From Lachnospiraceae bacterium (GTDB lineage: Bacteria; Bacillota; Clostridia; Lachnospirales; Lachnospiraceae), in contig JAFZSQ010000002.1 of the NCBI GenBank assembly GCA_017619295.1, forward strand, positions 1 through 57,496: a stretch of 57,496 bases of DNA, given 5' to 3'. Position 1 is the first letter of the stretch. Every line of letters starts with the position of its first letter. This document shows, piece by piece, positions 1-57,496 of the stretch. Both the position numbers and the translations under genes were made by a program. Under the pieces are notes generated by a model. That model ran no database searches, was not told the origin of the DNA, and saw nothing but the letters and a program-made list of their open reading frames with translations.

Positions 1-256
1 CTGACAGATCTGAGAGAACGAGTTTTTCACATTTAGAGATAAGTGCATCTTCTCCAAGCCACAAACCTCCGGTACCGCATCCAAGTTCCAAGACCTTCAT
101 ACCTTCATGAAAATCATAATGGGATACGAGCCATTTGCCATACCCTTGCTTGTTTACAGAATACTTTTCATGAAAAGTGATTCTTATGTCTAACCCCTTC
201 GACGTTGCATACTGCGCTTTCACAGCTGCAGAATCGTTTGAACTTCCAATCTGCAT
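1..256 (-). CDS. Class I SAM-dependent methyltransferase, N-terminal part (cut by window edge)
   Basis: The reverse strand from an ATG at 254-256 reads 85 codons and runs off the window. It contains the nucleotide-fold motif I VLELGCGTGG about 55 residues in, which binds S-adenosylmethionine. The N-terminal part (HEKYSVNKQGYGKWL) is the lead-in common to small-molecule methyltransferases of the COG2226 type. Substrate unknown because the C-terminal half is missing. It is the most downstream gene of the GNAT/methyltransferase run, 21 bp after the next gene. The family call is firm; nothing finer can be said. Confidence 0.8.
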   Translation of the reverse strand, partial: MQIGSSNDSAAVKAQYATSKGLDIRITFHEKYSVNKQGYGKWLVSHYDFHEGMKVLELGCGTGGLWLGEDALISKCEKLVLSDLS

Positions 257-277
257 TATTTACTCTCCCTTCATCAT

Positions 278-775
278 TTAGCGTTTGATGACCATGTTAA
301 TGCGATCCCAGGATTCATCCCCATAACTAAAAGCATCACTAGTGACACTTCTTTCTACAAATCCTGTTTTCTCATAGCATCTTCTCGCCGGAACATTTGC
401 GGAGAATACATTCAAATGCACTGCTTCAACTGTTTCATCTTCAAATGCGGCCGATACGGCAAGCTTAAGCATTTCTCTTGCGATACCCTTTCCGCGCATT
501 TTAGAATCTACGACAACAAATTTAAGCATTCCTTCTTTTGTATCCTCATTGAATGAGTATACATAAAATCCAATCGGTTTTCCGTCATCATCAATCGCCA
601 CATAAGGAATATCTCCATTGCTCGATGCAATGTCCTTCAAGAATTCCTTAAATGAGGCTTTGCTTAAGGGGAATGGGATTCGGTTGGCGCTCCAGAGCAT
701 ATGCGTTCTTTCATCCGAAATCCAAGTCTTAACAACGTCAAAGTCTTTATCTAAATCAAATAGTCTAAGTTTCAT
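278..775 (-). CDS. GNAT family N-acetyltransferase
   Basis: 165 residues, full length for a GNAT. The acetyl-CoA pyrophosphate-binding signature R-G-K-G-I-A lies at residues 94-99 after the beta-4 strand, followed by the C-terminal NVPARRCYEKTGF segment typical of RimI/RimJ-like enzymes. It should transfer acetyl from acetyl-CoA to an amine of a small molecule or protein; the substrate cannot be read from the sequence. The ATG has only a weak ribosome site. It lies between two methyltransferase genes and is probably co-transcribed with them. Confidence 0.85.
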   Translation of the reverse strand: MKLRLFDLDKDFDVVKTWISDERTHMLWSANRIPFPLSKASFKEFLKDIASSNGDIPYVAIDDDGKPIGFYVYSFNEDTKEGMLKFVVVDSKMRGKGIAREMLKLAVSAAFEDETVEAVHLNVFSANVPARRCYEKTGFVERSVTSDAFSYGDESWDRINMVIKR

Positions 776-815
776 TTCTTAATTCAAACAATCCCTTTCC
801 ACTCCCCCTGACAGT

Positions 816-1439
816 TTAATTTATACGCTTAAAATCAAGCAAAACGAGTTTCTTTCCGTTCGGTAGTTTGTACTCATCCGTTTTTAATGGTCTGTATCCG
901 ATTTCGCCCATGGATTCCGTCAGTGATTGCTCATCCATTTGATGATGTACTGCATCCAATCCATCAAATGCATGGAGATACGGCGAATCGGAAACCCATG
1001 TTTCTTCATCTGTGTTTATCTGAATAATACAGGACACATACTTAGCTTCAGATTTCTGTATCCCCTTTTTAAAGGCCTCATAACCCACATACTCGATGAA
1101 TAAGTTCGCTATAACCAATTCGGATTTAGGCAACTTATCCGGTTCGCAAGTAAGATCGACTCTACAGCATTCAAGAATATCCTTTAAATTCGAAAAACGT
1201 TCTTTTACAACAGCAAGATATTCTTCGTTTATATCAATCCCGTATATCTTCTTATATTTCTTCGGATCCACATGCTCAAGACCATTTCCGCCCGCAACTC
1301 CAAGAACCATGGCAGTTGTTACCGGATATGCTTCAAGCTGCTTTTTCATCATTTCATTCAATGCCTGAAGCTGTTTTACAGAATCAAGGCTCATGTGATT
1401 TTCATAATCAGATAATCTGATTTCTTCCCATGGATTCAT
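816..1439 (-). CDS. Class I SAM-dependent methyltransferase-like protein
   Basis: 207 residues. AMVLGVAGGNGLEH near residues 43-56 is a variant motif I, and KIYGIDINEEYL is the acidic strand that would contact the ribose of S-adenosylmethionine. DLTCEPDKLP and ELVIANLFIEY fill the later motif positions. The length and layout suit a small-molecule methyltransferase of unknown substrate. A 90-residue frame on the opposite strand is a shadow. It stands 40 bp upstream of a GNAT gene. Confidence 0.75.
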   Translation of the reverse strand: MNPWEEIRLSDYENHMSLDSVKQLQALNEMMKKQLEAYPVTTAMVLGVAGGNGLEHVDPKKYKKIYGIDINEEYLAVVKERFSNLKDILECCRVDLTCEPDKLPKSELVIANLFIEYVGYEAFKKGIQKSEAKYVSCIIQINTDEETWVSDSPYLHAFDGLDAVHHQMDEQSLTESMGEIGYRPLKTDEYKLPNGKKLVLLDFKRIN

Positions 1440-1465
1440 AATTTTATTACCCCAGCAAGAATTAT

Positions 1466-1912
1466 TTATAACTCAAACCTGAAAATACATTTCTCTGTTT
1501 CACCCTTTGACATGCGCATGTCATTATTCTTAGGGAGCTCTGCGATTTCTAAAAGATTTCCCTTTAAATACTCACATGTTTTTCTGGATGCAATATTATC
1601 CGGATTACACGTTATAAAAACATATGACATTTCATGCCTCTTAGCCAAGGAGAATAATAATTCACATGCCTTTGCTGCATAGTGATTTCCTCTGTATGGC
1701 TCATCTATTTCATAGCCTATATGACCGCCATAATATGTATTCTCATTATTGCCAACCCTTAGGCAGCATTTACCCATTCTTTTACCGCCCGGAGTACAAA
1801 TAAAGAAATAATAGGCAGGAACCCATTTTTTAGCAAGGTCTCCTTCGGCAACCCTTTCAAGTTCAAGTTTTATTTGTTGATTTCTCAAAAAATCAGTATT
1901 TAAAAAGCGCAC
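1466..1912 (-). CDS. GNAT family N-acetyltransferase
   Basis: 148 residues. GHIGYEIDEPYRGNHYAAKA is the strand-4/helix-3 core, with RGNHYA replacing the usual RxxGxA loop, and ASRKTCEYL follows as the C-terminal wedge. ICTPGGKRMGKCCLRVG is the central hairpin. It follows another GNAT by 22 bp, so the two are probably co-transcribed. Substrate unknown; the RimJ/RimL-like branch is the nearest match. Confidence 0.8.
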   Translation of the reverse strand: MRFLNTDFLRNQQIKLELERVAEGDLAKKWVPAYYFFICTPGGKRMGKCCLRVGNNENTYYGGHIGYEIDEPYRGNHYAAKACELLFSLAKRHEMSYVFITCNPDNIASRKTCEYLKGNLLEIAELPKNNDMRMSKGETEKCIFRFEL

Positions 1913-1934
1913 CTTTTCCTCCTAAAGTCTGTAT

Positions 1935-2423
1935 TTATCTTTCAATGACAAAGTATGTTAAATCTCTCTCTTCTCCGAGATATTCAAGTTCCTTTTCCGC
2001 GAAATGATCATATCTCATTCCGCATTTCTCCATCACCTTTTTTGAGGCATCATTTCCGGTGAAAAAAGAAGCATACACCTTTTGGAAATTCAATGTTGAA
2101 AAACAGTATCCAATAAAAGCATTCACCGCCTCTGTAGCGTAGCCGTTATTCCAATACTCGGAACCTATCCCATATCCAATTTCGCATGAGTTTCCCTCTT
2201 CGGCAAAATATAAAATAATACCAATAAGCTTGTCTGATTCTCTTAAACGAATTGCAAATAGATTGTCCATTTTCAGATATGGCTCAAAATCAAAATCATC
2301 AAGCGATTCCGCATACTTACATACAAAGGTTTTTAGTACCTGTTTGTCATTTGATATATTTATAAAATAATCTTCCTTGTCATTAGGAGTTACTCTGTTA
2401 ATTTCCAGTCTCTCCGTTATCAT
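1935..2423 (-). CDS. GNAT acetyltransferase, RimJ/RimL type
   Basis: 162 residues. It opens with MITERLEINRVTPNDKEDYF, the usual start of the RimJ/RimL (Acetyltransf_3) branch. The core reads EIGYGIGSEYWNNGYATEA, with NNGYAT as the acetyl-CoA loop, and ends with GNDASKKVMEKCGM. Members acetylate protein N termini, aminoglycosides or small metabolites, and the target here is unknown. It sits between a nucleotidyltransferase-like gene and a second GNAT, with short gaps suggesting one transcript. Confidence 0.85.
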   Translation of the reverse strand: MITERLEINRVTPNDKEDYFINISNDKQVLKTFVCKYAESLDDFDFEPYLKMDNLFAIRLRESDKLIGIILYFAEEGNSCEIGYGIGSEYWNNGYATEAVNAFIGYCFSTLNFQKVYASFFTGNDASKKVMEKCGMRYDHFAEKELEYLGEERDLTYFVIER

Positions 2424-2452
2424 GTCATTACCTCTATAAGCTTGATTGAATC

Positions 2453-2827
2453 TTAACCCAAGTATCCTTTTATTAGTGCTATATCATTATAGTCTTTTTC
2501 CCTGCCGAGTTCTTTTTTCATTTCAATGAGTCCAGCAATTGTAATTACAGGTATGTCTTCAACTAAAGTAACTGTATCATTTATCCAGTTTTCAAAAACC
2601 TCGATACAATCACCATACTTAAAATGCCTATTACCACTTTCAGATAGTTTATAGAGGTATCCGTCATGTTCTAGCTCATCAGCCATCTTTTTATTGCAAC
2701 CTAAATCAATATCAGATGTTTGGTTCTTAATTCCGTATAGAACCATAGCACCGCCTGTAACTAGCCAGTAGTCATCCTTACTATAGGGAAATCTATTCAG
2801 TTCTTTAATAATTTCTAACTTATCCAT
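2453..2827 (-). CDS. Nucleotidyltransferase-fold protein (MNT/DUF6036-like)
   Basis: 124 residues. LVTGGAMVLYGI followed by TSDIDLGCN (about residues 22-45) is the G-G/A...D-x-D pattern of the polymerase-beta nucleotidyltransferase fold, with the metal-binding Asp pair in SDIDL. The rest is short, as in stand-alone small nucleotidyltransferases found in antibiotic-resistance and toxin-antitoxin settings. No HEPN partner is adjacent. Activity and target are unknown; the fold call is reasonably sure. Confidence 0.7.
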   Translation of the reverse strand: MDKLEIIKELNRFPYSKDDYWLVTGGAMVLYGIKNQTSDIDLGCNKKMADELEHDGYLYKLSESGNRHFKYGDCIEVFENWINDTVTLVEDIPVITIAGLIEMKKELGREKDYNDIALIKGYLG

Positions 2828-2884
2828 TGCAATCTACAAATTGGATTTTATCTACATCTTAACAAATGGAGATTTACAAATAGC

Positions 2885-3229
2885 TTAAACTGAATATCCC
2901 AAATTGATATCGAACGGAGCAATCAGCAACTTTTGCAAATCTTTATTGTAATTATCAAAAAAGGCTTTTATAGCCTTGCCATAGTTTTCTTTAGTGTCAA
3001 ACTCCCAGTATGAGTAGTATTTAACACACTTTACTATCTTGGTTAACTCTCTTGGAGGCTCACCAAGCTCGATTCCGTCTATGGTATAAAATCTCTTGAA
3101 ATACCTAAGTGATATGCAGCCTTCGCATTTAAGTTGATTAGCCGACATCTCCTCAATCTTTGCTTCAAACTGCTCGAGTCTATCGGGTTTTACCTGAAAG
3201 AGTTTCATCTCAACAAAAGTCTTTTCCAT
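2885..3229 (-). CDS. Small ferredoxin-like (ABM-type) protein of unknown function
   Basis: 114 residues. MKLFQVKPDRLEQFEAKIEEM followed by GCISLRYFKR resembles the dimeric alpha/beta barrel (antibiotic biosynthesis monooxygenase-like) fold: an edge strand, a long helix, then a second strand. No catalytic residues can be assigned. The start overlaps the stop of the upstream GNAT gene in TAATG, so the two are translationally coupled and may act together. Confidence 0.5.
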   Translation of the reverse strand: MEKTFVEMKLFQVKPDRLEQFEAKIEEMSANQLKCEGCISLRYFKRFYTIDGIELGEPPRELTKIVKCVKYYSYWEFDTKENYGKAIKAFFDNYNKDLQKLLIAPFDINLGYSV

Positions 3230-3681
3230 TATGCGTCCTCCAAAAAGTTTCTTCGTCTCTCCACCCTTTTCGATAAGTGAAGCTCATTATCATCTTCATA
3301 GCCTAGTTTATTATATACAGATTGTGCGGTGGTGTTTTCTTTTCCCGTCAAAAGTTCATATTTATGAACGGCATAGTGTTCATTGCAATACATCTCCGCA
3401 TAAGAAATCATAGCACTTGCTATTCCCTGCTTTCTATACTCAGGCCTAACATAGACCTCCGTAAATTCAGGCATGAAATCATCATAGCAAAATGACTTTT
3501 TTAACTGAACACAGACAAATCCTGCCAAAGAATCTTTTTCTTGCGAAACTATAATCACTTCCTGTTTATTATTCAGAAGGGAATCTCTAATACAATTTAT
3601 ACTTGTATTTCCCTGACCATTAAATTCATTGTTTAATAGCTCTAATTGACTGGCATCATCTACTGTTGCTATCCTAATCAT
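3229..3681 (-). CDS. GNAT family N-acetyltransferase
   Basis: 150 residues starting MIRIATVDDASQLELLNNEF, a standard GNAT opening. The acetyl-CoA motif is VRPEYRKQGIASAMISYAE (RKQGIA, about residues 96-101), and TAQSVYNKLGY is the C-terminal wedge. Its stop TAA overlaps the ATG of the next gene, indicating coupled translation with the small ABM-like protein. The acceptor is unknown. Confidence 0.85.
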   Translation of the reverse strand: MIRIATVDDASQLELLNNEFNGQGNTSINCIRDSLLNNKQEVIIVSQEKDSLAGFVCVQLKKSFCYDDFMPEFTEVYVRPEYRKQGIASAMISYAEMYCNEHYAVHKYELLTGKENTTAQSVYNKLGYEDDNELHLSKRVERRRNFLEDA

Positions 3682-3695
3682 TTTTCTCCTTGCAA

Positions 3696-4241
3696 TTATT
3701 TACTATCACTTTGACCGAGGCAATAATCCAGTTCCACAATTTCAGCAGGTTGCATTTTTTTAATATTTTTCAGAGTTCCAAGAGCTATGCTATGGCCTAC
3801 AAATATCACAGTGTTATACTCTGCGTATTTATCAGCAACACGCTTCATTCTTGCTCTTATTTCGCTTATGGTTTCCCAGCGTAATTGTAGCCCCTCCGGA
3901 TATTCGCCATGGCAAGCTGAAAACTCGTCATACAGAGAAATTGCATCTTCAGTAGTCATATATCTATTGCTTTTGTCCGGTATCCATTCGTGAAGATCTG
4001 TTTCAACCTGAATCTTTAGACCAGTTTCTTTAGATATGATAGAAGCCGTTTGGAGCGCTCTTGTATATGGCGAGGAAACAATTATTTCTGCCGACTTTAA
4101 GCGCTCATCTTCAGCCGTCTTCTCGGCCTGTTTTACTCCTAGTTCAGAAAGCGGAGCAAAGTCGCGTCCAAAGCCAAAGAATCCCCTTTCTGATAAGCCT
4201 GAATAATCTGCTTCGCCGTGTCTAATAAGTAATATTTTCAT
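3696..4241 (-). CDS. Histidine phosphatase family protein (phosphoglycerate mutase-like)
   Basis: 181 residues. LLIRHGEADYSG at the N terminus carries the catalytic RHG triad that forms the phosphohistidine, SSPYTRALQTA holds the conserved Arg, and VIFVGHSIALG near residue 148 carries the second catalytic His. The length suits a broad-specificity cytosolic phosphatase rather than glycolytic phosphoglycerate mutase (about 230-250 residues). Substrate unknown. It lies 14 bp upstream of a GNAT and 28 bp downstream of an NTF2-like gene. Confidence 0.85.
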   Translation of the reverse strand: MKILLIRHGEADYSGLSERGFFGFGRDFAPLSELGVKQAEKTAEDERLKSAEIIVSSPYTRALQTASIISKETGLKIQVETDLHEWIPDKSNRYMTTEDAISLYDEFSACHGEYPEGLQLRWETISEIRARMKRVADKYAEYNTVIFVGHSIALGTLKNIKKMQPAEIVELDYCLGQSDSK

Positions 4242-4269
4242 TTACTTTTTTATCTCCATAAATGGGATT

Positions 4270-4638
4270 TTAGTGAATAGGCATTCCTATTCCAAGTTCT
4301 TTTCTCCAAGATGGAGCTTCACCATCATCTGCCCAGTATTCGTCCATTTCGACAGCTTTATTGTCTCGCAATCTGATAAAGCTTGTTACATGACATGTAA
4401 TCATTTCGTCTTCAGATTGAGCCTTGCCAACAAGTATAATCTCGGAGCCAAATTCCTCGAGTCTTTCAATCTCTCCCTTCCATTTCCCGGGATAATCACA
4501 GTTTGCTCGAATATACTCTTCGACAGTAAACTGCTCGTTTGTGCAATGCCAACGAATAACCGCATCGTCACAAAAGTACGAGGAAAGCTCACTTCTATTT
4601 TGAGTTATTATGTCTTTCCAAAACGCTCCGACGTCCAT
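4270..4638 (-). CDS. NTF2/SnoaL-like protein
   Basis: 122 residues. The pattern FWKDIITQNRSELSSYFCDDAVIRWH, then VEEYIRANCDYPG, then EDEMITCHVTSFIRLRDNKAVEMDEYWADDGEAPSW is that of SnoaL-like/NTF2-like cone proteins. The closing AVEMDEYWADDGEAPSWR is typical of the clostridial branch. No catalytic residues can be assigned. Frames of 127 and 63 residues in other registers here are shadows. Confidence 0.65.
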   Translation of the reverse strand: MDVGAFWKDIITQNRSELSSYFCDDAVIRWHCTNEQFTVEEYIRANCDYPGKWKGEIERLEEFGSEIILVGKAQSEDEMITCHVTSFIRLRDNKAVEMDEYWADDGEAPSWRKELGIGMPIH

Positions 4639-4669
4639 TTCTTATTCTCCCCTTAGGTATTCAATTGTT

Positions 4670-6379
4670 TCAATTTGCTTTTCTGACAATATATATGTAC
4701 CTTGCCATCTTCTGTGCAAACACATCGTAGGGATCCTCAACACAATCTGTTTGAAGCATCAGCATATCAAACCAATCTTTATTACCTTCTTCTTCAAAAT
4801 CCTTTTGATGCAGTAACGCAGCTTCTCTTTTCTTTTTGAGTAATTCGTAGGTTTCTCGGGTTATATCTTCAACTTCATATTGGATTTTGCATTTATCAAA
4901 TGCTCTTGCCAAGACTGTGGTTTTAAAGTTGTCCGTTTTAGGCATTACATCGCCTTCCTGGTAACCTACAAACAGAACTCCGTCATTCTTTAACCATTTC
5001 ATTATCTGCAATACAAACTTTTCCATATCAGGTGCAAAATACATTGTATCCATGGAAGCAACCAGATCAAATTTCTCCGCAGGATAGTCTATCTCACCCA
5101 TATACCCCTGCCTGAAATCCGCCTTGTTTTGAAAAGTCTTCTTTGCGATGCTGATAGCATTTTCTGAATAGTCAAACCCATGGATATATGCTTTGGTCTT
5201 GTCCTGTAAATAACCAAGCATCTTCCCGTTACCACATCCAACATCAAGAATATGGACATCTTCTCCCTCAGGAATATCGCTAAGGATTCTGTTAATCTGA
5301 TTAATATCGCTAAATCCATCCTGGGAAAAATCCTGTCCGAAGGCGTCCCTGCAAAAGGCTTCAAAAGCCTTTGATTGTCCGGCCATTTTATAAAATTGTT
5401 CATACTCATCATAAAATAAAGGTTTCGATTCCATAACCATTTTCTTTATCCAATCTATTCTTCTTTCCATGCATTTCTTGGTAATTGAACTTTTCAGCGC
5501 AGACTCATAGCCGTGACAGGTTCCCTTGACCTCATAAGACTCTACAGGAACCCCTTCTGAAAGTAACCTTTCAGCAAACAATATTCCTTCATCATGAAGG
5601 CAATCGTATTCGGCCACTTCAACATAAGTCTTTGGAAAAAATGAAAGAGAATCCATTTCTGAGATTGAAGCATACCTGGATTGATCCACGTCATGCTCGT
5701 TTATATACAGATCCCAAAAGAATTTTGTACAACGGGAATCCCAGATAGGAGTATCTGTGTATTTTTGCATGGATTCTGTATTCATCCTTTTATCAAGCAC
5801 GGGATATATTAACATTGCCCCTTTAGGAAGAAGCTTTTCTCTGTCATGCAACATTGCCGTGACTGCGCTTGTGATATTCCCTCCGGCGCTATCTCCCGTC
5901 ACAATAATCATGTCCTTATCAATGTTCAGTTCCTCGGCGTTTTCTAACACCCACAAATATGTATTGTAACAATCTTCAACAGCTACCGGATATTTATACT
6001 TAGGTAACAATCTGTAATCCGGCAAAATAACCTTACAATTTGCCCTTTGAGCATACCATTTCGCTATCTGATAATGTGTGCTTGAAGCACTCATCAGAAA
6101 GCCGCCCCCATGATAGAACATGATGCAAGGCAAATTTCCACTATACTGTTTGGGTTCAATAACCAAGGTAATTATATTATCACCCTTGTATCCCGGTGTT
6201 GAGTACTTTTTAACCGTAACAAGATTATCTGATTTGCATTTTTTTAATCTATATCCGGCATTAATCAATGGATACAAATGACCTACCATTGAACCGCTGA
6301 ACAATGAAAAATATTTGAGTTCCCTATCAATATCATATTTCATTTTGACACCAATTAATTCCGATTTGTTATAATCCAT
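4670..6379 (-). CDS. Alpha/beta-hydrolase (HSL-type esterase) fused to a SAM methyltransferase
   Basis: 569 residues from the ATG at 6377-6379, which has GGAG nine bases upstream; an earlier ATG at 6421 reads further into the chromate-transporter gene and is less likely. The N-terminal half is a hormone-sensitive-lipase type hydrolase: FYHGGGFL (oxyanion hole), VTGDSAGGN (nucleophile Ser), EYDCLHDEG (Asp) and CHGYE (His). The C-terminal half is a methyltransferase: VHILDVGCGNGKML (motif I), IHGFDYS and FDLVASMDTMYF. The start overlaps the upstream stop by 11 bp. The fusion suggests sequential deacylation and methylation of one substrate, which is inference. Confidence 0.85.
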   Translation of the reverse strand: MDYNKSELIGVKMKYDIDRELKYFSLFSGSMVGHLYPLINAGYRLKKCKSDNLVTVKKYSTPGYKGDNIITLVIEPKQYSGNLPCIMFYHGGGFLMSASSTHYQIAKWYAQRANCKVILPDYRLLPKYKYPVAVEDCYNTYLWVLENAEELNIDKDMIIVTGDSAGGNITSAVTAMLHDREKLLPKGAMLIYPVLDKRMNTESMQKYTDTPIWDSRCTKFFWDLYINEHDVDQSRYASISEMDSLSFFPKTYVEVAEYDCLHDEGILFAERLLSEGVPVESYEVKGTCHGYESALKSSITKKCMERRIDWIKKMVMESKPLFYDEYEQFYKMAGQSKAFEAFCRDAFGQDFSQDGFSDINQINRILSDIPEGEDVHILDVGCGNGKMLGYLQDKTKAYIHGFDYSENAISIAKKTFQNKADFRQGYMGEIDYPAEKFDLVASMDTMYFAPDMEKFVLQIMKWLKNDGVLFVGYQEGDVMPKTDNFKTTVLARAFDKCKIQYEVEDITRETYELLKKKREAALLHQKDFEEEGNKDWFDMLMLQTDCVEDPYDVFAQKMARYIYIVRKAN

Positions 6380-6929
6380 AAACTGCCACTCCAACCACTG
6401 CTGCAATGCATATAAGTCCAATGGGTGACAGTCCTTTTTTGAATACTTTTCTCGAAGCGAAATATATTACTGCAAGGCCGCAAGTTATTAGAGCAGCAGT
6501 TATATCAACACTGCTCTCCGTCTTTACATAGCAATTTCCGAGAATCATATATACACCGGTTGCGAGAATTACACCGATTACGCAAGGTTTGAGTCCTCGC
6601 ATTGTCGCCTGCACATAGGGATTCTTAAGAAGACTCTTCGAGAGCACCATTATAAACAGGATAATCAAAAACGCCGGAAGAATGACTGCCAGCGTAGCAA
6701 TGACCGCCCCTAACAGACCTCCTTTATTGCTACCTACATAAGTTGCAAGATTCACCATAATAGGACCGGGCGTACTCTCGCTCACCGCTATCATGTATGA
6801 AAGCATCTCATCATCCAGCCATCCATGCGCCAGTACCACATCTCTGATAAGTGGTATGGCCGCATATGCTCCGCCAAAAGAAAACAGACCGACTTCCAAA
6901 AAGCCTATTAAAAGGTCAAGATAAATCAT
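6369..6929 (-). CDS. chrA: Chromate transporter CHR-family half protein (second of pair)
   Basis: 186 residues. FGGAYAAIPLIRD and SESTPGPIMVNLATYVGSNKGG are the FGG and TPGP/G-Y-VG motifs of the CHR superfamily. Several hydrophobic stretches follow, enough for about six membrane segments. This is the short (single-domain) form; its partner overlaps its start by 4 bp, so two half proteins probably assemble into one transporter. Known members export chromate or exchange sulfate; many clostridial pairs have no proven substrate. Confidence 0.88.
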   Translation of the reverse strand: MIYLDLLIGFLEVGLFSFGGAYAAIPLIRDVVLAHGWLDDEMLSYMIAVSESTPGPIMVNLATYVGSNKGGLLGAVIATLAVILPAFLIILFIMVLSKSLLKNPYVQATMRGLKPCVIGVILATGVYMILGNCYVKTESSVDITAALITCGLAVIYFASRKVFKKGLSPIGLICIAAVVGVAVYGL

Positions 6930-7498
6930 GCCTGTCCCTCCTTTCTTCTGCTTTTCGTGGCAAGAAAGAAGGCCACGCTTACAAGCGCTGCTGTAAGCAT
7001 CACAATTATGGATGATATGTGCAACTTCAGAATATTAATAAGCATTATCACAACAAAAGAAGCCAAAAGAATACCTATCTGAAGCGGTTTCTTTTTCATC
7101 TTCTTAATCATCTTAATTGCCGCATCAAGAATCAATATACCAACCGCTATCTTGATACCCTGAAATGCGTGAGCTATCCAGGTAATTTCCAGGAATTCCT
7201 CCAAGAACATGGATATAGCAAAGATAATAATAAATGACGGAATAGCCACTCCAAGAGTCGCAAGAATTGCACCCGGAAGCTTACCCTTCTTGTAACCTAC
7301 ATACGTAGCACAATTAATCGCTATAGGTCCGGGGGTTGATTCGGCAATGACCGTTATATTCATCATTTCGTCGTGTGTAATCCAGTTTTTTTGTTCAACA
7401 CAGATGTTCTCAATAATTGAGAGCATCGCATACCCTCCGCCGAAGGTAAATAAGCCTATTTTGGCGAAGGTTAAGAACAGTTCAATAATTATGGGCAT
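6926..7498 (-). CDS. chrA: Chromate transporter CHR-family half protein (first of pair)
   Basis: 190 residues from the ATG at 7498; an in-frame GTG nine bases earlier is possible, but the AAGG site fits the ATG better. FTFGGGYAMLSIIE and ESTPGPIAINCATYVGYKKG mirror the motifs of the downstream partner, and the C terminus ends in a basic tail (KSRRKEGQA). The 4-bp overlap with the second half couples translation. Together they make the two-gene CHR transporter common in Firmicutes. Confidence 0.88.
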   Translation of the reverse strand: MPIIIELFLTFAKIGLFTFGGGYAMLSIIENICVEQKNWITHDEMMNITVIAESTPGPIAINCATYVGYKKGKLPGAILATLGVAIPSFIIIFAISMFLEEFLEITWIAHAFQGIKIAVGILILDAAIKMIKKMKKKPLQIGILLASFVVIMLINILKLHISSIIVMLTAALVSVAFFLATKSRRKEGQA

Positions 7499-7545
7499 AT
7501 AATGCACCTTCTTTTAACGTTTAATTCCATATCGTTTTATTAACC

Positions 7546-8091
7546 CTATATGTTCCTACAAAACTCAATAATTTCTTCTCTCCTGGGTTCAACATCTGTT
7601 TTATACTCAATAGATGTCAATCCTAAGTGCCCCACACACTCTATTTCCAGATGGCCATAAAAATGCTCTATAGTGTTGATTATTCTTTCACACTCAGGCA
7701 TATTTGGTCCGGTTCTCAGCGCTATAGCGTACCCTCTTTTACCCTGCCTGATAGTAGCATGCGGTTCGTGCGTATTACACCACGGAGTACATCTGTCAAT
7801 AAATGCCTTGAACTGTCCAGGAACATCTGCCCAATAAGATGGGGAAACCGAAACAATTATATCTGCCACATCATATTCATCAATTATGCCCTCGATGACA
7901 GATGCATCACTCATGACACACTTCGCTGTATCGTGACATGAACGACAACCTCTGCAAAATGAAAATGCGTAATCGTCTATGCAGATGCTTTTAACACTAT
8001 ACTTCGCTGATAGCTGTTCTGAAACCAACTCCGCTATTTCAGCTGTTGCTCCCGTACGTACAGGACTGCAATTAATTATGAGTGCTTTCAT
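7546..8091 (-). CDS. NAD(P)H-dependent FMN reductase / flavodoxin-fold protein
   Basis: 181 residues. ALIINCSPVRTGATAEIAELV is the phosphate-binding loop of the NADPH-dependent FMN reductase fold; FCRGCRSCHDTAKC (about residues 48-61) is the Cys pattern seen in the iron-sulfur flavoprotein branch; VSVSPSYWADVPGQFKAFIDR is the flavin ring loop. It probably reduces FMN or quinone-like compounds in the cytosol. It precedes the chromate-transporter pair in the transcription order, which suits a redox partner, but that link is only positional. Confidence 0.8.
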   Translation of the reverse strand: MKALIINCSPVRTGATAEIAELVSEQLSAKYSVKSICIDDYAFSFCRGCRSCHDTAKCVMSDASVIEGIIDEYDVADIIVSVSPSYWADVPGQFKAFIDRCTPWCNTHEPHATIRQGKRGYAIALRTGPNMPECERIINTIEHFYGHLEIECVGHLGLTSIEYKTDVEPRREEIIEFCRNI

Positions 8092-8119
8092 CTATTCCCT
8101 CTCCTCGCCAAGCTCCACT

Positions 8120-8485
8120 CTACACCACCGTATATCCCTCAGAAGCCAATACACTAAGTGCTCGCTCAAAGTTTTCTTCTTTTACAAGAATATAATCCGT
8201 GTTGTATGTCGACACGGCAAAAATGCCGATTTTGTGCTCTGCGAGGATTCCGGAAAGTTTGGATAGAATTCCAATCAGTGAGAAATCCAGAACGCCCTGG
8301 ATGCGAAAACCTCTCCATCCATCATCGCGTTCAATGGTTCTTTGGGGAACGCTGTCCGTTCTGCATACCAACGACAATTCCTCATCTGTTTTCCCAATAA
8401 AATAAAAATCTGCTGCTAAATCTATGTCTGATACGTCCGGCACTTTGCAAACAGATAACTTATAATCTATTTTCTTCAGTTCCAT
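8120..8485 (-). CDS. ACT domain-containing protein
   Basis: 121 residues. The pattern WRGFRIQGVLDFSLIGILSKLSGILAEHKIGIFAVSTYNTDYILVKEENFERALSVL (residues about 55-112) is an ACT domain of the aspartokinase-like COG3603 type: a two-strand lead, a ligand-side Gly-Ile-Leu helix, then NTDYILV. Such stand-alone proteins have no enzyme domain and are thought to bind small ligands, often amino acids. The ligand here is unknown. Confidence 0.8.
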   Translation of the reverse strand: MELKKIDYKLSVCKVPDVSDIDLAADFYFIGKTDEELSLVCRTDSVPQRTIERDDGWRGFRIQGVLDFSLIGILSKLSGILAEHKIGIFAVSTYNTDYILVKEENFERALSVLASEGYTVV

Positions 8486-8499
8486 TTATATATTCCTTT

Positions 8500-8970
8500 T
8501 CAGAGATTGTATTGCATGAAATTTCCGTTATGCTTAAAGCCATAAGCAGTATATAGCTTTACACCCATATCGGAAGCAGTGATATAGATTGTTCCGCAGC
8601 CATATTCTCTTGCTTCATTTACCACCCGATCAAGTAAATTTATAGCAATTCCCATTCTTCTATAATTTGGATCTGTGTACATGCTTGATAAGATGCCCAC
8701 TCTTCCTGAAGGACATGAGAAATATGGTGGTTTTTCTGCAAATGACATTCCGCTTGTCCCCACAATCTTATCTCCGTCAAAAGCCAGCCATGAAACATAA
8801 GTGCCGGCAGCCATATTCCGTGTATAGAAATCCATTAAGGCTGTACGAAGATCAACATCCTCCGGTACAGATCTGCCTTCAGAAGTGTACTCCTCCGTCA
8901 GCTGATTTATCCTCATTTCAATGATTGTGCTTAATTCATTTTCTGTTAATCTTTTGTATTCGATATTCAT
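8500..8970 (-). CDS. GNAT family N-acetyltransferase
   Basis: 156 residues. GILSSMYTDPNYRRMGIAINLLDRVVNEAREYG contains the acetyl-CoA loop YRRMGIA, and ITASDMGVKLYTAYGFKHNGNFM is the C-terminal wedge with the usual Y-x-x-x-GF. The domain SWLAFDGDKIVGTSGMSFAEKPP forms the central sheet. It overlaps no neighbour but lies within 15 bp of the ACT gene and 4 bp of a reductase gene, so an operon is likely. Confidence 0.85.
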   Translation of the reverse strand: MNIEYKRLTENELSTIIEMRINQLTEEYTSEGRSVPEDVDLRTALMDFYTRNMAAGTYVSWLAFDGDKIVGTSGMSFAEKPPYFSCPSGRVGILSSMYTDPNYRRMGIAINLLDRVVNEAREYGCGTIYITASDMGVKLYTAYGFKHNGNFMQYNL

Positions 8971-8973
8971 AAT

Positions 8974-9594
8974 TTAAATAAAATGTGTAAACACCCTTTC
9001 CTCTTTTATAGGTAGCCCATACTTTTCCTTTCCAAGAGCGATGCTTCTCATAAGGAATGTCATGTTGCGGGCAAGTGTCCTCATAGTCTGAAGGCCCTCC
9101 AAATCGTCCTCTGCCTCTCCTTGTACTCTTCCATGAACGCTGTTCCAGTACTGGCTGGTAGCAACCGCCATGCCGCAGCCCATAAAATACTTGTTTAGTT
9201 CGTCAAATGTAGCAGAGCATCCGCCTCTCCTTGCAACAACAACGCTCGCTCCCACTTTCATGGTCTTATCAAAGCCTGTACTGTAGAAGAGCCTGTCAAG
9301 ACATGCAATAAGAGTAGCGTTTGCTGATGCATAATAAACCGGTGAAGCAACAACCAGACCGTCAGCCTGCGCAAATTTTGTTGCTATCTCGTTCACCTCA
9401 TCATCAAAGACACATTTACCTGTAGTGCCACAGCTTCCGCATGCTATACATCCTCTGATATCTTTGTTGCCAATTTGGATAACTTCAGTCTCGACGCCTT
9501 CTTCCTTAAATACCTTCACCATTTCATTCAGGGCAATTGTTGTGTTTCCGTTAACCCGAGGGCTTCCATTAAGAATAAGTACCTTCATTTTCAA
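8974..9594 (-). CDS. Flavodoxin-like NAD(P)H-dependent oxidoreductase
   Basis: 206 residues. VLILNGSPRVNGNTTIALNEMV is the FMN phosphate loop; IRGCIACGSCGTTGKCVFDD (about residues 46-65) is the Cys cluster found in iron-sulfur flavoproteins and 4Fe-4S-adjacent reductases; VVASPVYYASANATLIACLDRLFY is the flavin loop. This is the second protein of this type in the run. The cluster-type Cys suggests electron transfer, but only four closely spaced Cys are seen and cluster binding is not certain. Confidence 0.82.
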   Translation of the reverse strand: MKMKVLILNGSPRVNGNTTIALNEMVKVFKEEGVETEVIQIGNKDIRGCIACGSCGTTGKCVFDDEVNEIATKFAQADGLVVASPVYYASANATLIACLDRLFYSTGFDKTMKVGASVVVARRGGCSATFDELNKYFMGCGMAVATSQYWNSVHGRVQGEAEDDLEGLQTMRTLARNMTFLMRSIALGKEKYGLPIKEERVFTHFI

Positions 9595-9620
9595 GCTCTC
9601 CTTTTCAATATTTTGAGTTG

Positions 9621-9947
9621 TTATGCTTTGTATTTCCCAAGGACCTTGTTGTACGCGATTATTATTCCAATGCTTAAGAATATAACTCCAAGAATCGGAA
9701 CGATAAATATAGGACTGTTTTGCTCGTAAAATAAAAGCGTTAGCCCCAGAAGCTCAAAGACACCAAAATAAACAAACCAGATGATGCTCACTGCCCTGTT
9801 ATATTTCTTGACATCCTTTACTTCAGGTGGCTTAACGCCTGTATAGAAGCCTACCGGCTTCTCACTTCTCAAGTCACAAATTGCAATGATTAAGAATATC
9901 AATGCTACCAAAGACCATATTATAAATCCGATAATAGCACCGCTCAT
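9621..9947 (-). CDS. Small membrane protein (DUF3784-like)
   Basis: 108 residues with three hydrophobic stretches: about residues 4-24, 52-73 and 81-100. Between the first two lies SEKPVGFYTGVKPPEVKDVKKYNRAVSIIW, matching the SEKP-F-G-x-x-P-V-x-D-V-K-K-Y-N pattern of small Firmicute integral membrane proteins of the DUF3784 kind. Function unknown. The three-segment topology is read by eye only. Confidence 0.6.
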   Translation of the reverse strand: MSGAIIGFIIWSLVALIFLIIAICDLRSEKPVGFYTGVKPPEVKDVKKYNRAVSIIWFVYFGVFELLGLTLLFYEQNSPIFIVPILGVIFLSIGIIIAYNKVLGKYKA

Positions 9948-9974
9948 ATTTATACCCCCTTAGTTTTTCTATCA

Positions 9975-10880
9975 TTATATCAGTTCTTTCATTATCTTTC
10001 CAAAGTCAATTTCTAATTTTTCACCGTAGATACCCACCGGAATCTTGTCATTAATACCGTGTATCTGTGCCTCTAATATCTCTTGATTTTTATATACAAC
10101 GATACGCCCTTTTTTATAGTCGACAATCCAGTATTCCCGAACTCCCGATGACATATATTTGAGCATCTTTTCTTTATAGTCATAATCTCTCGTACTTTCC
10201 GAGATTATCTCAATGACCCAGTCCGGAGCCCCCCACAATGCGTCCTCTGAAAGCTTAGATTTATCACAAACGACGAAAACATCCGGTATTACCAGTGTAT
10301 AATCATCTTCGTCCAGACGGACATTAAATCCATTATCAAAGACTTCGCAATCTCCGTCATTCTCTTCAATGAATCTATCGATTATTTTCCCCAACATTCG
10401 ACACATTCTCTGATGACTCAGTTTAGGTGTCTCGTTGAAAATAATCTTCCCATTTATTAATTCATATCTTTTATCTTCACCATATTTTTTGAGGTCATCT
10501 GCCGTTCTAAAATTTTTTGTATGAAGCGCAAGGTTTCCCTGAAAGATACTCTTATCATCACCTTTGGCAAAAGGAATTAAATCATCTGAAAGATTATGTT
10601 TCTTCCTGTACTCTCTCTCAAACTCCTCCTGGTCCACTTTTTCACCCGGATGCGATGCCATGTACTCAGCCAGCGCCCTTGTGTATGCCTCAAGCCTAAC
10701 CCTGGCAGCTTCCTCATCAATCACTTTTTCTATTTTCTCAATAGTGGCATATGAAGGATTCTTAGTTTCCCCCGTAAAAACCTTGCTGACTGTTCCATAT
10801 GGTAGTTCAGCCCTGTAAGCTATTTCATTGGTGGTTAATCTAAGAGCTTTCTTCTTTGCTTTGAGTTCCGCTAAATCCAT
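9975..10880 (-). CDS. XRE-type HTH domain fused to Uma2-family (DUF820) nuclease-like domain
   Basis: 301 residues from the ATG at 10878-10880, preceded by GGAGG; a longer frame to 11000 would swallow the promoter. Residues about 1-55 are a helix-turn-helix (TTNEIAYRAELPYGTVSKVFTG). Residues about 120-300 are Uma2/DUF820, a PD-(D/E)XK-fold domain: YELINGKIIF, VRLDEDDYTLVIPDVFVVCD, PDWVIEIISEST and REYWIVDYKKGRIVVY, with the catalytic-type Asp in IPDVFV and Glu-x-x in VIEIISES. Roles of the family are unproven. The gene has its own strong promoter with a palindrome in the spacer, suggesting autoregulation. Confidence 0.85.
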   Translation of the reverse strand: MDLAELKAKKKALRLTTNEIAYRAELPYGTVSKVFTGETKNPSYATIEKIEKVIDEEAARVRLEAYTRALAEYMASHPGEKVDQEEFEREYRKKHNLSDDLIPFAKGDDKSIFQGNLALHTKNFRTADDLKKYGEDKRYELINGKIIFNETPKLSHQRMCRMLGKIIDRFIEENDGDCEVFDNGFNVRLDEDDYTLVIPDVFVVCDKSKLSEDALWGAPDWVIEIISESTRDYDYKEKMLKYMSSGVREYWIVDYKKGRIVVYKNQEILEAQIHGINDKIPVGIYGEKLEIDFGKIMKELI

Positions 10881-10905
10881 AATTACAGCCTCCTTCCATG
10901 CTTTA

Positions 10906-10934
10906 AGTATAGTTACTCGGGTAAAAATAGTCAA
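10906..10934 (-). promoter_or_regulatory. Sigma-A promoter of the HTH-Uma2 gene with palindromic spacer
   Basis: On the minus strand TTGACT (10929-10934), a 17-bp spacer and TATACT (10906-10911). Inside the spacer is TTACCCGAGTAA, an inverted repeat with outer TTAC/GTAA arms. A site there would be blocked by a bound dimer, so the encoded HTH protein may repress itself. The promoter match is directly visible; the regulator is inferred. Confidence 0.7.
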
Positions 10935-10940
10935 TAAAAA

Positions 10941-10965
10941 ATACCCGCGCGCGGGTATTTTTTTA
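10941..10965 (-). terminator. GC-rich palindromic terminator of the ProX-like gene
   Basis: Perfect 18-bp palindrome ATACCCGCGCGCGGGTAT at 10941-10958 flanked by A-run and T-run on the two sides, immediately after the TAA at 10963-10965. It works as an intrinsic terminator on the minus strand and could terminate in either direction. It also shares the CCCG...CGGGTA word with the neighbouring Uma2 promoter spacer. Confidence 0.75.
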
Positions 10966-11508
10966 ATCTTCTCCCACCAGCACAACAGTGCTAGGTTCAT
11001 GGGCTGTAGCCGGCAGGAATTTATTCAGCAAATCTTCAATCTTAAGTTTAAGGCTTGAAGTGTTTACGCAAGGATGGCAACCTATGTATTCCTCCTTAAG
11101 AACATCCTCATCAATAAGAAGTTTAACCATGTTCTCCTTATCATTCATTACGCCCATAACACTCACAGAACCGGGTTCTATATCAAGGTATTTAATCATG
11201 TCCTCCGCTTCTGCAAAAGAAAGTCTTGCAGAGTTAATCTGCGCCGATAATTCCTTGGTCTTAAACTTCTTATCACCGGGCATTAGAAGTAAGTAGAACT
11301 GCGTTTTTTGCCTGTTACAAAGAAATAAGTTCTTGCACATGTTGGTGCCCAGAGCCTCATCCACTGCAAGGCAGGCCTCCATTGTCATGGCCTTCTCATG
11401 GTCCACTCTTTTATATTCAATTCCAAGCTTATCAAGGAAATCATAAGTTCTGATTTCCCTTTCAAGTCTTCCCTCTTCGTCAGAGGGCCTTCCGTTAAAT
11501 ATTTCCAT
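10963..11508 (-). CDS. Prolyl-tRNA editing protein (ProX / YbaK family)
   Basis: 181 residues. LGIEYKRVDHEKAMTMEACLAVDEAL then CKNLFLCNRQKTQFYLLLMPGDKKFKTKELSAQI is the YbaK/aminoacyl-tRNA deacylase domain of the free-standing ProX (prolyl-tRNA synthetase-associated) branch. It should hydrolyse Ala mischarged on tRNA-Pro in the cytosol. VSVMGVMND and GCHPCVNTSSLKLKIEDL close the active-site cleft. Its start overlaps the end of nudC by 14 bp. A second YbaK protein is encoded at 14090, giving two editing enzymes in one window. Confidence 0.85.
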   Translation of the reverse strand: MEIFNGRPSDEEGRLEREIRTYDFLDKLGIEYKRVDHEKAMTMEACLAVDEALGTNMCKNLFLCNRQKTQFYLLLMPGDKKFKTKELSAQINSARLSFAEAEDMIKYLDIEPGSVSVMGVMNDKENMVKLLIDEDVLKEEYIGCHPCVNTSSLKLKIEDLLNKFLPATAHEPSTVVLVGED

Positions 11509-12337
11509 CTTTGCCCTCCTTGAACATTCTCATCATTTCGTTGGTGAGGCTTAGGTTGTTTGGCTGAAGCTCAATGTCCTCTCTCTTGACCCACTCGGCA
11601 TATTTAAGTTCGCTCTCATCCATGTGGATCTCTCCGTCGCCGTCAGCCTCGCAGTAATAACCTACAAGGATGTCCTGAGCCATGCCCCAGGGCTGGGATT
11701 TGTAATAGGTGATATTCTTGACCTTTACGCCGGTTTCCTCCATTACCTCGCGGGCAACAGTTTCCTCAAGGGTCTCGCCGATTTCTGTAAAGCCGGCAAC
11801 CAAAGCGTTGTGGGCAAAGCCTCTCTTATACTTTGTAAGAAGCAGATAATCACCTTTTCTAACACCGACAATTACCGCAGGATTAATCCTTGGATAAACG
11901 GTATTTCCACACTCAGGACATACAAGGCTTCTCTCCTTCTCTCCGAGAGTCATGGGCTCGCCACATCTGCCACAGCACTTATTGTCTGCATACCATCTCC
12001 AAAGATGATATGCTGTAAAGCCTGCGTATATTTCTTTACCGTCCGCATGCTCTCTTAATTCCCTTACAGAAAGGTGCATATAGCCTTCCTTCTCGAAAGC
12101 TGAGGTGTCTACGTTTTTACCATCAAGAGCGAGGAAATATTTCTGCTCGTCAACGGAGAACAGATACGTGTAAGGTACATCTCCCACCTGCGCTTTGGTG
12201 GTATAAATAAGCCTTCCGTCATCTTCCCTAACAAGGACCTTTCCGTCCTTATCGAAAATGAGAAGGTAGTCTTTATCCTCTATTTCGCACTTCTTGAATT
12301 CGTTATAAAGCTTGCTTGGATATATGTCCTGAATCAT
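11495..12337 (-). CDS. nudC: NAD+ diphosphatase, NADH pyrophosphatase
   Basis: 280 residues. Zinc-ribbon Cys at 122, 125, 140 and 143 (CGRC and CPEC), then NPAVIVGV and the Nudix box beginning GFTEIGETLEETV at 182-204 with the REVMEETGV catalytic glutamates. SQPWGMAQD (214-222) is the NADH-specificity signature, with Gly-Met where E. coli has Pro-Phe. The enzyme cleaves NAD(H) to NMN(H) and AMP, and members of this family also remove NAD caps from RNA. It overlaps the ProX gene by 14 bp, so translation is coupled. Confidence 0.93.
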   Translation of the reverse strand: MIQDIYPSKLYNEFKKCEIEDKDYLLIFDKDGKVLVREDDGRLIYTTKAQVGDVPYTYLFSVDEQKYFLALDGKNVDTSAFEKEGYMHLSVRELREHADGKEIYAGFTAYHLWRWYADNKCCGRCGEPMTLGEKERSLVCPECGNTVYPRINPAVIVGVRKGDYLLLTKYKRGFAHNALVAGFTEIGETLEETVAREVMEETGVKVKNITYYKSQPWGMAQDILVGYYCEADGDGEIHMDESELKYAEWVKREDIELQPNNLSLTNEMMRMFKEGKDGNI

Positions 12338-12377
12338 AATTCCTCCGATTTAATCATGATTATGGCGGATATTTGTG

Positions 12378-12926
12378 TTATAAAGATTTACACATGAGTA
12401 TTTCATCATGATAGATTCCATCATCAAACAAAAGAGCCTTGGGCCTGCGACCGTATTCCACGAAGCCGGACTTTTTATAAAGAGCCGTGGCTCTTTCGTT
12501 GTCTGCAACCACTTCAAGTTCAACCTGCTTATAACCTATCTCTTTGGCCAGATCTGTAAGATACTCCATCATGGCTTTTCCAATTCCAAGCCTCCAATAC
12601 TCCTGATAAAGAGCGATAGCCAGGCCGCAGCGGTGTCTTACCTTTCTCTTTTCTCCCATGCCGTTTATACTGCCGTTTCCAGCTACTTTTCCGTCAACTA
12701 GAGCAACCATCATTACGGAACGTGGATCCTCGTAGAGCCTGTCAAGGATTGCCTTCTCAGCATCAAGTGTATAGCTGACTTCGTCAGGATTTCGCAAAAG
12801 AAATGGCGTCTCCGCAGAAGTTTTCTTGAGATAATCGATCATATCCTGTGCATATTCTGATGTATTTGGCATAAGCTTACAAACTCTGCCATCCGCAAGC
12901 TGAACATATTTTGTTTCGAATTGCAT
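12378..12926 (-). CDS. GNAT family N-acetyltransferase
   Basis: 182 residues. GLAIALYQEYWRLGIGKAMMEYLTDLAKEIGY contains the acetyl-CoA loop YWRLGIGKAM, and ERATALYKKSGFVEYGRRPKAL is the C-terminal wedge. The start ATG has AGGAG 10 bases upstream. The leader and any promoter fall inside the 52.5-bp repeat array that ends 30 bp away, so that array is the gene's upstream control region or leader. Substrate unknown. Confidence 0.87.
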   Translation of the reverse strand: MQFETKYVQLADGRVCKLMPNTSEYAQDMIDYLKKTSAETPFLLRNPDEVSYTLDAEKAILDRLYEDPRSVMMVALVDGKVAGNGSINGMGEKRKVRHRCGLAIALYQEYWRLGIGKAMMEYLTDLAKEIGYKQVELEVVADNERATALYKKSGFVEYGRRPKALLFDDGIYHDEILMCKSL

Positions 12927-12955
12927 ATTATTTTACTCCTATCAATTCCCAAATG

Positions 12956-13276
12956 CGTGTCCTGGAATCATTACAAAAACACGTTATATATGATAAAGAA
13001 TATTCTGGCGTGTCAGTTTTTGTCGAGAGGGACACGTGTGAAGCCTCAAAATCCTTTCTGCGTGTCTATGTTTTAAAGATTCAACACGTAAATTGGGAGC
13101 TGTTGAGCATTATCGTGTCTTTGATTTGGATCATTGGACACGTAAATTTGATTTACTTGGATTTAACGTGTATGCTCAGTAAAATTTCGACACGCAAAAC
13201 TGCAAACATTGTTATACACGTGCCTATACGAGCTTATTTCGACACGCAAATCCGAAAGCATCATCATATACGTGCC
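12956..13276. repeat. Array of 6.5 units of inverted hexamers, period 52-53 bp
   Basis: CGTGTC (or CGTGTA/CGTGCC) begins at 12956, 13009, 13061, 13114, 13167, 13219 and 13271, steps of 53, 52, 53, 53, 52 and 52. Each of the first six is followed 16-17 bp later by GACACG or AACACG at 12978, 13031, 13083, 13137, 13189 and 13241. Sequence between the hexamers is mostly not conserved; the last two units are closest to each other. The mean period, 52.5 bp, is five helical turns, putting every hexamer on one face of the DNA. It fills most of the 371-bp gap between a GNAT gene and a methyltransferase gene. It is not a CRISPR (the supposed repeat interior varies) and not coding. Confidence 0.85.
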
Positions 13277-13297
13277 TATATGAGGCTCATTAGCCGC

Positions 13298-14053
13298 CTA
13301 CTTCCTCGCCATCACCGCATACCACTGTGTATTGTCGAAATCCTCCACCTTTCTGGCAGTGGGGAATTCTATGATTTCAATTTCCCTGTAACCAAGTTCC
13401 TTAAGCTTGTTTACAGCCATGTCCTTGGGGAAGGGATTGTAGTGCTCCTCAAAAATCTCCTTCTGGAACATCTTATTGTCCTTCTCAAATGTAAACAAAA
13501 GGTTGAAAATAATGCTTCCGTCTTCAGGATAATCCCATACCTGAACAAGATTAACTCTTGTATCTCCATCGAAGAATGGATTGTATAAGTAAAACCTCTG
13601 GTGGTTTCTGAAAATCATCTCCCAGTTTCTGGAATCATAATAAAGATATCCGCCGTCAGCCACATGCTTATCCATCTGCTCAAGTGCCGCACAAACGTCG
13701 TCATTGCTTACATATGCCAAAGAATTACCTGTGCTTGCAACCAAATCAAACTTCTCATCTCCCCAGCAATCAAGCTTTCTGAAATCACTCTGTTTAAGAG
13801 TTGCCTTCTTACCTACTTTCTCCATTTTCTTACCGCAGTTAGCTAACATCGTATCGCTTAAATCCGAACCGGAAAGTTCGATTCCCAAATCCAAAACAGG
13901 AATGGTTACGCTTCCGGAACCTATGCTTACATCAAGCATGGTCTTAACGTTCTTTCCTTCAAAAATTTTCTCCCAATACTGTTTGTAGAAAGCCCTGCTT
14001 TCCCTGGTGTCTGTCAGATCATAAATATCTGCTCTGTCATACATACTTGCCAT
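13298..14053 (-). CDS. Class I SAM-dependent methyltransferase
   Basis: 251 residues, ATG preceded by AAAGGAG. TMLDVSIGSGSVTIPVLDLG (about residues 39-58) is motif I with SIGSGS in place of GxGxG, ELSGSDLSDTML is motif post-I, and FDLVASTGNSLAYVSNDD and GGYLYYDSRN are later motifs. HQRFYLYNPFFDGDTRVNLVQVWDY resembles the glycine/sarcosine N-methyltransferase branch. Small-molecule substrate, not specified. A 225-residue frame running antisense to it and across the repeat array is a shadow. Confidence 0.85.
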   Translation of the reverse strand: MASMYDRADIYDLTDTRESRAFYKQYWEKIFEGKNVKTMLDVSIGSGSVTIPVLDLGIELSGSDLSDTMLANCGKKMEKVGKKATLKQSDFRKLDCWGDEKFDLVASTGNSLAYVSNDDVCAALEQMDKHVADGGYLYYDSRNWEMIFRNHQRFYLYNPFFDGDTRVNLVQVWDYPEDGSIIFNLLFTFEKDNKMFQKEIFEEHYNPFPKDMAVNKLKELGYREIEIIEFPTARKVEDFDNTQWYAVMARK

Positions 14054-14089
14054 ATTTATACTCTCCTTTTCAATAGATATGTAACAATT

Positions 14090-14563
14090 CTAAACCAAAT
14101 CCTCGACCATTATTTCTGCCGCAGCAATCAAATCTGCGGGCGCCAATTCTATCTGGAACCCAACCTTGCCGGCACTAACGAATACCTTATCAAGCCCGGA
14201 AACCGTCTCATGAATAAACGTCGGGAAATGCTTCTTCATTCCAATAGGTGAACATCCGCCATGAACATAGCCGGTCAAGGGCAACAAGTCCTTTTGCTTA
14301 ATCATGGAAACTGCCTTCTCACCACAGGCCTTGGCTGCCTTCTTTAAATCAAGCTCACCCTTAACGGGGATGACGAATACGTAGAAAGCTCCGGTTTTGC
14401 CCTGGGTAACAAGAGTCTTAAAAACCTTGTCCGCATCTTCCCCAAGTAAAGCCGCAATCTCCTCACCGGACATTGTGGCGTCAGGCTTATAGGAGTGACT
14501 TTCATATGATATTTTCTTGGCGTCCAAAACGCGCATAACGTTTGTCTTTTCTTCTTTTTTCAT
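14090..14563 (-). CDS. ybaK: Cys-tRNA(Pro) deacylase (YbaK/EbsC)
   Basis: 157 residues, full length for YbaK. It begins KEEKTNVMRVLDAKKISYESHSY, the standard opening, followed by VFKTLVTQGKTGAFYVFVIPVKGELDLKKAAKACG and TGYVHGGCSPIGMKKHFPTFI, the conserved substrate pocket with Lys in VFKTLV and GGCSP-G. It hydrolyses Cys mischarged to tRNA-Pro. It is separated by only 2 bp from the AlkZ-related gene upstream. Confidence 0.93.
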   Translation of the reverse strand: MKKEEKTNVMRVLDAKKISYESHSYKPDATMSGEEIAALLGEDADKVFKTLVTQGKTGAFYVFVIPVKGELDLKKAAKACGEKAVSMIKQKDLLPLTGYVHGGCSPIGMKKHFPTFIHETVSGLDKVFVSAGKVGFQIELAPADLIAAAEIMVEDLV

Positions 14564-14565
14564 GC

Positions 14566-15303
14566 TTACCTGATTCCCAAAACTTTACGAATTTCCTTGG
14601 CACCGGCCTTAGGATACATCTTAGCCACATGGTCAAACACCTTTGAGGCTGACTCCTCAGGGCTCTCCTTATAGGCCGCCGTCACATTTCTGTAACCCCA
14701 CATATTCTCGGGAGTTGTGAACACAGCCACATGCCATCCGTACTCCTCGCCCTTTTTATTCTTCTTCTGTCTGAAGTCTCTGGTGGTAAGATACATCTGC
14801 ATCTGAAGGGCCGTCATAACGCCCTCAAAGCCCTTGTCTCCGTCCTTACCGAAGTTTGCCATCTGCTTTATTTCAAAGGAAAAAAGCTCCGCATCCTCAT
14901 TTTCTCCATCAAACAAATCCATGATTTTCTTCATCTTTCTGGAGGCCTTGCCGTCATCCCACAGAGCATCGAAATCATAGCCGTCACGACGGAAATTCAC
15001 AAAATAGGGCAACCACTCCATGGAAATGAACCCCGACTTTTTGTCGAAAAACTTGCCGTAAGCAATCTTACCTCTGGCAGAGATTATCCTTCTCCATTCC
15101 CACGGGTCCTTTAATTCATTGCCGCTCCACCAGTACTTGGCCTCGGTTTTCTCCTCAACGGAAAAGCCCTTGATCTCGTTTCCGAACAAGGGTACAAATC
15201 CAACTTTTTCAATGTATTTCTCTAAATCTTCAACTGTGTGCAAACACTCCGGGTCGTTCTTGCTTAACCCGTGCATTACCCATTCGCCATTCTCAACTGA
15301 CAT
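14566..15303 (-). CDS. AlkZ-related protein of unknown activity
   Basis: 245 residues. HGLSKNDPECLHTVEDLEKYIEKVGFVPLFGNEIKGFSVEE then KYWWSGNELKDPWEWRRIIS matches the Lachnospiraceae proteins named AlkZ-related. The tract PWEWRRIISARGKIAYGKFFDKKSGFISMEWLP is the conserved core. Whether it excises bases like AlkZ glycosylase is not established, and the classical catalytic motif is not recognisable here. It is a cytosolic protein without signal or membrane segments. Confidence is moderate for the family and low for function. Confidence 0.6.
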   Translation of the reverse strand: MSVENGEWVMHGLSKNDPECLHTVEDLEKYIEKVGFVPLFGNEIKGFSVEEKTEAKYWWSGNELKDPWEWRRIISARGKIAYGKFFDKKSGFISMEWLPYFVNFRRDGYDFDALWDDGKASRKMKKIMDLFDGENEDAELFSFEIKQMANFGKDGDKGFEGVMTALQMQMYLTTRDFRQKKNKKGEEYGWHVAVFTTPENMWGYRNVTAAYKESPEESASKVFDHVAKMYPKAGAKEIRKVLGIR

Positions 15304-15312
15304 GGTAAAATC

Positions 15313-15903
15313 TTACTCTCCTCCCTTGATGCATTCCCTTGCCAGAACCTCCCAGGGCGTCTTAACCTCAACGCCCTCCATGCTGGCTATGGATGAAAGC
15401 CCCTGCACGGCACTCCAGGTTTTTAATAGCATTATCTCCTGTTGGTCCGCCGGAAGCTCCACATGATTCTCTTCAAAGAATTTCTTTATCAGGTTCCTGA
15501 ACAAAAGAAACGGCGGATAATCATCCTCGTATTCTTTGGTCATGTCCGTATGGACCTGAATTTTTTGCTTATTAAAAAGGAAATTGAAGTAGTCCGGTTT
15601 ATTACGGAAAAACATAATGTACGCTTCTCCCATGGACAAAATTGCCTCAACAGAATTTGTCACTCCCGGTGCATGCACTGACCTTTCAAGTTCCTCCGTA
15701 AAGTCATCGGTAACCTTCTTCTTTATAGCCTCGATAAGGCTTTCCTTGTCGGCAAAATGCGCGTATGGCGCCGCATGGGAAACCCCGCAGGCTGCCGCAA
15801 CCTTTCGTAAGGAAAGGGCATCCTCACCGCTCTCATTTATTATCTTTAATCCCGCCTCAATAAGGGCGTTTCTAAGATTTCCATGATGATAACTATCTTT
15901 CAT
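15313..15903 (-). CDS. TetR/AcrR family transcriptional regulator
   Basis: 196 residues. The N-terminal HTH is unmistakable: LRNALIEAGLKIINESGEDALSLRKVAAACGVSHAAPYAHFADKESLIEAIKK. The C-terminal half (residues about 70-196) has a WHG-type ligand domain. It overlaps the end of the upstream alpha/beta-hydrolase gene by 11 bp, forming a two-gene operon. Two copies of a TT(G/T)ACA-S-TGT(A/C)AA palindrome flank the promoter of that operon, so the regulator probably represses both. Confidence 0.9.
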   Translation of the reverse strand: MKDSYHHGNLRNALIEAGLKIINESGEDALSLRKVAAACGVSHAAPYAHFADKESLIEAIKKKVTDDFTEELERSVHAPGVTNSVEAILSMGEAYIMFFRNKPDYFNFLFNKQKIQVHTDMTKEYEDDYPPFLLFRNLIKKFFEENHVELPADQQEIMLLKTWSAVQGLSSIASMEGVEVKTPWEVLARECIKGGE

Positions 15904-16966
15904 AAGTCTTCTCCAGAATCTCCCTCATGGCCTCAAAGCTATCATTTGCGTTCTCCCACAAAGGACTGTGGGCTGCATCTTTAATTAAATAAAAGCCCTT
16001 ATCCGGAGCCGTAATCTTATCACAATATCCTTCAACCAAAGGCCATGGACAGTTGTAATCATACTCTCCGCTCAGGAAAAAAATCGGTATCTCAAACTCA
16101 GTTTTATCCTCCCTGTAATCGAAGTTTTCAAGCTCCGAATCTAGGGTGGTTGTCCGATACATTTTCATGCCTCGAATAAATTTAATCTTCTCTGAAATAG
16201 TATAGCAATGTGACATTATAATTGGAATAGTAATTCCCGTTAATTCTGTCTCATTATGGGTGGTTCCGCCCCCTGCTTCGTGAAGAAGATAAACGAAATC
16301 ATACCAGTCCTTGCAGTGCATTTCATCACCTTCAAAGGTAACCAGTTCATCAAGCTTTTTTAATCGGGATTTATCACCGCGACGAGTAAACTCATCCTTC
16401 ATGAATTCATACATAAGCTTATCTCTCTCGGTAGAATCCGTAACCACCTGTGCCATTCCGATGTAAGCGTAATAGTCTTCAGGATACTTCTCCGCCGCCA
16501 TAAGCCCAATATGCGTGCCACCCGAAAAGCCCATGACATAAATCTTCTCCCGTTCAAAACGCTTCTTTAAATAATCGGTGACTGCCCTGGTATCTTCTAT
16601 CAAAACCTCGGTGGTTATGGAGGCAGGATCAATGTCGGAGTCGTAAGCAATTCCCATTCCCCTGTAATCCCAATAGACCACAGTAAAGATGTCATCCAGG
16701 TGCATGTCGTCAAACCTTTCGGTAAGGAAATAATCATCGGTACCGGGGCCGCTTGAAATCAAAAGGAGTATGGGATTATCAATATCTCTTCCGTTTATGA
16801 AAAAACCTTGATTTGCTCCGTTAATCTCCATGACGAACTTATCCGAAATACTGTCTTCATCTGTATACTCGCGAATCTTTCCGCTACTTATAAGAGCCCA
16901 GACAATTACAACAGCCAAAAGGAAAATAAGCACGCCAAGCAATATATTAAGTATCATTTTCTTCAT
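15893..16966 (-). CDS. Membrane-anchored alpha/beta hydrolase (proline iminopeptidase-like)
   Basis: 357 residues with an N-terminal membrane segment (about residues 5-27) and no signal-peptidase site, so it is probably anchored outside. LLISSGPGTDDYF is the HGGPG-like oxyanion motif (here SSGPG), VYWDYRGMGIAY matches DQRG, IYVMGFSGGTH carries the nucleophile Ser in GFSGG, FFLSGEYDYNCP has the Asp and KDAAHSPLW the His. The catalytic set is complete. It heads an operon with a TetR regulator that overlaps it. Substrate unknown. Confidence 0.87.
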   Translation of the reverse strand: MKKMILNILLGVLIFLLAVVIVWALISSGKIREYTDEDSISDKFVMEINGANQGFFINGRDIDNPILLLISSGPGTDDYFLTERFDDMHLDDIFTVVYWDYRGMGIAYDSDIDPASITTEVLIEDTRAVTDYLKKRFEREKIYVMGFSGGTHIGLMAAEKYPEDYYAYIGMAQVVTDSTERDKLMYEFMKDEFTRRGDKSRLKKLDELVTFEGDEMHCKDWYDFVYLLHEAGGGTTHNETELTGITIPIIMSHCYTISEKIKFIRGMKMYRTTTLDSELENFDYREDKTEFEIPIFFLSGEYDYNCPWPLVEGYCDKITAPDKGFYLIKDAAHSPLWENANDSFEAMREILEKTYER

Positions 16967-16980
16967 GATTCATCTCCAAT

Positions 16981-17030
16981 CTTTACAGTGTCAACATCGT
17001 TATCTTACTTGATAAACTTTACACTGTCAA
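16981..17030 (-). promoter_or_regulatory. Promoter and twin operators of the hydrolase-tetR operon
   Basis: On the minus strand TTGACA (17025-17030), 17-bp spacer, TAAGAT (17002-17007). The same 14-mer occurs twice: TTGACAGTGTAAAG at 17017-17030 over the -35 box, and TTGACACTGTAAAG at 16981-16994 just past the start of transcription. Each is an imperfect palindrome (TTGACA-S-TGTAAA), the shape expected of a TetR dimer site. Centre-to-centre distance is 36 bp. Autoregulation is inferred; the site-promoter overlap is seen. Confidence 0.75.
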
Positions 17031-17116
17031 GATTCATTTAAGAAATCTTAATAAATCCTTCTCTTTTATCGTGACTTTGGTGTGTTATGTTTGAACCCAA
17101 GGAGGAGAATTAAATT

Positions 17117-17728
17117 ATGTATAAGAAATTTCTGGTAATACCGGCTTTTATTTTGGCCTTAGGCCTTGTAGGTTGTTCCTTTCCCGGTGGGAACGAAGCT
17201 AAAGAACCTGCTAAAGAAACCGCTACTGAAGCTACACAGGAAACCAAAACAGAGACCGTGGCTGAGCCCAAAACGGAAACCACTGCAGAGCCTGCAGATA
17301 ATGCAGCAGATGGTGATGCTTCAGCAGAGATAACAGACAAAGAAAACGCTGAAGGCGAAACTATAATTGAGATTTCATGGGATTTTGCCGAGGTAAAATA
17401 TGATGGTGACCCTTATCAGTATCAGGAAGGTACTGACGGCCCCGTAATGCCTCATCTCTTCATCGAAGGCGATGATGTTGAAATTCTCGAAGAAACTACA
17501 GAGGGAACAATTAAAACAACTAAGATTGCTGTTAAGAATCCCGATAAATACGCACGTATCATGGTTGAGCCTGGCGCTCCCACAAACAGCTGTCCTTTGG
17601 ATACCGTTACCGCTAAGATAACTCATCCCGACGGCAAAGAGGAGACCCTCAACCCCGATACAAGTCTCGTCAGAGGCCAGACCGGAATCTGGTACTTCGA
17701 CGTATACGAACAAGGTTCAGACCAATAA
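17117..17728 (+). CDS. Acidic lipoprotein with a C-terminal domain shared with a second lipoprotein
   Basis: 203 residues. Residues 1-20 are a lipoprotein signal peptide ending LGLVGC, with Cys20 as the lipidated residue. Residues about 21-75 are a low-complexity acidic/Thr-rich linker (AKEPAKETATEATQETK...). The globular part (about residues 85-203) contains EISWDFAEVKYDGDP, VEPGAPTNSCPLDTVTAKITH and VRGQTGIWYFDVYEQG, also seen at the C terminus of the protein at 26020. Function unknown; extracellular, membrane-anchored. GGAGGAG precedes the ATG. Confidence 0.8.
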   Translation: MYKKFLVIPAFILALGLVGCSFPGGNEAKEPAKETATEATQETKTETVAEPKTETTAEPADNAADGDASAEITDKENAEGETIIEISWDFAEVKYDGDPYQYQEGTDGPVMPHLFIEGDDVEILEETTEGTIKTTKIAVKNPDKYARIMVEPGAPTNSCPLDTVTAKITHPDGKEETLNPDTSLVRGQTGIWYFDVYEQGSDQ

Positions 17729-17769
17729 GTAGGATGTGCAGAATGGGGCCTGTCCCCAACTGCACCTAC
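17729..17769. repeat. Dispersed palindrome copy (a), after lipoprotein stop
   Basis: GTAGGATGTGCAGAATGGGG then CCTGTCCCCAACTGCACCTAC directly after the TAA at 17726-17728. It is a copy of a palindrome family with arms near GGTGCAGTTGGGG and CCCCAACTGCACC; here an extra AT interrupts the outer left arm. Located between convergent genes, it would form a hairpin in both transcripts, but no T-run follows. Confidence 0.8.
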
Positions 17770-17783
17770 GACCCCAACCACAT

Positions 17784-18722
17784 CTATATCAACGAAACTT
17801 CCGGTTCAGCCGGAGCTTCAACCTGCTTCAATGATCTAATGACTATCACAGGTATCTCCTGCTTCAAAACCTTATCTTTCTTAATTCTTACTGTTCCCTC
17901 GGCTTCAATCCAGGATTTATTCTCCAGTTCCCTGACTTTAATGAATTCGCATATAATCCCGGAGAAAATCATATCAGCCTGGCAACAGGTAATCACCATT
18001 CTTCCGGCTATAAATTCAAACTCTTCTCCATCCCTCATATGATGGACCTGGGCGGAGAATTTTACGTTTTTACCTTCATACAGGGAAAGCCTCTGCATGG
18101 CATCCAGGCAGAAAACACAAAAGCCCACATCACTAAGCTCCAGATTATTCGCCTTAATGTCATAGGGCAGGCTTTCATCCGGATCAAGGAAAATATCTCC
18201 CTTGGCTCCCCTGAAAATCAGGGCCACGTTATTGTTTAAAGCCTTAAGGCTTCTCATGAAACTTGGAAGCTGGTCCCTCACCAAATCAGCCTTGTAGAAA
18301 AGAATAACATCGGCGTTTCGAACCTGCTCAGCCAGAATTGGACGAAGATTCTCCGAATATATCCTGAAAGTTGTGGCGTCAAAAATCGTCATTTCCACCA
18401 GTTCCTCACCGCACCAGGACAAATCCAGCCCTCTCCTGTTCCACATGCCGTTGAACTCTATCATTATGCGTTCCGGATTGTGCTTTTTCTCCAGGGCCTC
18501 AATGGTCTTTTGGGTAAAATCTTTTTCTTCCTCAATATACTCCACCGTCGCGTTTAATTCGGAAAGTTCGGTCTCATCATATTCTTCCTCACCCTCTTCG
18601 CATGCAATAACCAGCGTTTTCCCGGGAATTTTGAAATATTCCTGGGCCAGAATATTCTTTATGAAATAGGTTTTGCCGGACTCAATAAATCCGTTAACGA
18701 AATATACGCTGCTTTTTACCAT
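17784..18722 (-). CDS. COG0523 (CobW/P47K-like) GTPase fused to a TIGR03943/DUF1980-like C-terminal domain
   Basis: 312 residues. P-loop GFIESGKTYF at 11-20 and the switch-like FYKADLVRDQLPS give a COG0523 GTPase, but the canonical metal motif CxCC is absent; CEEGEEEYD (41-49) occupies that area. The C-terminal part (about residues 213-295) carries GRMVITCCQADMIFSGIICEF then WIEAEGTVRI, the TCCxAD signature of TIGR03943/YcgQ proteins. Such proteins pair with permeases of unknown cargo. The gene abuts the canonical COG0523 gene (18723) without a gap. Predicted: zinc delivery or sensing. Confidence 0.8.
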   Translation of the reverse strand: MVKSSVYFVNGFIESGKTYFIKNILAQEYFKIPGKTLVIACEEGEEEYDETELSELNATVEYIEEEKDFTQKTIEALEKKHNPERIMIEFNGMWNRRGLDLSWCGEELVEMTIFDATTFRIYSENLRPILAEQVRNADVILFYKADLVRDQLPSFMRSLKALNNNVALIFRGAKGDIFLDPDESLPYDIKANNLELSDVGFCVFCLDAMQRLSLYEGKNVKFSAQVHHMRDGEEFEFIAGRMVITCCQADMIFSGIICEFIKVRELENKSWIEAEGTVRIKKDKVLKQEIPVIVIRSLKQVEAPAEPEVSLI

Positions 18723-19865
18723 TTAAACCGCCGTCTCCAGAAGGCATTTGTTAAGGGTTGCCCTGATAGCCTCCTTGCTGTAGCCTCTGCCGATGAAAAC
18801 AATCTGATTAAGCCTGTCGCCATACTTTTCATCCCAATCATCCTTCACCTCGGGATAGTTTGCAAAGACGTCTTCCTTGTCAGCCTCGTCAAAGGCCGCC
18901 ACCCAGTTGGAATACTCTGTAATTGAAGCGTTCCTACCCGCCGTTTCGATAAGCTGAACATGAACAGGGTCATCGGCGAACCACGCATAACCCTTTGTTC
19001 TTATTATTTCTTCCGGGAATTCTTCCTCAATAAAAGCTGTAAAAAGGTCCCTGTCAAAGGGCCTCTTATCCTCAAACACAAAGGAAGTGATTCCATACTC
19101 CTCATCGCAGGTTCCACCCTCTTCGCTGCGCTTTAAGGCCTTTTGAATAATGGAGGAATTCATGGCTTTTTCATAATCAAATTTATTCTCGCTGATGATT
19201 CTTTCCGCTGCCACTTTACCCTTAATGCTCTCAATAATTTCCGCTTCGGGCTGAATCCTTCGGATGGCCTCCCTGACTTTGGAAATCTTATCCACTGTCA
19301 GCAGGTCGCACTTGTTGAGGATGATTGTATTGCAGAACTCAATCTGGTCCATCACCAGGTTAATAATGTCCGGGTCCTCATCCTCGTCAGGTGCAGTTCC
19401 GGCGGCCTCATTAATCTCATCCAAGAACTCTGTATAGATGCGATCTGCGTCCACCACAGTAACTATGGATGATATGAAAAATCCCGGTTTCTCCGTTAAT
19501 TCCTCATAGGCCAGAAATGCCTCTGCTATAGATGAGGGCTCACTTATTCCCGAGGCTTCAACAAATATTGCTTGAAGCCCCTCAATCTTTGAAAGGGCTT
19601 CAACCTCCTGCATAAACTCATCCCTTAATGTGCAGCAAATGCAGCCGTTGGACATTTCTACCATTCTGGTATCCACGTTCCCTATGCTCTCCTCGTTAAT
19701 AAGCTTGGCGTCCACGTTTATCTCGCCCATGTCGTTAACCACCAGGGCAACTTTTCTCTTCTCCTGATGCAAAAGTTCATTTAACAGCGTGGTCTTTCCC
19801 GAGCCAAGATAACCGGTTATGAGAATAACGGGAATCTTGATCCTTTTCTTCTTAAACAATCCCAT
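18723..19865 (-). CDS. COG0523 family metal-chaperone GTPase (CobW/ZNG-like)
   Basis: 380 residues. P-loop GYLGSGKTT at 18-26; the metal motif GCICC (Cys75, Cys77, Cys78) at the classic position; NKCD (TIILNKCDLLT) for guanine recognition; and a C-terminal CobW_C domain ending in a second Cys. COG0523 GTPases insert or deliver metals, and the Zur-regulated ones serve zinc proteins under starvation. It is downstream of rpmG with a 1-bp junction and upstream of a second, fused COG0523 protein, in one operon led by a 15-bp palindrome operator cluster. Confidence 0.9.
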   Translation of the reverse strand: MGLFKKKRIKIPVILITGYLGSGKTTLLNELLHQEKRKVALVVNDMGEINVDAKLINEESIGNVDTRMVEMSNGCICCTLRDEFMQEVEALSKIEGLQAIFVEASGISEPSSIAEAFLAYEELTEKPGFFISSIVTVVDADRIYTEFLDEINEAAGTAPDEDEDPDIINLVMDQIEFCNTIILNKCDLLTVDKISKVREAIRRIQPEAEIIESIKGKVAAERIISENKFDYEKAMNSSIIQKALKRSEEGGTCDEEYGITSFVFEDKRPFDRDLFTAFIEEEFPEEIIRTKGYAWFADDPVHVQLIETAGRNASITEYSNWVAAFDEADKEDVFANYPEVKDDWDEKYGDRLNQIVFIGRGYSKEAIRATLNKCLLETAV

Positions 19866-20023
19866 TATTTCGTCTCCTTATGAATAGTGTACTTTCTCAG
19901 TCTTGGACAATACTTCCTTACCTCGATACGCTCCGGATGAAGTTTTTTGTTCTTTGTTGTTGTATAGTTTCTGTCACCGCATTCGGTGCAGGCAAGTGTG
20001 ATTTTAACTCTCTGTGATGCCAT
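19865..20023 (-). CDS. rpmG: 50S ribosomal protein L33
   Basis: 52 residues from the ATG at 20023; a frame starting further upstream would read through the operator. It has the L33 core [20 protein letters not shown]...[23 protein letters not shown]. The zinc form has four Cys in two CxxC pairs; here Cys12, Cys15 and Cys39 remain and the fourth is Leu (CPRL). It is intermediate between the zinc (C+) and zinc-free (C-) forms. Its place at the head of a COG0523 operon fits a zinc-starvation paralog. TAA of this gene meets the ATG of the CobW gene. Confidence 0.9.
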
Positions 20024-20055
20024 GATTATGGCCTCCTTTCTTGAAAAACAAAATA

Positions 20056-20094
20056 TGCAACTGTGTCGCAAATTAAATTTGCAACTTAGTTGCA
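20056..20094 (-). promoter_or_regulatory. Cluster of 15-bp palindromes, likely Fur/Zur-type operator upstream of rpmG
   Basis: TGCAACT-T-AGTTGCA at 20080-20094 is a perfect 7-1-7 palindrome, the geometry of Fur-family boxes. TGCAACTGTGTCGCA at 20056-20070 is a decayed copy starting 24 bp away, and GCAAATT-A-AATTTGC at 20068-20082 is a third, overlapping both. The whole cluster lies 33-71 bp upstream of the L33 start codon, where it would cover the promoter. Neighbouring genes (L33 variant and COG0523 GTPases) point to Zur, which is inference. Confidence 0.65.
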
Positions 20095-20126
20095 TATTCT
20101 AAATCATAACCTCACAAATGTCAATA

Positions 20127-20187
20127 GGTGCAATTAGGGCCTGTCCCCAACTGCACCGTGCAATTGGGGACAGTCCCCGATTGCACC
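20127..20187. repeat. Dispersed palindrome, two tandem copies (b), ending at a stop codon
   Basis: Copy 1 at 20127-20157 and copy 2 at 20158-20187, head to tail. Arms are GGTGCAATT(A/G)GGG and CCCCAACTGCACC, with minor changes. The second copy ends inside the TAG (reverse complement at 20187-20189) of the esterase gene. The minus-strand transcript of the esterase would run straight into the hairpins; there is no run of T after them. Confidence 0.85.
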
Positions 20188-21776
20188 TAAAACTGTGACA
20201 CAAACTTCCAAGCCATCTCGAGGCTGTGCTGGCGGCACTCATGAATCTGTCCGCTCACACTGGCAAGGACCGTGCGGCATACGCCGTCCTCGCTGTAATA
20301 ATATCTTGCTGTGAGAGTGCTTCCTCTACTCTCATCATAGAATTCCTTCACTTCATCGCCGGGACACCCGTAGTACTTATCTTCCCATTGATCCTTGTTC
20401 GCATAATCCAAATCGAACTTCTTAAGCTTATTAACCGAAGCCAGGTACTGAACCCTGTCAAGGCAAGTGACATCCTGACTTGGCAGCTCAGGAAGGGTTG
20501 ACTCCTCTCCTCCCGAATAAAATACAGGCTTACTTACAGTCTTATTGGTTCTTGGATCGTCAAGAGAGGTTCCGTAAGGATTTTCCTTAATAGGGAAAAG
20601 CGCACTGCAGGGCATAAATCCTGCAAAACTTTCCGGATACTCCTGATACAGATTCCAGGTTTTGCCGCTTCCCATAGAAAATCCGCCTGCATAAATCCTC
20701 TTCTCGTCTATCTTATATCTCTTCTTTAAATCCTCAATAACTTCCATGATTTCCGTAGCCGTAACGGACAAATGATCATCCATTGCAACATAAAGGAAAC
20801 CATATTTGTGGCACACATTCCAGAATCCGGAAACGTATGTCAAATACATGGACGTATCGCCGCCACCGTGGAATCCCATAACCAAAGGAACCGGGCCCTT
20901 ATCGAATATGCCCTTGTTATAATAAGCAAACCAGCCAATCTTATGAGTGGGTTTGCCCAGATGCTTCGGGGATTTATTATCGGGTGAAGTCTTTACAACT
21001 GTAACCCCGGCATCCTCAATCATTCCAAGTTCTTCGAAGTCCGGCTCTAGCTGTATCTCGCCGCACCACATTTTAAACTTCTTAACAAAGGAATCGAAAT
21101 CCTTCTCGTACTCTGCCGAATCCTTTATAAGTAAATTCTCACACTTGGCAAAAACTTCATTGATCTCATCTGTGTTGCCGACGCTGAGAACTGCAATATC
21201 TTTTCTCTCAACTTCAGGTTTAACGCTTAATCTCTCCATGGAGCACATGGGAGGCGTAATCTCACCGGGTCCCCAAAGATATTCACCCTGAATAGTTTTA
21301 AGAAGATTTCTTGCCACATAATCGGCAGATTTCCCGTAACTGTAAATATCCGCTCTGAACTTGGCACCTCTTATAAAGTAACCCTCAAACCTCTTGGTAA
21401 AGAAGTTGTCAAAAGCTGCAATTCCATCGCTGTAATCAGGGTAAAGACTTACCTCTGAAATAAGCTCCTGATAAAGAGAAACATCTGCCTTCTCCCATCC
21501 GCCTTCGCAGGTTGGATACATGAAAATCACGCTGGCGTCGTACTTAGCCGCAATATGAGATAATCCGGTTTTGCCAGCGAATTCTATTGCCTCGTCGCGG
21601 CTTAATCTCGTCTCCTCAAAGACCGTTAATAAAGGCGCTCTGAAGCCATAGTTGTTAACCTGACCATTAAGGTCATTATCCGGTACAAATACCTTAAGAT
21701 AGAACGTGTTATAAGTCTCTTCCCAATACACTCCGCCTTTGACCGAAGTCGCGACGGGCCTTACCTCTTTACCCAT
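20187..21776 (-). CDS. Alpha/beta-hydrolase esterase (PHB-depolymerase/feruloyl-esterase-like)
   Basis: 529 residues from the ATG at 21774-21776, which follows GAGG after the MATE stop; a longer frame to 21791 is unlikely. The C-terminal half is the hydrolase: VPLVMGFHGGGDTSMYL (oxyanion), YAGGFSMGSGKTW with the nucleophile Ser in GFSMG, and the His near IHECRQHS. The N-terminal 200 residues are an unidentified accessory region. No signal peptide, so cytosolic. Substrate unknown; polyester or acetylated-sugar esters are possible. It follows the MATE pump gene by 4 bp. Confidence 0.8.
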   Translation of the reverse strand: MGKEVRPVATSVKGGVYWEETYNTFYLKVFVPDNDLNGQVNNYGFRAPLLTVFEETRLSRDEAIEFAGKTGLSHIAAKYDASVIFMYPTCEGGWEKADVSLYQELISEVSLYPDYSDGIAAFDNFFTKRFEGYFIRGAKFRADIYSYGKSADYVARNLLKTIQGEYLWGPGEITPPMCSMERLSVKPEVERKDIAVLSVGNTDEINEVFAKCENLLIKDSAEYEKDFDSFVKKFKMWCGEIQLEPDFEELGMIEDAGVTVVKTSPDNKSPKHLGKPTHKIGWFAYYNKGIFDKGPVPLVMGFHGGGDTSMYLTYVSGFWNVCHKYGFLYVAMDDHLSVTATEIMEVIEDLKKRYKIDEKRIYAGGFSMGSGKTWNLYQEYPESFAGFMPCSALFPIKENPYGTSLDDPRTNKTVSKPVFYSGGEESTLPELPSQDVTCLDRVQYLASVNKLKKFDLDYANKDQWEDKYYGCPGDEVKEFYDESRGSTLTARYYYSEDGVCRTVLASVSGQIHECRQHSLEMAWKFVSQF

Positions 21777-21780
21777 AAGT

Positions 21781-23127
21781 TTACCTCGCAAGTTTTCTCT
21801 TATAGTACATGTATCGCATCCATGCCGTGGAGCCGCTTAAGGACCACACGATTCCCACAGACCACCATATTCCCCAAAGGCCAATGGCTGCAATACTGGT
21901 GAGCCCAATGGGTACGGTGAGTCGTCCGATTACCTCTATGATACCATTAAACAGTGCAAAAACGGAATCCCCAAGGCCGTTCAAAACGCCTCTTACAACA
22001 TAGATCATTCCAAGCATTATATAGAAATAACTTGTGATTCGAAGGGCTTTGGCGCCCATTTCTATAACCGCGGCATCCGCCACAAAAATCCTTATGATAT
22101 TCTCGCCAAACACCTGAATAACAGGAAGCATCAAAACGGAGAAAACCGCCATAATTATGAAGCTCTTTCTGTAGCCTTCCTTCACGCGCTCCATCTTTCT
22201 TGCGCCGAAGTTCTGGCCTGTAAATGTGGAAAGGGCCGCACTCAGTGTCTGATAAGGCTGGTGTATTATCTGCTCTATTCTTGTGGTTGCGGTAAAAGCA
22301 GCTACCGCTACTTTTCCGAAAGAGTTAACAACCTTCTGAAGGGCCATACATGAAATTGCGATGAGGGAGAACTGAAGGGACAGGGGAATTCCGAGTTTAA
22401 GAACCATAACAGAAATGTCCTTGTTAAATTTCAGATCTTCCCTGGTTATCTTGAAGTATTCGTTCTTCTTCATGGCGTAAATCATGCAGGTGATTCCGGA
22501 AACAAACTGAGAAATCACTGTTGCGATTCCGGCTCCCCTTACGCTCATGCCAAGTCCGTAAACAAAAAGGATATCAAGTCCCGTGTTTAAAAGGCATGAG
22601 AAAATCAGGAAGTATAACGGAGTTCTTGAGTCCCCCAGGGCTCTTAGCATTGCCGCTGCGTAGTTATAGAGGGACACAAAAACAAGGCCGATACACATAA
22701 TCTGCATATAAGCCACAGAGTCTCCTATAATCTCAGGGGGAGTATCCAAAAGATTCATTATGGGTGAAGCCAAATAGAAGGCCACAGCACCCACAAACAA
22801 GGGGAATACCAGCATGATATAACCCGTGTTTGCGATACAGCTCTTAACGCCCTTTTCATCATTCTTCCCAAAGAACTGGGAAGTGATGATTCCGCCTCCG
22901 CTTCCGATACCGTTGCAAAGTGCGAAGAAAAGGAACGTTACCGAGTTGGTTGTTCCTATGGCTGCCAAAGCATCGGCACCGACAAACTGGCCAACTATTA
23001 TGGAATCCACCAGGTTATAAAGCTGCTGGAACAGGTTGCCAATTAACATCGGTACCGAAAACTTTATTATCAGAGAGACCACATTGCCCTCTGTCATGTT
23101 CATGATAGATGATTTGCTAGCTTTCAC
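21781..23127 (-). CDS. MATE family efflux transporter
   Basis: 448 residues with about 12 hydrophobic segments. VSLIIKFSVPMLIGNLFQQLYNLVDSIIVGQFVGADALAAIGTTNSVTF is the hallmark N-terminal MATE domain (DinF/NorM type). It is an inner-membrane, cation-coupled drug or metabolite exporter. It precedes the esterase gene in the transcript (4 bp apart), so the pump may act with that enzyme. The cargo cannot be read from the sequence. Confidence 0.93.
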   Translation of the reverse strand: MKASKSSIMNMTEGNVVSLIIKFSVPMLIGNLFQQLYNLVDSIIVGQFVGADALAAIGTTNSVTFLFFALCNGIGSGGGIITSQFFGKNDEKGVKSCIANTGYIMLVFPLFVGAVAFYLASPIMNLLDTPPEIIGDSVAYMQIMCIGLVFVSLYNYAAAMLRALGDSRTPLYFLIFSCLLNTGLDILFVYGLGMSVRGAGIATVISQFVSGITCMIYAMKKNEYFKITREDLKFNKDISVMVLKLGIPLSLQFSLIAISCMALQKVVNSFGKVAVAAFTATTRIEQIIHQPYQTLSAALSTFTGQNFGARKMERVKEGYRKSFIIMAVFSVLMLPVIQVFGENIIRIFVADAAVIEMGAKALRITSYFYIMLGMIYVVRGVLNGLGDSVFALFNGIIEVIGRLTVPIGLTSIAAIGLWGIWWSVGIVWSLSGSTAWMRYMYYKRKLAR

Positions 23128-23159
23128 GATTTCTTTCCTCTAAATCGAAATTTTGCCCC

Positions 23160-24335
23160 CTACACCATCATCTTATAAATATTTCTGCAATCCTCTTCGG
23201 ATAATTTCACAAAGCCTTCGATATATCCCGGCCTTCCGTCGCCGTTACAAAGGATGTCTGCAAGCTTGGGAATATCCTCTTCCTTTGCACCAAGTTCTTC
23301 AAAGTTCTTAGGCATTCCAATGGAAATCAGGAAATTCCTGAAAGCTTCAATTCCCTCAAGTGCAGTAACCTCAGGATGGTCAAAATCCATCTGACATCCC
23401 CAGACGCGAACCGCAACTTTTGCAAAACGCATTACATCATGGTTCATGCAATACTTAAACACTGCGGGCATGGTGACTGCCAGACCCGCACCGTGAGCGC
23501 AGTCATAAAGAGCTGAAAGCTCATGCTCGATATTGTGGCTGTTCCAGTCCTGGCTGCGTCCGACACCGCATGTGTTGTTGTGAGCCACCATTCCTGCCCA
23601 CATAATGTTGGCTCTCGCCTCGTAGTTGTTGGGATCGGCAATAACTCTGGGGCCTTCATGCTTCATGGTAAGAAGAAGGGCCTCAATAAGTCTGTCGGTA
23701 ACCTCAACTTCTTTTGTATTTGTAAGGTATCTCTCGTAGAGATGTGCCATTATATCTGTAATTCCAGCAGCTGACTGGTATGCGGGAAGCGTCTGAGTAA
23801 GGGCAGGATTTAAGATACTGAACTTGGGTCTTATTGCATCTCCGCTGGCGCCTCTCTTAAACATTCCTTCTTCCTTAGTGATAACGGAATCACCGCTACC
23901 CTCACTGCCTGCAGCAGCGATTGTAAGGATTGTTCCCACAGGAAGAGCCTCTTCGATTCTCTTACCCATGTAAAAATCCCAGAAATCTCCGTCGTAAACC
24001 GTACCGGCTGCAATAGCCTTGGAAGAGTCAATAACACTTCCGCCTCCTACTGCCAGAACAAAGTCCACGCCTTCCTTCTTGCATAATTCTATTCCTTCAT
24101 AAACCAGACCACTTCTGGGATTGGGCTTAACACCACCAAGAGTAACATAAGGAATTCCTGATTTCTTAAGCGAATCTTCTACTCGTCCCAAAAGTCCGGA
24201 AGCGATTGCGCTCTTGCCGCCATAGTGAATCAAAACTTTAGTGCCACCAAAGCGCTTAACGCACTCTCCCGCCTGATTTTCTGTATCTTTTCCAAAAACA
24301 AAGTAAGTAGGTGAATAAAATGTAAAGTTTTCCAT
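23160..24335 (-). CDS. Iron-containing alcohol dehydrogenase (butanol-dehydrogenase type)
   Basis: 391 residues. GGTKVLIHYGGKSAIASGLLGRV and the nucleotide-binding FVLAVGGGSVIDSSKAIAAGT define the type III iron-dependent dehydrogenases. Metal ligands come from DIMAHLYERY and HELSALYDCAHGAGLAVTMPA (His in HGAGLA). It reduces short aldehydes with NAD(P)H, as BdhA/YqhD do. An extended -10 TACAAT precedes the gene. It is the only gene of this unit and is separated by a gap from the repeat-protein gene. Confidence 0.93.
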   Translation of the reverse strand: MENFTFYSPTYFVFGKDTENQAGECVKRFGGTKVLIHYGGKSAIASGLLGRVEDSLKKSGIPYVTLGGVKPNPRSGLVYEGIELCKKEGVDFVLAVGGGSVIDSSKAIAAGTVYDGDFWDFYMGKRIEEALPVGTILTIAAAGSEGSGDSVITKEEGMFKRGASGDAIRPKFSILNPALTQTLPAYQSAAGITDIMAHLYERYLTNTKEVEVTDRLIEALLLTMKHEGPRVIADPNNYEARANIMWAGMVAHNNTCGVGRSQDWNSHNIEHELSALYDCAHGAGLAVTMPAVFKYCMNHDVMRFAKVAVRVWGCQMDFDHPEVTALEGIEAFRNFLISIGMPKNFEELGAKEEDIPKLADILCNGDGRPGYIEGFVKLSEEDCRNIYKMMV

Positions 24336-24450
24336 CGCGTTCTCCTTTTTGCTTATTTTGGTTTCATTGTATCACCTGTTTGGAAATATACTATGCAAAT
24401 CGTCTACTCAACATGCCATTTTATGAGAAGATTTTGCTTTTCTTTTCGCC

Positions 24451-24492
24451 GAAAAAAACGCAGTAGGGGTTGGTGCATCAACCCCTACTGCG
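24451..24492 (-). terminator. Strong hairpin terminator of the pentad-repeat membrane protein gene
   Basis: 14-bp perfect stem CGCAGTAGGGGTTG (24459-24472) with CAACCCCTACTGCG (24479-24492), loop GTGCAT, followed on the minus strand by seven T. It lies after the duplicated 27-bp end of the 24555 gene. It is unusual that the palindrome copy and the duplicated gene end sit between the real stop and this terminator. Confidence 0.85.
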
Positions 24493-24494
24493 CC

Positions 24495-24521
24495 TTATAC
24501 CTCTGCTATCATATATCCTAT
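24495..24521. repeat. 27-bp direct repeat, left copy
   Basis: Identical to 24555-24581 (starts TTATACCTCTGC, ends ATATATCCTAT). The right copy is the 3' end of the 24555 gene, including its TAA stop; this left copy lies beyond the 33-bp palindrome element and so is an untranslated duplicate. The pair flanks the element, as a target-site duplication or a tandem duplication would. Confidence 0.9.
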
Positions 24522-24554
24522 GGTGCAGAATGGGGACAGGCCCCAAATTGCACA
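24522..24554. repeat. Dispersed palindrome copy (c), flanked by a 27-bp direct repeat
   Basis: GGTGCAGAATGGGGACAGG then CCCCAAATTGCACA, with partly mismatched inner arms. It is flanked on both sides by the same 27 bp (24495-24521 and 24555-24581), so it has moved into, or been duplicated with, the end of the neighbouring gene. This is the only copy in the window with such a visible scar. Confidence 0.88.
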
Positions 24555-25550
24555 TTATACCTCTGCTATCATATATCCTATAACTCCTGAGACTATAAGG
24601 AGTACTATTCCTACAACGTTGAATATCGTCCCTAACAATTTATCTACTTTCTCGGAGGATGATGGGCCTCTACCCTTCTTCTTAGCCAATTTAACAAACA
24701 GGCCGGTAATAAACGTTATCAATCCCCAGATTATAGCCGGGAAAGCAAACAATATCAGAGCAGGAAAAATCGACAATATCGCCAGGAAAGGATGCCCTTC
24801 CCTGAATGCTCCAACCATAAGAATCAAAGCGGAAAAACCATAAATATATATTACTGCAAGCTGTGATTCACCTGTCTTAATCTGCGTAATAAGCGACAGA
24901 ATTATCATAACTGCGGATAAGCCATATACTATCAAAAACAACTGACTATACTCTGCAAACCCCAAAGAGTCATTTCCAAATACGATGTCATATGGAAGAT
25001 ATACACCTAGGAAAAGCATAAGTACAGGTACAGCAAGAGCCAGTATGCCTAAGCCTAAGCCAAAGCCAAAACCTGGCCCCATAGGAGTATTTGGTTGCAC
25101 CGGTGGTAATCCTATTCCACCGCCTGTTCCCTGGGTCACTACCTTCGATTCATTTTCAGAAACATCCGATAATATCAAAAGCAAAAGCGCAGCTCCGGCA
25201 TAGAAGGTTCTGCCATCTACATCCACTCTTCCCACATAGCTCTCTGAAGTAGTAAATGTATCTGATCCTCTAAATACACTGCCGTTTGTATCTACTCTTC
25301 CCGCATACACTTCTGAAGTAGAAAATGTGTCGATGCCCTTATAAATATTTCCTTTTTCATCGACCCTTCCTATCCTATGTTCTGATGCGGTAAACGAGTC
25401 AAAGCCATTATAAATATCGCCCCCGTCAGCGACCCTTCCTACTAACTTCTCTGATGAAGTGAAAGAGTCAGTGCCCTTATATACATTTCCCCTTTCGTCG
25501 ATTCTTCCTATCCGAATCTCCGAAGTCGAATCTGAATAAATGTACCCCAT
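24555..25550 (-). CDS. Membrane protein with five 23-residue GRVD repeats
   Basis: 331 residues from the ATG at 25550, with GAGAGGAAGG upstream; a start at 25568 is less likely. Residues about 9-125 are five tandem repeats of 23 residues with consensus SExxxGRxDxxGxxYxGxDxFT; the fifth decays after GRTFYAG. Then a Gly/Pro-rich linker (GTGGGIGLPPVQPN...GPGFGFGLGLG) and about five hydrophobic segments (residues 180-331). Similar small repeat proteins of unknown role occur in Clostridia. Its last 27 bp are duplicated downstream around a palindromic repeat. Confidence 0.8.
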   Translation of the reverse strand: MGYIYSDSTSEIRIGRIDERGNVYKGTDSFTSSEKLVGRVADGGDIYNGFDSFTASEHRIGRVDEKGNIYKGIDTFSTSEVYAGRVDTNGSVFRGSDTFTTSESYVGRVDVDGRTFYAGAALLLLILSDVSENESKVVTQGTGGGIGLPPVQPNTPMGPGFGFGLGLGILALAVPVLMLFLGVYLPYDIVFGNDSLGFAEYSQLFLIVYGLSAVMIILSLITQIKTGESQLAVIYIYGFSALILMVGAFREGHPFLAILSIFPALILFAFPAIIWGLITFITGLFVKLAKKKGRGPSSSEKVDKLLGTIFNVVGIVLLIVSGVIGYMIAEV

Positions 25551-25570
25551 AACAAACCTTCCTCTCAAAA

Positions 25571-25602
25571 AATTACCGGCGGGTCATTACCCACCGGTAA
25601 TT
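25571..25602. terminator. Hairpin terminator between two membrane-protein genes
   Basis: AATTACCGG-c-GGGT-catt-ACCC-a-CCGGTAATT at 25571-25602, followed on the minus strand by six T. It ends the 80-residue membrane-protein transcript right before the ribosome site of the repeat-protein gene. The T-run and GAGAGG ribosome site of the next gene overlap it, so the second gene may depend on read-through. Confidence 0.75.
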
Positions 25603-25617
25603 AATTATATCACTATC

Positions 25618-25860
25618 CTATCTGTTTTTGTTAACCACTGCGCCAATTCCTCTGACGATGAAGTAAATAATCACGCCCCAGATAATTGCATACCAAAGGG
25701 GTACGAAGAAAAGCAGTTTCAAAGCTAACGCTCCGATTAATACCGCTATTCCAAATCCTGCCTTAAATACTCCAAAAGTAAGTTTTAAAACGATTCCTAC
25801 AATACCTGCTGTAAGATATATTGCGGAAAAAATAATGAATAATAAAAATAATGTCAACAT
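25618..25860 (-). CDS. Small hydrophobic membrane protein
   Basis: 80 residues from the ATG at 25860 (GAGGAGGG upstream); the longer frame to 25890 would include the ribosome site. Almost entirely hydrophobic, with stretches MLTLFLLFIIFSAIYLTAGIVGI, AGFGIAVLIGALALKLLFFV and YAIIWGVIIYFIVRGIGAVV. Three membrane segments, short C-terminal basic tail. No family recognised; it is compact and probably sits next to the repeat protein's function. Confidence 0.6.
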   Translation of the reverse strand: MLTLFLLFIIFSAIYLTAGIVGIVLKLTFGVFKAGFGIAVLIGALALKLLFFVPLWYAIIWGVIIYFIVRGIGAVVNKNR

Positions 25861-26019
25861 GGTATTTTCCCTCCTCAACTGTTGTTCCATTTGGTAGTTT
25901 TATTATCCCATCCGATTGTATTCAATTAAAGACAATAATAAGCGAATTAACACCTTCTATTTTGCTGTTTGGGGGTATATTATTGATTTGACAAATATTT
26001 TTATGGAAAGAGGGATGAA

Positions 26020-27408
26020 ATGAAAAAGAAATTCTTACCCATTTTAGTTGTTCTATTTGCCCTGCTAATGCTTGGTTGTGGCACTCAGGAAAAATCAGAT
26101 TCTTCTACTAAAACCACCCAGCCTGCCAAATCAAGCACAAGCGAAACAAAGAAAGAAGAAGAAAAGGTATCTTTAACCATAGGATCCACAGTATCCTTGA
26201 GTGATATTCAAAAATATATCAAGGATAAGCCGGTTTATGAAGTCTATGCCATAAAGAAAAATGACAAGGACGAATTCACTGTAATCAGCACACTCGAAGC
26301 AGAACTTGCTTGCGTTGACATCCCTGTAGATAACGACTACATAAGACTGTACCCGTCAGATCGAGAGTTTATGTTAAATCTTGATGATTCGGAGCTGGTT
26401 GTGTTCACAACCGAAGAGCCCATCTCAGTTTTTACCCCGGCATATGATTTGACATATTTTGCTCCTATCGTTTTAAGCAAGGACCTATCTCAAATATGTT
26501 TGCCCAATAAAGATGGTGTGTTTGCAAAACAGCTCTTATCAGAAAGCGTTATAAATTCAAGCTCCGACATTTCAAAGGAAGAATCAGTTGATGTTACCGG
26601 ACTTACCTTAAATGGTATAGCAATCCCTGATATAAAAGCCATGGAAACAACAGATGAAACTGACTTCGGATATGTAGCTTTAGAAAGCAGCATCATTCCT
26701 GATGGATGTGCTGTTATCCATACAGGTTTCAATAAAGAATTAACCCTCGAAGGTTCCATTGGATCAGACTCATTTAATGCATCTTTAAAACCCGCTGTCG
26801 GTTTCTTGGGATATGGCCTCGAAGGAGATGAGCCAGCTTTTACCTACACAGAAAATGCCGATGGATATTATGTATATGATTTCACATCGGATGAATACGT
26901 AGCTTCAGAACTTGTCAAAAAATGTGGTCTGATTGATGAGGAAGACTGGTACAGCAGATTGATGATTAATGATCAGTCAGTTCTCGGATTTATCTCCGGT
27001 AAGCCCTCCAATTCAATGGCTGAAAATGTTGGCAACGAAGCCGCAGTCACTGTTGAGATTGCCTGGGATGAGGCTGATGTAACGTTTTATGATGACCCCA
27101 GAGTTGCTCTTCCCGGAGTTGATGATGTGGTACCTCCCACAATAGTTGTCGAAGGTGCTACTCTCGATCGTTTCGCACCCATTGTTGAAGGAACAAGACG
27201 TATCGAAATCTTATCAATATATGATACTGAAAGCTTCTTAAGAATTACAGTTGAACCTGATGCTCCTACCAATAACTGCCCTCTTAATACAGTTTCTATA
27301 AAGATTACTTACGCAGATGGTACAGTTGAAAACATTAACGGTTCCGACCGCATGGTACGCGGTGAAACCGGAATCTGGTACATCGACGTATACGAACAGG
27401 GCAACTAG
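26020..27408 (+). CDS. Lipoprotein with a C-terminal domain shared with the 17117 lipoprotein
   Basis: 462 residues. Signal peptide residues 1-20 ends LMLGC, so Cys20 is lipidated. Residues about 22-48 are a Ser/Thr/Lys/Glu linker. The large central part is unassigned. The C terminus (about residues 345-461) carries EIAWDEADVTFYDDP, VEPDAPTNNCPLNTVSIKITY and VRGETGIWYIDVYEQG, closely matching the 203-residue lipoprotein. Exported and membrane-anchored. It is 160 bp from the divergent 80-residue membrane protein. The function is unknown. Confidence 0.8.
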   Translation: MKKKFLPILVVLFALLMLGCGTQEKSDSSTKTTQPAKSSTSETKKEEEKVSLTIGSTVSLSDIQKYIKDKPVYEVYAIKKNDKDEFTVISTLEAELACVDIPVDNDYIRLYPSDREFMLNLDDSELVVFTTEEPISVFTPAYDLTYFAPIVLSKDLSQICLPNKDGVFAKQLLSESVINSSSDISKEESVDVTGLTLNGIAIPDIKAMETTDETDFGYVALESSIIPDGCAVIHTGFNKELTLEGSIGSDSFNASLKPAVGFLGYGLEGDEPAFTYTENADGYYVYDFTSDEYVASELVKKCGLIDEEDWYSRLMINDQSVLGFISGKPSNSMAENVGNEAAVTVEIAWDEADVTFYDDPRVALPGVDDVVPPTIVVEGATLDRFAPIVEGTRRIEILSIYDTESFLRITVEPDAPTNNCPLNTVSIKITYADGTVENINGSDRMVRGETGIWYIDVYEQGN

Positions 27409-27430
27409 ACTTTTCCCATGAATAAAACAA

Positions 27431-27457
27431 GGGGCCGTCGCTTAATGCGACAGCCCC
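27431..27457. terminator. Convergent-gene terminator hairpin
   Basis: GGGGC-c-GTCGC-ttaat-GCGAC-a-GCCCC between the lipoprotein (stop at 27408, plus strand) and the 824-residue gene (stop at 27467, minus strand). A-rich and T-rich flanks on both sides give it the form of a shared bidirectional terminator. Confidence 0.85.
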
Positions 27458-27466
27458 ATTATTTTG

Positions 27467-29941
27467 CTATTCTGCAATATTTATCGCTTTCAAGCAGGCA
27501 TCGAATCCCGGGTGAAAAGCGTCTTCATTTATCTCATCATAAGGGTTTCTTAGCCCTTCCATATACCATGTTATCTCAAACATGAAATCGTCAAAAACCT
27601 GCGTCGCCTGAGCTGACGACATATCTTCCTTCAGATATTTCTTGCAGTACATGGTGATTAAATACCCAAACAAATCCGGAAATTCATCAGTAGTGACCTT
27701 TGTCTCCATCTTCTTATGCAAAAGCATCTCCCCCTCAATCACCGAGAGAATATACAAGGCTTTTCCCTCGTATTCCGTACCTTCCATATACTGATCCATT
27801 TTTTCAGCCAGGTAATTTACGGAATGATTCATATAGTCGGAGCCAGTGTAGGTGTCTCCCAGGCAGTCCATTATGATTCGGAAATAATTACAGGCCAGGA
27901 CATAATAGGTTGAACGTTTATCTTCTCCCTGAAGCTTATACATGAAATAGGTGTCCAGAGCCTCATCTGCGTATGACCCGACTCTGGTATCGTCATAAAA
28001 GCCTACGATTAATGTATCGTCACACAAAGTACTCCTGCCACCCCGGGCAGCGTGCCACAATTCATGTCCAAGAATAATATAATCATCATTGCTTCGGCTG
28101 CTTAAATCAATTTTCTCGCTGATATAAATTGCATTTTCCTGTGGTCTGTAACAGGCCACAGCATCCGCCGATATAGTTGCCCATTTTATTTCATCTCTGG
28201 TACATTCAATAACTTCCAGCGTTTTCAAATTATACAGGAAATTCGAGAAATCCGTTTCCGGATAGAGTTTCAGCCAATCCTGAATATATTCCTTTATGTG
28301 AGGAGCATATTTCTGATCGATCTTCTCGTTCCCATCAATAGCGTCGCAAAGTTCAGCATATGTTGGTTTGGTAAAACCGAAGGTAATCTCATAACCCTTT
28401 GCATCTCTGACCTTGCGCAGGTGATTAATCTCATTATAGTAATAATCGTTGGCCCATTTGTAGTCATATTCATCGTCAGCAGGGGCCTGATACTCTGCGA
28501 AGTAATCTTCGGTTTTATGCTCATTTATCTTAATTGTGGATACCTTATTTTCCGTATTGACTGAAGGCTTCGGAGCAGGTGTTTTCGTAGGTTGAGCCGC
28601 CTGTTTCGTCTCCTTTACAGGTTTTTCAACCTCCTCTTTGGTTTGGGATGAACAGCCTCCCAAAATGAAAGCCGCTGTTATAACAGTCAATGCCGCTATA
28701 ACAAATTTCAAATGCATAAGATGTATTCCTATATGTCCGATTCCCAAAATAACCGCTGAAGCAATTACTATGAGGTTTCTTGAATATATTCCAAGCAACA
28801 AAACTGCGATGACAGGAAGTGATGCTCCTGCCACAGGAAATCCCGCAAAACTTGCATACATATCTTTAAGAGTACGTTCACTTCTAAAGTACTTAATCCA
28901 GTAGCATTCATAGAAAATCATGAGAACAAATGCTGCAAACCAGATGATAACATCCCATTCCATGAACAATCCGCCGGGCAGCAATTTCGTCTTGGGATTA
29001 AGCGCAGGGAAAATCAAAAGTACCACGCTGGTCAATGCCTCTCCAACTCTCTCAAACATGAGAAGAATCTTATTCTCATTCTTTGCTTCTTCCTCATATC
29101 CCTTGGGCTGTTTTCCTCTTCCCCAAATGATATTGGGAACAAAAAGCATTAAAAGGAAAATTACTCCGGTAATGCAGAACCCAAACTCATAAGACTCATG
29201 CTTTACCTCTTCAAAAGCAAGCGAAGAAAGGGCCACGCCGCTTATTTTATCTCCGTAGTGGTCTTTAAGCATTCCACCCATCCGGTCTGTGGCATACAGA
29301 TTAGTGTGGTAGCTTCCATAAATCCCCATGATTTTGCCACCGCCACATCTATCGTATGCGGCGATGAAGTTTTCAACCATGAAATTCTCTCTTATAGGAG
29401 AAATACCTGAGGGAGAATACTCTTCATAATACTCTTCACCCTGTCTGATGTTTTCAAGAGTGAGGGCGTATCTGTCTGTATCCTCCAAGCCCTTCTCTTC
29501 CAGATACATCTTAAATCTTTCTCCCGTGGAAAAATACTGATGTCCCACGTCAGTTCCATAAAAAACCGTCTCCGGGCATTGTTCTTTTATGTTGTGATAA
29601 AACTTATAAGCATCTTCGTTACAGCTCTGAGTTCCCTGAAGATCAAGCCATATGGTATCAATAATGTCATCCGAATCAGCCTTCATCCACTCATTCAAAA
29701 ACTCCGCCGTATAGTAAGGCATCTCAATAAAGAGGTTGCGATACCCCTTATCGTAATAGTCCTTCCATATATCTAATTCCATTGCATAATAAGGCCCATA
29801 CCCATGGCTCTCACCATACAGACTAATCATGGTATTCTCGTCAGGATAAACGTCATATGACTGCTCCCTTGAATGCAGAAACAACCCAAGGAACACCGCC
29901 AGACCCACTAATGCAAATGCAATTATTGTTTTGATTTTCAT
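27467..29941 (-). CDS. Composite protein: EreA/ChaN-like domain, membrane segments, internal lipobox and HExxH metalloprotease domain
   Basis: 824 residues. Residues 1-20 are a signal anchor. Residues about 30-240 contain SLYGESHGYGPYYAMEL, RNLFIEMPYY and IMGIYGSYHTNLYA, resembling the erythromycin-esterase/Tiki-type fold. Residues about 250-430 are about five hydrophobic stretches. Residue 409 starts MHLKFVIAALTVITAAFILGGCSS, an intact lipoprotein signal and lipobox inside the chain. Residues 626-630 are HELWH, a zinc-protease motif (HExxH), after a Thr/Lys/Pro-rich linker. It reads as a membrane protein fused in frame to a lipoprotein protease; AGGA upstream of Met409 may allow separate initiation. 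Confidence 0.7.
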   Translation of the reverse strand: MKIKTIIAFALVGLAVFLGLFLHSREQSYDVYPDENTMISLYGESHGYGPYYAMELDIWKDYYDKGYRNLFIEMPYYTAEFLNEWMKADSDDIIDTIWLDLQGTQSCNEDAYKFYHNIKEQCPETVFYGTDVGHQYFSTGERFKMYLEEKGLEDTDRYALTLENIRQGEEYYEEYSPSGISPIRENFMVENFIAAYDRCGGGKIMGIYGSYHTNLYATDRMGGMLKDHYGDKISGVALSSLAFEEVKHESYEFGFCITGVIFLLMLFVPNIIWGRGKQPKGYEEEAKNENKILLMFERVGEALTSVVLLIFPALNPKTKLLPGGLFMEWDVIIWFAAFVLMIFYECYWIKYFRSERTLKDMYASFAGFPVAGASLPVIAVLLLGIYSRNLIVIASAVILGIGHIGIHLMHLKFVIAALTVITAAFILGGCSSQTKEEVEKPVKETKQAAQPTKTPAPKPSVNTENKVSTIKINEHKTEDYFAEYQAPADDEYDYKWANDYYYNEINHLRKVRDAKGYEITFGFTKPTYAELCDAIDGNEKIDQKYAPHIKEYIQDWLKLYPETDFSNFLYNLKTLEVIECTRDEIKWATISADAVACYRPQENAIYISEKIDLSSRSNDDYIILGHELWHAARGGRSTLCDDTLIVGFYDDTRVGSYADEALDTYFMYKLQGEDKRSTYYVLACNYFRIIMDCLGDTYTGSDYMNHSVNYLAEKMDQYMEGTEYEGKALYILSVIEGEMLLHKKMETKVTTDEFPDLFGYLITMYCKKYLKEDMSSAQATQVFDDFMFEITWYMEGLRNPYDEINEDAFHPGFDACLKAINIAE

Positions 29942-29957
29942 TCTATACTCCCTTTTG

Positions 29958-29966
29958 TGTTATAAT
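29958..29966 (+). promoter_or_regulatory. Extended -10 promoter of the zinc-ribbon/HTH gene
   Basis: TG-T-TATAAT at 29958-29966, 22 bp before the ATG of the 29989 gene, with GGAGGAG as ribosome site. No good -35 box is seen at 16-18 bp upstream, which fits an extended -10 promoter. Confidence 0.6.
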
Positions 29967-29988
29967 ATATTCAGATGGAGGAGTAGCT

Positions 29989-30276
29989 ATGGACGGATTG
30001 GATAAGCTTGAAATCTGGGATGAACATAAACCCGAGTATTGCCCCAGTTGCGGTGCACCCGTAACATACAAGGGTCTTGGGGAATACGCATGCGATATGT
30101 GCCACTACATCTGCTATGATGATTACGGCAAAGTACGCATATATCTGGAGAAACATCCCGGCGCCAACATAGTTCAAATCTCCGCCAAAACAGGCGTCAG
30201 TAAACAACTGATCAAAAAGATGGTTAAAGAAAACCGCTTCGCTTTCGCAGACAATAAGCCTCACTTGTTCGAGTGA
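29989..30276 (+). CDS. Zinc-ribbon and HTH small protein
   Basis: 95 residues. Cys18, Cys21 and Cys35, Cys38 (CPSCG and CDMC) form a zinc ribbon; residues about 60-82 (NIVQISAKTGVSKQLIKKMVKENRF) are a helix-turn-helix. The architecture resembles the flagellar-operon YvyF/TIGR03826 type of regulator. It likely binds DNA; its target is unknown. The TGA stop lies inside a hairpin terminator that also abuts the convergent HNH gene. Confidence 0.72.
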   Translation: MDGLDKLEIWDEHKPEYCPSCGAPVTYKGLGEYACDMCHYICYDDYGKVRIYLEKHPGANIVQISAKTGVSKQLIKKMVKENRFAFADNKPHLFE

Positions 30277-30281
30277 GGCTT
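30256..30281. terminator. Terminator overlapping two stop codons
   Basis: AAGCCTCACT (30256-30265) pairs with AGTGAGGCTT (30272-30281), six-base loop. The TGA of the zinc-ribbon gene (30274-30276) lies in the right arm, and the TAA of the HNH gene (complement 30281-30283) begins in its last base. The T-run that follows on the plus strand makes it an intrinsic terminator for the plus gene. Confidence 0.8.
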
Positions 30282-31342
30282 TATCTTTTTTTAGTCCACC
30301 ATCCAGGCTGATGGTTTGTGGCTTTCCCACCTTTAGGTGCAAATCTGAAAGAATATCCTAATTTGCCGGCCTTCTTAACTACTTCGGATAACTCTTTTCC
30401 TCCTATAAGCCATAAAGCTCCACCCTTATCTCTATTATCAATAAATCTAATCTTTTCCTTTTCAATGAATGATATTATTGGCGCTTGTCCTGTTTCATGT
30501 TTCTTAACAGGTTTCCGCCATACAAAATCTTCATCGCTACTTCTGTTTGATTCAGGAATAATGTTGTTTGGAATTTGGAAGCCAGATTCCTTAATGGTTC
30601 TCTGCTTTCCGGTACTTCTCTCCAGTCTCCGAACATATTGTTCCAAAAAAGCCATATCTGCTTTCATAGTGGGGAGCGTGACTGATTCAACACTTCTCTC
30701 CCTTTCATATATCTCATTTAATTGTTCATCTATAGACTTGGCTTCAAAGAGATCATCAGGATTAATTGGGCCAAAAACAGAATAATCCGACTGTTCACTT
30801 TTACATATATGTCCTCGTAAATCGATATTATGAACAGTTCCACTCCACTTTTTGAAGAATCTGCCCTTAACAAACGTGTTAAAAGCCATGGCATGTGTTA
30901 CGCCATCCTTATAAACACCATAGTAATTTGCCGCTCTACTTGCTGATTTCCATGTACGTATGTAATTACCATATCTATCGTATTCGTTGATTGGCGTCTC
31001 TCTTGATAATGCTATTAGTTCATTTCGATTACTATGGTTTGCATTTTGTTTCGGTGTAACCCACTCAAGATTACTCGCAGCCGCATTCGCTCTATCCTGA
31101 TCTATATGATTAACCATTGTATATTTCAATGGATTGGAATTATTCACAAACGCCTCGGCCACCAATCTATGGACCGCCTTTGTTGTGACTATACCTTCAT
31201 CATTTCTTATGGTGATGCGCAAATAGCCTTCTGGGTTTTTAACCGCCTTAATAATATTTCCCGTTTCTTTATTACGAACCTTTCCTGTATTACTAACCTG
31301 ATATTTTGAATATCCATCAATTTCATGCCATATTTCATCCAT
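30281..31342 (-). CDS. NUMOD4/HNH endonuclease with extra C-terminal domain
   Basis: 353 residues. IWHEIDGYSKYQVSNTGKVRN is the NUMOD4 domain, VHRLVAEAFVNN...MVNHIDQDRANAAASNLEWVTPKQNANHS is the HNH core (about residues 55-105) with the NHIDxxxxNN/SNLEW signature, and INEYDRYGNYIRTWKSASRAANY is NUMOD1. The C-terminal 150 residues are basic and unassigned, ending GWWTKKR. These are homing-type DNA endonucleases; no intron or intein host is seen. It overlaps its paralog upstream by 8 bp. Confidence 0.85.
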   Translation of the reverse strand: MDEIWHEIDGYSKYQVSNTGKVRNKETGNIIKAVKNPEGYLRITIRNDEGIVTTKAVHRLVAEAFVNNSNPLKYTMVNHIDQDRANAAASNLEWVTPKQNANHSNRNELIALSRETPINEYDRYGNYIRTWKSASRAANYYGVYKDGVTHAMAFNTFVKGRFFKKWSGTVHNIDLRGHICKSEQSDYSVFGPINPDDLFEAKSIDEQLNEIYERERSVESVTLPTMKADMAFLEQYVRRLERSTGKQRTIKESGFQIPNNIIPESNRSSDEDFVWRKPVKKHETGQAPIISFIEKEKIRFIDNRDKGGALWLIGGKELSEVVKKAGKLGYSFRFAPKGGKATNHQPGWWTKKR

Positions 31343-32258
31343 TTCGATGGTCTTCCCCCAATCTAGCTATATATCCAAACACTTTTTCAAAATCTTTTAG
31401 CCGCTGAGTATTAGTAATCGTCGACGCTGTTTTGTATTTCTTAAAAATGTCATCTACAGATTCTTCGACTTCTACATACAGATATTTTTTAGGTACAGGA
31501 AGCTTTGTAATATCAGATTCCTTCGGCTTTCTCTTTGTTTTAGGTATTTGAGATTTGACTAGATTATCTATATTCCCTTCATAATCACGAAATATATGTC
31601 CCTTGCAAAACCAATTATTATTAATGCTATAGCGAACCTCACTAGCGCTCATCTTATACCATTCACTAATACTTTTTGCAGAATTCCATGTCCTAATGTA
31701 TTGCCCTTGCTTATCGTATTCGTTTATTGGCTTCATTAAGGCCTTTCGAATTCGATGAGGGCTCGTACCATGATTACTATTCTCTTTGGCTGACACCCAT
31801 TCAAGGTTACTAACGTTATTGTTTGTTTTATTCTCATCAATATGGTTAACAATAGGTAAATTATCAGGATTATCCAAGAATTGAGTCGCAATCAGCCTAT
31901 GAATCATTACACGATGAGTTTTGCCATAATTGTCCCGCAATGACAGCGCCAAATATCCAAACCTTGTTGCAACAGGAGAAAGTATATTTTTTGTTTTTGC
32001 GTTTCGCACTTTACCAGATTTAGTTATTTCGTATTTATCATACTCATCAAGAGTAAACCACTCTTCCAAATCCACTCTCTCATCAAACAGAACACTTTCT
32101 TTAATCTTATGAGCCTTCCCGTTTTCGTCTTTCAAGACAAAGCCATATTCGCTAAAAGATACTGGCAGTCTGGAACACATCTGCCCCGTCTTCTTGTTTC
32201 TGACTTCATGCATTGAATTATATTCATAGTTTTCAAAATTGGGTACAGTTTGCCACAT
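31335..32258 (-). CDS. NUMOD4/HNH endonuclease (second of pair)
   Basis: 307 residues, AAAGGAAG upstream of the ATG. It has two NUMOD4-like elements, VPNFENYEYNSMHEVRNKKTG and WFTLDEYDKYEITKSGKVRN, then the HNH core IHRLIATQFLDN...IVNHIDENKTNNNVSNLEWVSAKENSNHG, then INEYDKQGQYIRTWNSAKSISEWY as NUMOD1. The C terminus is basic. It shares about half its core words with the downstream 353-residue protein. The same frame stays open about 42 codons upstream without a start codon, perhaps a remnant of a longer ancestor. Confidence 0.85.
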   Translation of the reverse strand: MWQTVPNFENYEYNSMHEVRNKKTGQMCSRLPVSFSEYGFVLKDENGKAHKIKESVLFDERVDLEEWFTLDEYDKYEITKSGKVRNAKTKNILSPVATRFGYLALSLRDNYGKTHRVMIHRLIATQFLDNPDNLPIVNHIDENKTNNNVSNLEWVSAKENSNHGTSPHRIRKALMKPINEYDKQGQYIRTWNSAKSISEWYKMSASEVRYSINNNWFCKGHIFRDYEGNIDNLVKSQIPKTKRKPKESDITKLPVPKKYLYVEVEESVDDIFKKYKTASTITNTQRLKDFEKVFGYIARLGEDHRNG

Positions 32259-32396
32259 AATGATTCTTCCTTTCGCAAGGCCAAAATCGGTATCGTGATT
32301 TGTAAGTAGCTTTATGCAAAAATGTTTTTTGATTATCTTTCTAATTTCCGTCCAAATACCGGTATCTTTAAGCTCCTCTACAAACTAGTTGACACT

Positions 32397-33386
32397 CTAT
32401 TCAAAGCCATATGATACATCAACTTTTTCCCTAAATACAAAGTGAGTCGCATTTTTTGAGATTAGCATTCTTATAGATTCTAAAAATAAAGCACTTGATA
32501 AAATAGCGGTTTCTTCGTACTCCTTGTTGTTGCTCACTAAATCTAGCCAAACAATTGCGCTCGCTATTTCTCCTTCGCCATGCGCTATGCTAGATCTATG
32601 TTTATACATCTCATTAATCTGTTCCTTTGTGATTTCAGGAAAAACTGCGTTAATTCTATTTTGCATAGTATAGCTCTTCCCCGTTTTATTTCTCTTATCT
32701 CCATATAACGTTTCTAAACCAATTACTGAAAATAGCATAATTTCAAAGAATTCGCGGTTAAAAAGATAGTATAACAATGAAACGACTGGGCAAGCGGGTT
32801 TCGAAGTACATGAAATTCCATTTTTAATCACCCACGCCCATGTCTGAGAAATGTTCAGATTTGATTTAAAAATCTCAGGCCAGTCTTCATATGCTTCTTG
32901 ATTAATAGCATATTCACAATATCTTTTTTCTCTAAATAGTCTTTCATTTAAGTATGTTTTAAAATGTGCTGAATTTAAATCAATACTTGGGAATGCCAGA
33001 AAAGAAGAATAAAACATTGATAGGCAAAACAATTCAAGTTGTGCTCCGAAATCCTCGTCCAAACAACCATGTTTAAAGGAACTTTTCAGTTTCGGTACAG
33101 AAATCATATTTGCCGGAATGTTCCTATCTCCATCATAATAATAAACATCATTATTATCTATATCAATTTCGACTGGCAAATCGGTTACAAAATATACCCA
33201 TATGTCGTTTGCTTTTCCTACAGTATCCGGAATATTTACTTCTTCAGATCGAATTTTTGTATAGAATGACACTTCATTACCTAGAATAACAAATGGAAAT
33301 ATGGTTCCGTAGAACATACTCTTCACTTGAGATATATGCTTTTCTTCGAAAGCTCTAATTCTCAATTCAATCTTAACTTCAGCCAT
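32397..33386 (-). CDS. Apea-like HEPN domain protein
   Basis: 329 residues from the ATG at 33384-33386, AAGGAG seven bases upstream; a GTG two codons earlier is the alternative. The C-terminal third has VIGLETLYGDKRNK and KHRSSIAHGEGEI, the R-x4-H motif (RSSIAH) of HEPN nucleases, as in the Apea-like subgroup. The N-terminal 200 residues are unassigned. HEPN proteins are mostly RNases or toxin partners in defence and stress systems. It is 87 bp downstream of the Fic gene and upstream of two HNH genes, in AT-rich DNA. Confidence 0.7.
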   Translation of the reverse strand: MAEVKIELRIRAFEEKHISQVKSMFYGTIFPFVILGNEVSFYTKIRSEEVNIPDTVGKANDIWVYFVTDLPVEIDIDNNDVYYYDGDRNIPANMISVPKLKSSFKHGCLDEDFGAQLELFCLSMFYSSFLAFPSIDLNSAHFKTYLNERLFREKRYCEYAINQEAYEDWPEIFKSNLNISQTWAWVIKNGISCTSKPACPVVSLLYYLFNREFFEIMLFSVIGLETLYGDKRNKTGKSYTMQNRINAVFPEITKEQINEMYKHRSSIAHGEGEIASAIVWLDLVSNNKEYEETAILSSALFLESIRMLISKNATHFVFREKVDVSYGFE

Positions 33387-33473
33387 CCTCACACTCCTTG
33401 CTGTAATACTTGTTATCCATAATTCCCCTGCCTAAATTGTCTACTCTATTCCCTTTTTGCCTGCTCTACTTTT

Positions 33474-34532
33474 TTATTGCTTGTCTCTATTCCAAATATA
33501 TTTTGTATATCTGCCCCCGCCAATCTTTATGATATCTTCTTTCTCAAGGAGCTCAGCCAAGGTTCTTTGTACCGTTACCTGGCTTATATCAGGGCATCTT
33601 TCCATAATTTGCCCCTTTGTAATCTCACCATAGGAATCCTCAATCAACTTTGCAATTCTGGCAGGCTTTGATAAACCGCTTGTAGTTAGTGTCTCAACCC
33701 TTGATGAAAAAACTCTGTACGCTGCCACTACCACCCCGAGCGAATACTCAACAAATGGAACATATGTATTCACTCCCTCATGCCATCCTTGGGAACTATC
33801 CTGAAGACATTCGTAGTAAGATTCCTTTGTTTTCTCTATCAGGTGTTCAATACTAATGTATTTACCTACAATAAATCCAGCTCTGTACAGACATAACAAT
33901 GTTAACAGTCTGCTCATTCTGCCATTCCCATCATTAAATGGGTGTATACAAAGAAAATCAAGTATAAACATAGGAATTAAAAGTAGTGGGTCAATTGTTC
34001 CTTTTCCTAAAGCCCTATTGAATTCATCACATAGTTTCTCTACAGCCTCAGGAGTTTCCCAAGCGGGAACAGGTTCAAAACGAATTATTGCGTTTCCGTG
34101 TGAGTCCACTTCTTCAATGCGGTTATCAGCCGCTTTATATTTGCCACCTATATCATATCCTTCGTACTTATATAAATCCCTGTGGAACTGAAGGATAAAA
34201 TTGGGCCTTACAGGAATATGGTCATGACTCTCGTGTATAGTGTTTAATACATCTCTATATCCGGCAATCTCGCGTTCATTCCTGGTTTTAGGAGTAGTCT
34301 TATCCTTAACCAAAGCCTTCAATCTATCATCAGATGTATATATACCTTCAATTTTATTAGATGCTTCTGTACTTTGAATCTTTGCAATCTCAACAAGTCT
34401 GGTCAATGCGTCTGCTTTTGCTTCTATGAACAGAGACTGCTTACCCCTAAACTCATGTATCTGTGTTAGAAGGGCAACAATATTGGGTGTGAGTAGTTTT
34501 TCCCATTTCTCGCTATAATCAAATGATCTCAT
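33474..34532 (-). CDS. Fic family AMP-transferase with winged-helix C terminus
   Basis: 352 residues. The N-terminal inhibitory helix S58-x3-E62-G63 (SNKIEG) makes it a class II (self-inhibited) Fic. The catalytic motif HPFNDGNGR starts at residue 197 with the conserved His197. The C terminus, from about residue 290, is a winged-helix domain ending YIWNRDKQ. It transfers AMP to a protein hydroxyl. The winged helix probably binds the promoter site just upstream. It is the first gene of the HEPN/HNH segment. Confidence 0.9.
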   Translation of the reverse strand: MRSFDYSEKWEKLLTPNIVALLTQIHEFRGKQSLFIEAKADALTRLVEIAKIQSTEASNKIEGIYTSDDRLKALVKDKTTPKTRNEREIAGYRDVLNTIHESHDHIPVRPNFILQFHRDLYKYEGYDIGGKYKAADNRIEEVDSHGNAIIRFEPVPAWETPEAVEKLCDEFNRALGKGTIDPLLLIPMFILDFLCIHPFNDGNGRMSRLLTLLCLYRAGFIVGKYISIEHLIEKTKESYYECLQDSSQGWHEGVNTYVPFVEYSLGVVVAAYRVFSSRVETLTTSGLSKPARIAKLIEDSYGEITKGQIMERCPDISQVTVQRTLAELLEKEDIIKIGGGRYTKYIWNRDKQ

Positions 34533-34588
34533 TTCTTTTCCTCGTTTATACTAAAACATTGCGTTATACTTCACTTCTTCACAAAATA

Positions 34589-34617
34589 ATCATATCAATC
34601 AATTTGATCATAGTCAA
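34589..34617 (-). promoter_or_regulatory. Sigma-A promoter of fic
   Basis: Minus strand TTGACT (34612-34617), 17-bp spacer, TATGAT (34589-34594), 57 bp upstream of the Fic ATG. The match is strong in both boxes and in spacing. A large palindrome lies just 5 bp beyond the -35 box. Confidence 0.75.
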
Positions 34618-34621
34618 AGCC

Positions 34622-34677
34622 AATTTTATCATTTTCCCGAAAATGATAAAATTAAACTCATAAATGATAAAATTAAA
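34622..34677. promoter_or_regulatory. Operator-like palindrome plus third half-site upstream of fic
   Basis: AATTTTATCATTTT (34622-34635), CCCG, AAAATGATAAAATT (34640-34653) is a perfect 14-4-14 palindrome. A third arm AAATGATAAAATT (34662-34674) makes a 16-bp direct repeat AAATGATAAAATTAAA at 34641-34656 and 34662-34677, 21 bp apart (two turns). It ends 5 bp upstream of the fic -35 box. The winged-helix end of Fic is the obvious candidate binder. Confidence 0.7.
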
Positions 34678-34678
34678 A

Positions 34679-34712
34679 TACCGTAGCCATCTCTTTCGAA
34701 ATGACTACGGTA
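34679..34712 (-). terminator. Terminator of the aldo/keto reductase gene
   Basis: TACCGTAG (34679-34686) pairs with CTACGGTA (34705-34712), with a further CAT/ATG pairing inside. A TTTTAATTTT stretch follows on the minus strand. Confidence 0.75.
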
Positions 34713-34726
34713 CTATTTATAGTTCA

Positions 34727-35833
34727 TTACATAACCTCAGCTAACTCAGCCATGAACTTCGGTATCTCAATTCCCTGAGGACAATGAGTCATGCAAGCGC
34801 CACAAGCGATGCAATCTCCCGGTGCGCCCTGGGAATCAACCTTGTCAATTCCCTGAAGTCCCCACTTACCCTGAAGTTTATATGCATTAAGGAACTTCAA
34901 ATACTCAGGAATATTTATCTGCATAGGACAGTTGTCCGTGCAGTATCTGCAGGCGGTACAAGGAACATACAAATCATTCCTTAAAGCCCTGCCGGCATTA
35001 AACAATACCTCTCTGTCCGCCTCAGTGAAATCATTCTCCACTGAGAAAGTCGCAAGGTTATCATCAAGCTGCTCCAGGTTGCTCATACCGCTGAGGATAA
35101 CCTGAACACCGGGCAGACTCTTTACAAACTTCAACGCCCATGAAGCTGAACTCCACTCGGGATGTGCGGCCTTAAGAATGCCTTCAGGTCCGGGCGTAAG
35201 ATCCGCCAGCCTGCCGCCCCTTACAGGCTCCATAACCACGATGGGAATATTTCTCGAATAAAGAATCTCATACTCCTCCTTGGTGGTCTCGTAGAGCCAA
35301 TCATAGTAGTTTAACTGAATCTGGGCAAAATCCCAGTCTCTCAAATCCGCAAATCTCTTAAGCGTAGCCGGTGAGGCATGACTTGAGAAACCAAGATATG
35401 TAATTCTTCCCTTCCTCTTCTGCTCTTCAAAGTATTCGATGGCACCGCTGTTGATGTACTCATCAACATTTCCATCCAGAATACAGTGAATCAGGTAAAA
35501 ATCAATTCTCTCCGTTTGAAGCCTCTTAAGCTGGTCTTCAAACATCCCCTTGTAATCTTTGCAAGCGCCAATGTTGAATTTGGTTGCAACATAGAAGCTG
35601 TCTCTATCCTGCTTTGCAATCCACTCGCCCAGACAGCTTTCCGAATCGCCGCCGTTATAAACGTGGGCTGTATCGTAATAATTGATTCCCGAAGCCAGTG
35701 CTTTATCTAAGATTTCATGGGCTTTTGCATAATCAATCTTATCGCCGCTGCCTGGCTTTCCAATCTGGGGGAGTCGCATGTTTCCCATGCCAAGGCATGA
35801 GAGTTTAATGTCTTTGTATTCCTTATAAATCAT
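34727..35833 (-). CDS. Aldo/keto reductase with two ferredoxin-type 4Fe-4S motifs
   Basis: 368 residues. GMGNMRLPQIGKP...YYDTAHVYNGGDSE (catalytic Tyr in D-T-A-H-V-Y), KFNIGACKDYKGMFEDQLKRL and VEPVRGGRL are aldo/keto reductase signatures. The C terminus adds CTACRYCTDNCP and CIACGACMTHCP, two C-x2-C-x2-C-x3-C-P motifs. This joins a reductase barrel with an electron-transfer module and is common in anaerobes. Likely cytosolic; the aldehyde substrate is unknown. It has its own terminator. Confidence 0.93.
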   Translation of the reverse strand: MIYKEYKDIKLSCLGMGNMRLPQIGKPGSGDKIDYAKAHEILDKALASGINYYDTAHVYNGGDSESCLGEWIAKQDRDSFYVATKFNIGACKDYKGMFEDQLKRLQTERIDFYLIHCILDGNVDEYINSGAIEYFEEQKRKGRITYLGFSSHASPATLKRFADLRDWDFAQIQLNYYDWLYETTKEEYEILYSRNIPIVVMEPVRGGRLADLTPGPEGILKAAHPEWSSASWALKFVKSLPGVQVILSGMSNLEQLDDNLATFSVENDFTEADREVLFNAGRALRNDLYVPCTACRYCTDNCPMQINIPEYLKFLNAYKLQGKWGLQGIDKVDSQGAPGDCIACGACMTHCPQGIEIPKFMAELAEVM

Positions 35834-35885
35834 TCTTGGCCCTCCTCAATATAAGGTGTTTGCTTTGCGTTAGTGTGCCGGCCGT

Positions 35886-37148
35886 CTACTCGTATCTCAA
35901 GGCTTCGATGGGATCCATCTTCGCAGCCTTGTTGGCGGGATAATATCCGAAGAACACACCAATACCCATGGAAGAACCAAGGGACAAAAGTATACTCTTG
36001 GCGGATATGACGCATTCGGTGTTCATCAGGCTAGCGCCCACCTTACCCATAAGTATACCAAGAATTACACCTATAATTCCACCTATAATACAAATTACTA
36101 CCGCTTCAACAACAAATTGTAACCTGATGGAGGAGTTTGGGGCACCGAGGGCCTTTCTGGTACCGATCTCTCTGGTTCTTTCTGTTATCGAAACAAGCAT
36201 GATATTCATAACGCCGATACCGCCTACAAGAAGGGCAATACCCGCAATAACCGCGATGGCAGCTGTGATGCTGTTCATCATTCCGCTTATGGAATCCATT
36301 GCTGCTGCCATGGAGAATGCATAAGCCGTGAAATTGGGATTGTGCTTATAATATCTTTCAAAAAACTGCTGGGTCTTCTGTCCGAAATCAGCCCCGTTAA
36401 CCGTGGCATCTATAATTACATCAAAGCTTTGAATACATGTGGTATGCGTAAGCTTCGCTGCAGTCTTGTATGGAATATAAGCATCGCTGCTTCTTCCCGA
36501 TCCAAAAAGCTGCTCATAGGGCGACTCGTCAAGCTCATAAACTCCCACAATTGTATAGTTGAAAAACTTGTTATCAAGGGATGCCTGAACCTCATTACCG
36601 ATAATCGCGTTCAAATCCACGTTATCTCCATACAGTTCCTTGGCGGCTTTGTTGGAAATAATAATAACCTGACTGCCGTTTTGCATCATGGGAATGGAGA
36701 ACAGTTCCCCGGCAACGTATTTCTTACGGTTGGTCTCCAGATAATCCTTGGTTCCTCCAACTACCGTAATGGCAGTATGTTTGCTACCTGCTGACAGTTC
36801 ACCTGCACCGGCATTTTTATTTATGGCAAAACCCTTAACAATCTCAGGGAACGTCTCCTGATATTTCTTAAGCATTTCTACTGTGTAAAAATCCTTATCC
36901 TGAGGTTCCGGATAGTTTTCCGGATAGTTACCATTCTCATCTTTCCTAAGGTTAAGACCCACACTAAGAGTGGATAAACCCATACCTCCAAGACTGGAGT
37001 TAACCTTTTCCGTAAGGGAATCACCCACAGTCATAATACCGATTACCGAGCTGATACCGATAATGATACCAAGCATGGTAAGGAGGGCTCTCATTTTATT
37101 GGCTTTAAGACTCATAAGAGCAAGCCTGATGTTTTCCATAATTAACAT
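35886..37148 (-). CDS. ABC transporter permease, MacB/FtsX type
   Basis: 420 residues starting at the ATG of 37148 with GGAGGGG six bases upstream. MENIRLALMSLKANKMRALLTMLGIIIGISSVI is the typical first membrane segment, followed by a periplasmic-side MacB_PCD domain and three C-terminal segments (MNSITAAIAVIAGIALLVGG...). It overlaps the ATPase gene by 7 bp. It is part of a three-gene efflux unit with the ATPase and a HlyD-like adaptor, as in MacAB-type exporters of peptides or drugs. Confidence 0.93.
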   Translation of the reverse strand: MLIMENIRLALMSLKANKMRALLTMLGIIIGISSVIGIMTVGDSLTEKVNSSLGGMGLSTLSVGLNLRKDENGNYPENYPEPQDKDFYTVEMLKKYQETFPEIVKGFAINKNAGAGELSAGSKHTAITVVGGTKDYLETNRKKYVAGELFSIPMMQNGSQVIIISNKAAKELYGDNVDLNAIIGNEVQASLDNKFFNYTIVGVYELDESPYEQLFGSGRSSDAYIPYKTAAKLTHTTCIQSFDVIIDATVNGADFGQKTQQFFERYYKHNPNFTAYAFSMAAAMDSISGMMNSITAAIAVIAGIALLVGGIGVMNIMLVSITERTREIGTRKALGAPNSSIRLQFVVEAVVICIIGGIIGVILGILMGKVGASLMNTECVISAKSILLSLGSSMGIGVFFGYYPANKAAKMDPIEALRYE

Positions 37149-37855
37149 GCTTTGCCCCTCCCCGGTCTGTCGCCTGTGATTTCTCCATCCTTAAGAGTGA
37201 TGACTCTCTCGCACTCCTCAGCCAGTTCAGGTGAGTGTGTAATTAATACGATGGTTTTATGCTGCTCATCATGAAGCCTGTGAAAAATGTCCATTACCAG
37301 ACGACCCGTGGCTGAATCCAAGGCACCGGTGGGCTCGTCTGCAAGGACTATGGCCGGGTCGTTGGCCATTGCTCTGGCTATTGCCACACGCTGTTTCTGT
37401 CCACCCGATAACTCTTCGGGAAGATGCTTCATTCTGTCTTCCATACCCACAAGGGTCAGAAGTTCTGCAGCTCTCTCACTTCTTTTCTTACCTGAAACTC
37501 CTGCGTAAAGTAAAGGCAGTTCCACGTTCATGAGAGCATTGGTTTTTGCAATAAGATTATATGTCTGAAAAACGAAACCAATCTTAGCGTTTCTTATTCG
37601 TGACAACTCCGAATCTCTGCAGTCTGTAACTTTCACTCCGTCAAGGACATACCCGCCCTCGGTGGGCCTGTCCAGGGAGCCTATTATATTCATCAGTGTA
37701 GACTTTCCGGAACCTGATGCTCCGACTATTGCTACGAATTCTCCCTCGTAAACCGTAAGGTCGATTCCCTTAAGAACCGTCAGCTCATTGGGAGATCCAA
37801 TAAAGAATTTCTTCACTATTCCGGAAAGTTCAATTATCTTTTTACGTTCTTCCAT
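37142..37855 (-). CDS. ABC transporter ATPase, MacB/LolD type
   Basis: 237 residues. Walker [10 protein letters not shown], the Q-loop FVFQTYNLI, signature [17 protein letters not shown], Walker [13 protein letters not shown] and the H-loop LITHSPELA are intact. It powers the adjacent permease. It follows the adaptor gene by 11 bp and overlaps the permease by 7 bp. The cargo is not inferable. Confidence 0.95.
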
Positions 37856-37866
37856 TGTTCTTTCCT

Positions 37867-39765
37867 TTAATTAAATTCCATAGTGAGGTCATACATGCTG
37901 TTATCGTATTCGGAAGGAATCACAATCTGGGTTCCCTCGGCCAAATCATTGGAAATAACCTCAGCATAGTAGTCACTCTCCATTCCTTTTTCAACGTAAA
38001 GCTTCTCGTACTCAATCTTACCGTCCTCAGTCACGGTCATCTTGGTGGGATCGGTGGGATCATATATTTCTACGTAAAAACGTCCGCTCTCCTCTTCCTC
38101 CTGGAAGGCATCGATAGGAATGCATTTGCACTTTTCCTTGCGGTCTGTGATGATGACAATTTTGGCCGTCATATCCATCTTGATGTCGTTGTTGGGAGTA
38201 AGAATATCTATAAGGATATTGTATGTAACATTGGCAGATGAAGCTGCCGCCCCCATAGACGCAGGTAATGTGGTGGCGTGAGGTGCAATACTTACAACCT
38301 TTCCTTCAAGTTCCAAATCACCTGTACCATTGGTACGAATCTGAACTGCCTGACCTATCTCAATCTTACTGATGTCGTACTCGTCGATTTCAGCAGAAAC
38401 CTGGTAAGCGCTTTCATCTTCCACAACGATGATGGGGGTAACTCCGTCGTACTTGTCACCCTTCTTGAAATTAACTGCTGTTACAGTTCCCGACATAGGC
38501 GCTGTAACTGTGCACTTCTCAAGCTGCTCCTCCAGATTCTCTATGTTTTGTTTGGAGGGGAGGTTGCTAACTGCTGCTGTATTACGTGTAGTGTTAAGGG
38601 AGTCCGCTGCGGTGGCAACTGTGGAGTCGTCCATACGACGGGTGTCTTCCTTGGCACGAATCATGTCGTTGTAGCTGTTCCAGAGGGAATCAGCTGTGCT
38701 GTCTGCGGCGTCCATGGCAGATTTGAGGGCTGCCTCAGTGGACTGGGCGGAGGCAAGGGCGGTTTCAGCGGTAGCCAGATTGGAACTGGCTGATGTAACG
38801 TTTGTTACATAAGCAACTGATGTATCACGCATTGCACTCATCAACTGGTTAATAGCTAATGCATCATCTTCATCTAATGCACCTGTATCTGGCCACAAAT
38901 CGCTTACACCCTTCAATAAAAATTCACCATAGTGAGAATCATTTGTATCTGTAATGGCAGTTTCAAATTCAGATGCCTTTAGGGTACAATTTGTAAATGT
39001 TTTAACATTATAATTGGATATCGCAACATATCCGGCATTGGAATCTGTAAAGCCTTTACTGATCAAATAGTCTTTTAACTCCTGCATCTGTGTGCCAAAC
39101 TGTTGTGACCATTGATCAGTTGCGGCTGATTGGAGTCCATTTATATTGCTTACCTGTGCATTTCTCTTCTCCTCAGCACTCTTCCTTGCATTAACCGCAT
39201 TATTATATTTATCAGTAGCTTCCTTAGCGGCGTTTGCTGCATTCACATATGCATCCCAAGCTCTTGCAATGTTCACATCCGCCTTCTCAGCATCCTTATC
39301 TCTGTTAACTTCCGCATTATTAAGATTTCTTGCTGCGCCATTAACTCCGATGGAATTGTTTGCTTCAGAAGCATTAAGCTGTTTCTTCGCTATATCAATG
39401 TTTTCCTGAATATCAGATGAATCAAGGATGGCAATCACCTGACCGGCTTCAACATAGTCGCCGACTTCGACATTTATCTCTGTAAACTCAACTCCGGTAA
39501 TACCTGCCTGAGCATTCTTTTTGTCGAGACCGACGATTTTACCTGTTGCAGATACAGAATTAGTTAAGTCCTTAGTCTCAACTGTGGCAAAATCGAAACT
39601 GTTGTTGTTAAGAAGTTCCTTTGCTTTGTTTACAACATTTACAACATAAATAATCAGAGCAATCAGAAGAACCAAAATCACGGATAAAACTTTATGGCGT
39701 TTAATCCATCTCCAAATCGCTCCGAAGAATCTTGCAAATATATTTTTCTTTCCTTCGTTACTCAT
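37867..39765 (-). CDS. HlyD/MacA-type membrane-fusion adaptor with long coiled-coil
   Basis: 632 residues from the ATG at 39765 (GGAGGAG upstream). One transmembrane helix (about residues 22-42), then a biotinyl-lipoyl half (NVEVGDYVEAGQVIAIL), a long Ala/Asn/Lys-rich coiled coil (about residues 130-210 and 325-400) and a returning lipoyl half (VTAVNFKKGDKYDGVTP). It bridges the MacB-type permease to the cell envelope. In a Gram-positive the coil may reach through the wall. It has its own promoter and is the first gene of the efflux operon. Confidence 0.9.
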   Translation of the reverse strand: MSNEGKKNIFARFFGAIWRWIKRHKVLSVILVLLIALIIYVVNVVNKAKELLNNNSFDFATVETKDLTNSVSATGKIVGLDKKNAQAGITGVEFTEINVEVGDYVEAGQVIAILDSSDIQENIDIAKKQLNASEANNSIGVNGAARNLNNAEVNRDKDAEKADVNIARAWDAYVNAANAAKEATDKYNNAVNARKSAEEKRNAQVSNINGLQSAATDQWSQQFGTQMQELKDYLISKGFTDSNAGYVAISNYNVKTFTNCTLKASEFETAITDTNDSHYGEFLLKGVSDLWPDTGALDEDDALAINQLMSAMRDTSVAYVTNVTSASSNLATAETALASAQSTEAALKSAMDAADSTADSLWNSYNDMIRAKEDTRRMDDSTVATAADSLNTTRNTAAVSNLPSKQNIENLEEQLEKCTVTAPMSGTVTAVNFKKGDKYDGVTPIIVVEDESAYQVSAEIDEYDISKIEIGQAVQIRTNGTGDLELEGKVVSIAPHATTLPASMGAAASSANVTYNILIDILTPNNDIKMDMTAKIVIITDRKEKCKCIPIDAFQEEEESGRFYVEIYDPTDPTKMTVTEDGKIEYEKLYVEKGMESDYYAEVISNDLAEGTQIVIPSEYDNSMYDLTMEFN

Positions 39766-39804
39766 TTCTCTCCTCCGAAAATAACTTTTTCTCAATTCTA
39801 AATC

Positions 39805-39833
39805 AGTGTAACTTGGGAAGTTTGGGCATTCAA
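39805..39833 (-). promoter_or_regulatory. Sigma-A promoter of the macAB-like operon
   Basis: Minus strand TTGAAT (39828-39833), 17-bp spacer, TACACT (39805-39810), 39 bp upstream of the HlyD-like ATG. Match is good though not perfect. Confidence 0.65.
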
Positions 39834-39867
39834 TTACATATCCGTAAAGAATTTATAAAGAAAGTAT

Positions 39868-39896
39868 AAAAAAGGCAAAGGCCATAAGCCTTTGCC
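39868..39896 (-). terminator. Terminator of the DUF998 gene
   Basis: GGCAAAGGC (39874-39882), loop of five, GCCTTTGCC (39888-39896), then T-run on the minus strand. It separates the tetR-DUF998 operon from the macAB-like promoter. Confidence 0.85.
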
Positions 39897-39899
39897 CAT

Positions 39900-40541
39900 C
39901 TACTGTTCCGCTTCCTTAAATCCGTTGAAGAGATAAAATCCCAGAACCGCATTGTATCCTACCGCGGCAAGAACGCTGAATCGCTCAAATATACCGAAAT
40001 ACTGCGGTGGCACCGCTCCCATTCCTATAGGTCCCATAAACATCATGGCAAGTGCCACAATTGCCCAGATACCTTCACCTCTGACTCCCTTATCCCTAAA
40101 GCCCGCAACAATGAGGCAGCCAAGTCCTGCTATTGAAAGCATAACCACAATCGCGGTTACGGCCATATGCATGATTTCCGGAAATGTATCTATTTCCTTT
40201 CCCGCATCTGAAAGGGAAAACATCCCGTACCCGATTTTGGAAACCCAGTTCATTATTGCAAAAAGGTATATTCCGACTCTGAAAAGTTTTGTCGATACTT
40301 TCTTTTCCGATACGAATATGGCAACGCATGTGGCGCAGACTACGCTTCCCGCCGAGTAAAAAACCGATACCTGATCCCACAACTGTCTTGAGGGTGCTGT
40401 CTCCGCCGAGAGATCGCTTACCGCCTGTTCCATCCAGTTATATCCCGGATACGCCATAGGCGCTATAATCATAGCTGCCACGTAAGATATGAGCGCAAGC
40501 AATCCCGTAAGGCCTGCCCAATTTATAAGTTTCCTGTTCAT
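39900..40541 (-). CDS. DUF998 membrane protein
   Basis: 213 residues from the ATG at 40541, which overlaps the TGA of tetR by one base, with GGAGGAAATTG as ribosome site; a longer frame would start inside tetR. About six hydrophobic segments and WAGLTGLLALISYVAAMIIAPMAYPGYNWMEQAVSDLSAETAPSRQLWD is the DUF998 signature. Regulated by the adjacent TetR. Function unknown; DUF998 genes are often beside transport regulators. Confidence 0.85.
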   Translation of the reverse strand: MNRKLINWAGLTGLLALISYVAAMIIAPMAYPGYNWMEQAVSDLSAETAPSRQLWDQVSVFYSAGSVVCATCVAIFVSEKKVSTKLFRVGIYLFAIMNWVSKIGYGMFSLSDAGKEIDTFPEIMHMAVTAIVVMLSIAGLGCLIVAGFRDKGVRGEGIWAIVALAMMFMGPIGMGAVPPQYFGIFERFSVLAAVGYNAVLGFYLFNGFKEAEQ

Positions 40542-41158
40542 CAATTTCCTCCAATCTGGTGGCTGAACCACTGAACAAACTCCAAAATATTCTTCGGAAC
40601 AGAACTGCCCTCTTCTCCGAATTCATCCACAATTCCTGCTGTCAACAAATCCATTCTGTAATCTATTAGTGAATGTATTGTAAGTGAATATGTCATAGCC
40701 GCCACGTCCACATTTTCATTCTTTATCTTTCCGTGTACCACGAGCCCATAGAACATGTTTCTGGTGGACTGAAGCATGCGCTCCGTCTCTTCTATGATTA
40801 TTTCCGCGGCTATAGGGTTTGTGGCCCTTTCCGAATAAAGAACTTTAAAGAACTGAAGCATATACTTGTCTGAAACAATTCCCATATACGCCGATACGGA
40901 ACCCAACAGGATTTCTTCAATACTTTTATCCGCAAGTTTGGAATAATCAGATGTTCCTCCGTTGCTGCCCGCCTGAGCCCGATCTCTGAGGAAACTGTAC
41001 ATTGCTTTGATTATTTCATCTTTCGATTTGAAATGATTATAGAGCGACGGTGCCTTGATTCCTATCTTCTCGGCAATCTGTGACATGGATACGCCCTTCA
41101 TTCCCCGCTCTGCAGCCAGCTCCAGAGTTGCATATATTATTTCCTCTTTTCTTGTCAT
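40541..41158 (-). CDS. TetR family transcriptional regulator
   Basis: 205 residues. The HTH EIIYATLELAAERGMKGVSMSQIAEKIGIKAPSLYNHFKSKDEIIKAMY is canonical. The C-terminal ligand domain follows. It is translationally coupled to the DUF998 gene through TGATG. It lies just downstream of a consensus promoter that carries two dyads, indicating autoregulation of the operon. Confidence 0.92.
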   Translation of the reverse strand: MTRKEEIIYATLELAAERGMKGVSMSQIAEKIGIKAPSLYNHFKSKDEIIKAMYSFLRDRAQAGSNGGTSDYSKLADKSIEEILLGSVSAYMGIVSDKYMLQFFKVLYSERATNPIAAEIIIEETERMLQSTRNMFYGLVVHGKIKNENVDVAAMTYSLTIHSLIDYRMDLLTAGIVDEFGEEGSSVPKNILEFVQWFSHQIGGN

Positions 41159-41187
41159 ATCCCTCGACCGCTCCTTACGTAATTAAA

Positions 41188-41247
41188 TAATTGCTAACAA
41201 GGCTTATGCTTGTTAGCAATTATACTAATGACCGTTAGTTTTGTCAA
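41188..41247 (-). promoter_or_regulatory. Consensus promoter with two TetR-type operators
   Basis: Minus strand TTGACA (41242-41247), 17-bp spacer, TATAAT (41219-41224): perfect consensus. ACTAACGGTCATTAGT (41224-41239) is a dyad in the spacer, and TAATTGCTAACAAG / CTTGTTAGCAATTA (41188-41201, 41209-41222) is a 14-7-14 dyad over the transcription start. Both carry CTAAC half-sites, so the TetR dimer probably sits at each. Strong promoter held off by a repressor is the likely logic. Confidence 0.78.
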
Positions 41248-41256
41248 CATATAAAA

Positions 41257-41315
41257 TGCAGTTGGGGCCTGTCCCAGATTGCACGGTGCAGTTGGGGCCT
41301 GTCCCCAACTGCACC
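41257..41315. repeat. Dispersed palindrome, two tandem copies (d), at a stop codon
   Basis: Copies at 41257-41284 and 41285-41315, the second ending one base before the TAA (complement 41316-41318) of the GNAT gene. The second has perfect outer arms GGTGCAGTTGGGG / CCCCAACTGCACC. Confidence 0.85.
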
Positions 41316-41792
41316 TTAGGAAACTCTGTATTCTAGGAGGGTGGTGTTCTGCCACTCGCCGAAGCGGTCTTTGGCGATTCGCTCGCGGTAGCCTATTTCT
41401 CTGAAGCCGCATTTCTTGTGAAGGGCGATGCTTGCGGTGTTCTTTGAAAAAGCGGTACAAAGAATGCTCCAGTATCCTTCCTTTTCGGCCTCTTCGGTGA
41501 GCTTACTAAGTAAAGCTGTTCCTATACCTTTTCCTCTGTATTTTGAATCGATATAAATGCTCAAATCAACGCAGCCTTTGTAGGCACATCTGCTTGATGA
41601 AGGCATTACTGCAACCCAGCCAACGACCTTGCCGTCTTCTTCATAGACGAAACGGCAGTTTTTAGCATGTCCGGAATCCCACTCTTCATAGCTCGGACAT
41701 TTGGTGTTAAATGTCGACTTTCCTTCCTCAAGGCCTTCAGTATATATCTCAGCGACTCTGTCCCAGTCGCGTTTACACATTTCTCTAATCAC
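41316..41792 (-). CDS. GNAT acetyltransferase of phosphinothricin/arsinothricin-resistance type
   Basis: 158 residues, taking the GTG at 41790-41792 (AAGGAG about ten bases upstream) as start, which gives MIREMCKRDWDRVAEIYTEGLEEGKSTFNT, the usual PAT/ArsN1 opening; the ATG at 41834 reads well into the MarR gene. The acetyl-CoA loop is YRGKGIGTALLSKL and the end is CGFREIGYRERIAKDRFGEWQNTTLLEYRV. Family members N-acetylate phosphinothricin or arsinothricin. It overlaps marR by 8 bp. Confidence 0.85.
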   Translation of the reverse strand: MIREMCKRDWDRVAEIYTEGLEEGKSTFNTKCPSYEEWDSGHAKNCRFVYEEDGKVVGWVAVMPSSSRCAYKGCVDLSIYIDSKYRGKGIGTALLSKLTEEAEKEGYWSILCTAFSKNTASIALHKKCGFREIGYRERIAKDRFGEWQNTTLLEYRVS

Positions 41793-42252
41793 AACATTTA
41801 CTCTCCTTGCAACAACAACTTTTGCTTTCGGCATTTCTACATGCCTCGTTATAAATCTTTAACGCTTCAAGAACCTGATCCTGTTTGTCTTTATCAATAC
41901 CTGAAAAAACAATCTCAAATTTAATATTCATATCCGCCTCTATTTTTTCAAATCTTGCCTGTCCGTCTTTAGTCAAAGATAAAACTACGCATCTTCTGTC
42001 TTCCTTCGACGGTTCTCTGTTGACATACCCAATTTGCACCAGTTCTTCTATTCCTCTGCTGATTCCGCTCTTATCAAGCTTTAGAATCTCGGCCAAATCC
42101 TTCACACATATACCGGGGTGTCTTCCGATTTCCACCAGAATAAAACATTGGCCTTTGTTTACACCACACTGGCAACAGTCCGTCTGGTTTATGTTATCAA
42201 GATGTTGCTCCAGTTCTCTTGTGTATTCACGAAACAGTTTTACCTTATCCAT
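41785..42252 (-). CDS. Cys-rich MarR family regulator
   Basis: 155 residues. The winged-helix core runs from about residue 40 (EIGRHPGICVKDLAEILKLDKSGISRGIEELVQIGYVNREPSKEDRR). Ten Cys: 26, 27, 29 and 36 near the start, 138, 146-148 and 153-154 at the end (SCCCKESKCCD). Few MarR proteins carry so many; they suggest thiol, arsenite or metal sensing. It is the first gene of a two-gene operon with a PAT/ArsN-like acetyltransferase. Confidence 0.88.
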   Translation of the reverse strand: MDKVKLFREYTRELEQHLDNINQTDCCQCGVNKGQCFILVEIGRHPGICVKDLAEILKLDKSGISRGIEELVQIGYVNREPSKEDRRCVVLSLTKDGQARFEKIEADMNIKFEIVFSGIDKDKQDQVLEALKIYNEACRNAESKSCCCKESKCCD

Positions 42253-42279
42253 GTTCGTTCCTCCTCATCATTTTTCTAT

Positions 42280-42326
42280 ATCATAATTATTTTAGTTGCG
42301 TTTGTCAACTATTTATTTTCGCAACT
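42280..42326 (-). promoter_or_regulatory. Promoter and dyad upstream of marR
   Basis: Minus strand TTGACA (42303-42308), 17-bp spacer, TATGAT (42280-42285). AGTTGCG (42294-42300) and CGCAACT (42320-42326) form an inverted pair spaced 19 bp that straddles the -35 box, a plausible MarR operator. Autoregulation is inferred. Confidence 0.7.
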
Positions 42327-42339
42327 TTTTTGATGAGTA

Positions 42340-42427
42340 GGTGCAAAAAGGGACAGGCCCCAATTGCACATCATTGGAACCTGTCCCAGATTGCACGGTG
42401 CAGTTGGGGCCTGTCCCCAACTGCACA
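42340..42427. repeat. Dispersed palindrome, three tandem copies (e), at a stop codon
   Basis: Three copies, two complete and one truncated: 42340-42369, 42371-42396 (decayed) and 42397-42426. The last ends just before the TAA (complement 42428-42430) of the diguanylate cyclase gene. The first is preceded by GTAG, an extension also seen in copy (a). Confidence 0.8.
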
Positions 42428-43693
42428 TTATGCGGTTTTCCAGTTGTTGCGGCCGGCTTCCTTGGCCTTGTAGAGGGCCTCGTCGGCTCTGCCGAGGATT
42501 TCTTTGTAGTCGGTGTCGGATTCTTTGAAATAAGCTATGCCGACGGAAGATGTTATGTGTACGGTATCCGGAAGTTCCTCAAGGCGGATTGCTCGGACTC
42601 CATCGAGAATCTTGTCGGCCATTGCGGGGATTGCATCCTCTTCAATGCCCTGAAGGACAACGAGGAATTCGTCACCACCCCAGCGGATAATTGAATCTGA
42701 GGTTCTGATGCGGGAACGAACAGTTGAAACAAAAGATTTAAGTACCTTATCGCCAACCTCGTGTCCGTAGTTATCGTTAAACTGCTTGAAATAGTCCACG
42801 TCCATCATCATGAGAAGCGTGTGGTTTTTACCTGAGTGAAATTCTTTAAATTCGTTCATGAGTAAACGGTCGCCGTAAGCTCTGGAACTGGCTCCCGTTA
42901 AGACATCAATGTTAAGCTTATTCTCAAGTTCCTTGTTTTTCTTTTCGTAGGTACCGATTTGCGTCCTTCTGTATATAAAGAAAATGATGAAAAGAAGAAT
43001 TACCCAAATTGAAATTACCGTTGAAAGGATTGCCGTCTGATATGGATGGATTTCGATCTGGGCCTGCTGTTTGTAATGCTCGATATCATCAAGGTTTACG
43101 CCCATGCATATAATCCAGTCGAAAGGCTCGTAGATTTTGGCGTAAGTAATCTTCTCCGTTACTTCATCTGAATCTAACTTCTTGAAAGCGTAATTCTGAT
43201 AAATTTCACCGTCGGATTTGATTCCTTCAAGCTCGATTTCGTAGGCTTTCATGCCCATCTGGTTCACTTCGTTTGTAGAAAGGTAGTTACCCTCTGTTTC
43301 GGACAAGTTGGGGTGAATCAAACGAATGGCATAATTATCACCGCCGCTGTAGTTAAGGACTTTTTGAACCCACATGTACGCGCCGTCAGAATGCTCTTCA
43401 CTGTATATTCTTTTTCTAATTTTTCCCCGGATTGAAGATTCAATCTCTTCTTCGGAAGCGTCCGGATGCTCGCTTATATATGCATCCTTCTCGTTATCCA
43501 GATATATGATCATGTTGTTGACATTCTCATATAAAAGATTCTTTTTGACTGACATAACGGCATCATGAGCCATTGCGGCACTTAAGCCTGTTACGGCTCG
43601 GGAAGCCACAAAAATCATTAGGAGAGATACGAGTAACCCCAATATATCAAAAAGGAGTGCCCGTAAAAGCCCACTTGTTTTTTCGTCTTTCAC
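42428..43693 (-). CDS. Membrane-bound diguanylate cyclase with extracellular sensor
   Basis: 421 residues, taking the GTG at 43691-43693 as start: it lies 28 bases below an extended -10 TATAAT at 43728-43733, so longer frames would start above the transcript. Two membrane segments (about residues 8-30 and 220-240) bracket a cache-like domain (IYQNYAFKKLDSDEVTEKITYAKIYEPFDWIICMGVNLDDIEHY). The cytoplasmic part carries FLVV after RWGGDEF, the active GGDEF motif. It makes c-di-GMP in response to an external ligand. Confidence 0.87.
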   Translation of the reverse strand: MKDEKTSGLLRALLFDILGLLVSLLMIFVASRAVTGLSAAMAHDAVMSVKKNLLYENVNNMIIYLDNEKDAYISEHPDASEEEIESSIRGKIRKRIYSEEHSDGAYMWVQKVLNYSGGDNYAIRLIHPNLSETEGNYLSTNEVNQMGMKAYEIELEGIKSDGEIYQNYAFKKLDSDEVTEKITYAKIYEPFDWIICMGVNLDDIEHYKQQAQIEIHPYQTAILSTVISIWVILLFIIFFIYRRTQIGTYEKKNKELENKLNIDVLTGASSRAYGDRLLMNEFKEFHSGKNHTLLMMMDVDYFKQFNDNYGHEVGDKVLKSFVSTVRSRIRTSDSIIRWGGDEFLVVLQGIEEDAIPAMADKILDGVRAIRLEELPDTVHITSSVGIAYFKESDTDYKEILGRADEALYKAKEAGRNNWKTA

Positions 43694-43727
43694 CGGTGGT
43701 TGATCCTTTCTACATATACCAGTTTCT

Positions 43728-43736
43728 ATTATACCA
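43728..43736 (-). promoter_or_regulatory. Extended -10 promoter of the diguanylate cyclase gene
   Basis: On the minus strand TG-G-TATAAT (complement 43728-43736). No clear -35. It places the start of transcription near 43721, above the proposed GTG and below the alternative ATG codons. Confidence 0.6.
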
Positions 43737-43842
43737 CTTTTCGACAACATATACATTTTTACCCAAATTTCTGAAAAATGTTTTATAATTTTGGTAAATA
43801 TAATAATTGAAATATTACAGGGGCACATATATATTCTAGATG

Positions 43843-43858
43843 GTTAGTCATGGCTAAC
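43843..43858. promoter_or_regulatory. DtxR/MntR-like inverted repeat upstream of the ZIP gene
   Basis: GTTAG-TCATGG-CTAAC, extending to TGGTTAG...CTAACTA, 43 bp upstream of the ZIP start. The TTAG-N6-CTAA core resembles DtxR/IdeR/MntR operators. Given a metal transporter downstream, metal-dependent repression is a reasonable guess; the regulator is not in the window. Confidence 0.5.
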
Positions 43859-43900
43859 TAAGTGCTGTGACAATGAAATTTGAAAGGAGACGTTATACAA

Positions 43901-44680
43901 ATGAGTACTGTTCTTACAGGTCTTTTAATCCCGTTTATAGGTACCTCAGCAGGAGCGGCTTGTGTTTTTTTCTTGAGTAAAGAATTAAAGCTTGGCGTTC
44001 AGCGTGCTTTGACGGGTTTTGCTGCAGGCGTAATGGTTGCTGCTTCTATATGGAGTTTGATTGTTCCTGCTATTGAGCAGGAGTCGGCAAGAGGAAGATT
44101 TGCATTTGTTCCGGCTTTCGTCGGGTTCTGGTGTGGAATTCTGTTCCTGCTTCTTTTGGACAGTGTTATCCCCCACCTTCATGTAAGTGCAGAAAAGGCC
44201 GAAGGTCCCAAGAGCAAATTGGCGAGAACAACCATGCTTGTACTTGCTGTTACACTTCACAATATTCCTGAAGGAATGGCAGTTGGTGTGGTTTACGCAG
44301 GTTTGATAAGCGGTTCATCTGTAGTTACTGCAGGTGGCGCACTTGCACTCGCTCTAGGTATTGCAATTCAGAACTTCCCTGAGGGAGCAATTATTTCAAT
44401 GCCTCTTTATGCAGAGGGTAAGAGCAAGCCAAAGTCATTCTGGCTTGGTGTGCTGTCAGGAGCTGTTGAACCCATCTTCGGTGGACTGACTGTTCTTGTT
44501 GCTTCACAAGTTGTTCCTGCCATGCCCTACTTTTTATCCTTTGCAGCAGGTGCGATGCTCTATGTTGTAGTTGAGGAACTGATACCTGAAATGTCTGAAG
44601 GTGAGCACTCCAATATCGGTGTTATTTCCTTCGCAGTTGGATTCAGTATCATGATGGCCCTCGATGTAGCTTTGGGCTAA
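43901..44680 (+). CDS. zupT: ZIP family divalent metal transporter
   Basis: 259 residues from the ATG at 43901 (GGAG upstream; the start at 43880 is less likely). Eight hydrophobic segments; HNIPEGMAVGVVYAG (segment IV) and QNFPEGAIISMPLY (segment V) are the metal-binding PEG motifs of the GufA/ZupT branch. It imports zinc, iron or manganese. A DtxR-like palindrome precedes it and a hairpin terminator follows. Confidence 0.93.
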   Translation: MSTVLTGLLIPFIGTSAGAACVFFLSKELKLGVQRALTGFAAGVMVAASIWSLIVPAIEQESARGRFAFVPAFVGFWCGILFLLLLDSVIPHLHVSAEKAEGPKSKLARTTMLVLAVTLHNIPEGMAVGVVYAGLISGSSVVTAGGALALALGIAIQNFPEGAIISMPLYAEGKSKPKSFWLGVLSGAVEPIFGGLTVLVASQVVPAMPYFLSFAAGAMLYVVVEELIPEMSEGEHSNIGVISFAVGFSIMMALDVALG

Positions 44681-44700
44681 GTTAATTTGCAAATAATAAA

Positions 44701-44734
44701 AGGGAGCAATCCGGGATTCGGGTTGCTCCTTTTT
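44701..44734 (+). terminator. Terminator of the ZIP gene
   Basis: GGAGCAA (44703-44709) pairs with TTGCTCC (44723-44729), with further GG/CC pairing inside, then TTTTT at 44730-44734. The next gene's extended -10 (44734-44742) begins at the last T of this run. Confidence 0.85.
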
Positions 44735-44742
44735 GGTATAAT
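44734..44742 (+). promoter_or_regulatory. Extended -10 promoter placed for a leaderless transcript
   Basis: TG-G-TATAAT at 44734-44742. Transcription would start about seven bases later, at the A of the radical SAM ATG (44749). No Shine-Dalgarno sequence precedes that ATG. Confidence 0.6.
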
Positions 44743-44748
44743 GAAAGC

Positions 44749-45672
44749 ATGAGCGATATAAGAAAACAATATGAAAACTGCACACTGTGCCCAAGAAACT
44801 GTGGCGTCAACAGAAATGAAGCTGTGGGATACTGCAGAGAGAAGTCTACACTGCACGTTGCGAGGGCTGCTCTTCATATGTGGGAAGAGCCTTGTATTTC
44901 GGGCATATCGGGCTCCGGAACCGTGTTCTTCTCAGGATGTAACATGGGCTGTGTTTTCTGCCAGAATAAGGCTATTAGCAGGGGAGAAACAGGCAAGTAT
45001 ATTGATGTGGCTCGCCTTTCAGATATTTTCTTTGAGCTTGAGGATAAAGGTGCCAACAACATTAACCTTGTCACAGGCGATATATTCATTCCTACCATTA
45101 TCACTGCTATAGAATCAGCCAAAAAGAGAGGTATTAAGATTCCTTTCCTTCTTAATACCTCGTCATATATAAATGTTGAAACTCTTAAAGCCCTTGAAGG
45201 CTTAATCGACATATATCTTCCTGACTTTAAATACATCAGGGAAGATGATGCCATAAGATACAGCAATGCTCCCCTCTATCCTGATGTTGCCAAAGCTGCC
45301 ATAGATGAAATGGTTCGCCAGCAACCCGAGTGCGTATTTGGAGATGAGCCACAGGGTGTAGAGCCTCTCCTTAAAAAGGGGGTCATAGTCCGTCACCTTC
45401 TTATGCCTGATATGCTAATCCAGGCCAAGTTAATCGTGCGTTACCTGCATGATAAGTATAATGATCAAATCTACCTAAGCCTCATGAATCAGTTCACACC
45501 AGATGAGGCATTGCTGAAATCCCACCCTGAAATATGCAGAAAGGTTACCGAGGTGGAATATAACAGTCTCGTTGACTACGCCGCAAACCTGGGTATCACC
45601 AAAGCCTATATTCAAGAAGGTGAAACTGCCGAAGAAAGCTTTATTCCTCAGTTTGATAATACGGGAGTCTAA
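44749..45672 (+). CDS. Radical SAM protein, PflA-like (COG1313)
   Basis: 307 residues. C64-x3-C68-x2-C71 (CNMGCVFCQN) is the radical SAM 4Fe-4S motif; Cys11, Cys14 and Cys18 (CTLCPRNC) are an N-terminal extra set. GGLIDIYLPDFKY and IVRHLLMPDML are the barrel signatures of the PflA-like COG1313 group. It generates a 5'-deoxyadenosyl radical, probably to activate a glycyl-radical enzyme; none is in the window. The gene appears leaderless. It is followed by a palindrome copy. Confidence 0.9.
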   Translation: MSDIRKQYENCTLCPRNCGVNRNEAVGYCREKSTLHVARAALHMWEEPCISGISGSGTVFFSGCNMGCVFCQNKAISRGETGKYIDVARLSDIFFELEDKGANNINLVTGDIFIPTIITAIESAKKRGIKIPFLLNTSSYINVETLKALEGLIDIYLPDFKYIREDDAIRYSNAPLYPDVAKAAIDEMVRQQPECVFGDEPQGVEPLLKKGVIVRHLLMPDMLIQAKLIVRYLHDKYNDQIYLSLMNQFTPDEALLKSHPEICRKVTEVEYNSLVDYAANLGITKAYIQEGETAEESFIPQFDNTGV

Positions 45673-45681
45673 AACGAAAAA

Positions 45682-45712
45682 GGTGCAGTTGGGGACTGTC
45701 CCCAACTGCACC
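45682..45712. repeat. Dispersed palindrome copy (f), perfect 15-1-15
   Basis: GGTGCAGTTGGGGAC-T-GTCCCCAACTGCACC, the cleanest copy, 10 bp after the TAA of the radical SAM gene. It is followed by TACG, as copy (a) is. Confidence 0.92.
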
Positions 45713-45798
45713 TACGTCGGCGGGTATTAAGTTTAATTTGATACCTTAATTAATATTTTGTTTAGGGTTGGGTTGATTAGAGAGAAACATATTAATAA

Positions 45799-46548
45799 CT
45801 AGTAGCAAGTTACTCCGCCGTCTATGGGCATACTTATCCCATTTATGAATGAAGCCTCTTCGCTTGCAAGATATACAACCGCGTTGGCAACATCATCTGC
45901 TGATGCAAGTCTTCCGAGAGGAACCTCTCCGAGACGTTCTGCTGCTCTTTCAGGATCCTGCAGCATCTTCTCCACCAGGGGAGTCATAACGGTGCTGGGG
46001 TGAATTGAGTTGCAGCGCACGCCAAAGGAACCGTATCTGGAGGCGATAGCCTTTGTAAACATTGTTACCGCACCCTTGGCCGCTGTATAAGCTTCGGGAG
46101 TGTACTTATGTCCAATCAGTCCGCAAACCGATGAAGTGTTAATGATGGCTCCGCCCTTCTGCTCCTTCATAATGGGAAGAACGCTCTTCACCCCGAGAAA
46201 TGTGCTTCCGGTGTTAACCTTCATCATGGTGTTCCACTCCTCAAAGCTCATCTCCTCCACAGGCTTTCTGATGTTGATTCCGGCATTGTTGACCAGAACG
46301 TCAATTTTGCCGTATTTATCCATAATAGCACCAATTACATTTTTCCACTCTTCCTCGGATGTCAGATCGATCTTATAGAAAGACACTCTCCCATCATCCG
46401 AAATCCCCCTGGCCACTTCCGGCCCCTTATTCTCGTCCAGATCAAGCAGGCAAACAATTGCGCCCTCCTTGTAGAGGTGACTGCCCATTACGGACCCAAG
46501 GCCCCCTGCACCACCTGTAATTACGATTACTTTGTCTTTAACATTCAT
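45799..46548 (-). CDS. SDR family oxidoreductase
   Basis: 249 residues. NAD(P) loop TGGAGGLG at 11-18, NNAGI, Ser in NTSSVCG and the YxxxK catalytic pair (AYTAAKGA). ISMPIDGGVTCY closes it. A classical short-chain dehydrogenase. It follows the GH43 gene by 17 bp and so is the last gene of the sugar locus, probably oxidising or reducing a released sugar or polyol. Confidence 0.9.
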   Translation of the reverse strand: MNVKDKVIVITGGAGGLGSVMGSHLYKEGAIVCLLDLDENKGPEVARGISDDGRVSFYKIDLTSEEEWKNVIGAIMDKYGKIDVLVNNAGINIRKPVEEMSFEEWNTMMKVNTGSTFLGVKSVLPIMKEQKGGAIINTSSVCGLIGHKYTPEAYTAAKGAVTMFTKAIASRYGSFGVRCNSIHPSTVMTPLVEKMLQDPERAAERLGEVPLGRLASADDVANAVVYLASEEASFINGISMPIDGGVTCY

Positions 46549-46565
46549 TCTCGTTTCCTCCTGTA

Positions 46566-48128
46566 TCAGGAATCATATTCTCTGTATTTCAGATATGAAA
46601 AATCTGCATATACTCCATCCAGCTGACAGTCACAACAGTTGACACCAAGCATTGAGCCGGTAAATCCGTTGCCCTCGATATGCTCATCGGAAATATTCCT
46701 CATATCAAGTACCGGTCCTATTATGGTAAAATCGTCAGCATCTAATCCGTAGAAGAACCTTAACTTGTCATATCGAATTTCCGCTTTTAGATATATTTCT
46801 TTTGTTTCCTCCGGCAACTGTACCGTCACCAGATCGTTAACATCTTTATTGACATTTGAAGTAACTGCAACAAACAATCCTTCACTGTTTCGACTCATCT
46901 TAAGATAGTAATGATTGTCGTAATTGTAATAAACCAATAGCCCTGCTATGTGATTAAGGTGTCTTGGAGCAAACTCCATCTTGGTTTCGAAATCACAGTA
47001 GAAGCTCTGCTGTCTTCTTGCCAGAAGGCACTGAAAATACTTACTCATTACGGAAGCTCCGCCAACCATGTGGAGCTTGCCGTTTTTTACCGAAATCCCA
47101 TTCCTCCAAAATGACCTACGCAATGTCATGTACTCTAAAGGAATGGCTCCCGATAAAAAATCTACCGTCTGGGAATGATTCGTAAGCTGAGTTACGGATA
47201 CGTTTGGTACCTCAAAATACTCTTCCGGTGCTCCTTCATCATTTGCTGCCAGTTTAAACCAGCCGTCCTCCGTCCACTTGATATTCTGAATCGCACATTC
47301 TCTGCCCAAAACGCTGCATTTGTCTATGGGTCTTGAGCAAAGGTGCGCCATATACCAGTTTCCGTCTGCGCCGAGTATCGCCTGGGAATGGCCCGCTCTT
47401 TGAAGAGCATTGTTTTCTCTCCCTGCCGAAGTCAGTACAGGATTATTCGGATTGTCCTCGTAAGGGCCGAATAATGATTTGGATCTTTGCACTGTTGTAC
47501 AGTGCTCATAACGTGTGCCACCTTCCGCAAGGACCAAATAGTAGTAGTCTCCATGTTTAAAAATATTCGGTCCCTCTGTTGTTCCAACTCCTGTACCTTT
47601 GGAAATCCTTACAGGCTCTCCTATCAGCTTCCCCAAAGAGAAATCAATCTCCTGAACATCTATCCCGCAAAATCTTACCCTATCAGTTCTGTGGTCTATT
47701 ACCATATTCACCAGGTAATGTCTGCCGTCTTCATGGTAAACCGATGGATCAAAACCTGAGGCATTTAAAAGAACAGGTTTCGACCACGGCCCACAAATTT
47801 CTCGGGAGGTAATAACAAAGTTATACGTATCTTTGTATCTTTGACGGTCTGTGTAAACAATGGTATAGGCCAGATAAAACAAGCCGTTATCCCAGGTGAG
47901 ATTCGGTGCCCAGATGCCGCAGGACATATCAATACCTGTCATGTCCACCAACTCGTCATCTGTCAAAGCATATGAGATGATTTCCCAATTTACCAAGTCT
48001 TTCGAGTGTAAAATGCACACTCCGGGAAACCACTCAAAAGTCGAAGTTGCAATGTAATAATCATCCTTAACCCGAAGAAGTGATGGGTCCGGGTGAAATC
48101 CGGGTATAACCGGGTTTTGCACTTTCAT
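46566..48128 (-). CDS. Glycoside hydrolase family 43 (beta-xylosidase type)
   Basis: 520 residues. It starts NPVIPGFHPDPSLLRV, with the catalytic base Asp14 in HPDPS, the usual GH43 opening, and CGIWAPNLTWDNGLFYLAYT for the second catalytic region and TTEGPNIFKHGDYYYLVLAEGG for the general acid Glu. The C-terminal 200 residues are a DUF1349/ConA-like beta-xylosidase extension. No signal peptide, so it hydrolyses imported xylo- or arabino-oligosaccharides inside the cell. It is 2 bp from the permease gene. Confidence 0.93.
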   Translation of the reverse strand: MKVQNPVIPGFHPDPSLLRVKDDYYIATSTFEWFPGVCILHSKDLVNWEIISYALTDDELVDMTGIDMSCGIWAPNLTWDNGLFYLAYTIVYTDRQRYKDTYNFVITSREICGPWSKPVLLNASGFDPSVYHEDGRHYLVNMVIDHRTDRVRFCGIDVQEIDFSLGKLIGEPVRISKGTGVGTTEGPNIFKHGDYYYLVLAEGGTRYEHCTTVQRSKSLFGPYEDNPNNPVLTSAGRENNALQRAGHSQAILGADGNWYMAHLCSRPIDKCSVLGRECAIQNIKWTEDGWFKLAANDEGAPEEYFEVPNVSVTQLTNHSQTVDFLSGAIPLEYMTLRRSFWRNGISVKNGKLHMVGGASVMSKYFQCLLARRQQSFYCDFETKMEFAPRHLNHIAGLLVYYNYDNHYYLKMSRNSEGLFVAVTSNVNKDVNDLVTVQLPEETKEIYLKAEIRYDKLRFFYGLDADDFTIIGPVLDMRNISDEHIEGNGFTGSMLGVNCCDCQLDGVYADFSYLKYREYDS

Positions 48129-48130
48129 TT

Positions 48131-48979
48131 CTATCCTTTCAGTCCACTGGTGGCAATTCCTTCAACAAAGTACTTCTGGCAGAAGAAGAACAAAACTACC
48201 ACCGGCAAAACAGCCAGACATGACATAGCCATTACATTCTTCCAAACCACAATGGTCTCAGAGTCGAGGGAAAGTCTTAGTGCCAGGGACACCGTAAACT
48301 TTTTAACTGTGTTGATATAGATCAACGAATTGAAATAATCATTATATGTCCAAAGGAACTGGAACAGACCGGCGGAAAACATTGCGGGTTTAAGTAAGGG
48401 AAGGAGAATTTGAATCAGCGTACGGAATGTTCCGCAGCCGTCAATGTATGCCGACTCGTCCAGTTCTCTAGGCAAACCTCTCATGAACTGCACAAGCATG
48501 TACGTAAAGAACGGATAACATGCAAAGGCAGCCATCAAATAAAAGGGGCCGTAGCCATCCAACACGTTAAGGCTTCTGAAAATCGAATATCTGGGGATAA
48601 TCAGAATCGCATTGGGTAACATCAGTGTTGACAAAAGCAGAGAAAACGCCAGTTTTTTACCTCTAAAATTAAATCTGGCAAAACCGTAAGCCACTAATGT
48701 ACTGGATACCACCGTGAGTATCGTTGTGGGAATAACAAGCAAAAATGAATTCTTAAAGAATACTGCGTATGTATTTCCACCAATAGCATTCCATCCGTTT
48801 CTGAAAGCCTCAAAGCTGTAGCTGCTGGGCAGCAAAGCTATGCTTCCATATATCTCTTCGTTTGTCTTGAAGCTTGCAAAGAACATCCATATCAAGGGGT
48901 AAATCATTATGATACCGATTACGACCAGAACAAGATATGAGACTATGCTTCGTATTTTCTTTTTTGTTTTCTTATCCAT
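48131..48979 (-). CDS. Carbohydrate ABC permease, MalG type
   Basis: 282 residues with six hydrophobic segments. The EAA loop AYIDGCGTFRTLIQILLPLLKPA (residues about 190-212) contacts the ATPase. It is the second permease of the importer. No sugar ATPase gene is nearby; such Firmicute importers share an MsmX-like ATPase encoded elsewhere. Confidence 0.93.
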   Translation of the reverse strand: MDKKTKKKIRSIVSYLVLVVIGIIMIYPLIWMFFASFKTNEEIYGSIALLPSSYSFEAFRNGWNAIGGNTYAVFFKNSFLLVIPTTILTVVSSTLVAYGFARFNFRGKKLAFSLLLSTLMLPNAILIIPRYSIFRSLNVLDGYGPFYLMAAFACYPFFTYMLVQFMRGLPRELDESAYIDGCGTFRTLIQILLPLLKPAMFSAGLFQFLWTYNDYFNSLIYINTVKKFTVSLALRLSLDSETIVVWKNVMAMSCLAVLPVVVLFFFCQKYFVEGIATSGLKG

Positions 48980-48991
48980 AGCTCACTCTCC

Positions 48992-49882
48992 TCAATCCTC
49001 GTCGCCGTAGAACACCCAGAATTTAGATGTTCCGAACAAGGTGACGGTAAATACCAGAACCAGTCCGAAGATTACCCAGGATGTTGCACTAGCATAACCC
49101 ATCTTGTAGTAAAGGAAACCGTCGTTATAAAGTTTCAATCCAAGCATGTATGTTGACTTCACTGGTCCGCCCTGGGTTACTACGAAAGCGGATGTGAAAT
49201 TTTGTAGCGCGTTTATGGTCTGCATGATGATGCAGAAGAAAATAATAGGTGAGATCTGAGGTATTGTAATTGAGAAAAAGCTTCTCACCTTTCCGGCTCC
49301 GTCAATCTTTGCTGCTTCATATAAAGATGAAGGAACCTGCTTTAATGCTGCAAGGAACATTACCATTGATGATCCGAACTGCCATACTTCCAAGGAGCTT
49401 AATGTGGGCAGTGCTGTTGCGGGATTACCAAGGAATGAAATTGTTTCAAAACCAAACTTGTGTAAAAAGGCGTTAATCATTCCATCGTCCATGAACATGA
49501 TTTTCCAGAGGATGGAAACTGCCATGCTGCCGCCAAACAATGAAGGCAGATAATAAATTGTTCTTAATGCACCGATTCCCTTTCTGCTGTTGTTAAGAAG
49601 CATTGCTATAAACAACGACATAATGATTTTGAAGGGGACGGTATAAACTGTATACTTAAGAGTTGCCGCCAGGGATTTGAAAAACTCTTTGTCTTTGGTA
49701 AAAAGACGCACGTAGTTTGACAGCCCTGAAAAATGCGGTTCCGCCAAGGCATTATAATCTGTAAGAGAATAATAGAAGGATGTAATAAAGGGATAAACCT
49801 GCAAAAGGAGCATTCCTATTATCCAGGGCAACAGATATAAATATGCTTGATTGTCATGGGATAGTAATTTCTTCTTTTTCAT
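48992..49882 (-). CDS. Carbohydrate ABC permease, MalF type
   Basis: 296 residues with six hydrophobic segments. The EAA motif EAAKIDGAGKVRSFFSITIPQISP (about residues 190-213) is intact. It partners the MalG-type permease 12 bp downstream. Confidence 0.93.
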   Translation of the reverse strand: MKKKKLLSHDNQAYLYLLPWIIGMLLLQVYPFITSFYYSLTDYNALAEPHFSGLSNYVRLFTKDKEFFKSLAATLKYTVYTVPFKIIMSLFIAMLLNNSRKGIGALRTIYYLPSLFGGSMAVSILWKIMFMDDGMINAFLHKFGFETISFLGNPATALPTLSSLEVWQFGSSMVMFLAALKQVPSSLYEAAKIDGAGKVRSFFSITIPQISPIIFFCIIMQTINALQNFTSAFVVTQGGPVKSTYMLGLKLYNDGFLYYKMGYASATSWVIFGLVLVFTVTLFGTSKFWVFYGDED

Positions 49883-49900
49883 CTGAATATCTTCTTTCTA

Positions 49901-49937
49901 TCAAGGGTTCTGCGTGAAGCTCACACAGAACCCTTGA
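49901..49937. other. Intercistronic stem-loop between binding protein and permease genes
   Basis: TCAAGGGTTCTG-c-GTGA-agc-TCAC-a-CAGAACCCTTGA, a 37-bp near-perfect hairpin, without a T-run. Such elements in sugar-import operons stabilise the upstream message, keeping the binding protein in excess over the permeases. Confidence 0.75.
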
Positions 49938-49960
49938 AATGGGAATTACTATAAGAAACT

Positions 49961-51340
49961 TTACTTGTGTGTATCTACGTAGTCCTGAAGGAGTTCCATA
50001 GTCTCTGCTGCTGCTTCTTCGGGGCTTAATGTACCGTAAGCTACGTTCTCGTAAGCATCTGTAAGGATAGCTGTTACTTCGGAACCGGTTGTAGGACCGC
50101 CGTCAGACTGTCCGTTGTACTGCATGCTGACTGTTACGCTTTCCTTTGTAAGAGGGTTAAGTACGCCATTCTCAGCGCAGATAACCTGAGCTTTAACTGT
50201 AGGAGGTACGGATCTTACTGTGCCAAGAATAGCCGCAGCCTCATCAGAGTTAAAGAAGAAGTTAAGGAAATCAATTGCTTCCTTGGGATGCTCAGACTTA
50301 GCATAAACACCAATGTACTGAGGGCAGTCATTGAACCAGCCATCGCTTACTCCGCCATCGCGAAGAGGAAGCTGACCTGCCATGTAGTTAATGGAGTCAT
50401 TTGCTGCTGACAATACATCTGCTGAAGATGTGTAGCCGATGGATGCAACATACTTACCTGCAATCCAGTTGGGATCTTCCTGATCCTGATCACCGAAAGG
50501 TGCCTTATATGCAGCGGGTGCACATACTTCTTCATCATAGAGTCTCTTAATGAACTCAAAAGCTTCTTTGAACTGCTCTTCTGTCATGTTGAGGTTCATA
50601 TCAGCATCAACAATAGGCTTGCCATTCATCTGACGACACCATGCGCGAAGGATGAATGCGGTTGCGTATGATGTGTTTGCTGAAAGGAGATAGCAATCCT
50701 TGTCATAATCTCTAACCATCTTGCCCCACTCGAAGAACTGATCCCAGGTATAAGGCTTGGAAAGATCGATTCCTACTGCGTCTGCAAGATCCTTGTTTAC
50801 GATTAAAGCTGTACCTGCCTGTCCTGTAGGCATAGCGTACTGTGAGCCGCTTCCGAACTGACCGTTCTGTACAAGGAAGTTAGCGTCGAATTCTGAGAAA
50901 TCCATTCCGCCCTCTGTAAGGTTGTAAAGAACACCCTGATTGTAGTACTCAGGTCCAAGGCCTGTCTCAATCTGGAAGATATCCGGTGCTGTTCCGGATG
51001 CGAACTCGGTTGTTTTCTTCTCTGAGTATCCGTCGTATGAGCTGTACTCAGGCTCGATTGTTACATTGGGATGTAACTTCTGATAAGCGTCGATAACTGC
51101 AAGAGTTGCTTCATGTCTTGCATCACCGCCCCACCATGAAAAACGAAGTGTAACGGGCTCGCTGCTTTCAGCGGGTTCAGCTGCTTCTTCTGTTGCAGCT
51201 TCTGTGCTTTCTGTCTTGGTCTCAGCTGCAGGTGCTGTGTCAGTTGCAGTTGAACTTGAAGCGTTGCTTCCGCATCCTGCCAGTGCACTCATAACTGTCA
51301 CTGCAGAAACCAATAAAGCTAACAATTTCTTTCTTTTCAT
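49961..51340 (-). CDS. ABC transporter sugar-binding lipoprotein
   Basis: 459 residues. Lipoprotein signal (KKLLALLVSAVTVMSALAGCGS), Cys22 lipidated, then an acidic Thr/Glu/Ala linker and the solute-binding family 1 domain with TLRFSWWGGDARHEATLAVIDAYQKLHP and TQAGTALIVNKDLADAVGIDLSKPYTWDQF. It captures an oligosaccharide for the MalFG-type permeases downstream. A hairpin separates it from the permease genes and its own upstream gap (51341-51424) separates it from the sensor kinase terminator. Confidence 0.95.
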   Translation of the reverse strand: MKRKKLLALLVSAVTVMSALAGCGSNASSSTATDTAPAAETKTESTEAATEEAAEPAESSEPVTLRFSWWGGDARHEATLAVIDAYQKLHPNVTIEPEYSSYDGYSEKKTTEFASGTAPDIFQIETGLGPEYYNQGVLYNLTEGGMDFSEFDANFLVQNGQFGSGSQYAMPTGQAGTALIVNKDLADAVGIDLSKPYTWDQFFEWGKMVRDYDKDCYLLSANTSYATAFILRAWCRQMNGKPIVDADMNLNMTEEQFKEAFEFIKRLYDEEVCAPAAYKAPFGDQDQEDPNWIAGKYVASIGYTSSADVLSAANDSINYMAGQLPLRDGGVSDGWFNDCPQYIGVYAKSEHPKEAIDFLNFFFNSDEAAAILGTVRSVPPTVKAQVICAENGVLNPLTKESVTVSMQYNGQSDGGPTTGSEVTAILTDAYENVAYGTLSPEEAAAETMELLQDYVDTHK

Positions 51341-51424
51341 TAGTGTATCCTCCCATTATTATTTGCTTGAGTTTGCTATAAATGCATTCACCTCTTAGAA
51401 GGTAACATCTGAGGCAAAATAAAA

Positions 51425-51471
51425 ACAGAACTCCAAATTACAAAAAAGTATCTTAAATTAAGGAGTTCTGT
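51425..51471 (-). terminator. Terminator of the two-component operon
   Basis: ACAGAACTCC (51425-51434) and GGAGTTCTGT (51462-51471) with a 27-base loop, followed on the minus strand by TTTTTATTTT. It separates the sensor kinase from the binding-protein operon. Confidence 0.7.
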
Positions 51472-51502
51472 CAGAAGGTTTCATTATTTAATTTTTCCAC
51501 TC

Positions 51503-53287
51503 TTAATTTAAATTTTCGCTGTTGTCAGACTCTTTCGGAATATTGAAACTGACAATGGTTCCGAATCCTTCTTTGCCTTGAATCTTCAGGGCGTATCCCG
51601 CTCCATAACGCAGAATAAGTCTTCTGTTAAGGTTGGTAAGGCCGATATTTCTGGAAGTTCTGCTGTTAATCTTCCTGTAAATCTCCCCTATGTCCTCTTT
51701 CGAGACACCTCTTCCGTTATCAAGCACGGCAAAAGATATGTGGTCTCCTCTGTCGTATATCTTAACCTTCACCACAATTCTTTCCTTCTCTGTATCAACG
51801 CCATGCTCGAAGCAGTTCTCAAGAACCGGCTGCAGAATCATTCTGAACACCTTGCAGTCAAGTATCTCATCATCAATTTCAAAGTATGTAATCACATCCC
51901 TGTTAAATCTGATGTTCTGAATCTCAATATAGGATTTAAGATACTCCAGCTCCTCACTGAGTGTAACAGGGGCTGTGGGTTCGGAGAGGGCATATTTTAC
52001 CACAAAGGCAAGAAGCTGAATCATGTGATGAAGCTCCGCCTGATTTCCAAGTTTCTTGATTGCCTCAAAATCCAGAGTCTGAAGGGTATTGAAAATGAAA
52101 TGAGGGTTAATCTGCAGCTGCAAAGCCATCATTTCCGTCATCTCATTTTCATGCTGCTTGGCAAGAAGGTCCATCTGAATCTGGCTGTTATTGATATAGA
52201 GTCTGATGACGTTATTAAGTATCATTGCGTACTCATCATCCGCATCTCTGAAGTGGCTGTCATAGGATTCGCCACGCTCCGCAGCGGAGAAAATATCGAC
52301 GCATTCCTCAATATATCCGAAGGTCCTCTTGGTATATCTGTATGCCAAAAGGAACATGATTACCATCTCAGCAAAGAGAATCATACAGGCCAGCAAAAGG
52401 TATATTTTGATTTCCTCCAGAAGCTGAGTGGCAGAAGTCATGGAGACCTCATAGAGATTCAGGTACGGAGAATAAAGGGTGTCCACATAGTAGTACTTGC
52501 CCTTTATGTTGACCCAGCTGTTCTTAAACGCCTCTCCCTCGGTGAGAATATTATTTCTGATTTCCTCGGTAAATTCCTCCGACTCAAACTGTTCAAGCTC
52601 CGGATCCGTAATGCAGACCACTTCACCCTCCGAGTTGAAAAGAACAACCTTCTGATTCTCGGAAATAAGAATACTTCTTAAAAGCTTCCCGTACTCTCCC
52701 TTGTCGATATTTATGACAATGACACCGTCAAGGTATGTCATCCGGTAAAAAATACTGATAAGCTCCACAGGTTCACCGTAGGTATAGCGCTGCACCCATC
52801 TCTGATTCGTATACACACGCTCGTCAGGCTTCATTCCCCTGTACATTGGCAGCCAGTCCTGATCATAATAGGTATCAATTCCCGCAATCTGCCCCGTGTC
52901 CGATGTGAGAAATCTTTCTCTTCCGTCAAGGTACAGATATATGGAATGAAAATATGAGTAGGATGTCTCATAGCTGTTAAAGAAATACTTGATCATCTTA
53001 AAAGCAATCTGATCGTTCTGACGCATTTCCGTATAATTCAACATGGTACGCAATGCCAGGGAAAAAGAAGAATTACACATAAGGGCATCCAGCTGATACC
53101 CTACATTGTAGATGGAAGCTTCCAGGCTCTCTTCGAAGCTCTCCAAAGATTTCACGGATTCCCTCTTTAAGCTTTCCCTTTGGGAGTACACAAAGAAGAA
53201 TCCGATAAATATGAATATCATAAGCGTGGGAACAATCATAATAAGGAAATTGCGCCACGCACGTTTAACAAAATATCTCTTAAGCAC
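51503..53287 (-). CDS. Sensor histidine kinase, YesM type
   Basis: 594 residues. Two membrane segments (about residues 13-33 and 290-310) bracket an extracellular sensor domain. QLQINPHFIFNTLQTLDFEAI is the His_kinase (LytS/YesM type) phosphorylation motif and DNGRGVSKEDIG is the ATP lid. It overlaps the response regulator gene by 8 bp. It should sense the oligosaccharide or a binding-protein complex and control the importer. Confidence 0.93.
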   Translation of the reverse strand: MLKRYFVKRAWRNFLIMIVPTLMIFIFIGFFFVYSQRESLKRESVKSLESFEESLEASIYNVGYQLDALMCNSSFSLALRTMLNYTEMRQNDQIAFKMIKYFFNSYETSYSYFHSIYLYLDGRERFLTSDTGQIAGIDTYYDQDWLPMYRGMKPDERVYTNQRWVQRYTYGEPVELISIFYRMTYLDGVIVINIDKGEYGKLLRSILISENQKVVLFNSEGEVVCITDPELEQFESEEFTEEIRNNILTEGEAFKNSWVNIKGKYYYVDTLYSPYLNLYEVSMTSATQLLEEIKIYLLLACMILFAEMVIMFLLAYRYTKRTFGYIEECVDIFSAAERGESYDSHFRDADDEYAMILNNVIRLYINNSQIQMDLLAKQHENEMTEMMALQLQINPHFIFNTLQTLDFEAIKKLGNQAELHHMIQLLAFVVKYALSEPTAPVTLSEELEYLKSYIEIQNIRFNRDVITYFEIDDEILDCKVFRMILQPVLENCFEHGVDTEKERIVVKVKIYDRGDHISFAVLDNGRGVSKEDIGEIYRKINSRTSRNIGLTNLNRRLILRYGAGYALKIQGKEGFGTIVSFNIPKESDNSENLN

Positions 53288-54023
53288 GGCTCCGGTTTAC
53301 CCTCACTCCATTGCGATAATCTCTGGGAGTAACCCCAAAGTGTGCCTTAAATGCTCTGGTAAAATTCTTGGGGCTGTCATACCCCACTTCATAAGCTATC
53401 TCGTAGCTCTTATAGGAAGGGTCCACAAGCATCTGAGCTGCCTTCTTCATTCTCGTGGAATTAAGCTGCTCCTGAAAGCCCGTCCCTCTCTTCTCTTTAT
53501 AAATCTTGGAAAGATAGCCTGCGCTTATTCCGATTTGCTCCGCAGCCATAGCAAGGCTTGCTTCCTTAAAATGATTCTCGATGTACTCATCCACAGCGTG
53601 GAGCATCTTGTCATAATATGGTGTATCGTCAATGCCCTCGGTGATATTCTTCTCATCGAGAATACTTCTGATTTTCTCAAAACAGTTGGACAGGTCACCG
53701 TAGTTTATGGGCTTTAAAAGGTAATCCTGGATGTCGGATTTAAGGGCCTGTCTCATATATTCGTAATCACTGTAGCTGCTTAAAATAACCACGATTATAT
53801 CCCTGATTTTCTTTAATTCAGCCGCAAGATCAAGGCCGGACTTCCCGGGCATTCTTATGTCCGTAAGCACCACGTCAGCCTCATTTTTGCTCACAAAATC
53901 AAGGGCTCCGGTGGCATTGGTAAACTTACCCACCACCTCAAAGCCTATATTCTGCCATGGGAAAAGCTCCGCTATCCCATCTAAGATTTTCTGTTCATCA
54001 TCAACAATAACCAGCCTATACAT
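53280..54023 (-). CDS. AraC-type response regulator, YesN type
   Basis: 247 residues. Receiver domain with the phospho-acceptor Asp in VLTDIRMPG (about residue 55), KPINY for the Lys/Pro switch, then two AraC helix-turn-helix motifs in YENHFKEASLAMAAEQIGISAGYLSKIYKEKRG and SYEIAYEVGYDSPKNFTRAFKAHFGVTPRDYR. It is coupled to the kinase by overlap. It likely activates the binding-protein/permease/GH43/SDR genes. Confidence 0.95.
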   Translation of the reverse strand: MYRLVIVDDEQKILDGIAELFPWQNIGFEVVGKFTNATGALDFVSKNEADVVLTDIRMPGKSGLDLAAELKKIRDIIVVILSSYSDYEYMRQALKSDIQDYLLKPINYGDLSNCFEKIRSILDEKNITEGIDDTPYYDKMLHAVDEYIENHFKEASLAMAAEQIGISAGYLSKIYKEKRGTGFQEQLNSTRMKKAAQMLVDPSYKSYEIAYEVGYDSPKNFTRAFKAHFGVTPRDYRNGVRVNRSRA

Positions 54024-54046
54024 AATTACCCTCTGATGCTTCTCCC

Positions 54047-54886
54047 CTACTGTATATAATATCCTTCTTCTCGAATCTCGTCTTCCAACATTTCGTGATA
54101 GTTCTTGTCAATTCTTGCTATAAATTCAGACCAGGCTTCCCTGTCAACAAATGACCTGCCGGCCTTCATTCTCTCTAAAGTTTGGCTTTGAGTTGTATGA
54201 TTTCCCAGGTAGATATCCGGCTTTAACGACTTCCAGATTTTAAGACTTCTCTCGAAATCTCCTCTCCAGTTCAAACCGGTTTCCTCAATAAATGTGTGAT
54301 TCAAGGTATTAAATCCCACACCGCCGCAAAGAAGTGCCTTATAGTCCTTGTCTCCGTCTCTCACGGTAATCTCATAGCTCATGGCTCCCGGAGTATGGCC
54401 GCCTGTCAGGATGCACCTGACCTTAGTAATTCCAAGGGAGACAATCTCACCGTCTTCAAGTTCCTTATCAGGTGTAAAGAAATCCGTCTTAACCCCCGGA
54501 AGATAATCGCATAACGCCATATCGGGTCTGTCTCTAAGCAGTGCTGCATCAACCTTGCTTATACATGCCACAGCTCCACTTAATTCCTTGATTCGTTTAG
54601 TGGCTCCAAAGTGATCGAAATGGCCGTGAGTATGGAAAATCATCCGGATATCCTTCACATCAAATCCCATTTCTTTAATGGAATCAAGAAGCATATCCTG
54701 TATGTGAGGATAGCCCGTATCAAAAAGCATCAGCCCCTCACCGGTGTCCACAATAAGGCTTGAGCTGTCCTTATTTCCAACGAAATAAAGATTCCCGCAT
54801 ATCCTGAAGGGCTCCACCCTAAAGCTCTCCGGATTCTCCAAAATTTCCCTGTACCATTCCTTTTTGTATGCATAATCAGATCTCAT
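54047..54886 (-). CDS. MBL-fold metallo-hydrolase
   Basis: 279 residues from the ATG at 54886; a longer frame to 54967 would start inside a terminator loop. HTHGHFDHFGA is the H-x-H-x-D-H metal motif; a further His is in TGGHTPGAMSY and GNHTTQ near the end. A cytosolic zinc hydrolase of unspecified substrate. It lies 23 bp upstream of the response regulator and may be co-transcribed. A -10-like TATCAT lies six bases before the ATG, so a leaderless transcript is possible. Confidence 0.82.
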   Translation of the reverse strand: MRSDYAYKKEWYREILENPESFRVEPFRICGNLYFVGNKDSSSLIVDTGEGLMLFDTGYPHIQDMLLDSIKEMGFDVKDIRMIFHTHGHFDHFGATKRIKELSGAVACISKVDAALLRDRPDMALCDYLPGVKTDFFTPDKELEDGEIVSLGITKVRCILTGGHTPGAMSYEITVRDGDKDYKALLCGGVGFNTLNHTFIEETGLNWRGDFERSLKIWKSLKPDIYLGNHTTQSQTLERMKAGRSFVDREAWSEFIARIDKNYHEMLEDEIREEGYYIQ

Positions 54887-54955
54887 ACCTGTATGATAAC
54901 TCAAATATTTTTTTACAGAACAATATATGAAAAAGTGATACCAAATAATAAAAAA

Positions 54956-54978
54956 AGAGACCTCCATCGGAGGTCTCT
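54956..54978 (-). terminator. Terminator of the nucleotidyltransferase gene
   Basis: AGAGACCTCC-atc-GGAGGTCTCT at 54956-54978, followed on the minus strand by a seven-T run. Immediately downstream of the gene at 54987. Confidence 0.9.
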
Positions 54979-54986
54979 TGGTGCAG

Positions 54987-55610
54987 TTACCTTTTTATAT
55001 CATTCAAATAGCTTATCCATTCCCTTAAGCTGTCTTTGTTTAATTCCTTTAAGGCTTTCGAATAGATTGCAAAAGCACCCCGGTCATCATTTTTCATTTT
55101 CCGCAATGTCTTCTTGGGACCAAAGTAGCGAATGCCCTTGATATCACAGTATATTTCAATACTGTCCACCAAAAGCCAATGCCAACGAAAAAAGCCCTCC
55201 TCATCTTCACGAACTGTTCTTGCAAGCATTTTCTCGCACCAATCCAGTTCCTGCCTGATTTCTTCATCAGATTTTGAGGCAAGGCTATCAATATAATCAT
55301 TGATACGTTTCTTTAAGCCTTCGCCTATACCGTTTTTATCAAGAACTACATTTCCGTCAAAAATCTGCATAAACTCTTCCGGATCATAATCTGCCTCAAA
55401 TGTTTCCACAGGATATACGAAAACATCAAGCACCGTGTTGTCCACCACGGAAACGTCATGATACTTGGCGTGGTCCGCTATTACAAGGGCGTCAAAGTCG
55501 CTGTTCTCATTAAAACTTCCGTCTCCGAAAGACCCATAGGTTATTATGGCTTCAGGTTTATAAGTTTCTATCAAGTATTCAGTTATTATTTCCGTTTTGC
55601 TCTTACCCAT
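54987..55610 (-). CDS. Nucleotidyltransferase domain protein
   Basis: 207 residues from the ATG at 55610 (GAGGTGGGT upstream; the ATG at 55628 is less likely). TYGSFGDGSFNENSDFDALV (about residues 25-44) is the G-S-x10-D-x-D motif of antibiotic nucleotidyltransferase-type enzymes. The C-terminal helical part (EWCEKMLARTVREDEEGFFRWHWLLVDSIEIYCDIKGI) is HEPN/KNTase-like. Probably AMP-transfers to a small molecule; substrate unknown. Confidence 0.78.
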   Translation of the reverse strand: MGKSKTEIITEYLIETYKPEAIITYGSFGDGSFNENSDFDALVIADHAKYHDVSVVDNTVLDVFVYPVETFEADYDPEEFMQIFDGNVVLDKNGIGEGLKKRINDYIDSLASKSDEEIRQELDWCEKMLARTVREDEEGFFRWHWLLVDSIEIYCDIKGIRYFGPKKTLRKMKNDDRGAFAIYSKALKELNKDSLREWISYLNDIKR

Positions 55611-55695
55611 ACCCACCTCAATTTTCAACTTCGTGCATCGGAATATTGAATTCTTTAATTTTCGATGCCCACATTCTTATATTTTAGGGAAAAAT

Positions 55696-55739
55696 GGCAT
55701 CGGAATTACGAAAAAAAGCGATTCCGATGCCGGAATCGC
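55696..55739 (-). terminator. groEL terminator with a competing hairpin
   Basis: GCGATTCC (55718-55725) / GGAATCGC (55732-55739) followed on the minus strand by seven T: the groESL terminator. The same bases can instead pair as GGCATCGGAAT (55696-55706) with ATTCCGATGCC (55721-55731), which removes the terminator stem. The alternative pairing resembles an antiterminator. Confidence 0.7.
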
Positions 55740-55770
55740 CTTTTAAAAGATTCTTTCCTATAATTGGGAA

Positions 55771-57411
<1,641 letters not shown>

Positions 57412-57414
57412 CTA

Positions 57415-57496
57415 TTACTTTAATATAGCCAAAATATCGCTCTGTTTAACGATGATGAACTCTTCGTCGTCAATCTTGACGTCGGTTCCTGAATAC
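57415..57496 (-). CDS. groES: Co-chaperonin GroES, C-terminal end (cut by window edge)
   Basis: The last 26 codons: YSGTDVKIDDEEFIIVKQ then SDILAILK and stop at 57415-57417. This is the standard GroES C terminus. The promoter and CIRCE element expected upstream are outside the window. Confidence 0.97.
   Translation of the reverse strand, partial: YSGTDVKIDDEEFIIVKQSDILAILK

Follow-up and report, generated by a model that had tools for sequence, protein, structure and literature searches.

Cooperative phased operator arrays combine same-face spacing of their sites with cooperation across the whole array. The REPtrons (TnpA_REP/RAYT with REP/BIME) bring together alternating short repeats, often in tandem, intergenic and dispersed, and an associated endonuclease gene (PMC8266576; PMC2817692, PMC8049555). 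The array analysed here lies in a 57,496-nucleotide stretch of Lachnospiraceae DNA (the window, meaning the whole stretch). Its inverted words return after every five turns of the helix, and it is an orphan member of a kind of array that, in bacteria of the gut and rumen, is often found directly ahead of a nuclease-like gene, with a word particular to each array. Such arrays have the same general layout as the REPtrons: alternating inverted, tandem, dispersed repeats with an associated gene. The titles and abstract openings found by searches of the open-licence PMC literature contain no description of such arrays or of their nuclease, and the arrays and the nuclease together point to an undescribed protein-DNA system.

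The array of the window

The genome from which the window comes (G000; 2.75 Mb, 99 contigs, 95.8% complete) carries the following features at this locus:

12378..12926, minus strand: GNAT acetyltransferase gene, start codon ~30 bp from the array
12956..13276, no strand: orphan array of phased dyads, with 13 half-sites (CGTG and CACG in turn) and a repeat period of 52-53 bp
12956..12961, plus strand: half-site CGTGTC without recognisable 5' partner
12978..13014, no strand: dyad 1, AACACG...CGTGTC, cores 29 bp apart
13031..13066, no strand: dyad 2, GACACG...CGTGTC, cores 28 bp apart
13083..13119, no strand: dyad 3, AACACG...CGTGTC, cores 29 bp apart
13137..13172, no strand: dyad 4, GACACG...CGTGTA, cores 28 bp apart
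13189..13224, no strand: dyad 5, GACACG...CGTGCC, cores 28 bp apart
13241..13276, no strand: dyad 6, GACACG...CGTGCC, cores 28 bp apart
13298..14053, minus strand: methyltransferase-domain gene, stop ~20 bp from the array

An earlier note, made from the sequence of the window, had described alternating inverted hexamers here, and all 13 words were recovered at the positions it gave: the CGTG cores start at 12956, 13009, 13061, 13114, 13167, 13219 and 13271, and the CACG cores at 12980, 13033, 13085, 13139, 13191 and 13243. The core-to-core distance is 24 or 25 bp from forward to reverse and 28 or 29 bp from reverse to forward (sum 52-53). The core CGTG/CACG is kept at 13/13 half-sites, whereas the full hexamers are laxer than had been claimed: CGTGTC at 4/7 forward sites (the remainder being CGTGTA, CGTGCC and CGTGCC) and GACACG at 4/6 reverse sites (the other two being AACACG). 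The unit proposed for the minus strand, TTTnCGTGTCGAAAT, fits two units and not the remaining ones; the two neighbouring genes, both on the minus strand, are those that had been named. Two additional core words, at 13035 and 13217, stand out of the rhythm and belong to overlapping CACGTG.

Chains with the observed intervals reach 13 words in the window and at most 3 in 300 whole-window mononucleotide shuffles (which, like the shuffles of the nuclease loci below, preserve base composition only), and CGTGTCN14-18GACACG matched twice in the window versus 0 in 100 dinucleotide shuffles. A word-blind detector (5-mers, period 45-59) returned this array as the only one in the 57 kb, and just 1/44 window tiles of 1300 bp held at least 3 same-word dyads, namely the tile of the array itself. 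The window array is not a product of chance. Dyads 5 and 6 share 82% identity across 49 bp, and Tandem Repeats Finder calls a repeat for the last two units only, indicating that the units are old or are held at the words only. Elsewhere in the window, tandem 30-bp repeats were found at 20128-20187 and 41257-41314, with a related palindromic motif (GGGACAGTCCC / GGGCCTGTCCC) and TGCA nearby.

A second copy and the same loci in a genome of the genus

A pattern and DNA search found one more CGTG/CACG array in G000, on contig 8 (L013:6748-7046), between an asparagine-synthase-like gene and purF (names read from the translations). This array aligns colinearly with that of the window, and the two differ at 1/59 core bases and 91/234 spacer bases (p=4e-10), indicating that the words and their spacing are held by selection. 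The proposal of the earlier note, in which hexamers and helical spacing persist and everything else is free to drift, is thus true of these two copies; the words are constant across homologous copies and do not vary freely within conserved intervals. Next to the second array (L013 ~6705-6722) stands TGCAATTGGGGACAGC, which is similar to the 30-bp repeat motif of the window.

The CACG-array pattern is absent from G001, a genome of the same genus. The NUDIX and methyltransferase genes flanking the window locus are conserved there at 85-88%, the 960 bp with the array and the GNAT gene are replaced by ~2 kb of other sequence, and the backbone common to both genomes begins at the methyltransferase gene (13298..14053). 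The purF locus of G001 carries no array and its other side differs too. Neither locus is therefore a clean empty site, given the replacement sequence at one and the differing other side at purF. A long hairpin repeat adjoins the purF-side array in G000 and is present without an array in G001; within it lies a 127-bp match, 97% identical (L013 6558-6684 in G000, L207 1292-1418 in G001), inverted between these two same-genus species.

CACG arrays in other genomes

Two adjacent dyads, written as a pattern of 20 fixed bases and run once over ~85,000 bacterial and archaeal genomes, matched 59 stretches, compared with one or two expected by simple arithmetic. Judged by record titles, Butyrivibrio, Pseudobutyrivibrio, Acetatifactor or other Lachnospiraceae/Clostridiales account for 53/59, and the remaining stretches come from Bifidobacterium pullorum (5) and a Chloroflexi genome (1). 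The B. pullorum arrays (L063, L065, L075, L086, L118) are short and have the same CACG/CGTG spacing, with linkers that extend the palindrome (GTC...GAC) in L063 and L065. When two genomes of B. pullorum and that of the Chloroflexi organism were searched with the nuclease profile described below, none gave a match; the stretches in these organisms may be unrelated repeats fitting the pattern.

The half-site consensus across the CACG arrays is [GT]ACACG[CT]A[AG]A. The 28-29 bp between the cores of a dyad were imposed by the search (27-30 allowed) and so carry no independent weight. No such constraint was placed on the linker between dyads, which fell into 22-25 (250 cases), 32-34 (31) and 41-45 bp (12), with 13 further cases of 76-78 and 97-98 bp where one dyad is skipped, and leftover single values of 52, 117 and 130. 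These classes correspond to steps of one helical turn.

Two further repeats were noticed. In one genome with CACG arrays (G278), TACCACCC / GGGGGGTA words also occur in a tandem repeat of 53 bp (L047 2338-2474). Two contigs of another genome begin 24 bases before a near-identical CGTGTGAAAA...TTTTCACACG dyad (G060:C4:24-82 and G060:C12:24-82), so that the assembly of G060 may have been interrupted there by a repeat resembling an array.

A nuclease-like protein encoded beside the arrays

An all-against-all comparison of the open reading frames near the arrays returned a recurring protein of ~265 residues. PADLOC profiles identify the C-terminal half as a PD-(D/E)XK nuclease domain (5/5 proteins, best E 8e-29 to 1e-24), and the catalytic E, PD and EH are invariant in 82/82 aligned nuclease-like rows (L124 left out). 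The predicted model (mean pLDDT 82, pTM 0.51) agrees with the PD-(D/E)XK fold at modest Z, and Foldseek returned nothing under E 0.001 for it; the N-terminal half, predicted to form a helix, a beta hairpin and a long helix, gave no informative fold match. By its sequence and its modelled fold the protein has the core fold and the conserved acidic residues of a putative PD-(D/E)XK nuclease. It has no name in Pfam or NCBIfam, and no HUH family was reported for it by Pfam, NCBIfam or PHROGs.

The profile of this protein matches 62/160 family genomes (up to 8 matches per genome), and a near full-length copy, that is a match over at least 200 of the 265 profile positions, is present in 49/160; the other 13 hold fragments or the nuclease domain only, several inside frames of ~700-1250 residues. 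In a sample of the phylum, 13/299 genomes match, and all the full-length matches fall in the same family. The nuclease domain was also seen in open frames of ~1100-1250 residues (G096:C13, G052:C1, G105:C6 and others), as in PADLOC PDC-S68, and these frames are a possible source of the domain. Several nuclease genes begin no more than a few hundred bases from a contig start (for example in G090, G075, G022, G010 and G095), and the arrays may explain such assembly breaks.

The nuclease or a piece of one was present in 14/66 CACG-array rows (in the stretch around the array), a count in which several stretches end at contig ends and the 66 rows stand for fewer distinct loci, since some were reached twice (L044/L116/L119, L045/L089, L046/L099, L047/L085). 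In the cases read, the CACG array mostly ends 23-100 bp before the nuclease start; the exception is L048, where it follows the gene.

Words and helical periods at the nuclease loci

An upstream array (at least 3 dyads of one 5-mer) was found at 43/71 distinct nuclease loci, taken from the family-genome profile matches (L124, the same locus as L122, was left out). These 43 arrays hold 3 to 13 dyads and carry 38 different 5-mers, some of which are the same half-site kind in another register; the distance to the gene start, as estimated from the profile alignment, has a median of ~97 bp (range -40 to 549). The conservation of words and helical spacing claimed for the window is thus repeated here with other words. 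Shuffled upstream regions (20 shuffles per locus) never reached 3 dyads, and the real-DNA tiles that tested positive (8/103; 44 tiles from the window, 59 from elsewhere) were all already-known arrays. No upstream array was detected by the same test at 28/71 loci; in the most distant nuclease clade (midpoint root, no support values) this was the case for 10/11.

Downstream arrays were found at 5/72 nuclease loci in one scan, the downstream control being 1300 bp long for most of L124-L153 and mostly a few hundred bases long thereafter; L048, as stated, also has its array downstream. A later scan of 9 new nuclease loci gave 5 with upstream and 3 with downstream arrays (L211, L225 and L227, of which L211 has both), and 26 of 30 nuclease loci from CACG-array genomes, several of them already among the 66 rows, had at least 3 dyads of some word. 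No promoter was established between the array and the nuclease gene.

The same-word periods below 100 bp fall into discrete classes: 51-54 (67 cases), 61-65 (38), 71-75 (49), 84-86 (9) and 94-96 bp (2), without cases between the classes in this histogram (<100 bp only), in which L124 is still included and one locus (L122) is therefore counted twice. The best helical period is 10.45 bp (vector length 0.874, n=50; one value per array and class, L124 left out), obtained with a detector that had no built-in knowledge of 10.5 bp. The classes recurred in the loci scanned later, with one clear misfit (60 bp in L262, out of phase). Periods in helical steps indicate a design for double-stranded DNA in which the complexes line up along one face, and this periodicity is the strongest result of the analysis.

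The same geometry bears on the hairpin-forming RNA that the earlier note had considered, that is, an array acting as tandem hairpins in a leader or a small RNA. The inverted words can pair, arrays at nuclease genes are often found directly before the start codon, and the bases at +4 beside the core agree above the shuffled level (z 2.9 in dyads, 2.4 across linkers), as do those at +8 across linkers (z 3.5). However, the other flanking positions show no excess agreement in 338 unique dyads, two of them being in deficit (z -2.8), so that the dyad halves covary little; the spacing steps of 10.45 bp fit B-DNA, and the window array has no match to an Rfam family. An RNA is accordingly disfavoured, and we consider it very improbable.

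Two known DNA-binding proteins were also considered. WhiA recognises the word GACAC; it was rejected as the reader, since the word changes from nuclease to nuclease. NikR-like operators have a 6-N16-6 layout; this candidate was rejected, since it is precisely the 16-base linker whose length changes in helical turns.

Correspondence between words and nucleases

The word differs between the arrays of different nucleases, yet it changes together through the whole array, as expected if every nuclease reads its own word. In the nuclease tree (FastTree, midpoint root, no support values) the CACG-word nucleases group together, with L154, which has another word, among them; L273, L274 and L275 score like the CACG group and have the words GCATG, ACGCC and ACACT. 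For the other 43 arrays, word similarity falls weakly with tree distance (r -0.16, 10/1000 shuffles as strong), which could be explained by co-inheritance alone. Close relatives can carry different words, indicating that words change fast. The predicted beta hairpin reads GYQYY in all ten CACG rows covering that segment, and GFQYY (L262) or GYHYY (L261) in later CACG-word proteins; GYQYY also occurs with other words (L183, L274, L275), and the hairpin is at most a candidate for the reading head.

If the nuclease reads the word, an orphan array is expected to share its word with a nuclease of the same genome, and G000 and the genome of L084 provide such cases. G000 encodes two nuclease homologues, neither of them with a CACG array: the nuclease on contig 36 has an ACTAA/TTAGT array upstream (word-blind detector) and that on contig 2 a CATAA/TTATG array. 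ACTAA dyads match 29 times in this genome, on both strands, versus 1 match for the reversed control pattern, and these matches are the nuclease array (contig 36) and orphan arrays (contigs 35 and 54). The genome of L084 combines an orphan array of GACACT units with a nuclease whose own array reads ACACT. The nuclease profile matches 24/28 CACG-array-bearing genomes (the four without a match comprise a 1.8 Mb MAG, the Chloroflexi genome and two genomes of Bifidobacterium), a co-occurrence that is partly built in, since some arrays were found beside nucleases; 14/28 encode a nuclease with at least 3 upstream dyads of a CACG-type word (30 matches looked at). A nuclease with a CACG array was not found in G000 (~96% complete), and the partner of the window array either lies in the missing 4% or was lost.

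Another DNA-binding protein encoded by the host, such as a nucleoid protein, a partition protein or a global regulator, might instead read the words, the nuclease being only one of its targets. Consistent with this, 52/66 CACG-array rows show no nuclease in the examined stretch (contig-end stretches and duplicate rows included), and in G000 both CACG arrays persist although no CACG nuclease was detected. Nonetheless, a single host reader could not serve all the arrays, since the nucleases of one genome differ in word (ACTAA and CATAA in G000), and the grouping of the CACG-word nucleases in the tree argues in the same direction; we regard a host reader as quite unlikely.

Conservation and dispersal of the orphan arrays

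Among the orphan arrays of Pseudobutyrivibrio ruminis the cores differ at 0-1/110 bases and the spacers at 115-157 of ~500, indicating that selection acts on half-sites also at a distance from the nuclease. Spacer drift among the compared orphan arrays reached 23-39% while the half-sites stayed fixed. The core-versus-spacer comparison gave p <0.05 in 10/18 cases (several reciprocal; cores defined in the first sequence of each pair, arrays found via two perfect adjacent dyads). The non-significant cases were mostly pairs too little diverged to tell, the others being L082/L087 (core 2/50, spacer 6/203) and L070/L100, which differed at 8/65 core and 73/323 spacer bases (p=0.07). An ordinary decayed tandem duplication or a coding remnant without function, suggested by the recent duplicates (dyads 5 and 6) and by the open plus-strand frame that runs across the window array, is hardly credible against this fixation of the P. 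ruminis cores and a window period that alternates between 52 and 53 and is not a multiple of 3.

Several arrays are present as copies at unlinked places with sharp limits, which indicates dispersal: L067 and L102, in one genome, share 94% over ~500 bp with different flanks; L247 and L248 (ACTAA orphans of G000) have 312-324 bp in common at 85%, comprising the array and ~30 bp beside it, with differing neighbouring genes; and L064 and L094 (Butyrivibrio sp. MC2021) share 87% over 706 bp. The last two are composites, in which AGGATAA words are followed by CACG words, with a conserved segment of ~250 bp in front. In L044 (8131-8500) and L045 (8190-8593), CACG arrays run directly into CATG-word arrays of about the same 52-bp geometry. 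Tb.RUG.144 has 8 array stretches and P. ruminis DSM 9787 has 4, each genome with one nuclease beside a CACG array. A palindromic repeat of ~150 bp is also found in P. ruminis DSM 9787 (L228-L236; 9 matches), several times at the ends of CACG arrays; 4/9 matches have no CACG chain nearby, so this repeat is a separate element. In L233 it lies beside units of another word, TACTATCT/AGATAGTA.

Dispersal raises the alternative of a selfish, REPtron-like mobile system, in which the nuclease mobilises the arrays as non-autonomous elements and regulation is secondary. The near-identical arrays at different places, the presence in several genomes of many array stretches with one CACG nuclease, and the absence of the CACG pattern from G001, where both G000 loci differ, are in line with this alternative. 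On the other hand, orphan half-sites that remain fixed while the spacers drift suggest that the arrays are used once dispersed, the compared loci provided neither a target duplication nor a clean empty site, and the palindromic repeat flanking the P. ruminis arrays means that another element may move them. We consider a primarily mobile system unlikely.

Proposed mode of action

Among the three readings of the earlier note, the cooperative regulator array is the best fit; a centromere-like site may be considered too, but no observation speaks for it. We think it probable that the arrays are docking or operator sites for their cognate nuclease, with cooperative assembly on one face, autorepression, and binding in trans at the orphans. 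This proposal starts from the observed geometry and its generality, the helical steps, the linkage to the nuclease, the differing words, the same-word orphans, the conserved half-sites and their dispersal. The array would be a cluster of docking sites for a sequence-specific protein, most likely the ~265-residue PD-(D/E)XK nuclease-like protein. One dimer would occupy each unit, a pair of half-sites in inverted orientation (here [GT]ACACG[CT]A) whose cores are separated by 28-29 bp; neighbouring dyads, 5, 6, 7 or 8 helical turns apart, would place the complexes on one face, where they could touch and bind cooperatively. As the array mostly lies just upstream of the nuclease start codon, the bound nuclease would be retained at that place and would shut down its own expression. 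The orphans would have been scattered as array copies and would act in trans as sinks, sequestering the protein, or as secondary sites; since they keep their half-sites, they probably still bind in trans. The window array would be such an orphan.

A possible, if doubtful, variant is a nuclease with a DNA antidote, in which each nuclease has a private word and is caged in an inactive state on the phased arrays, the orphans adding sink capacity. Losing array sites would then free active nuclease, and word switching between paralogues would give mutually blind systems, as with restriction specificities. This variant would explain the purifying selection on orphan half-sites, the patchy distribution, and nucleases decaying before arrays.

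Significance and comparison with known systems

The docking array, as proposed, links an unnamed nuclease family, common in Lachnospiraceae, to differing words and helix-quantised arrays. The loci offer a natural library of protein-word pairs for the readout of a DNA-recognition code, and a clean test case for the control of cooperative assembly by helical phase. Arrays that restrain the nuclease would amount to a new kind of DNA-based antidote, and arrays that are moved by it to a new repeat-dispersal system outside the HUH enzymes.

Unlike the identical direct repeats and unique spacers of a CRISPR array, the window array has words of alternating orientation and units that vary in everything else. 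Compared with structured RNA families, there was no curated match and little sign of covarying stems. On the protein side, the closest known systems include PADLOC PDC-S68, PDC-S69 and HEAT_CxxC_PD-DEXK, whose nuclease domain is homologous (E down to 8e-29) and whose profiles, of 288-1273 positions, are matched by the array-linked protein in the C-terminal part only, and PD-(D/E)XK nucleases such as Tn7 TnsA, Bax1, Can2/Card1 and VRR_NUC. The differences from cooperative phased operator arrays are the 2-14 dyads per array, the scattering of orphan copies and the presumed reading of the words by a nuclease.

With respect to the REPtrons, the enzyme differs, being an HUH (Y1) tyrosine endonuclease there, while the array-linked protein looks like PD-(D/E)XK. 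The REPtron tag before the palindrome (GTAG or CGTC) has no counterpart common to the array consensus strings, GTAG occurring in few of the 44 consensus rows (L132, L170, L174). The arrays are not classified as REPtrons, since both enzyme class and tag are defining. Moreover, the words differ from nuclease to nuclease, unlike REPtron repeats, and REPtrons work on folded single-strand hairpins, a mode that seems less likely for the nuclease-linked arrays, which are spaced by turns of the double helix and show little pairing covariation. With these differences, the REPtrons are the known systems that work most like the nuclease-linked arrays.
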